Assembly (NCBI GenBank): GCA_946185495.1
Contig: CAMHJT010000009.1
Location: 1 to 35,737 of the forward strand
DNA: 35,737 nt
Direction of reading: 5' to 3'
From: an uncultured Clostridiaceae bacterium
Lineage (GTDB): Bacteria; Bacillota; Clostridia; Lachnospirales; Lachnospiraceae
The position numbers and the translations under genes were made by a program. Below, piece after piece: positions 1 to 35,737 of the stretch. The notes beneath the pieces are model-generated. The model made no database searches. It saw only the letters and a program-made list of their open reading frames with translations, and was not told where the DNA came from. Position 1 is the stretch's first letter. Each line of letters starts with the position of its first letter.

Positions 1-1173
1 CGGCTGCTGCGGCATCTGTGTCACAGTCTGCTGACGATAAGTCTGCGCACTCTGCTGTACCTGCTGCTGCGCTGCCTGCTGCTGGTAAATGGAATGCGGT
101 ACCTGCTGGGGCGCCTGCTGATACATCGGCTGCTGAACCGGCGGCTGCTGAACCGGTGCCTGTTGAACCGGTGCCTGCTGTACGGGGGAAACCTGTCTTC
201 CTCCTGTGCTGCCCTTTGATACCGGGGCTTCAATACCGGTTGCAATAATGGTAATGCTCACTTCATCTCCCAGCGTATCGTTGTCAACAGTACCAAAGAT
301 AATATTAACCTCGTCCCCAGCTGTCTCTGTCAGATAATTCACAGCATCATATGCTTCAATCATTCCAATATTGCCTGCAAAATTCACAATAATATCCGTC
401 GCACCGGAAACCGTAGTCTCCAAAAGAGGAGATTCCATCGCCTGCTTGATCGCATCTACTGCCTTATCTTCACCGCTTCCCCGTCCGATTCCAATATGCG
501 CAATTCCCTTATCCCTCATGACAGACTGGATATCGGCAAAGTCCAAATTAATGATACCGGGTCGCTGAATCAGATCCGTTACGCCCTGAACACCCTGCTG
601 CAGCACCTCGTCCGCCTTCTTAAGCGCATCCGGAATCGTAGTCCGCTTATCACAGAGCTGTAACAGCTTGTCATTGGGTACAACGATCAATGTATCTACA
701 TTCTGCTTGAGACGTTCAATCCCGGCGAGAGCATGATTCATACGAGGCCTTCCTTCCATGGAAAACGGCTTAGTCACAACACCCACCGTCAGAATGCCGA
801 GATTTCTTGAAATCTCAGCAACCACCGGAGCAGCACCGGTACCGGTACCGCCGCCCATGCCACAGGTTACAAAAACCATATCCGCATCTTTTACAAGCTC
901 TGTAATCTCTTCACGATTTTCCTCCACAGCCGCCTCGCCGATCTCCGGCTTCGCGCCAGCGCCAAGTCCCTTAGTCAGCTTCTCTCCGATCTGAATCTTC
1001 GTGGGCGCCTTAGATGTGGCAAGTACCTGCTTGTCCGTATTGATCGCAATCAGATCAACGCCACTGATATTCTCATCAATCATTCTATTCACTGCATTGT
1101 TGCCGGCGCCGCCAACTCCGATCACCAGAATCTTAGCAGGGCCTTTTTCTTCGAAAGTCTTTATTTCAAGCAA
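1..1173 (-). CDS. ftsZ: Cell division protein FtsZ, 3' end cut by window edge
   Basis: Tubulin-like GTPase that polymerises into the cytokinetic Z ring at the inner face of the membrane. 391 codons are visible. The start is TTG at 1171-1173, preceded by GGAGGA at 1181-1186 with a 7-nt spacer; the reading opens L-L-E-I-K-T-F. Nucleotide-binding loop GVGGAGNN is near residues 19-26, the tubulin signature GGGTGTG at 107-113, and the synergy (T7) loop NLDFADI is in the later half. From about residue 325 the protein becomes a Gln/Pro-rich linker with PVQQA-like repeats; the conserved C-terminal peptide that binds FtsA/SepF lies beyond the edge. It is the last gene of the dcw cluster, 112 bp after ftsQ, with its own candidate promoter. 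Identification is certain. Confidence 0.97.
127..183 (-). repeat. 15-bp tandem repeat in the FtsZ linker
   Basis: Nearly four units of a 15-bp in-frame repeat encode PVQQ(A/P)-type pentapeptides in the disordered FtsZ C-terminal linker. Units differ by a few bases (GGTGCC versus GGCGGC). FtsZ linkers are known to vary greatly in length and sequence; a repeat like this can change linker length by slippage without breaking the frame. Confidence 0.75.
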
Positions 1174-1216
1174 GGTAGTATCCTCCTTTTATATTATCTG
1201 TAAAACACACAACTCT

Positions 1217-1245
1217 ATAATACTGTTTTTTTGAAAAATAATCAA
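1217..1245 (-). promoter_or_regulatory. Candidate sigma-A promoter for ftsZ
   Basis: On the minus strand, -35 TTGATT (1240-1245), 17-bp spacer, -10 TATTAT (1217-1222). It lies between ftsQ and ftsZ, about 45 bp upstream of the TTG start. A dedicated ftsZ promoter inside or at the end of dcw is common in bacteria. Support is sequence match only. Confidence 0.55.
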
Positions 1246-1257
1246 CCCCATATTTGT

Positions 1258-1300
1258 ATTTCTTTCCCCTCTATTTCTTTCCCCTCTATTTCTTTTCCTT
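1258..1300 (-). repeat. 15-bp tandem repeat straddling the ftsQ stop codon
   Basis: Two exact 15-bp units (1258-1272 and 1273-1287) and a partial third. On the minus strand the unit reads AGAGGGGAAAGAAAT. The TAG stop of ftsQ falls in the repeat, so the duplication repeats the final Lys-Lys-stop of the gene in the untranslated spacer. Confidence 0.8.
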
Positions 1301-2032
1301 AAATGATGCCTTTCCCGATGTTGCCTTGAAATCCCTCATATTCAGGGTTCCGGTCTTCCCCTCCAATCCTTCCAGAATTTGGTTCAGGTCGATGAGCTGC
1401 TCCTCCATATTGCTGCCATCCCCCAGCTCGACCTTGACAGATCCATGCTCAAGTTCAATCTCATTCTTTGAGGTAAACCTGATGGAATCGATCTGTAATT
1501 GATACTTGCTGATCAGCTGCGTCAGCTTTAAGATCAGCCTGAATCGTTTTTTATCCTCAACGGGCAGTTTTTCATGCAGCTCCATTTTGCTGAAGCTCAT
1601 GCCCGTCACACACGGCGCGTCAGTAAATTTTTCCCGGGATATCTCCAGCACAAAACCATCCTGGTCAAAATATACGTATTCATTCATGTACTGCACACAG
1701 CCCGCCATGGCTTTTTCATATACTGTCACGCGTATCTCATGCGCGCTGACATATTCAATATCCAGCTTTGCGATAAACGGAATATTCTCTTCATGCCGCA
1801 GGCGGTTCCGAAGCATCAAAAGTATGGAATTATCGATATATCCATTGGAATGCACAAATTTCCGGATATCCTCTTCCGAGTAATACTTATTGCCCTCGAC
1901 ATCTATACGTTCTATGTGAAAGCTGGTCATCAGCACCACCAGCAGGATCACCAGGATCACTGCCACAAGGCCAGCCACCAGTTTTTTTCTTCTGGGCCTA
2001 AATTGAATTACATTATCCTGTCGCTCTCTCAT
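1286..2032 (-). CDS. ftsQ: Cell division protein FtsQ/DivIB
   Basis: Bitopic divisome protein that, with FtsL and DivIC, forms the complex regulating septal peptidoglycan synthesis. 248 residues: basic cytoplasmic tail (1-17, ending RPRRKK), one membrane segment (about 18-38), then an extracytoplasmic POTRA domain beginning near HIERIDVEGNKYYSEEDI and a FtsQ beta-domain ending in a Lys-rich tail. Its ATG overlaps the murA stop by four bases (ATGA at 2029-2032), implying translational coupling. It sits just before ftsZ, the conserved place for ftsQ/divIB. Family assignment is secure; which name applies (FtsQ or DivIB) is a matter of convention. Confidence 0.93.
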   Translation of the reverse strand: MRERQDNVIQFRPRRKKLVAGLVAVILVILLVVLMTSFHIERIDVEGNKYYSEEDIRKFVHSNGYIDNSILLMLRNRLRHEENIPFIAKLDIEYVSAHEIRVTVYEKAMAGCVQYMNEYVYFDQDGFVLEISREKFTDAPCVTGMSFSKMELHEKLPVEDKKRFRLILKLTQLISKYQLQIDSIRFTSKNEIELEHGSVKVELGDGSNMEEQLIDLNQILEGLEGKTGTLNMRDFKATSGKASFKEKK

Positions 2033-3294
2033 GACTCATCCGTCTCCTCATACATGATCACGGCGCCTGCAGCCTGCAGATCCCTGACAATATCCTCATA
2101 ACCCCTCTCAATGTATCCAATATCCGAAATCAACGTGCTGCCCTCCGCCAGCAGGCCCGCTGTCACAAGCCCCGCTCCCTGCCTGAGATCCGTCGCCCTT
2201 ACCCGGCAGCCCGTAAGCTTAATGCCGCCCGGTATTCCTGCTGTCTGGCCGCTCACCCTGATACCGGCGCCCATCCGGTTGAGTTCCTGCACAATGCCAA
2301 GACGGTTTTCAAAAATCGTCTCCCTCACCCGGCTCGCTCCATCTGCTGTAAGAAGCACCGGGATCAGTACCGGAAGCAAATCTGTAGGAAAAGCCGGGTG
2401 AATGCCGGACTCAAAACAGCCGGCCCTGGCCTGCCCCGATGAGATTGCCAAAATGCCGTCCTGCTGCTTCTTTACTGATATTCCCAGCCGGGAAGCGGTC
2501 TGAATCGTATTCTCCATATAGGACATTTCCCCAATCCCTGTCAGCTTGAGCTTACCGGGTAGTCCTGCCGCAGTCAAAAGATATGTGCCTGCTACAATCC
2601 TGTCATATACATTGCTGTAATCAGACGGCGTCAATTCTCCGGTACCCTTAATAACCAGCACATCTGTCCCGATTCCTTCAATCAGCGCGCCCATAGAGAC
2701 AAGGTACCTGCAAAGCTCCACAATCTCCGGTTCCACCGCCGCGCCCCGCAGCACCGTCCTGCCCTTGGCTCCCGCAGCGGCAAGCAGCATGTTTTCCGTT
2801 GCGCCAACGCTTGGAAATCTCAGGTGGTACTCACAGCCCTGTAAATAAAAGCTTCTGCAGACCAGCATATCCTGACGCAGGCTGACATCCACATGCATCC
2901 GGAGAAATCCCTCCAGATGCAGGTCAATCGGACGAAGCCCGATGGCACAGCCCCCCGGCATTCCAAGCTCCGCCCTCTGCCATCTGGCCAGCATAGCGCC
3001 CAACAGCAAAATAGATGACCTGAGCTTGCCGGTAAGGGAATAAGGAAGCGGAGCATTCTCCGCCTGCCTGGTATCCACCGTCAACACATTTCCGGACATC
3101 TTCGTCTTTACATGAAGGTGCCGGAGAAGCTCACACATCACATGCACATCCTCAATATCCGGACAATTCGTAATCACTGACACACCGGACGCCAGAAGGG
3201 TTGCCGCCATGACAGGTAATACCGTATTCTTGGAGCCCTGGACCCTGATCTCGCCGTTCAGCGCAGAGGTTTCTTTCACACAGATCTTTCTCAA
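2029..3294 (-). CDS. murA: UDP-N-acetylglucosamine 1-carboxyvinyltransferase (MurA paralogue)
   Basis: Transfers enolpyruvate from PEP to UDP-GlcNAc, the first committed step of peptidoglycan precursor synthesis in the cytoplasm; target of fosfomycin. 421 residues, family-typical length. Catalytic residues fit E. coli numbering closely: Lys22 in GSKNTVLP, Cys116 in MPGGCAIGLRPIDLHLEG (the fosfomycin-alkylated Cys), Asp305 in FPTDLLPV. The Cys suggests fosfomycin sensitivity of the enzyme itself. The start codon is TTG (3292-3294) with only a weak upstream ribosome site; no better in-frame start was found nearby. It lies between ftsW and ftsQ, where B. subtilis has murG-murB. Many Firmicutes carry two MurA proteins; which of the two this is cannot be told here. 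Confidence 0.93.
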   Translation of the reverse strand: MRKICVKETSALNGEIRVQGSKNTVLPVMAATLLASGVSVITNCPDIEDVHVMCELLRHLHVKTKMSGNVLTVDTRQAENAPLPYSLTGKLRSSILLLGAMLARWQRAELGMPGGCAIGLRPIDLHLEGFLRMHVDVSLRQDMLVCRSFYLQGCEYHLRFPSVGATENMLLAAAGAKGRTVLRGAAVEPEIVELCRYLVSMGALIEGIGTDVLVIKGTGELTPSDYSNVYDRIVAGTYLLTAAGLPGKLKLTGIGEMSYMENTIQTASRLGISVKKQQDGILAISSGQARAGCFESGIHPAFPTDLLPVLIPVLLTADGASRVRETIFENRLGIVQELNRMGAGIRVSGQTAGIPGGIKLTGCRVRATDLRQGAGLVTAGLLAEGSTLISDIGYIERGYEDIVRDLQAAGAVIMYEETDES

Positions 3295-3376
3295 GGAATC
3301 ACATCCAATCCCCGCCTTATATGATATCCTATGCGGGATGGAGTAATTATGTGCATAACAATATGATCTTTAACGA

Positions 3377-4528
3377 TCAGTATTCCTTGGGAAGCTTCAA
3401 TTGCCTTGCAACAGACAGTACCAGACCCATCTCGCTAAGCAGCATAAACAAGGCAGTGCCTCCATAGCTGATGAACGGAAGCGGCACGCCGGTTGGCGGT
3501 AAAGTATTGGTCACCACTCCTATATTTACAAAAACCTGTACGGCAATATGCGTAATTACTCCCACTACGATCAACGCTCCGAAAAGATCAGGCGCGCTCA
3601 GCGCGATCATGGCACAACGCCAGATCAGCAGAAGGAAAATGCAGATCACGCAAACCGCTCCGAATAATCCAAGCTCCTCACAGATCACAGAAAAGATATA
3701 ATCATTATGGGACTCCGGAATAAATCCCAGCTTCTGAATGCTCTGTCCCAGGCCTTTGCCGAAAATGCCTCCGGAACCGATCGCATATAGCGCCTGCAGC
3801 GTCTGATATCCCTTTTCATAGTTTTCGGGATGCCGCCAGACATAGAGGCGTTCCAGTCTGTAAGAGGCAGCCGCAAGAAAGATTGCCATTACCGCAATCA
3901 TAACAATCGCCAGAATGATAAATTCCTTAATTCTCGGACTGGTCACAAAAATGATCATCATTACAATCGCGGAACAGATGATCGCGGTACTCAGATTTTC
4001 CTTTGCGATCAATGCGATACAGACCATCGGAAAAGCCGCCACCCTTGCCATTGTCTTCCAGTTGTTCAACTTTATAGCTTTAATCGTTGCTAAATGGGCG
4101 GTATACAGGATAATAACAATTTTTGCCACCTCGGATGGCTGAAATTGAAACGATCCCACACCCAGCCATCTGGTCGCGCCATGCGAAGCCACGCCAGCAA
4201 GCAATACAGCCACAAGCAATATAAAAGTTCCGATCATAATTATCTTTGAAGCTTTTTTCCAGATATGATAATCCAGCTCAGACAGGAAAAGCATAACCAT
4301 AATTCCCGCAACAGCAAAGAACCCCTGCCGTTTCAGATAATAAGCCGGATCATGCTTCCTCAATTCTCCGGTATATGCGCTTGTGCTGAATACGATCACA
4401 AGGCCAAAGGCCACCAGGAACAAAACCAGAAAAAGCAGCGCGTAATCAAAAAAGTCCGTCTGTTTTTCTTCATTCCATCTCCAAAATAGCTTCTTCAATA
4501 ACTTTGATTTCGCCCTTCTTTTTTTCAC
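3377..4528 (-). CDS. ftsW: SEDS peptidoglycan glycosyltransferase FtsW/SpoVE
   Basis: Polytopic SEDS glycan polymerase that uses lipid II at the septum together with a class B PBP. 383 residues with about ten membrane segments. SEDS landmarks: TRWLGVGSFQFQPSE (about 119-133) and ESHNDYIFSVICEELG (about 272-287) with the catalytic Asp near 276, and the late LPFISYGGTALF stretch. Start is GTG (4526-4528), with GGGAGAG at the end of murD 9 nt upstream; only six bases separate it from the murD stop. Position after murD matches spoVE/ftsW in Firmicutes dcw clusters. Whether it serves vegetative division, sporulation or both cannot be read from sequence. Confidence 0.94.
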   Translation of the reverse strand: MKKRRAKSKLLKKLFWRWNEEKQTDFFDYALLFLVLFLVAFGLVIVFSTSAYTGELRKHDPAYYLKRQGFFAVAGIMVMLFLSELDYHIWKKASKIIMIGTFILLVAVLLAGVASHGATRWLGVGSFQFQPSEVAKIVIILYTAHLATIKAIKLNNWKTMARVAAFPMVCIALIAKENLSTAIICSAIVMMIIFVTSPRIKEFIILAIVMIAVMAIFLAAASYRLERLYVWRHPENYEKGYQTLQALYAIGSGGIFGKGLGQSIQKLGFIPESHNDYIFSVICEELGLFGAVCVICIFLLLIWRCAMIALSAPDLFGALIVVGVITHIAVQVFVNIGVVTNTLPPTGVPLPFISYGGTALFMLLSEMGLVLSVARQLKLPKEY

Positions 4529-4534
4529 GCGAAT

Positions 4535-5899
4535 CTACTCTCCCAACTCATTCACATATTGCTTAAACAGATCTCCCCGCTGTTCATAATTGTCAAACAT
4601 GCCCCAGCTCGCGCACGCCGGCGAGAGCAGAACCGTGTCACCCGGATCAGCAAAATCCGCGCACATTCCAACAGCCTCTTTCAGATCCTTCGCAAACACA
4701 TAGTCTGTAAAGCCATATTTTTTTGCTGTCTCAGCAATAATTTCAGCTGTCTGCCCGATCAGCACCAGCTTTTTCACTCTTCCGTCAAAGGATTTGATCC
4801 ACTCGTCAAAGGGCACGCCCTTATCATAACCCCCGCCGATCAGGACAATCTTCCTGCTCATGGCCTCAACCGCCTTGATCGCAGCATCCGGATTCGTACC
4901 TTTGGAGTCGTTGTAATATGTTACCCCGCCTACCTCCCTGACAAACTCAATCCTGTGTGCCACGCCCTTAAAGGTCTTCAGCGTATCACGGATCACCTCC
5001 ATAGGAATACCCATGTAGTACGCTATGCCGATGCCGGCCATATAGTTTTCCACATTGTGTCCGCCGGGAAGAATCAGCTCCTGACAGGAAATCACTGTTT
5101 TTTTCGTGCCATCCTCCAGCAGAACAATATCCTCTCCCTCCAGGCAGATTCCCTCCTTCAGGCTGTGCAGCCTGCTGAAATATACTACTTTGGCGCTAAC
5201 ACGCGGATCCTTTGCCATTTTCCGCGTGATCGGATCATCATAATTCAGGATCAGGACATCACTCTCCGTCTGATTCCTGCAAATATCCAGCTTGATCGAC
5301 GCGTAATTCGTCATTGTCTCATGGCGATCCAAATGATCCGGCGTGAGATTGAGCACTGCACTGACATGCGGATGAAACTGGTCAATTGTCTCCAGCTGGA
5401 AGGAGGACACCTCCGCCACTGTATAGGAATCCTCATTCATGGAAAGCGCGACCTCTGTATAGGGAATGCCGATATTTCCAACTGTGAAGCTATTTTCTGT
5501 ATAGTTCTGAAAAATCTCGCCCACAAGTGCCGTCGTGGTTGTCTTCCCATTGGTTCCTGTTATGGCAGCGAGATGACCGCCCGAAACCCTGTACGCAAGC
5601 TCTATCTCACTCCAGATCGGAATGTTCTGGTTCCTCACTGCCTGTGCCACCGGCGAGTCCACCGGAACGCCGGGACTGATCACAGCCAGCTCCACGCCGG
5701 ATAAGATAGCCTCATTTACCTCTCCCAGCACCACGCTGATGCCTTCCCTGTCCTCAAACTGCGAAAGCAGCTTATCAACATCCAATGACGCCCTGTCATC
5801 ATACAGGACTATCTCCGCGCCCTTTTTCAGCAGGACCTTTCCCGCATTCACGCCGCTCTTCCCTGTACCGATCACCAGTACCTTCTTATGAAACTCCAT
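4535..5899 (-). CDS. murD: UDP-N-acetylmuramoyl-L-alanine--D-glutamate ligase MurD
   Basis: Cytoplasmic ATP-dependent Mur ligase that adds D-Glu to UDP-MurNAc-L-Ala. 454 residues in the usual three-domain order: N-terminal Rossmann-like UDP-binding domain (VLVIGTGKSG), central ATPase with GTNGKTTT at 115-122 and NLTPDHLDRH, and C-terminal domain with YYNDSKGTNPDAA, LIGGGYDKG and the LSPACASWGMFDNYEQRG stretch typical of MurD. ATG start with AGGAGG 5-6 nt upstream. Flanked by mraY (90-bp gap, no gene seen in it) and ftsW. Secure. Confidence 0.97.
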   Translation of the reverse strand: MEFHKKVLVIGTGKSGVNAGKVLLKKGAEIVLYDDRASLDVDKLLSQFEDREGISVVLGEVNEAILSGVELAVISPGVPVDSPVAQAVRNQNIPIWSEIELAYRVSGGHLAAITGTNGKTTTTALVGEIFQNYTENSFTVGNIGIPYTEVALSMNEDSYTVAEVSSFQLETIDQFHPHVSAVLNLTPDHLDRHETMTNYASIKLDICRNQTESDVLILNYDDPITRKMAKDPRVSAKVVYFSRLHSLKEGICLEGEDIVLLEDGTKKTVISCQELILPGGHNVENYMAGIGIAYYMGIPMEVIRDTLKTFKGVAHRIEFVREVGGVTYYNDSKGTNPDAAIKAVEAMSRKIVLIGGGYDKGVPFDEWIKSFDGRVKKLVLIGQTAEIIAETAKKYGFTDYVFAKDLKEAVGMCADFADPGDTVLLSPACASWGMFDNYEQRGDLFKQYVNELGE

Positions 5900-5989
5900 A
5901 ACATCCTCCTCTATTCGCCACAGCTTATCTCAGGCCGGCAAAGACGTCACTCTGTCCGCCTTTTACCTTTCTTCAGTTCAACTTCCTCA

Positions 5990-6949
5990 TCACAGCGCAA
6001 CCAGGCCGATCAGGCACAGGATTGTCGTCACAATGGAAAAAATCGCGACCACCTTCGTCTCAGGCCATCCTGAAAGCTCAAAATGGTGATGGATCGGGGC
6101 CATCTTAAATACACGCTTGCCGGTCTTTTTAAAATAAAGCACCTGAATGATCACTGACAATACCTCCATAAAATAGATAAAGCCCACGATCACGATAAAG
6201 ATCGGCATTTTCAGCATAAACGCCGAGGCGGCGATCAGTCCGCCAAGCGCCAGCGAACCTGTATCTCCCATAAACACCTTGGCCGGATACACATTATATA
6301 CCAGAAAGCCCAAAAGCGCTCCCACCCCAGCACAGGTGACCGGCTCAATACCGGACTCTGTTCCAATGGCCACCACGGTAAAGAACGTTCCCGTCAACAC
6401 TGTAATGGAAGAAAGCAGACCATCCAGGCCGTCCGTAAAATTCGTTCCATTCACCGTTCCGATCACAGCAAAAAACAAAAACGGATAAAACCAAAATCCA
6501 AGATCCCACTCATATCCATTTGAAAAGGGAAGGATCACTGACGTCCCGACTTCCGTATAATTTGCCAGATAGTACGCGAACACTGCCGTTACGACAAACT
6601 GGCCAAGCATTTTCTGCCACGCGCGAAGCCCCATGGAGCGTTTCATCACAACCTTGATATAATCATCCAAAAATCCAACCAGTCCGAAACCCAGCGTCAC
6701 AAACAGTACCGGAAGGATTCCTGGATTGCTGCCGATATAGAACAGGCAGGTCAGCACAATACTGCACAGAATGATCAGCCCTCCCATCGTAGGCGTCCCG
6801 GATTTCTTCAGGTGAGACTTCGGTCCCTCATCCCGTACATACTGCCCAAACTTCAGCTTTTTCAGAAATGGAATCAGAATCGGACACAGCACGACGCTGA
6901 TCGCAAACGAAATTATAACCGGCAACAATACCTTAAAATCAAATTCCAT
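5990..6949 (-). CDS. mraY: Phospho-N-acetylmuramoyl-pentapeptide-transferase MraY
   Basis: Integral membrane enzyme that makes lipid I from UDP-MurNAc-pentapeptide and undecaprenyl phosphate. 319 residues, about ten membrane segments. Active-site landmarks in order: SGTPTMGGL (50-58), Asp95-Asp96 in GFLDDYIKV, NGTNFTDGLDGL (167-178), FMGDTGSLALGG (226-237) and the HHH motif in APIHHHFE (284-291). ATG start with a moderate GGGTG ribosome site. A good promoter lies about 125 bp upstream (7075-7103), so mraY to ftsQ may be expressed apart from the upstream PBP genes. Secure. Confidence 0.97.
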   Translation of the reverse strand: MEFDFKVLLPVIISFAISVVLCPILIPFLKKLKFGQYVRDEGPKSHLKKSGTPTMGGLIILCSIVLTCLFYIGSNPGILPVLFVTLGFGLVGFLDDYIKVVMKRSMGLRAWQKMLGQFVVTAVFAYYLANYTEVGTSVILPFSNGYEWDLGFWFYPFLFFAVIGTVNGTNFTDGLDGLLSSITVLTGTFFTVVAIGTESGIEPVTCAGVGALLGFLVYNVYPAKVFMGDTGSLALGGLIAASAFMLKMPIFIVIVGFIYFMEVLSVIIQVLYFKKTGKRVFKMAPIHHHFELSGWPETKVVAIFSIVTTILCLIGLVAL

Positions 6950-7074
6950 GACACACCCTACCCTTTTGTATTATTTTTTATCCGACAGCCATTCTGCCGC
7001 ACCTGTTCCTTCTATTATAATGGTACCGCAATAAAACTCTCTCCGGCATCTTTATATGCAGGAACTCGTCTGAT

Positions 7075-7103
7075 AGTATAATGCTTTTTTCAAAATATAT
7101 CAA
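7075..7103 (-). promoter_or_regulatory. Candidate sigma-A promoter upstream of mraY
   Basis: Minus strand: -35 TTGATA (7098-7103), spacer exactly 17 bp, -10 TATACT (7075-7080). Both hexamers are one base from consensus. It lies in the 271-bp spacer between the SpoVD-like PBP and mraY, about 125 bp before the mraY ATG. No clear intrinsic terminator was seen upstream of it, so it probably adds to read-through. Confidence 0.65.
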
Positions 7104-7220
7104 CAGGAAATTAAAAATATGCTCCGGAAGCCTGTGTGTCGGCCAAGGGATGCATATTACACAACAGCAGAGCCGTTTCCCTTTTGGCTGTTAAGCAACG
7201 GATTAATGAGCTTTTAATTA

Positions 7221-9029
7221 TTATTCAACAGAATCCTCAAAGAACACAGCGGATGTTTTCTTCAGATCCTCCTCCGAATATTCCGCCTCCAGCCCCAGAT
7301 ACGGAAGCACATTGGAAAAAATTTCCGCCATCACCGGAGCTGCTATGGTTCCCCCATAATAGACGCCCGTAGGTTCATCGATCAGGATCAGTCCGATCAC
7401 GGTGGGATGATCTGCAGGCGCAAATCCCATAAACGAAGAAATATATTTCTTGTTGCCTCTTGGAAGCTTCTCAGAGGTTGCAGTCTTGCCTCCAACCCTG
7501 TAGCCCGGAACCTGACCCTTGCTGCCGGATCCCTCCGCCACAACCGCCTCCAGCAGTTCCCGCATTACATCCGACGTATGCTCTTCAATCGCATGCTCCT
7601 TCACCGGAAAAGAATAGGTGTGAAGCTTCCTTCCCTTTTCGTCTGTCACGCACATCGCAAAATGCGGTGTCACCAGATTTCCTCCGTTTACTATGGCGCT
7701 GGCAGCCCTCAAGAGCTGCATCGGCGTAATCTGGATGGACTGGCCAAAACTCATAGTAGCCAGCTCTACAGCCTTTACCTTTTCAAGCTTATGCATAATG
7801 GATGAAGCTTCACCCGGCAGGTCAACTCCCGTGCGTTCAAACAATCCCAGTTTTCTGTAATTCTGATACATCCTCTCCGGACCAACTCGCGCCCCCACAT
7901 CCATGAATACCGGATTGCAGGAGTTCATAATCCCCTCCCGGAAGGTTTCCGTCCCATGGCCGCTGACCTTGTGACACCGGATCTTGCGATCCTCCACAAT
8001 ACGAAAACCTGGACACGAGAATGTGTCATTCACACTGACAACGCCCTCCTCAAGCGCTGCGGTCGCTGTTACTGTCTTAAAAGTGGATCCCGGCTCATAG
8101 CTGTCGCTGATACAGAAGTTCCTCCACATAGCGTTCAGCGCGTCCTTTTTTTTCTGTTCCGTCAGAGAACCGTTATCAGGCTCCCCGGACTTATCTCTAT
8201 ACAAATCCTCCGCGCGCACAAGGCGGTACGGCTGGTTGAGGTCATATTCCGGCACATTCACCATGGCATATATTTCTCCGTTTTGCGGATTCATCAGCAC
8301 AACGGATACCCGCTTGGCCTGCTTGGATTTTAACACATTAATCGCGGCCTGCTCCGCATATTTCTGAATATTGACATCGATCGAAATCTTCAGGTTATGG
8401 CCTGAAACCGGCTCTACCCGGTTTTCGGCCTCATTTTCCAGTTCCCTTCCATACGCGTCAGTCATGGTCAGTATGCTTCCCGGCGTACCCTGAAGCACAG
8501 CGTCATAATATACTTCCAAACCGACAATTCCCTGATTGTCAGAACCGGTAAAACCGATCACCTTGCTTGCAAGCGAATCATAAGGATAGTACCTCTTGTA
8601 ATCCTCATCTATCATCACGCCTTCGAGATTCATCTCCCGCAATCGATCAGCTGTTTCCTTTTCTACATTGCTTTTGATTTTTTCCCGGATGGTGTTGGCT
8701 TCCACCTTTTTCCTGACAGCCTGCTCCTCCATCTGCAGTACGCTGCAGAGCGCCCGGATCACTGCTTCCTCATCCGTAATCTGTGAATGGATCACAGAAA
8801 CCGAACAGACTGCCTTGTTGCCCGCCAGCTCCACCCCGTTCCTGTCATACAGGATCCCTCTCTTCGCCTTGATGCTCCGCTCCCTCTCATGAAGCGCTTC
8901 TGCCTTTTGCAGATAGTATTCCGACTTCGCGATCATCAGATACGCGAGCCGTACAACCAACAGGCTCATCACCAAGAGAATCGATATCGTCAGGAAAAAG
9001 ATTTTCTTTCTGGTATAGGTCTTCGACAT
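7221..9029 (-). CDS. Class B penicillin-binding protein, SpoVD-like, with KTA in place of KTG
   Basis: Membrane-anchored D,D-transpeptidase that crosslinks peptidoglycan, probably working with FtsW/SpoVE. 602 residues: cytoplasmic start, one membrane segment (about 11-33), dimerisation/pedestal domain starting RGILYDRNG (58-66), transpeptidase domain. Catalytic motifs: STFK at 315-318, SCN at 370-372, and KTA at 515-517 where nearly all relatives have KTG. The protein ends (about YSEEDLKKTSAVFFEDSVE) just where many SpoVD homologues begin a PASTA domain; two in-frame stops follow, and no PASTA was found. Being second after ftsL matches B. subtilis spoVD. The gene symbol is left empty because a sporulation role is only inferred. 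Confidence 0.88.
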   Translation of the reverse strand: MSKTYTRKKIFFLTISILLVMSLLVVRLAYLMIAKSEYYLQKAEALHERERSIKAKRGILYDRNGVELAGNKAVCSVSVIHSQITDEEAVIRALCSVLQMEEQAVRKKVEANTIREKIKSNVEKETADRLREMNLEGVMIDEDYKRYYPYDSLASKVIGFTGSDNQGIVGLEVYYDAVLQGTPGSILTMTDAYGRELENEAENRVEPVSGHNLKISIDVNIQKYAEQAAINVLKSKQAKRVSVVLMNPQNGEIYAMVNVPEYDLNQPYRLVRAEDLYRDKSGEPDNGSLTEQKKKDALNAMWRNFCISDSYEPGSTFKTVTATAALEEGVVSVNDTFSCPGFRIVEDRKIRCHKVSGHGTETFREGIMNSCNPVFMDVGARVGPERMYQNYRKLGLFERTGVDLPGEASSIMHKLEKVKAVELATMSFGQSIQITPMQLLRAASAIVNGGNLVTPHFAMCVTDEKGRKLHTYSFPVKEHAIEEHTSDVMRELLEAVVAEGSGSKGQVPGYRVGGKTATSEKLPRGNKKYISSFMGFAPADHPTVIGLILIDEPTGVYYGGTIAAPVMAEIFSNVLPYLGLEAEYSEEDLKKTSAVFFEDSVE

Positions 9030-9050
9030 AACAGCCCCACATATTTTCTT

Positions 9051-9078
9051 ATAATAAGACTATTACGCTTCCCCTCAA
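9051..9078 (-). promoter_or_regulatory. Possible promoter upstream of the SpoVD-like PBP
   Basis: Minus strand: TTGAGG (9073-9078), 16-bp spacer, TATTAT (9051-9056), about 22 bp before the ATG at 9027-9029. The 146-bp gap between the two PBP genes also holds two very short hairpins. The short distance to the start and the weak -35 make this tentative. Confidence 0.3.
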
Positions 9079-9175
9079 CTTATGTCACTATGAAAGTGAG
9101 GCACAGCCTATCAAAAATAGACTATGCCTTCTAAAATGTCTCTGTCATCCGGTACAGCTCGCAGGCTCCGGTGGA

Positions 9176-11416
9176 TTATTCATCCTCCGGCTCCTGTTTC
9201 TGCTGTGTCTCCCCGGCCTGTACTGTCTGAGGCTCCCCAGCCTCAGATGCCTCTATATCCTGTCCCGGCTCCCCCTCATCTGTCCGAGATTTCTGAATTT
9301 CATCCTCTGAGCCCTCCTGGTTTTCATCCGGGATCGCTCCCTCATAAATCGGCGTTGCTTCCTGGTCTCCTACATTGGGGTCACCCTTGCTCTTCTCAGT
9401 CTCTGTCTGATAAATATTCATATATGGAAGCAGCTCCTCAAAAATGCTGTGCGCGATGATCGTTCCCATACCGGAATTGGCCTGATCCTCCACCCCCGGC
9501 TCATCCACCGTCACATAAACAACTACCTGCGGATTTTCTACCGGCGCGAATCCAATGAAGGATAATACATATTTCTGATTTCCACGCGGCAGCTTCTCCG
9601 CCGTTCCGGTCTTTCCTCCGATTGTATATCCATCCACCTTGGCTTTCTGCGCCGTTCCGGAATCCACTACAGCGAATAACGCCTGGCGCATATAGTCTGA
9701 TGTCTCCGAGGAGATCGTCTTTCTCAAAACCGTCGGCTCAATATTGTTGATCACGCCGCCGTTCTCATCCACAATCTGTCTAACCAGATGGGGCTGATAA
9801 TAGTTACCCCCATTGATCACAGAACAGAAGGCTGTCCCGATCTGCATCATGGTTACCGTCAATCCCTGTCCAAAGGAGGACGTTGCGAGCTCTACCGGAT
9901 TCAGTTTTTCCTCCGGATAGATCAATCCTGCAGCTTCTCCTGCCAGATCCACACGCGTGATCTTGCCAAATCCAAAGGTGTCCTGATATTTGGAAAAAGT
10001 CTTTCTTCCCTCCTTCTGCGCAATCTGCATCAAAGCCACATTGCAGGAATACATCAGCGACTGCTCTATATTGATATTTCCATGCCCCGCATGGTTGTGG
10101 CACTTGATCACCCAGTCTTCCACCTCATAATCGCCATCGCAATAAAAGGTCTCATCCCCGTTCAGCACGCTGTCTTCCATGGCGCCTGCAATCGTAAAGG
10201 TTTTATAGGTCGAACCCGGCTCAAAGCCGTCTGAAATAATATAATTCCTCCAGGCTTTATTAAGACAGATCAGCTTGAAATCATCCGTCATATTCGCAAT
10301 CTTTTCATCTGCGGAGATTCCCCTGTTCTCCAGGACATTTTTAAGCTCCAGCCTTTTCCCGTATTCCTCCTGCTCCTTCTCCGACAATCCCGCAGTTGAA
10401 GGAGCCTGTGCCTCATCAGCCTGCGTTTCGTCCGTTTGCGCCTCGTCTGTCTGTTCCCCGGTCTTTTGTTCCTCTGTCGGCGGCTGGAAATACTTCTGCA
10501 CCTCCTGATCCTCCAGAAGATAATCCAGATAATTATCCTCTACGAGATACCTGACCGCACTGTTTTCATAGGGTTCATTCAGGTCAAAGGTATTGGAGTT
10601 GGCCATCGCCAGCACCTCTCCGGAATTCGGGTTCATAACCAGGGCAGATACGTTCTTCGCTCCGGTTTCCTTCATAAAGGCGTCGATTTTTTTCTCTACA
10701 ATGCTCTGCGCATTGGCATCGATCGTAGATACGATATTATATCCATTTACAGGCGGCTTCGTGGTTCTCTCCAGCGTCATATCCTGTGTAAGATACCCGT
10801 ACTCCCTCCCGTTGATTCCATTCATCTCCGTATTGTAATAGCCTTCAATTCCTCCCTGTCCCACGTTTCCGCTGACCGTAAAGCCTATCGCGTGACAGGC
10901 CAGTGAACCATGCGGGTAATACCGCTTATACTGGTCTTCAAACCAGATTCCCTTTACCGCTTCCGCCTCTTCGGTGGCAAGAAATTCCTGAAACGGGGCA
11001 ATCTCGTCATAAGTCAGTTCCTGCAGCATTTTTTTATACAGGGAACCGCTATCCTCCAGTGCCTGATCGATCGTCTTTTGATCCAGATGGAAATATTTCA
11101 CCAGTGCCTCTGATGTGGCTTTCTTCACCTCATCGCTCTGCAAAACATTTTTGGGTTCCATGATCAGATTGTATACTTTCTCACTGGTAGCCAGCTGTGT
11201 TCCATTTCTATCAAGGATGTCGCCCCGCCGGTAAGGAATCTCAATGCTGTCATAACTCTGCTGTGCCAGCACGATCTTCTCATATTTTTTCCCGTCCCGC
11301 TTATTGATCAGATAAATATTTACTATCAACACAAGATAACCAAGTGTGATCAGAATCATCATCACAAAAAGCTTGCTCTTCATTCTCGACAGAAAACGTT
11401 TTCTATTCTTCGCCAT
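9176..11416 (-). CDS. Class B penicillin-binding protein (FtsI/PBP2B-like) with acidic insert and tail
   Basis: Septal D,D-transpeptidase, expected partner of FtsW and FtsL. 746 residues, long for the family. Layout: basic start, one membrane segment (about 16-37), pedestal domain beginning YRRGDILDRNG (62-72), transpeptidase with STYK at 402-405, SCN at 457-459 and KTG at 602-604. Two additions stand out. A Gln/Thr/Glu/Asp-rich insert with TDEAQ-type repeats (about 317-345) lies before the active-site Ser, and an acidic low-complexity tail (about 655-746) follows the domain, with no PASTA seen. Position directly after ftsL matches B. subtilis pbpB. ATG start with GGGTGAG 5 nt upstream. Confidence 0.92.
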   Translation of the reverse strand: MAKNRKRFLSRMKSKLFVMMILITLGYLVLIVNIYLINKRDGKKYEKIVLAQQSYDSIEIPYRRGDILDRNGTQLATSEKVYNLIMEPKNVLQSDEVKKATSEALVKYFHLDQKTIDQALEDSGSLYKKMLQELTYDEIAPFQEFLATEEAEAVKGIWFEDQYKRYYPHGSLACHAIGFTVSGNVGQGGIEGYYNTEMNGINGREYGYLTQDMTLERTTKPPVNGYNIVSTIDANAQSIVEKKIDAFMKETGAKNVSALVMNPNSGEVLAMANSNTFDLNEPYENSAVRYLVEDNYLDYLLEDQEVQKYFQPPTEEQKTGEQTDEAQTDETQADEAQAPSTAGLSEKEQEEYGKRLELKNVLENRGISADEKIANMTDDFKLICLNKAWRNYIISDGFEPGSTYKTFTIAGAMEDSVLNGDETFYCDGDYEVEDWVIKCHNHAGHGNINIEQSLMYSCNVALMQIAQKEGRKTFSKYQDTFGFGKITRVDLAGEAAGLIYPEEKLNPVELATSSFGQGLTVTMMQIGTAFCSVINGGNYYQPHLVRQIVDENGGVINNIEPTVLRKTISSETSDYMRQALFAVVDSGTAQKAKVDGYTIGGKTGTAEKLPRGNQKYVLSFIGFAPVENPQVVVYVTVDEPGVEDQANSGMGTIIAHSIFEELLPYMNIYQTETEKSKGDPNVGDQEATPIYEGAIPDENQEGSEDEIQKSRTDEGEPGQDIEASEAGEPQTVQAGETQQKQEPEDE

Positions 11417-11433
11417 CTTTACTCACCCAGATA

Positions 11434-11919
11434 TTATTTTTCCGGCACATCCTTGAACTGTTTCACATAATCAGGATTGCTCGCCTCATAGGAAATCACT
11501 TGTCCATTCTGTGGATATACCATCCCCAGCTCATTCACCGCGACGTCATAGATTTTCGTCAGGTCCACAGAGCTTTCCAGACGCTTACTCTTCTCAGCAT
11601 TGCTGTTTTTCTGTTCATTCAGATTGCACTCCAGCTGTGCAACCAGCTTACGGTTTTCCGTGATCTCTTCCTGCAGGCTCAGCATCCTGACACAGGACAC
11701 AAACAGAAAGCCTGTTGCGCACACCAGCAAGATCATGTATTTAAAATCAAACGCCTTTGCACGCCTTGCATTCCGCGCGACACGCGGATCAACCTTTTTC
11801 TCCTTTCTTTGCTCCTGTTCAGGCTGATGATCTCTCTTCGGTACCGTATTCAATTTTCTCACTGTGTTGCCGTCAACAAAGTAGCGTCTTCCCTCATTTC
11901 TTGAATCCAATTCTCTCAT
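11434..11919 (-). CDS. ftsL: Cell division protein FtsL
   Basis: Small bitopic divisome protein that pairs with DivIC/FtsB and activates the septal synthase. 161 residues: long basic cytoplasmic tail (1-59), one membrane segment (about 60-80), then an extracytoplasmic coiled coil (SLQEEITENRKL onward) and the end VAVNELGMVYPQNGQV, a pattern common to Firmicutes FtsL-like proteins. FtsL sequences diverge strongly, so the call rests on topology plus position between rsmH and the PBP gene (17-bp gap). The 60-residue cytoplasmic tail is longer than in most FtsL. Confidence 0.85.
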   Translation of the reverse strand: MRELDSRNEGRRYFVDGNTVRKLNTVPKRDHQPEQEQRKEKKVDPRVARNARRAKAFDFKYMILLVCATGFLFVSCVRMLSLQEEITENRKLVAQLECNLNEQKNSNAEKSKRLESSVDLTKIYDVAVNELGMVYPQNGQVISYEASNPDYVKQFKDVPEK

Positions 11920-11970
11920 ACCCCTTTTCTTAATACGCTTTTCATACGTTCTTTTATCCCCTCATGCCAG

Positions 11971-12921
11971 TCATGTTCTCTCAAAGATCCGCAGCTTCGC
12001 GCTCTTGCTCCTGCTGTTGTCCCTGATCTCCTCCTCGGACGGAAGAATCGGCTTTCGCGTCACAACACGCCCCTTCGATTTTCTGCCGCAGACGCAGACC
12101 GGAAAATCCGAAGGACAGATACACGGATTCTCACTTGTCCTGAAAATCCTCTTTACGATCCTGTCCTCTAATGAGTGAAACGTGATGATGCAGATCCTTC
12201 CTCCGGGATTCAGCAGATCGATCAGCCTGTCAATAGATTGCTCCAAAACAGCCAGTTCCTGGTTGCATTCAATCCTGACAGCCTGAAATGTCCTCTTGGA
12301 AGGGTGCCCTCCCGCATTCCTCGCCTTGACTGGTATAGCAGTCCTGATCAGATCATTGAGCTCCCCTGTTGTCTCAATGGTCTTTTGCTGCCTCGCCCTG
12401 CAGATCTGCCTGGCGATGCTTCTGGCGAATCTTTCCTCGCCATAATCCCTGATCACCCTGAATAATTCCTCTTCTGAATAATCATTGATAATATCCTTAG
12501 CAGTTTTTTCCTGCCTCTGATCCATTCTCATATCGAGAGGAGCATCCTCTCTGTAGGTAAACCCTCTCTCAGCTGTATCCAGCTGGTAGGAGGACACCCC
12601 CAGATCCAGTACGATTCCATCAACACCGGCAATACCTAAATCTTTCAGGATCTGGGGGATTTTCTGGTAATTGTCCCTAACGATGTCGATTTTTATTGTA
12701 TCTCTATATGGGGCAAGCCTTTCTGTGGCAGCCTGGATTGCCGCCGCATCCTGGTCCACACCCACAAATCTGGCGTCTTCCGACAGACGGGCCAGCACAT
12801 GAAATGCATGTCCGCCTCCTCCAAGCGTTCCATCCACATAAGTCCCGTCTTTTTTTATCGCAAGTCCCTCTATTGTCTCATCCAGTAAAACAGACTTATG
12901 TGCAAAATTCACGTTCATCAT
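11971..12921 (-). CDS. rsmH: 16S rRNA (cytosine-1402-N4)-methyltransferase RsmH (MraW)
   Basis: SAM-dependent methyltransferase acting on C1402 in the ribosomal P site. 316 residues from the outermost ATG. Motifs: AHKSVLLDE at the start, SAM-binding [11 protein letters not shown] (about 29-39), [23 protein letters not shown], and the terminal RSKSAKLR. Start choice is open: ATG ATG AAC GTG follow directly after AGGAG, which overlaps the mraZ stop. The GTG at 12910-12912 has the best spacing (9 nt) and gives [10 protein letters not shown], closest to family N-termini; the outermost ATG at 12921 has no spacer. Tightly coupled to mraZ (3-bp gap). Confidence 0.96.
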
Positions 12922-12924
12922 CTC

Positions 12925-13377
12925 CTAAAACATAAAGCCCAGCTCTTCCATCTCCTGCGCAAGATCCTCAAAATTCAGATCAGCCTTACTGTTCTTCTCA
13001 TCCCAGACTTCCTTGCTCCAGATCTCCGCGTAATCTACCATTCCGACAATAACGACATCCTTTGTGATCTTCGCGAATTCTCTCAGGTTTGCCGGCAGCA
13101 GCACTCTTCCCTGTCCATCCACTTCACAGTCCACTGCGCTTCCCACAAAATACCGTTTCATCTCTCTTGCGCTGGCTCGTGTCCTAGGCAGCTTGTTAAG
13201 CTGTTCCTCAAACAGTTCCCATTCATTCTCCGGATATGCCAGCAGGCAGGTATCCATTCCCCTCGTGACAACAAAGGTGGTACCGAGCTGGTCTCTCAGC
13301 TTGGAAGGAACGATCATTCTGCCCTTGGTATCGACTGAATGACTGTACTCACCCTTCAATCCCTTAGACAAGACCAT
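12925..13377 (-). CDS. mraZ: Transcriptional regulator MraZ
   Basis: DNA-binding protein with two AbrB-like (SpoVT/MraZ) repeats that controls its own dcw operon. About 150 residues. Repeat one carries GEYSHSVDTKGRMIVPSKLR, repeat two VDCEVDGQGRVLLPANLR; both show the DxxGR...P.. signature. Starts compete after AGGGAGG: GTG at 13380 (no spacer), ATG at 13377 (3 nt) or TTG at 13371 (9 nt, best spacing). ATG is chosen here, but the TTG giving MSKGLKGEYSHSVD is plausible. First gene of the cluster, downstream of an array of MraZ-box repeats. Confidence 0.95.
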   Translation of the reverse strand: MVLSKGLKGEYSHSVDTKGRMIVPSKLRDQLGTTFVVTRGMDTCLLAYPENEWELFEEQLNKLPRTRASAREMKRYFVGSAVDCEVDGQGRVLLPANLREFAKITKDVVIVGMVDYAEIWSKEVWDEKNSKADLNFEDLAQEMEELGFMF

Positions 13378-13430
13378 CACCCTCCCTCTTACATCTTAAG
13401 CATATCCTCCACGATCTTCGGGGGTGTCTT

Positions 13431-13477
13431 CACTTTTTACCACTTTTCATCATTTTTGTTCCACTTTCCCCCACCAA
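13431..13477 (-). promoter_or_regulatory. MraZ-box array (autoregulatory operator)
   Basis: Four clear repeats, and a weaker fifth in the middle, of the type AAAGTGG-N3 on the minus strand. They read on the plus strand as CACTTT at 13431, CACTTT at 13441, CATTTT at 13451, CACTTT at 13462 and CACCAA at 13472. Spacing is 10, 10, 11 and 10 bp, one helical turn. Mollicute MraZ binds AAAGTG repeats and E. coli MraZ binds TGGG repeats at 10-bp steps, so this is very probably the MraZ operator. It lies downstream of the -10, within the 5' leader. Confidence 0.8.
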
Positions 13478-13485
13478 CATCCCCT

Positions 13486-13514
13486 ATTTTACTCTATTAC
13501 CTCAAAGATTGCAA
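13486..13514 (-). promoter_or_regulatory. dcw operon promoter (PmraZ)
   Basis: Minus strand: -35 TTGCAA (13509-13514), 17-bp spacer, -10 TAAAAT (13486-13491). Transcription would start near 13479, at the upstream edge of the MraZ-box array and about 100 bp before the mraZ start, an arrangement suited to steric repression. Confidence 0.7.
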
Positions 13515-13768
13515 GACCAAAATCCGAAGTTCATTTCAAAACCCCTTGTAATTATGCACAAAATTTCGGGTTAAACTTTGTAAGTCTTGTATAAAATGAT
13601 AGCTTTTTTTGTCGTTTTTTCTGTGTTTTTCCCACAATATTTGGTGCATTTCAAGAATTATCCCAACTATATCATGTGGTTTATGTCATTTTCGTCCAGG
13701 GTACCAGATTTCACCTGTGTACCGCCGGTCTGCCCTATCTGACCTGCGCCTTTTTCGCGCGCAGCAAT
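13515..13768. other. Non-coding spacer between lgt terminator and dcw promoter
   Basis: About 250 bp, AT- and T-rich on the plus strand in its first two thirds. No gene was recognised. It contains one exact 9-mer TTATGCACA (13552-13560) matching the loose DnaA-box consensus TTWTNCACA; a single box is weak evidence. Nothing else could be supported. Confidence 0.4.
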
Positions 13769-13800
13769 AAAAAAAGACAGGCCTGTTTCTACCTGTCTTT
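13769..13800 (-). terminator. Intrinsic terminator of lgt, overlapping its stop codon
   Basis: On the minus strand a 9-bp stem AAAGACAGG / CCTGTCTTT (13792-13800 with 13773-13781) encloses a 10-nt loop that contains the lgt TAG stop, followed by a T-run (13769-13775). The 5' arm is coding sequence for the last Lys-Asp-Arg repeat of Lgt. Confidence 0.85.
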
Positions 13801-14706
13801 CCTGTCTTTTCTATCCTTCATTCTCATAATGATCATATAAACCGAAGCCGCAATCACACAGAACGCTGCAAGCAGCTGGGACACCTTGAAATTCACGCCC
13901 GGCAGCATAAGGGAATCCGTCCGGAGCGCTTCTATCCACACCCGTCCGAGACCATACCCCCAGATATACAGGGCAAACATCTCGCCATCAAACTTTTTAT
14001 GCCTCCGGTACAGAAAAATAAGCAGCAGCACACCCAGGTTCCAAAGCGATTCATACAAGAAGGTTGGATGCACCTGAATGAATTCCATGCCGTCAAAGGT
14101 CCGCACATGGTCAATCATCTCCTGCGTGATGATTCCATTATTCACCGTCCGGACAAGATAATTCTTGCCCCCGAACCACTCCACGGGTATCGCCATGGCA
14201 AACAGTGAATCCGTATAGGCGCCAAACGCCTCACGGTTAAAGAAATTTCCCCACCTGCCCAGGATCTGCCCTGTGAGCAGCCCCATCGTGCAGGTATCCA
14301 GCATCAGCATGGCAGGCGCTCCCCGCTTTCTTGAAAAAATGAGCAGCGTGATAATGCCCGCTATCACTCCTCCATACACCGCCAGGCCGCCCCCCCGGAT
14401 ATTCAGCATGCCGAGCAGCGTCTCCTTTAATCCCTGCCCCTCCCTGACATAATCCTTCAGGCGGAACAACACATAATAGATCCTGGCTCCCAAAATTGAG
14501 GGCACCACTGTCCAAAGTATAAAATCCAGATAAAGCTCCGGATCCTGCTTCGTCCTTCGCGCCTCCATCGCGATCATGCAGTAACCGAGGACAAACCCGA
14601 TCGCGATGATCACTCCATAAAACCGAATCTCCAGGCTTCCGAGCATAAAGCCATCCCCGATATGCTTAAGGTCGACACCGAGATTCGGAAATCGTATCTC
14701 ATACAT
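13789..14706 (-). CDS. lgt: Prolipoprotein diacylglyceryl transferase Lgt
   Basis: Membrane enzyme that attaches diacylglycerol to the lipobox Cys of prolipoproteins, the first step of lipoprotein maturation; substrates in this window would include the metal-binding protein and the CCSQG lipoprotein. About 305 residues, seven-segment topology. Signature GQILGRWGNFFNREAFG and HPTFLYESLWNLG are present. The His found in E. coli (H103) is replaced by Tyr in GLAVYGGVIAG, a variant also found in other Firmicutes Lgt. Start: the ATG at 14704-14706 (MYEIRFPNLG) is preferred over an ATG 13 codons upstream because family N-termini begin there. The C-terminus ends in Lys-Asp-Arg repeats that build the terminator stem. 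Confidence 0.95.
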   Translation of the reverse strand: MYEIRFPNLGVDLKHIGDGFMLGSLEIRFYGVIIAIGFVLGYCMIAMEARRTKQDPELYLDFILWTVVPSILGARIYYVLFRLKDYVREGQGLKETLLGMLNIRGGGLAVYGGVIAGIITLLIFSRKRGAPAMLMLDTCTMGLLTGQILGRWGNFFNREAFGAYTDSLFAMAIPVEWFGGKNYLVRTVNNGIITQEMIDHVRTFDGMEFIQVHPTFLYESLWNLGVLLLIFLYRRHKKFDGEMFALYIWGYGLGRVWIEALRTDSLMLPGVNFKVSQLLAAFCVIAASVYMIIMRMKDRKDRKDR

Positions 14707-14861
14707 GTAAAGCTTTTCTCCCCTTCCTCCTTTTAGAACAATCATTATTTCTCTGAAATCCAGTCATGACCCGCCCCGCAGCACACAGGCTTTCACCTGT
14801 ATGAAGGCGCGCCAGGCCGGCGCCAGAAGTAAGGCCGATGCTAAACGCAAAACCTGCCTGT

Positions 14862-15959
14862 CTACACATTAAACTTAAACAGGATCACATCTCCGTCCTG
14901 CACGACATATTCCTTCCCCTCAGATCTGACGAGGCCCTTCTCCCTTGCCGCAGCCATGGAACCGTTCTCCACCAGATCCTTATAATTCACAACCTCGGCG
15001 CGGATAAATCCCCGTTCAAAATCTGTATGAATCTTGCCCGCCGCCTGCGGCGCCTTGGTCCCTTTGCGGATCGTCCACGCCCTCGTCTCATCCTCACCGG
15101 AGGTCAGGTAGGAGATCAGTCCAAGCAGTGAATAGCTCGCCCTGATCAGCTTGTCAAGACCAGACTCCGAAAGCCCCAGCTCCTCAAGAAACTCCTTGCG
15201 TTCATCATCCTCTAACTCCGCAATCTCCTGCTCAATCTGCGCGCAGACCGCAAACACCTCGCTGCCGTATTCCGCCGCATAATCCCGCACCGCCTTCACA
15301 TGCGGATTGGAGGCGCCGTCATCAGCCAGATCCTCCTCGGCTACATTTGCCGCGAAGATCACAGGCTTTCTTGTCAGGAGATTATACTCCGCGATCCACG
15401 CGTCCTCATCCTCTCCATCCGTTTCAAAGGTAATGGCCAGCTTACCGTTTTCCAGATGCTCCTTGATCCGCTTCTGAAACGCGACCTCCCTCGCAATATC
15501 CTTATTGTTGTGGGCCGCCCTTGAATTTTTCGCGATCCTTCTTTCCAGAATCTCTATATCAGAAAAGATCAGCTCAAAATTGATCGTCTCGATATCCCGG
15601 AGCGGATTGATGCTGCCGTCCACATGCACCACATTGGAGTCCTCAAAGCAGCGCACCACATGAACGATAGCGTCTACCTCGCGGATATTGGACAAAAACT
15701 GGTTGCCCAATCCTTCCCCCTTCGAAGCGCCCTTCACCAGCCCGGCAATATCCACAAATTCAATTACCGCCGGCACCGTCTTCTTCGACTGGTACATCTT
15801 CGTCAGCACCTCAATGCGCTCATCCGGCACCGGAACTACTCCCACGTTGGGGTCAATCGTGCAGAACGGATAATTCGCAGACTCCGCTCCGGCCTTCGTC
15901 AGTGAATTGAACAGTGTGCTTTTGCCTACATTTGGCAGGCCAACAATTCCCAGCTTCAT
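14862..15959 (-). CDS. ychF: Redox-regulated ATPase YchF (OLA1 family)
   Basis: TRAFAC-class P-loop protein of the Obg family that prefers ATP and binds ribosomes. 365 residues. MKLGIVGLPNVGKSTLFNSLT opens the G1 motif; FVDIAGLVKGASKGEGLGN is G3; the G4 position has AANVAEEDL, not NKxD, as expected for an ATP user; the C-terminal TGS domain (DETRAWTIRKGTKAPQAAGKIH..., DGDVILFKFNV) is complete. The ATG at 15957-15959 is chosen over an upstream in-frame ATG at 16058 because the family starts at MKLGIVG and because the promoter and leader hairpin occupy the upstream stretch. AGGAGG lies 12 nt upstream. Confidence 0.97.
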   Translation of the reverse strand: MKLGIVGLPNVGKSTLFNSLTKAGAESANYPFCTIDPNVGVVPVPDERIEVLTKMYQSKKTVPAVIEFVDIAGLVKGASKGEGLGNQFLSNIREVDAIVHVVRCFEDSNVVHVDGSINPLRDIETINFELIFSDIEILERRIAKNSRAAHNNKDIAREVAFQKRIKEHLENGKLAITFETDGEDEDAWIAEYNLLTRKPVIFAANVAEEDLADDGASNPHVKAVRDYAAEYGSEVFAVCAQIEQEIAELEDDERKEFLEELGLSESGLDKLIRASYSLLGLISYLTSGEDETRAWTIRKGTKAPQAAGKIHTDFERGFIRAEVVNYKDLVENGSMAAAREKGLVRSEGKEYVVQDGDVILFKFNV

Positions 15960-15991
15960 ATCTATCTGTATCCTCCTTGTCATTCTTCTGA

Positions 15992-16020
15992 ACGCCGTTT
16001 TACATGGAAGCTGTAAAACA
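15992..16020 (-). other. 5'-terminal hairpin in the ychF leader
   Basis: On the minus strand GCTGTTTTACA (16010-16020) pairs with TGTAAAACGGC (15992-16002) over 11 bp with one G-U pair and a 7-nt loop. Given the -10 at 16030-16035, the transcript would begin within a few bases of the hairpin. No T-run follows, so it is not a terminator. Confidence 0.7.
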
Positions 16021-16029
16021 GCGATATAT

Positions 16030-16058
16030 ATTATACTACAAAGCGATACATATTTCAA
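16030..16058 (-). promoter_or_regulatory. Strong sigma-A promoter for ychF
   Basis: Minus strand: -35 TTGAAA (16053-16058), spacer 17 bp, -10 TATAAT (16030-16035), consensus -10. Predicted start about 16023, some 65 bp before the ychF ATG. Confidence 0.8.
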
Positions 16059-16142
16059 TCCTATATGCTGAATAACAATTCCACCATATAAAGCAACATA
16101 ACAGTTTACCCCTTGACTATCCTGTTACATACCGGACAGCTC

Positions 16143-16535
16143 TCAAAATGTCACAACCTTAGGTTCCATCGTGAAAGAATAAAAGGTTGCCGTAGCGTCT
16201 TTAAAATAAAACACCTCTGAATTGCCGTCATCCGCAGAATACATTCCCTGCAGGGTGGGATACGCGTCAAGCATAGACTGTCTCGCCTCACGGCGGTCAT
16301 CCTCCACCAGTGTGCCCGCAAGTCTCAGCCATATACCGTCCTTGAAGGCACAGACTTCCACCTTGGGATTCGCATGAATCTGCTTTGAGACCGCCTTGAC
16401 CTTGCCGGTCTGGATATAGAGCCTTCCCTCGAACACATTTACCGTACCAAACGGCCTGACTCTGGGCTGATCCCCTTCTACTGTTGCCAGATAATAGGTG
16501 TCTGCTTCCTTTAAAAATTTAACCACACTTTCCAT
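16143..16535 (-). CDS. Pyridoxamine 5'-phosphate oxidase-like flavin-binding split-barrel protein
   Basis: About 130 residues. The sequence ADTYYLATVEGDQPRVRPFGTVNVFEGRLYIQTG followed by VSKQIHANPKVEVCAF is the FMN-binding split-barrel pattern of small PNPOx-like proteins; these bind FMN or F420/haem-like ligands and most lack a proven reaction. The ATG at 16535 (MESVVKFLKEAD) is chosen because AAGGAG lies 8 nt upstream; a longer reading would overlap the preceding exonuclease gene. It follows that gene by four bases, so they are probably co-transcribed. True vitamin B6 synthesis is unlikely for such a short protein. Confidence 0.85.
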   Translation of the reverse strand: MESVVKFLKEADTYYLATVEGDQPRVRPFGTVNVFEGRLYIQTGKVKAVSKQIHANPKVEVCAFKDGIWLRLAGTLVEDDRREARQSMLDAYPTLQGMYSADDGNSEVFYFKDATATFYSFTMEPKVVTF

Positions 16536-16539
16536 TTTT

Positions 16540-17196
16540 CTAACTCCTTTCCACATTTTCAGTGTATCTGCACACAGGAAATCCCATGCATCCTAAAAAC
16601 ATTCCATACCTGCCATTCCGTTTCTGAAGCATGCTGCCGCACAGCGGACATTTTTTCGCTTCCGGCGCAGCCTCCGCATCACGGCGCAGGCACTCGTAAA
16701 CAGCCTGGTTCATCCGGCAGTCCGCAAGCGCCCGGTGGGCTCCCTGTATGGAAATACCATAGTGCTCCGCCAGATCTGTCAGCCTGTGATGCGGCAGCTT
16801 CGCCAGGTACGCCCTGGCAAGCTTCAGCGTATCTATGTAATCATTTTCCGGCTGCCTGCCGAGATACCGCTCACTGTCCCGCCAGATAAATTTCATATCA
16901 AACGCGTGAATATTGTGCCCCACCAGCACGCTGTTCCCCGCAAACGTGAGAAAATCCGCCAGCACGCTGTCAAAAGACGGCGCGTCCCTGACCATCTCAT
17001 CCGTGATCCCGTTCACCCGGCTCGCCTCAAACGGAATCGGACGTCCGGGATTGACAAGTGTGGAAAACTCTCCCACCACCCTGTGCTTTACCACTCTGAG
17101 CGCTGAAATCTCCACCACCTCATCCGTCTTCCAGGAGATTCCTGTTGTCTCCAGATCAAATACCACATAATCCGGAACAAATGTCGTCAACTGCAT
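16540..17196 (-). CDS. DnaQ-like 3'-5' exonuclease with C-terminal zinc ribbon
   Basis: 218 residues. DEDDh exonuclease domain: VVFDLETTG (ExoI, about 12-20), [13 protein letters not shown] (ExoII), [13 protein letters not shown] (ExoIII with the catalytic His). Related to DNA polymerase III epsilon and to stand-alone repair exonucleases. After the domain, [21 protein letters not shown]...C forms a four-Cys zinc ribbon like those at the end of topoisomerase I, likely a nucleic-acid-binding add-on. ATG with GGAGG 6 nt upstream. Its role (proofreading, repair or RNA processing) is not settled by sequence. Confidence 0.88.
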
Positions 17197-17281
17197 CTTC
17201 CACCTCCGTTTTTGATTCCATCCACACTGGCATTTCGAGGAACACTACCTATTCACATGCTTTTTCATATATACGCATTTT

Positions 17282-17980
17282 TTAAAACGGCAGGTCAAAA
17301 TCCTCCAGGTCCTCAAAATCCTCAAAATCCTCCATCATTTCCTTCTCCAGCAGATCCTCATATTCCTTTGAACGCTTTTCAAGGCTCTTCTTCCACTTCG
17401 CGTCTCCCATGGACTCGGCAAGCTTCGCCGCTGCAGTAAAGATCACGTCATTGTCCTCATCGCATTTTGTCTTTTCCTTGATCACACTCTCCGCATGCTG
17501 TTTTCCCTCTTCGTAATTTTCCAGATGGATGCAGGCGTAAATCATAGCTGCCACTGTCAGGGGATTGCCAGGCTGTTTCTCATTCCACTCCTTGCAGTAA
17601 TTATAGGCCTTCTGGTTCTCTCCCCTGTTCCACATGCACTGCGCTTTGTAGAATGGAAGATTCAGTTCATTATCCTGCTCCCAGTCAAAGGCCGACAGCA
17701 GATAGTCCACGGACTCTTCAATCCTGTCATATTTACCACGCATATCCATCATGTCAAGATAATCCTCAAGCCATTCGGTCAGGCTGTACCTCCAATCCGT
17801 CTCATCCTCCAGCTCTACCAGCGTCTGAACCGCGTCTGCGTTTTCCTGTTTCATGCTCTCAACCGCTTTCTTGAAGGCTTCAAATCCCTTTTCCCAGCTT
17901 TCCGGATATTGCTCCATTCCGGACATGTCAATATAGCACTCCTCTGATGCCTCCTCAAACATTTCCCAGATTTCCCTCAT
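17282..17980 (-). CDS. TPR-like protein of unknown function
   Basis: 232 residues, acidic and almost wholly helical by composition. The middle (about 85-205) has tetratricopeptide-like helix pairs, for example FYKAQCMWNRGENQKAYNYCKEW and MIYACIHLENYEEGKQHAE. The C-terminus ends in an acidic-aromatic repeat, EDFEDFEDLEDFDLPF, that looks like a short interaction tail. No enzyme motif, signal peptide or membrane segment. ATG with AGGAGG 8 nt upstream. Lies between the MATE and exonuclease genes, all on the minus strand, with gaps that suggest separate units. A protein-protein scaffold is a guess from the TPR pattern. Confidence 0.7.
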   Translation of the reverse strand: MREIWEMFEEASEECYIDMSGMEQYPESWEKGFEAFKKAVESMKQENADAVQTLVELEDETDWRYSLTEWLEDYLDMMDMRGKYDRIEESVDYLLSAFDWEQDNELNLPFYKAQCMWNRGENQKAYNYCKEWNEKQPGNPLTVAAMIYACIHLENYEEGKQHAESVIKEKTKCDEDNDVIFTAAAKLAESMGDAKWKKSLEKRSKEYEDLLEKEMMEDFEDFEDLEDFDLPF

Positions 17981-18082
17981 GGTTCTCCCTCCTTTATTCT
18001 CTTCTTACCTGCCGCCTCATGCAGGCACATGCGTCTCCCGGCTCATGGTATCATGTCGATAACGGTTGCTCTCCATCCTCAT

Positions 18083-19426
18083 CTATGCCGGCTTCTCCTT
18101 AAGACGCCGCAAAATGATGAGGCAGGCTGCCGTTACCGCAGTACCCGTCACCGCCCAGGAGACCGGATAGACAACGAACACCCATTTTATATCATGCACG
18201 CGCTCACAGACGGTATTGACCCACACAATCCGCAGCACACAGGTTCCAAAAATGGTGATCACCGCCGGCAGCAGGGAATGGGACAGCCCCCGCAGCACAG
18301 AACCGCAGATCTCATAGCTGCAGATCATGAACTGAAGCACCAGCACATACCGGAACCGAAGAAATACATACTGCATGACCTGCCTGTCCGACGTAAACAG
18401 GCCCGCAAAAAAACACTTTCCCAAAATAAATATGCCATTTACCACAACTGTCGCGCACACTGCCGACGCCATGGTCAGCAGCAAGACCCGCCTGCACCTG
18501 TCAGGCTTGCCAGCGCCGTAATTCTGGCTTGTAAATGTGACCGCAGCCTGGTCAAAGCCTGTCACCACATAGTAAGCCAGCACCTCAAAAATCAACGCGA
18601 TCGCGTTACCCGCCACAGCGTCTGATCCAAAGGTATTGATCGCGCTCTGAATACACAGGTTTGCCACAGAAAATACCATGGTCTGGAGGCCTGCAGGAAG
18701 GCCGATGCGCAAAAGCCTCAGAAGATCCTTCCCGTGAATCCGCAGCTTCGCAAAAGACAGCCTGATATCCCCCGATTCCCTGCAAAGAAAAAACAAAACC
18801 AGAACAGAGCTTACCACATTGGAAAACGCTGTGGCTGCCGCGACCCCGGCCACGCCCAGATCAAAGCACACGACAAAAAGAACGTCAAACAGCATATTGA
18901 CAACGCCCGCTATCATCAGCGCATAGAGCGGGCGTTTCGTGTCACCCACCGTCCGGAGCACGGAAGCACCAAAATTATAAAGAAGAATAAATGGCATTCC
19001 CAGCGCGTAAACACGCAGATACGCAACAGCCGGTTCCAGTACATTCTCCGGCGTAGACAAAATCCGCAGCATCACACGGCCGACATTTTCCACCAGCATG
19101 CAGAGCGCCACTCCAGACAGGGCAGCAAATAATACAGCCGTGTGCACCGTATCAGAAATACGCTTCCGGTATCCCTGCCCGATATAATTGCCAATCACCA
19201 CATTGATGCCGACCGCAAGCCCTACAAAAAAATTGACAAACAGCGCGATCAGGCTCGTATTGGCTCCAATCGCTGCCTGTCCGCTACTGTCTCCCGACAT
19301 GCCGACCACTGCGATATCCACCGCGCAGAAAAGCTGCTGCAGCACACTCCCCATGATGATGGGAAACGCGAAACGCAGAATTTTTCCAAGCAGCGGCCCG
19401 CCGGTCATATCCATTCTGCCATCCAT
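18083..19426 (-). CDS. MATE family multidrug/metabolite efflux transporter
   Basis: Twelve-helix Na+/H+-coupled antiporter of the NorM/DinF superfamily, in the plasma membrane. About 447 residues from the ATG at 19424-19426 (MDGRMDMTGGPLLGKIL), chosen because AAGGA lies 5 nt upstream and because MTxGPLxxKILxFAxP is the usual MATE start; in-frame starts further up have poor ribosome sites. Two homologous halves are visible: PIIMGSVLQQLFCAVDIAVVG in the first and RIGLPAGLQTMVFSVANLCIQ in the second. Substrate cannot be inferred. It is divergent from the metal-uptake operon; its predicted transcript begins with the 38-nt hairpin at 19486-19523. Confidence 0.93.
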   Translation of the reverse strand: MDGRMDMTGGPLLGKILRFAFPIIMGSVLQQLFCAVDIAVVGMSGDSSGQAAIGANTSLIALFVNFFVGLAVGINVVIGNYIGQGYRKRISDTVHTAVLFAALSGVALCMLVENVGRVMLRILSTPENVLEPAVAYLRVYALGMPFILLYNFGASVLRTVGDTKRPLYALMIAGVVNMLFDVLFVVCFDLGVAGVAAATAFSNVVSSVLVLFFLCRESGDIRLSFAKLRIHGKDLLRLLRIGLPAGLQTMVFSVANLCIQSAINTFGSDAVAGNAIALIFEVLAYYVVTGFDQAAVTFTSQNYGAGKPDRCRRVLLLTMASAVCATVVVNGIFILGKCFFAGLFTSDRQVMQYVFLRFRYVLVLQFMICSYEICGSVLRGLSHSLLPAVITIFGTCVLRIVWVNTVCERVHDIKWVFVVYPVSWAVTGTAVTAACLIILRRLKEKPA

Positions 19427-19485
19427 GCTGTTCCTTTTCATCCTTCCAACACAACCATCACACCTTGCCGTACACTTTATCAATA

Positions 19486-19523
19486 ATTGGTAACTGCTCA
19501 GCAGGTGCTGAACAGTTACCAAT
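19486..19523. repeat. Solo copy of the left-end hairpin of the 133-bp repeat
   Basis: A 38-bp near-perfect inverted repeat running ATTGGTAACTG...CAGTTACCAAT with a two-base loop. Its inner 30 bp (19490-19519) match the left-end hairpin of the MITE at 19646-19675 at 28 of 30 positions. No other MITE sequence and no target duplication flank it. It coincides with the predicted +1 of the MATE transcript, so it would be a 5' hairpin or an operator. Confidence 0.8.
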
Positions 19524-19526
19524 CCT

Positions 19527-19555
19527 ATCTTAACAAATTATGGAAGGATTTACAA
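19527..19555 (-). promoter_or_regulatory. Candidate promoter of the MATE gene
   Basis: Minus strand: -35 TTGTAA (19550-19555), 17-bp spacer, -10 TAAGAT (19527-19532). The start point would fall at about 19520, inside the edge of the 38-bp hairpin and about 95 bp before the chosen ATG. Confidence 0.5.
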
Positions 19556-19578
19556 GGAAAATGTGTCAATCTCCCCAC

Positions 19579-19607
19579 TTGACAAAACACAGGCCTGGTG
19601 CTATAAC
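19579..19607 (+). promoter_or_regulatory. Promoter of the metal-uptake operon
   Basis: -35 TTGACA (19579-19584, consensus), spacer 17 bp, -10 TATAAC (19602-19607). Two short inverted repeats overlap it: TGTCAA/TTGACA (19564-19584) across the -35, and TAAC-N4-GTTA (19604-19615) across the -10. The second faintly resembles the TTAAC/GTTAA symmetry of AdcR sites but has the wrong spacing; no proper Zur box was seen. The predicted start is about 19614, 200 bp before the first gene, and the MITE lies between. Confidence 0.7.
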
Positions 19608-19645
19608 ATTAGTTAATTTATCGGCACTGAATAGTTACACAGGCA

Positions 19646-19778
19646 GTAACTACTCAGCAGGTGCTGAGCAGTTACGCAGCGGGTGAAGCTTGCGCATCCT
19701 AATTCACCCGCTGCACGGCAAAATATACTGTTTTGGCACGGTCTGCGCAGTGAATGCGCAGACCTGCTGAGTAGTTAC
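19646..19778 (+). mobile_element. 133-bp MITE, intact copy with 8-bp target duplication
   Basis: Perfect 17-bp terminal inverted repeats GTAACTACTCAGCAGGT (19646-19662) and its complement (19762-19778), flanked by exact 8-bp direct repeats CACAGGCA (19638-19645 and 19779-19786). No coding capacity. Internal stem-loops: SL1 19646-19675 (one mismatch in 14 bp), SL2 GCAGCGGGTGAA/TTCACCCGCTGC (19676-19687 with 19703-19714, perfect 12 bp), SL3 GTCTGCGCA/TGCGCAGAC (19741-19749 with 19755-19763). IS66-family elements typically have ends starting GTAA and make 8-bp duplications, so an IS66-type transposase is the likely mobiliser (inference). It lies in the leader of the metal-uptake operon. Confidence 0.9.
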
Positions 19779-19817
19779 CACAGGCACTTCATGTAGAAAG
19801 AGACCGGAGATACAGCC

Positions 19818-20129
19818 ATGCAGCACCCTATCTTTTCAAAAATCCAGAAGGTTACTGCCTGCAGCATGATTTTCATGCTGCTTCTTGTGGTGCTGTTCTC
19901 CACCTTCTATATCGCAGCCGAAAACAACCATGACTGTACCGGGGATGACTGCCCGATCTGTATCTGCATCCGGCAATGCGAAGCAGTGCTTCATCAGCTG
20001 GGAGACGGCGCAGCACATCAGGCTATCCTGATTCTGCCGGTGTTTCCCCTTCTTTTTTCTATTGTATTCTTTTCCTACACATTTACCCGGGAAACCCTTG
20101 TTTCCATGAAGATCAGGCTGAATCACTGA
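19818..20129 (+). CDS. Small Cys-rich two-helix membrane protein, first gene of the metal-uptake operon
   Basis: 103 residues. Two hydrophobic segments (about 10-33 and 69-89) flank a short loop with His and five Cys in the pattern H-x-C-x4-C-x2-C-x-C-x3-C (HDCTGDDCPICICIRQC). Such a spacing of Cys and His suggests metal binding, probably outside the membrane, but no named family was recognised. The gene is co-oriented with, and 120 bp before, the znuA-like gene, which supports a link to zinc handling or sensing. GGAGA lies 9 nt before the ATG at 19818. Terminator-like structures follow it, so it may be made in excess over the transporter. Confidence 0.7.
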   Translation: MQHPIFSKIQKVTACSMIFMLLLVVLFSTFYIAAENNHDCTGDDCPICICIRQCEAVLHQLGDGAAHQAILILPVFPLLFSIVFFSYTFTRETLVSMKIRLNH

Positions 20130-20147
20130 GAACCTCCGACAGCGGCG

Positions 20148-20184
20148 GATGATCCCCCTTTACCGGGAATCGTCTGTCTTTTTT
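20148..20184 (+). terminator. Possible internal terminator or attenuator before znuA
   Basis: A stem GATGATCCCC (20148-20157) with GGGAATCGTC (20165-20174), with one G-U pair and one mismatch, is followed after four bases by six T (20179-20184). It lies between the small membrane protein gene and the znuA-like gene and could reduce read-through. Confidence 0.5.
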
Positions 20185-20200
20185 GCGCGCATTTTTAAAG

Positions 20201-20240
20201 CTGTAAGCAGATTGGTTTACAGTTTTTTACCAATAGGAGG
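20201..20240 (+). promoter_or_regulatory. Two mutually exclusive hairpins at the znuA ribosome site
   Basis: CTGTAA (20201-20206) can pair with TTACAG (20217-20222), followed by six T (20223-20228), a weak terminator. Alternatively ATTGGT (20211-20216) can pair with ACCAAT (20229-20234), which lies directly before AGGAGG (20235-20240). The two stems share bases and cannot form together. Both are only 6 bp, so a regulatory role is speculative. The AGGAGG has a good 9-nt spacing to the ATG at 20250. Confidence 0.3.
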
Positions 20241-20249
20241 TTTATCATC

Positions 20250-21224
20250 ATGAAAAAAACAGGTTCTATTCTGCTTATCGCCATCCTGGCGACAGGCCTT
20301 CTTTCCGCATGCAGTTTCGAGCGTCCGGCAGTTTCGCCCGACTCGGATAAGCTTCAGATTGTCACTACTATTTTCCCGGAATACGACTGGGTACTCCAGA
20401 TTCTCGGAGAAAACCCGGCAAATGCCGATGTAACCCTGCTTCTGGACAACGGCGTTGACCTTCACAGCTATCAGCCCACCGCCAGCGACATCCTGAAAAT
20501 TTCCAATTGTGACCTATTTGTCTATATCGGCGGCGAATCTGACGAATGGGTGGAAGACGCAATGAAAGAAGCTGTGAACAAGGACATGATCGTCCTAAAC
20601 CTGCTGAAGCTGCTCGGCAGTTCGGCAAAGGAGGAAACCCTTCTGCCCGGTATGCAGGAGGAAGAGGAGGAGGCTTCCAGCGAGGAGCCGGAATTTGACG
20701 AGCATGTATGGCTCTCTTTAAAAAACGCCTCCGACCTTGTTCCGAAGATCGCGGAGGCATTGGAAAAAGCAGACCCCTCCAACGCCAATGTCTACAGAAA
20801 GAATGCCGAATCCTATCTCGAACAGCTCACAGCCCTCGATGAAGCATATCAGGACGCCGTTTCAAACGGCAGCCGCAATACGCTTGTGTTCGGCGATCGT
20901 TTTCCATTCCGCTACCTTGCGGATGATTACGGGCTTGACTGCTTCGCCGCATTTTCCGGATGTTCCGCCGAGACAGAAGCCAGCTTTGAGACCGTCACAT
21001 TTCTTGCCAGGAAGATAGATGAGCTGAAGCTGCCCGCCATCATGACCATCGAAGGTACAGACCACAAAATCGCAGAGACCATCATCCAGAACACCACATC
21101 AAAGAACCAGAAGGTTCTCCCGCTGGATTCCATGCAGTCCACCACCTCAAGGGATGTAAAAAACGGCAGCACTTATCTCTCCATCATGGAGAGAAACCTT
21201 GCCGTCTTAAAAGAAGCGCTATAG
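20250..21224 (+). CDS. Metal (Zn/Mn) ABC transporter substrate-binding lipoprotein, ZnuA-like
   Basis: Cluster A-I solute-binding protein that delivers a divalent metal to the ZnuBC channel at the outer face of the membrane. 324 residues; signal peptide ending in lipobox LLSAC with lipidated Cys21. Metal ligands by position: His72 (DLHSYQPT) and His152 (DEHVWLS). The third His of classic ZnuA is replaced by Asp216 (FGDRFPFRYLADDYGLD). In place of the His-rich loop of ZnuA there is a Glu-rich stretch (136-148). Specificity between Zn and Mn is therefore uncertain; the Cys-rich neighbour favours Zn. Followed after 106 bp by the ATPase gene. Confidence 0.9.
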   Translation: MKKTGSILLIAILATGLLSACSFERPAVSPDSDKLQIVTTIFPEYDWVLQILGENPANADVTLLLDNGVDLHSYQPTASDILKISNCDLFVYIGGESDEWVEDAMKEAVNKDMIVLNLLKLLGSSAKEETLLPGMQEEEEEASSEEPEFDEHVWLSLKNASDLVPKIAEALEKADPSNANVYRKNAESYLEQLTALDEAYQDAVSNGSRNTLVFGDRFPFRYLADDYGLDCFAAFSGCSAETEASFETVTFLARKIDELKLPAIMTIEGTDHKIAETIIQNTTSKNQKVLPLDSMQSTTSRDVKNGSTYLSIMERNLAVLKEAL

Positions 21225-21330
21225 GCAGCCGGGCGGTTTTTAAGAATCAGGAACGGCTTCAAAAGCTTATCACGTAAAAAACAGCAACCGGCAATCCACC
21301 AGGTCTTTATCAGAACAGGAGGTATCAGAC

Positions 21331-22077
21331 ATGGCTTTACTCACCATTCAGGATCTGTCCATCGGGTATGATGCGCACACAGTCCTTCAAGATTTGAATT
21401 TCTCCGTACATACAGGCGACTATCTCTGCATTGTCGGAGAAAACGGTTCAGGCAAATCAACACTCATGAAAACGCTTCTGCGGCTGCAAAAACCCGTCAG
21501 CGGCCGGATCCTGACCGGTGACGGCCTGAAGGAAACCGAAATCGGATACCTTCCCCAACAGACTATCGTACAAAAGGATTTCCCCGCGTCCGTCCGGGAG
21601 ATCGTCCTCTCCGGATGTCAGGGGCGGTGCGGAATGCGCCCCTTCTATAACAGGGAAGAAAAAGCGCTGGCACTTCAGAACATGGAACGCATGGGAATCG
21701 CCACACTGAAAAACAGGTGCTACCGGGAGCTTTCCGGAGGTCAACAGCAGAGGGTTCTGCTGGCGCGGGCTCTCTGCGCTACCAGAAAACTGCTGCTGCT
21801 TGACGAGCCGGTCTCCGGCCTGGATCCAAAGGTGACTGCGGAAATGTATAGTCTGATCTCTGAATTGAACCGGGACGGCATCACCATCATCATGATTTCC
21901 CACGACCTGTCAGCCGCCCTGCGCTATGCCAGCCACATCCTGCATATCGGCCCGACTGTGTTCTATGGCACGAAGGAAGCATATCTGGAAAGTGAACCGG
22001 GAGAAATCTTCACGCGGGACAGCTACGCCACAACGGAACCACAAAGGGCAAAACATAAAGGAGGCAAAAGAAAATGA
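21331..22077 (+). CDS. Metal ABC transporter ATP-binding protein, ZnuC-like
   Basis: Cytoplasmic ATPase of the uptake system. 248 residues. Walker A GENGSGKST (about 36-44), Q-loop YLPQQT, signature LSGGQQQRVLLARAL, Walker B LLLLDEPVSGLD, switch His in ISHDLSAALRYA. ATG preceded by AGGAGG 9 nt upstream. The stop overlaps the permease start (ATGA at 22074-22077), showing coupled translation. Confidence 0.95.
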   Translation: MALLTIQDLSIGYDAHTVLQDLNFSVHTGDYLCIVGENGSGKSTLMKTLLRLQKPVSGRILTGDGLKETEIGYLPQQTIVQKDFPASVREIVLSGCQGRCGMRPFYNREEKALALQNMERMGIATLKNRCYRELSGGQQQRVLLARALCATRKLLLLDEPVSGLDPKVTAEMYSLISELNRDGITIIMISHDLSAALRYASHILHIGPTVFYGTKEAYLESEPGEIFTRDSYATTEPQRAKHKGGKRK

Positions 22078-22919
22078 TTGAAAAGCTAGGCATGTACCTG
22101 CAATACCCCTTCGTGCGCTACGCGCTGATCGTCGGCATCCTGATCGCGCTCTGCTCCTCCCTGCTCGGCGTCACGCTGGTCTTGAAACGTTTTTCACTGA
22201 TTGGAGACGGCCTGTCCCATGTAGCCTTCGGCGCGATGACAATTGCTGCAGTCCTCAACCTGACCAGCCAAATGCTCGTGATCTTGCCCGTCACCGTCAT
22301 CAGTGCAGTTTTTCTCCTGCGCTCCGGCCGGAACGCGAAGATCCGGGGAGATGCAGCAGTCGCGATGATCTCAGTCGGTTCACTGGCCTTTGGATACCTG
22401 ATCATGAATATTTTTTCCACCTCCTCCAATCTGTCCGGAGATGTCTGCAGCACCCTGTTCGGCTCCACCTCCATCCTGACGCTGACAGAGCGGGATGTGG
22501 CAATCTGTACCGTTTTATCCATCGCAGTTGTTGTGACCTTTATCCTGTTTTACAACAAGATTTTTGCCGTCACCTTCGATGAGGATTTTTCCAGGGCAGC
22601 AGGTACACATACAGACCGCTATCAGCTGCTGATCTCCATCGTGGTCGCCGTCATCATCGTGCTGGCCATGAATCTGGTGGGGTCGCTCCTGATCTCCGCC
22701 CTGATCATTTTCCCGGCACTCTCAGCCATGCGGCTATTTCACAGCTTCAGGCAGGTTACCGTCTGCTCGGCGGTTCTCTCCGTTTTCTGCGCCGCACTGG
22801 GAATTCTGATTTCAATCCTGGCCGGAACCCCGGTGGGATCTACCATTGTTGCTGTTGACACTGCCGCCTTTATCATTTGCTGCGCGGCAGGACTGATTCT
22901 TGGAGGAATACGAAAATGA
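22074..22919 (+). CDS. Metal ABC transporter permease, ZnuB-like (ABC-3 family)
   Basis: Integral membrane subunit of the uptake system. 281 residues with about eight membrane segments. GDGLSHVAFGAMTIAAVL is the ABC-3 family stretch that contacts the ATPase; NLVGSLLISALIIFPALSAM is the second conserved stretch. Coupled to the ATPase gene upstream and to the lipoprotein gene downstream by 4-base ATGA overlaps at both ends, so the transporter and the lipoprotein form one translation unit. Confidence 0.94.
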   Translation: MIEKLGMYLQYPFVRYALIVGILIALCSSLLGVTLVLKRFSLIGDGLSHVAFGAMTIAAVLNLTSQMLVILPVTVISAVFLLRSGRNAKIRGDAAVAMISVGSLAFGYLIMNIFSTSSNLSGDVCSTLFGSTSILTLTERDVAICTVLSIAVVVTFILFYNKIFAVTFDEDFSRAAGTHTDRYQLLISIVVAVIIVLAMNLVGSLLISALIIFPALSAMRLFHSFRQVTVCSAVLSVFCAALGILISILAGTPVGSTIVAVDTAAFIICCAAGLILGGIRK

Positions 22920-23608
22920 AGAAAATAATCTGTCTCATGCTCTCTTGCACCCTGTTGATCGGTAGTACCGGCTGTGGAAACGAAAGTGCTGCCGCCAGAA
23001 CGGGTAATCAGCCCACCGGCATCAATGCTGTCATGGAGGCCGAAATGAAAAAAGCCGACGAAAGCCTTTCCAATGATACACAGACACAAGACGCCAAGCT
23101 TTCCACTGATACGCAGACACAAGACGCCATGCCTTCCGCTGATACACAGACGCAAGACGCCATGCCTTCCGCTGATACGCAGACGCAAGATGCCATGCCT
23201 TCCGCTGATACACAGACACAAGACGCCAAGCTTTCCACTGATGGTGCAGTCAAAACAACCCCGGATGCTGTCGATGTGGACCTGACCGCGCTTTCCAGCA
23301 CCATGGTCTACTCCGAGGTCTATAACATGATGTCCGCACCGGAAAGCTATATCGGAAAAACCGTCAAGATGAGTGGAAACTTTGCCTTTTACCATGATGA
23401 GGCATCCGGCAAATACTATTTTGCCTGCGTGATCAAGGACGCCACAGCCTGCTGCTCCCAGGGCATTGAATTCATTCTGCCGGAAAGCTATTCCTATCCG
23501 GAGGATTATCCCTCCCCCGGGGATGACATTACCGTGATCGGAACCTTCGACACCTACCAGGAGGGCGAGGAAACCTACTGCACCCTCAGAAACGCGACAC
23601 TTCTATAA
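22916..23608 (+). CDS. Lipoprotein with 11-residue repeats and a CCSQG domain
   Basis: 230 residues. Signal peptide MKKIICLMLSCTLLIGSTGC with lipobox GSTGC, Cys20. Residues about 54-108 are five 11-residue repeats (DTQTQDA...), a flexible spacer. The C-terminal domain (about 125-230) contains YIGKTVKMSGNFAFYHD, YYFACVIKDATACCSQGIEF and GDDITVIGTFDTY, a beta-rich, OB-like pattern with a CysCys pair. The domain looks like a conserved Firmicutes family whose members I cannot name with certainty. Start at 22916 is fixed by the ATGA overlap with znuB and GGAGG upstream. Context suggests an accessory role in metal capture or envelope zinc handling. Confidence 0.8.
   Translation: MKKIICLMLSCTLLIGSTGCGNESAAARTGNQPTGINAVMEAEMKKADESLSNDTQTQDAKLSTDTQTQDAMPSADTQTQDAMPSADTQTQDAMPSADTQTQDAKLSTDGAVKTTPDAVDVDLTALSSTMVYSEVYNMMSAPESYIGKTVKMSGNFAFYHDEASGKYYFACVIKDATACCSQGIEFILPESYSYPEDYPSPGDDITVIGTFDTYQEGEETYCTLRNATLL
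23075..23239 (+). repeat. 33-bp minisatellite, five units, in the lipoprotein gene
   Basis: Five contiguous 33-bp units starting at 23075, 23108, 23141, 23174 and 23207. Units 1 and 5 are identical; units 2-4 share AAGACGCCATGCC-like cores and differ from each other by one to three silent changes. Since 33 is a multiple of three, copy number can change without shifting frame. Confidence 0.92.
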
Positions 23609-23660
23609 TCATTCACTACGCGGATTATCCGCAATCTGCAATCTGCAATTTTATAATTTC

Positions 23661-23708
23661 AAAAAAAAACATCGGGCAGGGAAGCCATCCCCGCCCAATA
23701 TTTTTCTT
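23661..23708. terminator. Bidirectional terminator between lipoprotein and permease genes
   Basis: Stem GGGCAGGG (23674-23681) with CCCCGCCC (23689-23696), one mismatch and a 7-nt loop. An A-run lies on the left (23661-23669) and a T-run on the right (23700-23705), so it can stop the plus-strand operon and the convergent minus-strand permease transcript. Three short CTGCAAT-like repeats precede it (about 23630-23650). Confidence 0.85.
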
Positions 23709-23724
23709 TACGATAGTTTTCCGG

Positions 23725-23754
23725 TCATTCAACAGTTTTTAGTGATTCCATCAT
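23725..23754 (-). repeat. Duplicated copy of the permease 3' end in the spacer
   Basis: On the minus strand this reads ATG-ATG-GAA-TCA..., translating MMESLKTVE-stop. It closely repeats the true end of the permease upstream, MAESLKSVE-stop (23770-23796), with several base changes. It is a relic of a duplication of the gene's last codons, not a gene of its own. Confidence 0.6.
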
Positions 23755-23769
23755 GGTAGAATTTTCCGA

Positions 23770-25677
23770 TTATTCCACTGATTTCAATGATTCCGCCATG
23801 TTGATTCCTTCAAGCTTCCTCTCCATCACAGCGTTGACAAACACTGTAAACAGGAAGGTCAGGATCACGCTGTAAAAAAAGCTGACCGGCAGGATCCGGC
23901 TCTTGAAGGAAACCATGTCCACCACGATCTGCGCCATCACATACCGGTGCAGCAGCACGCCCAGAAACAGTCCGGCGATGGCGCCCATGGACGTCAGGAC
24001 TACATTTTCCCGGAACACATAGGCAGCCGTCTCCCCCCGGAAGAATCCAAGCACCTTGATAGTGGCGATCTCCCGCAGGCGCTCCGTGATATTGATATTC
24101 GTCAGGTTGTAGAGTACAATGAACGCAAGCCCGGCTGCGCAGGCGATCACAAGGATCACAATATAGTTCAGGCTTCCCATCATCTTGGAGAGCCGTTCCT
24201 TCATCTCGGAGTAAAGCGTCACAGAGGTCACATCCTCCTCTCCGGCAATCTCCGCTGAGAGCTTGTAGTGGTCTGTTCCCTCCGGAAATTCCAGATACGC
24301 GCTGTTATACTCCATCTCTTTCCCGAGCTGCTCCTCCATCGTCTCCGGAGACAGATATACATAATTGTACACATGATTCTCGAATATTCCCGATATCCGT
24401 ACCCGAAGCTCCTTCATGTCCGGATCCCGCAGTGTCACTTCATCTCCGACGCCGACTCCATACCGCTCGGCCAGGCCGTTGCAGATCAGCGCCTCATTTT
24501 TGCCGGGAAACTCCAGCAATCCTCCCTCTGTTGTATGAAAATGCACATACTCCCCGATCTGGTCAGTCCGTTCCGGCACGATCAGGGTGATCTCCTTTAC
24601 ATGCTCTCCCGCGATCAGATCCCATGCGCCCTCCCTCAGAAGGACATGCCGCGCTCCGGTTTTCGCGATCCGTTCCTCCACCCCATCCGGCAGTTTCGCG
24701 CAGCTTTGGAAGGTAATCTCCGCGTCCGCCGTCAGGATTTCCTCATACTGCAGCTCGGCAAAGCCCGCGATGGAATCCTTCATCCCAAAGCCTGTCAGAA
24801 GCAGCGCCGTACAGCCGCCGATTCCCGCGATCATCATGAAAAACCTTCCCTTATAGCGGAAGAGGTTCCGGATAGAAACCTTGTGAAGAAATTTGATCCT
24901 CGTCCATACCGCAGGCACATATTCCAGAAAAACTCGTTTTCCCGGCTTTGGAGCCTTCGGCCGCATCAGGGAGGCCGAAGTCTCGGAAAGCTCATATCTG
25001 CACACCAGCCAGGTCATTCCCATGGAGCAGGCAAGCGCCGCCGCTGTGGAAAACAGCAAAAGCTTCCAGTCAAAAATAAACTGCATGGACATCTTCTGAT
25101 ACATCAGCTGGTAGCTCGTCCAGATTACGCCGGGAAACAGAAAAATACCCACGCTGTATCCCAAAAGGCTTCCCAACAATGCCGCGCTGCCGGAGTAAAA
25201 CAGGTATTTTGCCATGATACTCCCCTCCGAATAGCCAAGGGCCTTCAGCACGCCGATCTGCGTCCGCTGCTCCTCCACCATCCTTCCCATGGTCGTCATG
25301 CAGACCAGGGCAGCCACCAACACGAAAAAAACAGGAAATACCCTTGCCACCTGCGCCACAATCTCCGAATCACTCTCAAAGCAGGCGTACCCGATGTTGG
25401 TGTTGCGCTCCAGCACCCAGATGTCAGGCGTTTTCAGATCCTTAAGCTCCCTTTTCGCGTCAGCAAGCTCTTCCCTTGCATCCGCGGTCTTTTCCTCCAG
25501 CTCCCGCTCTCCGTCCTGATACTTTTTTAAGCCCTCCTCATAATCAGCCAGCCCCTCCTCATATTCCGCAAGGCCATCCCGGTAAGTCTGTTTGCCATCC
25601 GCATATCTGCGTTTTCCGTCCTCGTATTCCGCAAGGCCCTTTTCATACTCCTCTTTTCCCTTCCTGTAATCCAACAA
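23770..25677 (-). CDS. FtsX-family ABC permease, C-terminal part of a split gene
   Basis: About 635 residues as an isolated reading from a TTG at 25675-25677, but the frame stays open upstream without a convincing ribosome site. It begins with a coiled-coil of EYEEGLxxYxxG-type repeats. Membrane segments and an FtsX domain (PVFFVLVAALVCMTTMGRMVEEQRTQIGVLKALGYS) follow, then a large extracytoplasmic domain and a second FtsX domain (LTNINITERLREIATIKVLGF). The MacB-like half lacking here (first membrane segment, start of the periplasmic part) is supplied by the gene at 25728-27266 in another frame. Together they match one permease of about 1165 residues, paired with the ATPase at 27443. As written the product would be inactive unless frameshifting occurs. 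Confidence 0.85.
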   Translation of the reverse strand: MLDYRKGKEEYEKGLAEYEDGKRRYADGKQTYRDGLAEYEEGLADYEEGLKKYQDGERELEEKTADAREELADAKRELKDLKTPDIWVLERNTNIGYACFESDSEIVAQVARVFPVFFVLVAALVCMTTMGRMVEEQRTQIGVLKALGYSEGSIMAKYLFYSGSAALLGSLLGYSVGIFLFPGVIWTSYQLMYQKMSMQFIFDWKLLLFSTAAALACSMGMTWLVCRYELSETSASLMRPKAPKPGKRVFLEYVPAVWTRIKFLHKVSIRNLFRYKGRFFMMIAGIGGCTALLLTGFGMKDSIAGFAELQYEEILTADAEITFQSCAKLPDGVEERIAKTGARHVLLREGAWDLIAGEHVKEITLIVPERTDQIGEYVHFHTTEGGLLEFPGKNEALICNGLAERYGVGVGDEVTLRDPDMKELRVRISGIFENHVYNYVYLSPETMEEQLGKEMEYNSAYLEFPEGTDHYKLSAEIAGEEDVTSVTLYSEMKERLSKMMGSLNYIVILVIACAAGLAFIVLYNLTNINITERLREIATIKVLGFFRGETAAYVFRENVVLTSMGAIAGLFLGVLLHRYVMAQIVVDMVSFKSRILPVSFFYSVILTFLFTVFVNAVMERKLEGINMAESLKSVE

Positions 25678-25727
25678 ACCCTTCTGATACTGTTTTTCCC
25701 CGTCTGCCAGCCTCTTCTTCTGCCTGT

Positions 25728-27266
25728 TTAATTCCTTTCCCCCGCAAGGGTTTCTTTTTTCGCTTCCGCAAGCGCTGCCTCCGCCTCCGTGATTGCCTGT
25801 TTTCCTGCCTGAAGCTGTTGCCCGGCCGCCTGAAGCTGCGCCATCTGTTCCTCCAGCTGCGCGGCCATCTGCGCAGCCTCCTCCAATCCGGCAGCTCCCG
25901 GATCCATCTCACCGGCTCCCTGCTGCAGAATATCCGATTTTGCCAATTCCTCCTTTTCCTGCTGCTGTGCAGAGTTTTCCGTTTCCTTGCTTTCCGGCTG
26001 CGTATCGGCTTTTTCCGGTTCCACGCCCTCCTGCCGGCTCCTCATCTGCTGCATAGCAGCCTCCTGCCGGGCTTTCACCTGCTGCATGGCGGCCTCGAGC
26101 CGGGCTTTCGCGGCAGACAGCTGTGCCTCCTGCGCCATCAACTCCTGTTTTTTCTTCTCCAGCAGGGTCTCCTGCGTCTGGATTGCCGTTTTCGCTTTGT
26201 CTATCTTCTTTTGTCCCGCAGCAAGCTGTTTTCTGCCTGCCGCAAGCTGCTTTTTCGTCTGGTCAAGCTGCTTTTTGCCCTTCTTAAGCTCCTCCCCTGC
26301 ACTGTCAAGCTCCGTTTTCGCATCCACAAGCTTCCCGTCCGAGGTCCGAAGCTCCCTTCCCGCGTCTGCCAGCTTTGCCTCCGCTTCCGTCAGCTCCTCT
26401 CTCGCATCCGCCAGTTCTGCCTTCGCCTCGGCAAGCTCCTGTCTGCCGTCCCTCTCTTTTTCCGCAAGCTCCTGCTCGCCATCCGCGATCTCCCTCTCCG
26501 CATCCGTCCGGATCCGGTCGAAACGGTTTCCAGCCTGCATGTCAGCAAGCTCCTCCCATGCTGCCCGCCTGTCATCCATATACGCTTTGTAGGCGTCGGA
26601 ATAGATCTGGTAATCCTGGTCAAGCCCTACATACACCTCTGTATAGACATCGCTGTCAAAGGTCTCCTCCGGCACATATAAGAATCCGTCAATGCTCCCC
26701 GTTCCGATCGACGTCGTGCCCCGCTCAAAATTGATATAACAGACGGAATCCGCGTATCCGACCACTTTCAGCTTCCGTACAGCCAGAAGCTTTAGCGTAT
26801 CCTCCTCATTTGTATCCTCCACCAGCAGTTCCTCATTCAGGGCAGGTGCGCCGCGCAGCGCAGCATCCACCAGACACTCATCGGGGCTCTGCGGCATTCT
26901 TCCACCGGCCAGCCTGATCCGGTTGATATTCTGTGTCAGGGAATGCACCTTCAGCACCCGTTCCGTCTGTTCCGTGTCCAGAAACAGCACATCCGCAGAG
27001 TACGCCCCCTCCGCGCAGCGCACGTCCCCGCTCTGCCGGATGGCCTCCACATCCTCCTTTTCCCAGCCCAGCGTGGAGATCAGGCGGTAATCAAAGAGCT
27101 GTCCCTCCTGTATCCTTTCGTCCACCGTATGCACCATGGCTGGCGTCGTTATCCTCACGCCCGCAAAAAAACCAACTCCGAGCGCCACGATCGCAAAAAT
27201 CGCAAAAAAGCGCCCGAAGCTCTGCCTGATCTCCCTTACTGTTGTCCGCCACATCATTGATTTCAT
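25728..27266 (-). CDS. FtsX-family ABC permease, N-terminal part of a split gene
   Basis: About 512 residues from ATG 27264-27266 (GGAG 9 nt upstream). Begins MKSMMWRTTVREIRQSFGRFFAIFAIVALGVGFFAGVR, a cytoplasmic start and first membrane segment typical of this permease type. A periplasmic domain follows, then a very long Ala/Glu/Lys/Gln coiled coil from about residue 225, including AEAKAELADAREEL-type heptads and an AMQQ(V/M)(K/R)(A/S)RQE repeat. It stops at TAA 25728-25730, in the coiled coil, where the neighbouring frame carries on the same pattern. Likely function: export or mechanical (MacB-like) work on an envelope substrate; substrate unknown. Confidence 0.85.
   Translation of the reverse strand: MKSMMWRTTVREIRQSFGRFFAIFAIVALGVGFFAGVRITTPAMVHTVDERIQEGQLFDYRLISTLGWEKEDVEAIRQSGDVRCAEGAYSADVLFLDTEQTERVLKVHSLTQNINRIRLAGGRMPQSPDECLVDAALRGAPALNEELLVEDTNEEDTLKLLAVRKLKVVGYADSVCYINFERGTTSIGTGSIDGFLYVPEETFDSDVYTEVYVGLDQDYQIYSDAYKAYMDDRRAAWEELADMQAGNRFDRIRTDAEREIADGEQELAEKERDGRQELAEAKAELADAREELTEAEAKLADAGRELRTSDGKLVDAKTELDSAGEELKKGKKQLDQTKKQLAAGRKQLAAGQKKIDKAKTAIQTQETLLEKKKQELMAQEAQLSAAKARLEAAMQQVKARQEAAMQQMRSRQEGVEPEKADTQPESKETENSAQQQEKEELAKSDILQQGAGEMDPGAAGLEEAAQMAAQLEEQMAQLQAAGQQLQAGKQAITEAEAALAEAKKETLAGERN
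25739..25743 (-). other. Apparent one-base deletion in a G-run splitting the permease gene
   Basis: The coding strand has five G in GCGGGGGAAAGG. With a sixth G the reading would pass from LAG into GKELNRQKKRLADGEKQYQ, joining both halves in one coiled coil without a stop. As given, the first half reads GERN-stop nine to ten bases later. Possibilities: a real mutation, phase variation by slippage, or a sequencing error. A six-A run lies 15-20 bases upstream as a second possible slip site. Confidence 0.75.
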
Positions 27267-27321
27267 GCCTGCTGTCTCCAAAATTCCTGTCTTCCATTAA
27301 AAATCGGCGCAATAAATTGTC

Positions 27322-27411
27322 TCACACAGCTTCAAATATAGCTGTATCTTCCAGATATTCATTTAAAGCTTCCTGTTCCATCTTCCTACTCCAATCATTC
27401 CATTCATGCAT
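27322..27411 (-). CDS. Possible 29-residue small ORF between permease and ATPase genes
   Basis: ATG at 27409-27411, stop TGA at 27322-27324. The peptide MHEWNDWSRKMEQEALNEYL... is acidic and amphipathic-looking. The upstream ribosome site (GGGG 9 nt before the start) is weak. It fills most of the 176-bp spacer between the ABC ATPase and permease genes. It could be a real small protein, a leader peptide or chance. Confidence 0.25.
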   Translation of the reverse strand: MHEWNDWSRKMEQEALNEYLEDTAIFEAV

Positions 27412-27442
27412 GCGGTTCTGCCCCATCCTTCCGCTTTCAACG

Positions 27443-28147
27443 TCACCACTCAATATCAGCAATATCCTTGATCTGCGTATTGCGGTGCATATCGGCGATC
27501 CGGCCGCTCTTGACTGTGATCACGCGATCCGCCATCGCGGTCAGCGCCTGATTATGCGTGATCACCACAACCGTCCTCCCCGTATCGTGACAGGTGTCCT
27601 GCAGGATCTTCAGCACCGCCTTTCCCGTCTGGTAATCCAGGGCTCCCGTGGGCTCGTCGCAGAGCAGCAGCTTGGGATTTTTCGCGATGGCTCTCGCAAT
27701 GGCCACCCGCTGTTGTTCTCCACCCGAAAGCTGTGCCGGAAAGTTCTTAAGCCGGTCCTTAAGGCCAACCTCCTTAAGCACCTCCTCCGCATCCAGGGGA
27801 TCCCTGCAGATCTGCGCTGCCAGCTCCACATTTTCAAGGGCCGTCAGATTCTGCACCAGATTGTAAAACTGGAACACAAAACCCACATCATACCGCCGGT
27901 ACGCTGTCAGCTGCTTTTTGCTGTAAGCGGAAATCTCATTCCCATCCAGCATGACCGATCCCGATGTCAGCGTATCCATGCCGCCCAATATATTCAGGAT
28001 CGTCGTCTTGCCCGCACCGGAAGCACCGACAATGACGCAGAACTCCCCTTTTTCAATCTCGAAATTCACATCCTGCAGCGCCGGGATCTCCACCTCTCCG
28101 GTCCGATAGGTTTTTTTCACATTTTTGAATTCAACATATGCGCCCAT
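27443..28147 (-). CDS. ABC transporter ATP-binding protein, MacB/LolD type
   Basis: 234 residues; partner of the FtsX-family permease just downstream. Walker [10 protein letters not shown] (about 41-49), LolD/MacB-type [20 protein letters not shown] around the Q-loop, signature [15 protein letters not shown], Walker [13 protein letters not shown], switch His in [16 protein letters not shown]. This class powers mechanotransmission or export of lipids, peptides or antibiotics rather than uptake. GGAG lies 11 nt before the ATG. The truncated MITE ends about 40 bp upstream, between this gene and the Nudix gene. Confidence 0.95.
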
Positions 28148-28188
28148 GCCGTCTGTCTCTCCATTTTATCTGTTCCGTATCCAGACAA

Positions 28189-28294
28189 GTAACTACTCAG
28201 CAGGTCTGCACATTCACCGCGCAGACTGTGCCAAAACAATATATTTTCAGCGGGTGAATTAAGATGCTCCAGCTTTACCCGGACTGCTTAACGC
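28189..28294 (-). mobile_element. Truncated copy of the 133-bp MITE, inverted
   Basis: The right terminal repeat GTAACTACTCAGCAGGT is exact at 28189-28205. The interior follows the reverse complement of the copy at 19646-19778 with scattered changes and a 6-bp deletion after the TTTT near 28247. SL3 keeps its pairing through a G-U pair. Homology runs out near 28294, where the left terminal repeat should be; here the sequence becomes the 3' end of the Nudix gene. No target duplication can be assigned. Confidence 0.85.
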
Positions 28295-28920
28295 TTTGAA
28301 AGCAGCCACGCCAGAACATGAATGGCCTGCTGGAATTTTCCCTCACGGATCAGCGCCTCGATCTCGCTCTCTGTCAGCTTCTTTACATTCAGAAATTCCG
28401 TATCATCCAGATCCTGTCCCGCGACTTTCCTGCAGTTTTTCGCCTCAAACAGATACGCGTAATTATCCGCGATCGTTGCATTGGAAGGCTCGATCAACAA
28501 CTGCCTCCACTGCTCCGATTCATAGCCTGTCTCCTCCATAAGCTCCCGCTTCGCCGCCTCCAGCGCGTCCTCCGCAAAGTCCGCCCTGTTCTTTCCGTAT
28601 TCTCTGCCATCCTCACGCTCGATCCCGCCTGCCGGGAACTCCGTTGTCACCTCTTTGATCCCATGCCTGAACTGCCTTACGCACAGATAGTTCCCCTCCT
28701 CGTCCGACGCCACGATCACCACATAATCCCTGCGGCTGTAGCTGTAATAGGGCTCAAATTCCGATCCATCCGGAAACCGGTAGGCCGACCGTCTGAAATC
28801 GATCCACTCGTCCTGCACGACATGCTCCATGCGGATCTCTTCCCATGCCAGTGCTTCTTCCTCCTGCTTTTCCATGCCTCCACTCCCTTCTATTTTATGA
28901 GCGTTTGCCAGTAAATCCAT
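28288..28920 (-). CDS. Nudix hydrolase (ADP-ribose pyrophosphatase-like)
   Basis: Cleaves nucleoside diphosphates linked to another moiety, probably ADP-ribose or a sugar nucleotide. 210 residues from ATG 28920. FPAGGIE and EAAKRELMEETGYE carry the Nudix box residues, but the loop between the Gly and the REMEETG half is longer than usual (EREDGREYGKNRADFAED). Two starts are possible: 28920, coupled to the gene before it by GGAGAG, or ATG 28875 (MEKQEEEALAWEEIR) with AAGGGAG 7 nt upstream; the second gives a more usual N-terminus. The TAA stop and last codon lie in sequence alignable to the MITE. Confidence 0.88.
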   Translation of the reverse strand: MDLLANAHKIEGSGGMEKQEEEALAWEEIRMEHVVQDEWIDFRRSAYRFPDGSEFEPYYSYSRRDYVVIVASDEEGNYLCVRQFRHGIKEVTTEFPAGGIEREDGREYGKNRADFAEDALEAAKRELMEETGYESEQWRQLLIEPSNATIADNYAYLFEAKNCRKVAGQDLDDTEFLNVKKLTESEIEALIREGKFQQAIHVLAWLLSKR

Positions 28921-28924
28921 AGTG

Positions 28925-29356
28925 TCACTCTCCCGAATAAAACTCCGTCTTCGTCTCGTTCGCCTGAATCAGTACAGAGCTCTGATTGAACTCCCGGATC
29001 AGGTCATCTGCGGCAGCGTGCACCTTCTCCGATGTCGTATCGCTTAAAAGGATAACGATCGTATATTCATGATCCACTGTGCCGTTCTCATTTGTCCAGC
29101 CTCCATTCGCTTCCTGAATGGTAAACCCCTCAAAATGCCTGGTCAGCACCTCATCGACCTTCGCTTTTGCTTCTTCCGCCGTTCCGAATGGCTCATATGT
29201 GTCCTTGTCGTTGGTTCCAAGGTACATGACATACTGGATATCCTTGCTTTCTGTCGTTTGTTGGTTCTGTGCCGTGCTTTTATATAAACTGAACACTGAC
29301 AGACAGACTGCCAACACACTTATTATGATCGCTGCTATTCCTGATTTCTTTTCCAT
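28925..29356 (-). CDS. DUF3574-like membrane-anchored protein
   Basis: 143 residues: membrane anchor or uncleaved signal (about 6-26), then a small globular domain with YVMYLGTNDKDTYEPF, ANGGWTNENGTVDHEYTIVILLSDTT and FNQSSVLIQ. This resembles the DUF3574 family as found in Clostridia; no function is established. AGGAGG 7 nt before the ATG. Four bases separate its stop from the Nudix start at 28920. Confidence 0.7.
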   Translation of the reverse strand: MEKKSGIAAIIISVLAVCLSVFSLYKSTAQNQQTTESKDIQYVMYLGTNDKDTYEPFGTAEEAKAKVDEVLTRHFEGFTIQEANGGWTNENGTVDHEYTIVILLSDTTSEKVHAAADDLIREFNQSSVLIQANETKTEFYSGE

Positions 29357-29430
29357 ATCGATTCCTCCTGTTATTCAAATCCTTGGCATCTTCCATACCG
29401 CACACATGCACGTCCCCCATAAAGCCTTCC

Positions 29431-30513
29431 CTATAACCATCCGGCAAGGCGGCTGCCGGATTCCATGATCCTGTTGGCTATCATTTTCTTTTGGGCAAGT
29501 GCAGCCTCGAAAAACTGTCCGAGATAGGTAGCGGATTTATTTGTGCTGCCCACGTATTCCGCAATATGCTCGTCCTTGTCAAAATCGGGGATCCGCTCCC
29601 CGGAAAGGCTCTCTCCAAAAGCCTTCCAATCCTCTGACGCATCGACCTGCCGTTTCGTGATGATGCTGCGGATCCGATCCAGGTGCGGTTCCACTATTTT
29701 CGTCGCGTAGGTTTCTTTCTTAAAATCATCCCCTTCGCCGCGCAGGCAGGACATGGCGTAGACCATCTGGGCAAACGCGCATTCATAATCGTTCGGATTG
29801 TCCTTAATGATCTCCCTGTAACCGCCCCAGGCCGGCAGATAGACATAGCGGATATAACTGTAGTCCGGCAGATGTCCCGCCCGTCCGTGTCCGAGGTTCA
29901 TGATGGAATTCTCATCGGACTGATACACGCTGCCGACATATACCGGCTTATCCACATCCTCCGATGCGGAAGGGTTATGGGAAAACCTGATCTGCCTGCG
30001 CTCCGGCTCCCCAGCCTCCCCCGGCAGCAATTCATAGAAATACCAGTTGGTGTTATTGATCACCAAAGAGGGGGTCCCTGCAAAGTATGTATGCGCCCAG
30101 GTATCCGCAAGAACGTGCATGGCAATACCGATTGCCGGTGTTCCCTTATCCTTTGCAAGCTTCACGGTATCGACCAGCAGATTTCCATTTGGTCCGCAGA
30201 TCAGGCGGAATTTATCCTTATAATTTTTGGAACCCTTTTCGATATCCGCATACAGATCCTTTGGCAGGAAATGGAAGGCCGACCATATCCTTGTGATATC
30301 ACAAAGGCCGATCGGATCCGTTCTTGCCTGTAAAAGCTCTGACTGCAGCTGTGTCGTGGCAGCCTGTGAGGGGCCGCCTGCTTTTTTGAGCCATATCCTG
30401 GAGCAATGATCCACAAGCTGCGCCGCATGGCATATATCCACACTGCTCCTATGCCCGTACCCCGCCAGCACCGCAGCACAGTAGGTCGCGTAATAATGAA
30501 AATCTCCCTGCAT
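29431..30513 (-). CDS. DUF6765 family protein
   Basis: 360 residues, no signal peptide or membrane segment. Starts MQGDFHYYATYCAAVLAGY and holds several His/Asp-rich conserved stretches: AAQLVDHCS, AFHFLP, IAMHVLADTWAHTYFAG, LGHGRAGHLPDYSY. These match my memory of the DUF6765 family. The spaced His and Asp residues resemble metal-binding alpha-helical hydrolases such as zinc phospholipase C, but catalysis is unproven. AGAGGAG lies 8 nt before the ATG. Follows the DUF308-like gene by 40 bp, probably the same transcript. Confidence 0.75.
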   Translation of the reverse strand: MQGDFHYYATYCAAVLAGYGHRSSVDICHAAQLVDHCSRIWLKKAGGPSQAATTQLQSELLQARTDPIGLCDITRIWSAFHFLPKDLYADIEKGSKNYKDKFRLICGPNGNLLVDTVKLAKDKGTPAIGIAMHVLADTWAHTYFAGTPSLVINNTNWYFYELLPGEAGEPERRQIRFSHNPSASEDVDKPVYVGSVYQSDENSIMNLGHGRAGHLPDYSYIRYVYLPAWGGYREIIKDNPNDYECAFAQMVYAMSCLRGEGDDFKKETYATKIVEPHLDRIRSIITKRQVDASEDWKAFGESLSGERIPDFDKDEHIAEYVGSTNKSATYLGQFFEAALAQKKMIANRIMESGSRLAGWL

Positions 30514-30553
30514 TTTTCACACTCCTCTAAAAGCGTTAGTTTTTATCTGTCTC

Positions 30554-31084
30554 CTAATCGATCATGATCACCTGCTGGCGGCGGAATGTATTCACAATAC
30601 TCATGACTGCCGAAAAGATAAAACCGACAGCACAGATATCCACAACTCTTGTTCCGCTTCGCATAAACAGAAGGCAGCTGATAGCAAACAGCATCTTGAC
30701 CACGCCCTGAAAGGTCTTAAATCTCCATGAGCTTTGAATCTTTCTTGCCTCCTTCGCCCACATGAGATCCACAACACCCGAAAAAGCCATCGTACCTGCA
30801 AAATACATCAGAACATACAGCCTTGGCACCCACACAAGAGAGCCGGTGAATAACCCAAAATCAAAGAACAAAAGCCCACGGAACAGGATATTCCGTCCCC
30901 CTACCATGTGGCGTGCCATCCGAAAATAGAACCAGAGCATACGAAGCCCCATGATCTCCAATGTAAGAGAAAAGATACCGATAATGGCCATATATGCTTT
31001 TTCACCAAAGACCAGCATCGCTGCGCCTATGAAGATCATCGAAACGGCCAGCAATACATTTCTCAATTTCTGCCAGATCGTCAT
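30554..31084 (-). CDS. Polytopic membrane protein, DUF308/HdeD-like
   Basis: 176 residues with about six short membrane segments arranged as repeated helix pairs (FIGAAMLVFG, IIGIFSLTLEIMGLRML, LYVLMYFAGTMAFSGVVDLMW, VDICAVGFIFSAVMSIVN), the layout of HdeD/DUF308 proteins. No enzyme motif. The start overlaps the preceding stop by four bases (31081-31084). Function unknown; HdeD itself is an acid-stress membrane protein in E. coli, which does not establish the role here. Confidence 0.7.
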   Translation of the reverse strand: MTIWQKLRNVLLAVSMIFIGAAMLVFGEKAYMAIIGIFSLTLEIMGLRMLWFYFRMARHMVGGRNILFRGLLFFDFGLFTGSLVWVPRLYVLMYFAGTMAFSGVVDLMWAKEARKIQSSWRFKTFQGVVKMLFAISCLLFMRSGTRVVDICAVGFIFSAVMSIVNTFRRQQVIMID

Positions 31085-31653
31085 TGTATTTCTCCCCCTG
31101 CCTTTTCAAGTTTTCGGATCTTATCAGCCGCATGCAGAATGAATATATAATTTACAAGCGTTGTTGCCTCCATGATGAAAAAGGCAAAATCCACATTTCC
31201 ACTTGCATCCTCCGATTTGATAACACTGAAGATATTCTCTATAATGAGAAAGCCGGTAAGCAGCGCACTGATGAACGTCAGCACAAGATAAAGCCTGTTG
31301 CCTTTTCTTGCTGTATACCGCCCGGTTCGATAAGCGTTTAATCCAATGTACAGGTGATAAAAAAAGACAACCGCACTGAACAGCAGGATCATCAGCAAAA
31401 AAAACACCCACAGCAAAACTGAAACGGTTTTCTCGTATTCAGTGCCTACCACCGCATCTCCGCTTTGCTCTATAATTGTCCCGATCATTTTTGCAATCGT
31501 ATCCTCACCTAAGAAAAAACCGATAAAGATTTTGGTAATATCCCAAATGGACAAAACGATCACCATGCCGCCGCTGATCGTTAAAGCATCCCGGTAGCGG
31601 CGAAGCTGAATCTGTATCCCTTCATTTTTGGTTTTATATACAGCTGTTTCCAT
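31081..31653 (-). CDS. Hypothetical four- to five-helix membrane protein
   Basis: 190 residues. Membrane segments near 27-50, 78-104, 122-142 and 155-176; short charged loops between (NAYRTGRYTARKGN). I do not recognise the family. It starts the probable operon reading through the DUF308, DUF6765, DUF3574 and Nudix genes. AAGGAG lies 6 nt before the ATG and a good promoter lies about 110 bp upstream. Its stop overlaps the next start, so the two membrane proteins are likely made together and may form one complex. Confidence 0.7.
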   Translation of the reverse strand: METAVYKTKNEGIQIQLRRYRDALTISGGMVIVLSIWDITKIFIGFFLGEDTIAKMIGTIIEQSGDAVVGTEYEKTVSVLLWVFFLLMILLFSAVVFFYHLYIGLNAYRTGRYTARKGNRLYLVLTFISALLTGFLIIENIFSVIKSEDASGNVDFAFFIMEATTLVNYIFILHAADKIRKLEKAGGEIQ

Positions 31654-31762
31654 CTTTTCTCCTTCTGATCCAAATTCATTACTCCACGTTTAGTATGATC
31701 TGCCAATGAGGCATATAAATAGCATTCGACGCAGTATCCTCGCACCTCTTTCTCTATGCCAT

Positions 31763-31791
31763 ATTATATTTCAACGCGTGGACAAAAGCAA
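31763..31791 (-). promoter_or_regulatory. Candidate promoter for the membrane protein/DUF6765 operon
   Basis: Minus strand: -35 TTGCTT (31786-31791), 17-bp spacer, -10 TATAAT (31763-31768). Lies in the gap after the metallo-hydrolase gene, about 100 bp before the ATG at 31653. Confidence 0.6.
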
Positions 31792-31831
31792 TACAATTTG
31801 TATCTGCGCAGCGCGCGAAGCCATCCCATCC

Positions 31832-32935
31832 TCATTCATACGCTTCCCACCAGGCCTCATGATACTCCGCGATCTCCTCGAACCGGACCGTCTCGCCAAT
31901 TTTGGGCGTTGCGATGGAAAGCTCCTGCTCCTTCGCCGCAGCGGTCACACGCAAAATAGAATCATCCCATGCGTGGTTGCAGATGCAGAAGGTCCCCCAG
32001 TGTACCGGGATCATCCACTGCGTCTGTGTGTCAAGTCCTGCCTGCACCGTCTGCTCCGGAAACATATGGACATTCGACCAGGCGGGATCGTACTGCCCGC
32101 ATTCTGCAATCATGAGCTCCGGCGCTCCCAGCTTCTCCCGCACCTCCTGAAAGACCTGATTGTACCCTCCATCTCCGGTATAATATACCCTGTGAAACCC
32201 GTTGCTGAGGTAATATCCGCCCCACAGGGTGCTGTTTCCCTTCATGGGATTGCGCCCGGTAAAATGCTGGGACGGCGTCAGCGTGATCTCCATCCCTCCA
32301 AGCTCTGCGGTCTCCCACCAGTCCAGGGCACAGATCCTGTCCTCCCCGATCCCCCATCCGCGAAGAATGGCATCCACGCCTAAGGGCACCACGAACCGCT
32401 TCACCTTCGGGGCAAGGTCGCGGATCGACTGGTAATCCAGATGATCATAATGGTCATGGGACAGCAGCAGCACATCCAGTTCCGGCATCTCTTCCGCAGA
32501 CATCGGAACCTCGGAGAACCTTTTCACCCCCGCAAAGGAGACCGGCGAGCTGTATTTGGACAGAACCGGATCTGCCAGAAGATTCACCTCGCCCATCTGC
32601 AGCACAAAGGCAGAATGCCCAAACCAGGTAAAGGTCAGCGCGTTCTCCTCCGGCTGGGACAAAAGCTCCGGCTTCTCAGCCTTGATCATAGTCTTCGGCG
32701 TCCTGCGGCTGCTTCTGTCATAGCCCTCTCCCGTCATCACCCCGATCTCATTCATATTGTGGAACCGGTCATCATAGTAGTTTGACGCCTGCTCCGCAAA
32801 AAGCTTCCGTTCTGCCTCATCCGGAAGCTTGCCTACGGTTGGAGATAATTCAAGAAATAATATAACAGCCACTATGATCAAAACCAGAATACAGACTATG
32901 ATCAAAACAATCCTTCCAAATACCTTTAACACCAT
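31832..32935 (-). CDS. Membrane-anchored metallo-beta-lactamase-fold hydrolase (NAPE-PLD/UlaG-like)
   Basis: 367 residues: N-terminal membrane anchor (about 8-29), then a beta-lactamase-fold domain. TFTWFGHSAFVLQMGEVNLLADPVLS opens the fold; LSHDHYDHLD (158-167) is the HxHxDH metal site; SQHFTGR, YYTGDGGY, MIAECGQYDP and PVHWGTF complete it. The pattern is that of N-acyl-phosphatidylethanolamine phospholipase D-like and RomA-like proteins, so a lipid or phosphodiester substrate at the outer membrane face is plausible but not shown. AGGAGAG lies 7-8 nt before the ATG. Confidence 0.88.
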   Translation of the reverse strand: MVLKVFGRIVLIIVCILVLIIVAVILFLELSPTVGKLPDEAERKLFAEQASNYYDDRFHNMNEIGVMTGEGYDRSSRRTPKTMIKAEKPELLSQPEENALTFTWFGHSAFVLQMGEVNLLADPVLSKYSSPVSFAGVKRFSEVPMSAEEMPELDVLLLSHDHYDHLDYQSIRDLAPKVKRFVVPLGVDAILRGWGIGEDRICALDWWETAELGGMEITLTPSQHFTGRNPMKGNSTLWGGYYLSNGFHRVYYTGDGGYNQVFQEVREKLGAPELMIAECGQYDPAWSNVHMFPEQTVQAGLDTQTQWMIPVHWGTFCICNHAWDDSILRVTAAAKEQELSIATPKIGETVRFEEIAEYHEAWWEAYE

Positions 32936-32963
32936 TTATCACTCTCCTGTTCTCATCTGCTTT

Positions 32964-32989
32964 CTCTTCCGGCAATCTTGCCAAAAGAG
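32964..32989. other. Leader hairpin before the metallo-hydrolase gene
   Basis: On the minus strand CTCTTTTGGCA pairs with TGCCGGAAGAG (11 bp including two G-U pairs) around a 4-nt loop, about 30 bp before the ATG at 32935. No T-run follows on the minus strand, so it is not a terminator there. Role unknown. Confidence 0.4.
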
Positions 32990-33004
32990 GATCCATCAAG
33001 AAAT

Positions 33005-33084
33005 AAAAACCCCCTGTGTGCGATTTTCAGCAGAGAACTTGCGGGATGATCCGAATCCTCTCTCCTGATCACACAACACAGGGG
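33005..33084 (-). terminator. Terminator downstream of yebC with a long loop
   Basis: Minus strand CCCCTGTGT (33076-33084) pairs perfectly with ACACAGGGG (33011-33019) over 9 bp, followed by five T (33005-33009). The loop is about 56 nt. The stem and T-run are good; the loop is longer than usual for an intrinsic terminator. Confidence 0.65.
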
Positions 33085-33143
33085 ATATGGCTCTTAATTC
33101 GTTTTTTCGGAGTATATTCCGCAGGAATGGTTCAGATCCTGTC

Positions 33144-33872
33144 TCACTCATCCCAGTTATGGTACACCGCCTGTACATCGTCATCCTCATCCAGAAGATC
33201 CAGGATCCTGTTCATCTTCTTGATATCCTCCTCAGATGTCAGCTCCACCCAGTTCTGGGGTACCATGGTCACCTCAGCGGAAGCCATCGGAACGTTCTCC
33301 GCTTCCAGCGCCTCGCGCACAGCCGAGAAATCATCCGGTGCGGTAAGGATCTCAAAGCTGTCCTCCTCCTCGGCAAAATCCTCCGCGCCTGCATCGAGTG
33401 CCATCATCATCAGGTCATCTGCCTCCAACTCGCACTCTTCCTTATCAATGATGATCTGTCCCTTCTGGTCGAACATAAAGGAGACGCAGCCTGTTGTTCC
33501 CACATTTCCCCCACCCTTGGTAAAGGCGTTTCTCACATTGGAGGCGGTCCTGTTCTTGTTATCTGTCAGCGCGTCCACAATGATCGCTGTCCCGTTCGGA
33601 CCGTATCCCTCATAGGTAATGGACACATAATTGACCGCATTGGCATCTCCGGCCGCCTTCTTAATGCCCCTGTCAATGGTGTCGTTGGGCATATTGTTGG
33701 CCTTGGCCTTGGCGATCACGTCTCTCAGCTTGGAATTGTTGGCCGGATCCGGACCTCCCTCCTTCACAGCCACCGCGATCTCACGGCCGATAATGGTGAA
33801 GATCTTGCCCTTCGCCGCGTCATTTTTTTCCTTCTTGTGTTTAATGTTCGCAAATTTTGAATGTCCTGACAT
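33144..33872 (-). CDS. yebC: YebC/PmpR family regulatory protein
   Basis: 242 residues, family-typical. [23 protein letters not shown] at the start, then [20 protein letters not shown] and [23 protein letters not shown], are hallmark stretches. Members act as DNA-binding transcription regulators and, from recent work, as factors that relieve ribosome stalling at proline stretches. AGGAG 9 nt before the ATG. Followed by its own terminator; stands alone. Confidence 0.96.
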
Positions 33873-33992
33873 CTTGTAAAACTCCTATCTCTTCTATATT
33901 CTCTGTAACCCTGCCAGCCTTTCTGAAATAATCTTCTCCTGTGAGCCAATCGCCTCAGAATGCTGCAAGCCTTCTTGATCCTGCATGGCTCA

Positions 33993-34046
33993 GTACAATG
34001 TTTTGTCACAGTCTACGCAGCAAATACTCATACCTGCTGAATATCT
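33993..34046 (+). mobile_element. Decayed right half of the 133-bp MITE
   Basis: From about 33993 the plus strand matches the right half of the intact MITE (TGTTTT..CAC..GTCT.CGCAG...ACCTGCTGA) at roughly three in four positions by eye. The sequence to the left, back to a possible GTAAC at 33905, aligns poorly. It sits between yebC and the leucine-rich-repeat gene. The oldest-looking copy in the window. Confidence 0.65.
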
Positions 34047-34062
34047 GTCTGACATAAAACAT

Positions 34063-34803
34063 TTACGGCTCGTATTGTATCTCATAGCTCCCATAGGGAT
34101 CCTGCTTCCTGATCACCTTCTCCATATACGAGCCCTGATGCACATAAATCTTTGCATCCCGCAGGCCCTCCTCCGTTTCCATCAGGCCAACCCCGGCTTT
34201 CCTTATGCTGGACGGAAAATGGATCTCATCGATATACGAATCCATGAACGCCCTTCTGCCAATCTGTTCCACGCCCTCTTCTATTACGATCTTATCCGCG
34301 TAACAGAACGCGAACGCCTCCGCGTCAATTTTCTTGACCGTTCCCGGAACAATGATCTCCCGGATCTTATCCTTCGGATATTTTTCGTTTGTTTCAAACG
34401 CCCCAGACCGGATCCGCCTTACCTGGTCCGGAACCACCACTTTTTTGCGGTTACCCCTGTATTCCAGAAGGACGCCATCCCGGATATAAAACGAAGAGGG
34501 TTTCGTCACCGTCACCCGCACGCGCCTCGTCCTGCCGCCGCAGGTTACACGAATGACTGTCTTCCCCTTCCGGATCCCTGTGACCTTGCCCTTCCGGTTC
34601 ACTTTCGCAATCCCCGGATCCTCTGACGCCCATGTGATCTCGCCCTCCGCATTCTTTACAGTGAGCTTCGAGCACTCGTCTACACCAAGCTCAAGCTTCT
34701 TCTGACTCAGCTTCCATGTTGCCCCGCCTGCCTGCGCCGGCAGGGAAATAAACAGCAGCCCGATCCACAGCGCCGCAACGGCTGCAGCCACCTTCTTCTT
34801 CAT
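34063..34803 (-). CDS. Secreted Ig-like (BIG2) and BspA-type leucine-rich-repeat protein
   Basis: 246 residues. Signal peptide with likely cleavage after AQA (about residue 25). Residues about 30-100 form a bacterial Ig-like BIG2 domain (SKLTVKNAEGEITWASEDPGIAKVNRKGKVTGIRKGKTVIRVTC). Residues about 115-235 hold BspA/LRR_5-type repeats (VVVPDQVRRIRSGAF, IIVPGTVKKIDAEAF, IVIEEGVEQIGRRAF, IHFPSSIRKAG). No sortase motif or anchor, so it is probably released or loosely wall-bound. Such proteins are common, often multi-copy, in gut Clostridia and are thought to bind surfaces. Two MITE copies flank it. Confidence 0.85.
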   Translation of the reverse strand: MKKKVAAAVAALWIGLLFISLPAQAGGATWKLSQKKLELGVDECSKLTVKNAEGEITWASEDPGIAKVNRKGKVTGIRKGKTVIRVTCGGRTRRVRVTVTKPSSFYIRDGVLLEYRGNRKKVVVPDQVRRIRSGAFETNEKYPKDKIREIIVPGTVKKIDAEAFAFCYADKIVIEEGVEQIGRRAFMDSYIDEIHFPSSIRKAGVGLMETEEGLRDAKIYVHQGSYMEKVIRKQDPYGSYEIQYEP

Positions 34804-34862
34804 TGAAACCGACCGCCTTTCTAAAAGAATTGTCCATAATACCCTGTAAAGACAGCTCGTTC

Positions 34863-34995
34863 GTATCTGCTCAGCAGTTGCTGACCGGATACGCAGCAGA
34901 TGAAGATTGTGTATCCTAATCCACCCTCTCTACGGCTGAATATACTGTTTTGGCACGGTCTGCACAGTGAATGCGCAGACCTGTCGAGTAGTTAC
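34863..34995 (+). mobile_element. 133-bp MITE, full-length diverged copy
   Basis: Same length (133 bp) and order as the copy at 19646-19778. The right half is nearly identical (ATATACTGTTTTGGCACGGT onward, then TCTGCACAGTGAATGCGCAG), the left half more changed. Terminal repeats match each other at about 12 of 17 positions. Flanking 8-mers GCTCGTTC and CCTTTTTC agree at five positions, perhaps a decayed target duplication. SL1 keeps its closing pairs by a paired change (GTATC/GATAC here, GTAAC/GTTAC in the other copy); SL2 is largely lost. It lies between serS and the leucine-rich-repeat gene. Confidence 0.88.
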
Positions 34996-35005
34996 CCTTT
35001 TTCAA

Positions 35006-35737
35006 TTACGACAGCTTCTCCTTGCCGCCCATGTAAGGCCGCAGCACTTCAGGAATATTCACGCTGCCATCGGCATTTAAGTTATTCTCCAAAAACGCGA
35101 TCAGCATTCTCGGCGGAGCCACAACCGTATTATTCAGCGTATGTGCAAAATACTTGCCCTTCTCCCCGTCCACGCGGATCTTCAGCCTTCTGGCCTGTGC
35201 GTCGCCAAGGTTAGAGCAGCTTCCCACCTCAAAATATTTCTTCTGTCTGGGCGACCACGCCTCCACGTCAATGGACTTCACCTTTAAGTCTGCCAGATCA
35301 CCGGAACAGCACTCCAGCGTACGGACCGGAATATCAAGGCTTCTGAACAGGTCTACGGTATTCTGCCACAGCTTGTCAAACCACATAGCGCTCTCCTCAG
35401 GCCTGCATACCACGATCATCTCCTGTTTCTCAAACTGGTGGATCCGGTAAACGCCGCGCTCCTCAATTCCATGCGCACCCTTCTCCTTGCGGAAGCAGGG
35501 AGAATAGCTTGTCAGTGTCTTGGGAAGCTGATCCTCCTTGATGATCGTATCAATGAATTTGCCGATCATGGAATGCTCGCTGGTTCCGATCAGATACAGA
35601 TCCTCGCCTTCAATCTTGTACATCATGGCATCCATCTCCGCAAAGCTCATCACACCCGTCACCACATTGGAACGGATCATAAATGGAGGCACGCAGTAGG
35701 TGAATCCACGGTCGATCATAAAATCCCTCGCATAGGA
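35006..35737 (-). CDS. serS: Seryl-tRNA synthetase, archaeal/eukaryotic-like type, 5' end cut by window edge
   Basis: Charges tRNA-Ser with serine. The last 243 codons are visible, in frame from the edge (SYARDFMIDRG...); the N-terminal coiled-coil arm lies outside. Class II motifs: YLIGTSEHSMIGKF, motif 2 CFRKEKGAHGIEERGVYRIHQFEK, and the end LNNTVVAPPRMLIAFLENN with motif 3 Arg. The usual bacterial enzymes have LIPTAEVP and LNGSGLAVGR at these places; SGDLADLKVKSIDVEAW and EVGSCSNLGDAQARRLKIR resemble archaeal and eukaryotic cytosolic enzymes. Whether it is the only serS of the genome cannot be known here. Confidence 0.93.
   Translation of the reverse strand, partial: SYARDFMIDRGFTYCVPPFMIRSNVVTGVMSFAEMDAMMYKIEGEDLYLIGTSEHSMIGKFIDTIIKEDQLPKTLTSYSPCFRKEKGAHGIEERGVYRIHQFEKQEMIVVCRPEESAMWFDKLWQNTVDLFRSLDIPVRTLECCSGDLADLKVKSIDVEAWSPRQKKYFEVGSCSNLGDAQARRLKIRVDGEKGKYFAHTLNNTVVAPPRMLIAFLENNLNADGSVNIPEVLRPYMGGKEKLS

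Follow-up and report, generated by a model that had tools for sequence, protein, structure and literature searches.

The 133-bp repeat at positions 19646-19778 of the window, the window being the whole of contig 9 (35,737 nucleotides) of a 2.91-Mb assembly in 257 contigs that is 92% complete, is very probably (about 0.84) a non-autonomous MITE of the IS66 family, belonging to the ISBst12-like, single-transposase group. An earlier sequence-only reading of the window had proposed an IS66-mobilised MITE present in very high copy number. In substance it was right, and the data presented below support, beyond it, the existence of sibling families across genera, of an IS66 subgroup with similar ends and of 27-30-bp forms of the element. 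The features found in the window are the following.

19490..19519, + strand: solo 30-bp copy of the left palindrome; flanks match 2/8, no duplication
19638..19645, no strand: left target duplication CACAGGCA, 8 bp (seen directly)
19646..19778, + strand: full-length MITE copy 1, 133 bp, the reference copy (seen directly, counted, profile)
19646..19662, + strand: left terminal inverted repeat GTAACTACTCAGCAGGT (seen directly, genome end search)
19646..19675, + strand: left-end 30-bp palindrome, made of the end (L), 2 bp and an inverted internal copy of the end (R', 19662-19675)
19680..19710, + strand: predicted middle hairpin CGGGTGAA...TTCACCCG (folding)
19740..19764, + strand: right subterminal hairpin GGTCTGCGCA-GTGAA-TGCGCAGACC (folding, comparison)
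19762..19778, - strand: right terminal inverted repeat, complementary 17/17 to the left one (seen directly)
19779..19786, no strand: right target duplication CACAGGCA, 8 bp (seen directly)
28189..28294 (profile: 28189-28293), - strand: copy 3, inverted, model positions 25-133
33981..34043, + strand: copy 4, worn right-half copy, model positions 66-128
34863..34995, + strand: full-length copy 2, 133 bp, worn ends, no duplication left

Copy 1 is short and non-coding, with no overlapping open reading frame (ORF) of at least 80 aa, and its perfect terminal repeats and exact flanking duplication, as first described, were found again both by direct view and by counting. The other full-length copy has indeed the same length and is 85% identical to it over 134 nt, with imperfect ends. 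Copy 3, an inverted truncated copy as reported, matches the model only from position 25, and therefore lacks the first 24 bp. The decayed half copy also exists, but the profile shifts it from the proposed 33993-34046 to 33981-34043. In addition, the solo copy at 19490-19519 had been overlooked, and a further weak profile match lies at 31805-31847 (E 0.0058). The intergenic position claimed for all copies holds for copies 1-4 with respect to Pfam-supported ORFs; however, copy 3 touches the end of an ORF at 28288, and copies 2, 3 and 4 are overlapped by mechanical ORFs without Pfam support. The 30-bp left-end palindrome was also found alone elsewhere in the same genome, and sibling elements of other genera have, at their right end, a hairpin similar to the right subterminal one. 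Elsewhere in the window, tandem repeats of 33 bp, a multiple of three, occupy positions 23024-23275 inside the ORF 22877-23608, which lies downstream of a zinc-uptake-like ABC gene set (the znuA-like ORF 20250-21224 and its partners). In a scan with the znuA-like protein, the best 80 of 566 relatives show 55-67% identity and are mostly rumen or gut Lachnospiraceae MAGs, which points to a probable gut Lachnospiraceae host.

The very high copy number suspected from the window was confirmed on the genome scale. A blastn search with the MITE returned at least 40 matches over most of the query, with identity down to 86%, plus shorter ones (40 of 195 first-look candidates were scored in this search). 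The 17-base end, allowing up to 3 mismatches, occurs at 244 places (114 forward, 130 reverse), compared to 3 (2 and 1) for the reversed control. A profile search of 833,312 bases of the same genome, taken from the starts of contigs 1-45 (20 kb at most from each) minus contigs 3, 4, 17 and 18, with the whole window replacing contig 9, detected 54 traces, while the same bases shuffled or reversed gave none; therefore, the copies in the window are not due to chance. These traces are divided into 14 full-length copies, 5 solo units, 10 left parts, 15 right parts and 10 internal pieces. By extrapolation, we estimate about 190 traces in the whole genome, worn pieces included, within a range of about 100-200. 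Contig breaks fall inside the MITE at 5 of 38 contig ends examined, on contigs picked partly for bearing a MITE end; the element explains some of the contig breaks of this draft genome, and long contigs are, given these breaks, probably depleted of recent copies. Clustered copies were also observed. At L054:3136-3535 (contig 191), three copies lie within 400 bp, a full-length duplicated one between two partial ones, and at L085:16987-17172 a full-length MITE stands beside a solo unit. An 8-mer around CTTATAG is present there three times, which looks as though one element had inserted next to the duplication of the other.

We then considered the sequences flanking the copies. Among the 30 best copies of the genome, the two flanks agree at 8/8 positions in 8 cases and at 7/8 in 10, some set boundaries being off by a base or two. 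In the wider set of 141 end pairs, which contains these 30 copies as well as false pairings, 18 pairs agree at 8/8, 17 at 7/8 and 8 at 6/8, while re-paired flanks give 0.37, 0.46 and 0.9, respectively; at least 7/8 positions are thus shared in 35 of the 141 pairs, against 0.83 expected. Exact flanking repeats in this set are 18 at a length of 8 bp, 1 at 7, 2 at 4 and none at 9-12. The 35 elements with at least 7/8 matching flanks measure 133 bp (18 elements) or 30 bp (7), with one each of 29, 47, 72, 82, 91, 112, 132, 134, 135 and 171 bp. The 18 exact duplications are rich in A or T (98 of 144 bases, compared to 48% in the genome sample). By a crude ORF call in which ORFs cover 88% of the sequence, elements with duplications are intergenic in 22 of 23 cases in this genome and in 15 of 16 among the siblings, and the same call made evident no preference for convergent or divergent gaps.

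IS66-family ends typically begin GTAA. The assignment of the ends and of the 8-bp duplication to this family is sustained by transposase-bearing IS66 elements with similar ends, found both within the genus and in three further genera, as well as by ISDge4, discussed below. Within the genus, 7 of 26 genomes contain an IS66 transposase match (15 loci). Specifically, genome G003, of the same genus, carries at L063:834-2674 an IS66 element of 1841 bp with 19/19 terminal inverted repeats GTAACTATTCAGGTCACCC (starting GTAACTATTCAG) and the 8-bp duplication AAGATATA; its transposase is split by a stop into two pieces of 378 and 119 aa, which match DDE_Tnp_IS66 and DUF6444. When the 378-aa piece was searched against 397 genomes (E up to 1e-30), 5 showed a match, and the genome of the window showed none. 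The matches at 54-66% identity, in G365, G063 and G350, have ends reading GTAACTATTCAG or GTAACTGTTCAG followed by AACC or TACC, and one G063 end reads GTATCTGTTCAG. Compared with the first 12 bases of the MITE, the ends of this subgroup agree at 11/12 positions in L063, L280 and L282-L284 and at 9 and 10 in L281, and at the five loci measured they lie 18-20 bp outside the transposase stop, while a different IS66 element of G151 (GTAAACGTCAAACC) agrees at 5/12 only. In addition, the left ends of the sibling elements of G324 (GTAACTATTCAGTACC) equal a G350 IS66 end over 16 bases.

This likeness stops 12-16 bases into the ends; for the MITE interior, the IS66 loci gave no convincing match (best 17 bp, E 0.04). 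Among the IS66 elements of the subgroup, L063 is the only one for which a duplication was observed, and that of G063 has none. A scan of the 15 IS66 loci of the genus with the 16-base MITE end, up to 4 mismatches, found nothing, because the L063 end differs after base 12. When four IS66 loci of the genus and ten loci of MITE-bearing genomes (L201-L210) were scanned for inverted repeats with an exact 8-bp duplication, L063 alone was recovered, and a looser end scan over 22 loci added no convincing pair. At L201-L210, the IS66 loci of MITE-bearing genomes, no such pair was present, and three of these loci, from G151, end in GTAAACGTC. Moreover, G003 has neither the MITE nor a related 16-base end; no duplicated short element was found in the six end-bearing G063 and G350 loci examined, some of which are cut by contig ends; the genome with most sibling copies, G324, has a single IS66 match, below cut-off; and no transposase was noticed by eye in the translations inside or beside the ends at 11 loci of other genomes. 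The enzyme and duplicated short elements were, therefore, not seen together in one genome, which slightly lowers our confidence in the IS66 reading.

In the genome of the window, a search for the IS66 transposase domain (PF03050) gave no match. The proposal of an IS66-mobilised MITE thus stands with regard to the like-ended IS66 elements of relatives, and so does the expected similarity of the terminal repeats to IS66 ends, but the resident IS66 element to which these repeats were to be compared was not found in this assembly. As the latter is 92% complete and in 257 contigs, the absence is weak evidence; it makes less likely that the family is still active here, not that it was made by IS66.

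The same MITE was looked for in relatives: blastn (E up to 0.001) found it in none of 59 other genomes, 25 of them from the same genus. The end pattern GTAACTRYTCAGCAGRT is present in 10 of 397 genomes of the bacterial family, that of the window included, with controls at 0. Many loci with this pattern contain short elements flanked by exact 8-bp duplications, while at others only one end is present or the duplication is missing. The 16-base left end GTAACTRTTCAGWACC, without mismatch, occurs 167 times in G324, 91 in G442, 43 in G298, 39 in G151, 33 in G270, 12 in G350 and 9 in G063, once each in G000, G365 and G390, and not in G003 or the controls. Among 323 end pairs at 66 loci of 12 other genomes, 30 have flanks matching at 8/8 and 12 at 7/8, where 0.7 and 0.4 were expected, and exact repeats of any other length from 5 to 12 are zero; none of the duplicated pairs comes from G063, G350 or G365. 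The duplicated sibling elements measure 27-233 bp, one pairing of 1042 bp looking false. A class-wide search with a 19-base left end was positive in 1 of 391 genomes (G076, of the same bacterial family), and bounds the range only roughly because the MITE of the window is itself without that end.

A second type of element, of 142 bp, was observed in G298 (L270:1108-1249 and L288:186-327), with ends like GTTACTGTTYAC and exact 8-bp duplications. Its ends resemble sequences beside a distant IS66 match in L215 (GTTACTGTTCACACCC), and this resemblance suggests a possible parallel MITE-IS66 pair. A plasmid search gave no match, and viral contigs gave 0 for one 24-base pattern. Five of 50,697 phage records (MT839789, MT836459, MT837311, MT836432 and MT839453, all from human faeces and without annotation) contain 14-27% of a sibling element at 82-100% identity.

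To look for empty sites, about 200 kb each of G442 and G151, two species of one genus with 92% identity over aligned stretches, were compared. Opposite the 142-bp G151 element at 231084-231225, G442 has a clean empty site with 97.9% identical flanks; opposite the 27-bp G151 solo at 129801-129827, whose duplication is 7/8, it has a clean single-copy site with 88.8% flanks. In all, the five G151 elements in 220 kb include two with clean empty sites, two filled in both species and one, of 41 bp, filled in both. The 11 G442 elements in 180 kb comprise five flagged as facing an empty site, two filled in both, one of 41 bp filled in both, two partial cases and one with no match. Of the flagged sites, 92189 (233 bp) is fairly clean, 42185, 94497 and 140578 have junction gaps and 73029 is poorly aligned. 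At one orthologous site the element is 142 bp long in G442 and 233 bp long in G151, flanked by the duplication gaaacgaa in each, and at another site both species have 233 bp. The simplest explanation is that sibling elements inserted after the split of the two species, and such species-specific insertions are usable as markers. Around window copy 1 the sister species are too diverged for such a comparison: in seven of them the transporter gene is 65-68% identical, and in the six where both genes were hit, znuA is found on a different contig.

A peculiar class is that of the solo units. Of 70 distinct 30-mers in the part of the genome examined (6 mismatches at most), 41 continue into a recognisable MITE interior, which leaves 29 solos. 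The flanks of these 29 match at 8/8 in 10 cases and at 7/8 in 6 (16/29 in total, against 0.6 expected); among the remaining 13, a few are perhaps worn left parts. Sibling left units of 27 bp with a duplication occur in G324 (8/8, twice), G151 (7/8) and G442 (8/8, twice more), and right-end units of 29 bp with 7/8 duplications exist in the same genome (L036) and in a sibling (L175).

There is about an even chance that the solos are not transposed units but arose in place by deletion, full-length copies having lost the stretch that separates the internal from the terminal arm. The two arms are direct repeats, so that such a deletion is expected; shortened-interior forms of 72, 82 and 91 bp with both ends and an exact duplication exist, and the two lengths found at the gaaacgaa site indicate that in-place size changes, in whichever direction, occur. 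The 'nearly precise excision' of Tn10 is a comparable deletion. Against this explanation, the arms can be told apart at position 24, where C is present in 28 of 29 internal arms and T in all 28 terminal arms scored: by manual reading, 15 of the 16 duplicated solos carry the internal-arm base, although slippage starting from one arm or the other would be expected to yield both bases. Symmetric slippage is thereby made less likely, without any proof that the units transpose. In addition, no solo was found opposite a full copy at the three orthologous sites examined, two of which have junction gaps, and an identical 40-bp element stands at two G270 sites with different 8-bp duplications (L178:1478-1517 and L186:1478-1517).

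We put forward tentatively, and as a somewhat doubtful proposal, that the 27-30-bp units, consisting of an end followed directly by its full or partial inverted copy, may themselves have transposed, with the internal inverted end serving an ISBst12-group transposase as a substitute for the right one. If so, the MITE would have three ends and release what may be the smallest DNA units known to transpose, presumably too short to form an ordinary loop when both ends are bound. The intact 8-bp duplications of the 27-30-bp forms lead one to ask how little DNA a DDE transposase can move.

As for the family as a whole, it is highly unlikely to be a structured RNA or regulatory hairpin kept by selection, with mobility only in the past. 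Folding is stronger than in shuffled sequences on both strands (z -7.9 and -8.4 for copy 1, -3.5 and -3.3 for copy 2), but inverted repeats must fold. Among 79 distinct right ends, one stem pair often changes on both sides across genera (C-G 42, T-A 15 and T-G 7), and the number of paired cells (666/790) is slightly above the best of 500 shuffles (maximum 664, mean 653), which lends weak support to a possibly conserved right-end hairpin. On the other side, Rfam gave no match at gathering score in the window or in 8 loci, full length is kept in only 14 of the 54 sampled traces, and the 25 other genomes of the genus that were searched are devoid of the MITE. Barely credible is a spread as REP/REPIN-type palindromes by a RAYT (Y1 HUH) transposase in place of a DDE enzyme: solo 30-bp palindromes, hairpins, intergenic position and high copy number would fit, but REP elements are not known to leave a target duplication such as the sharp 8-bp one seen here across many element sizes and several genera, and DDE-type IS66 elements with similar ends exist.

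For the IS66-type MITE, the most plausible course of events would be the following. The DDE transposase of an ISBst12-like element would have recognised GTAACTRCTCAG-type (GTAACTRCTCAGCA-type) ends in trans, and copies would have inserted mostly between genes, at sites rich in A+T, with 8-bp duplications left behind. In this genome the family would thereby have reached the extrapolated 190 traces or so, worn pieces included, while sibling families spread through other genera of the bacterial family; the enzyme would be absent from the assembly or lost. Within its left end the element holds a second, inverted copy of that end, and the 30-bp unit alone makes up part of the population.

A repeat family abundant in several genera of one bacterial family would thus be tied to one transposase group. 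We found no description of it in the open-licence literature, sequence-string matches being judged by title. The closest described system is ISDge4 of Deinococcus geothermalis (IS66 family, ISBst12 group), reported to transpose, for which the ends GTGACTACTCAGCA and GTAACTGCTCAGCA and the 8-bp direct repeat CCTCGATG are given (PMC12898284). On the basis of the printed ends, both agree at 13/14 positions with GTAACTACTCAGCA here, and the repeat has the same length; unlike the MITE, ISDge4 encodes a 449-aa transposase and resides in a distant host (PMC12898284). The L063 element and its subgroup (G365, G063, G350) agree with the MITE at 9-11 of the first 12 end bases and share with it, in L063, the 8-bp duplication, whereas L063 is 1.84 kb long, encodes a split transposase (DUF6444 and DDE_Tnp_IS66) and differs in the bases after the twelfth. 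MITEAba12 (111-114 bp; PMC6382973) and MITEPsy1 (100 nt; PMC3189936) are likewise non-autonomous, assigned to insertion sequences with similar ends and flanked by target duplications; they belong, however, to other IS families, with duplications of 9 bp and 4 nt, respectively, and in the descriptions available they have fewer copies per genome and no mention is made of a 30-bp form (PMC6382973, PMC3189936). REPINs and REP elements resemble the MITE as high-copy intergenic palindromes, from which it differs by its sharp 8-bp duplication and its DDE-transposon ends. What is new here are the solo 27-30-bp copies with the same duplications as the full elements.
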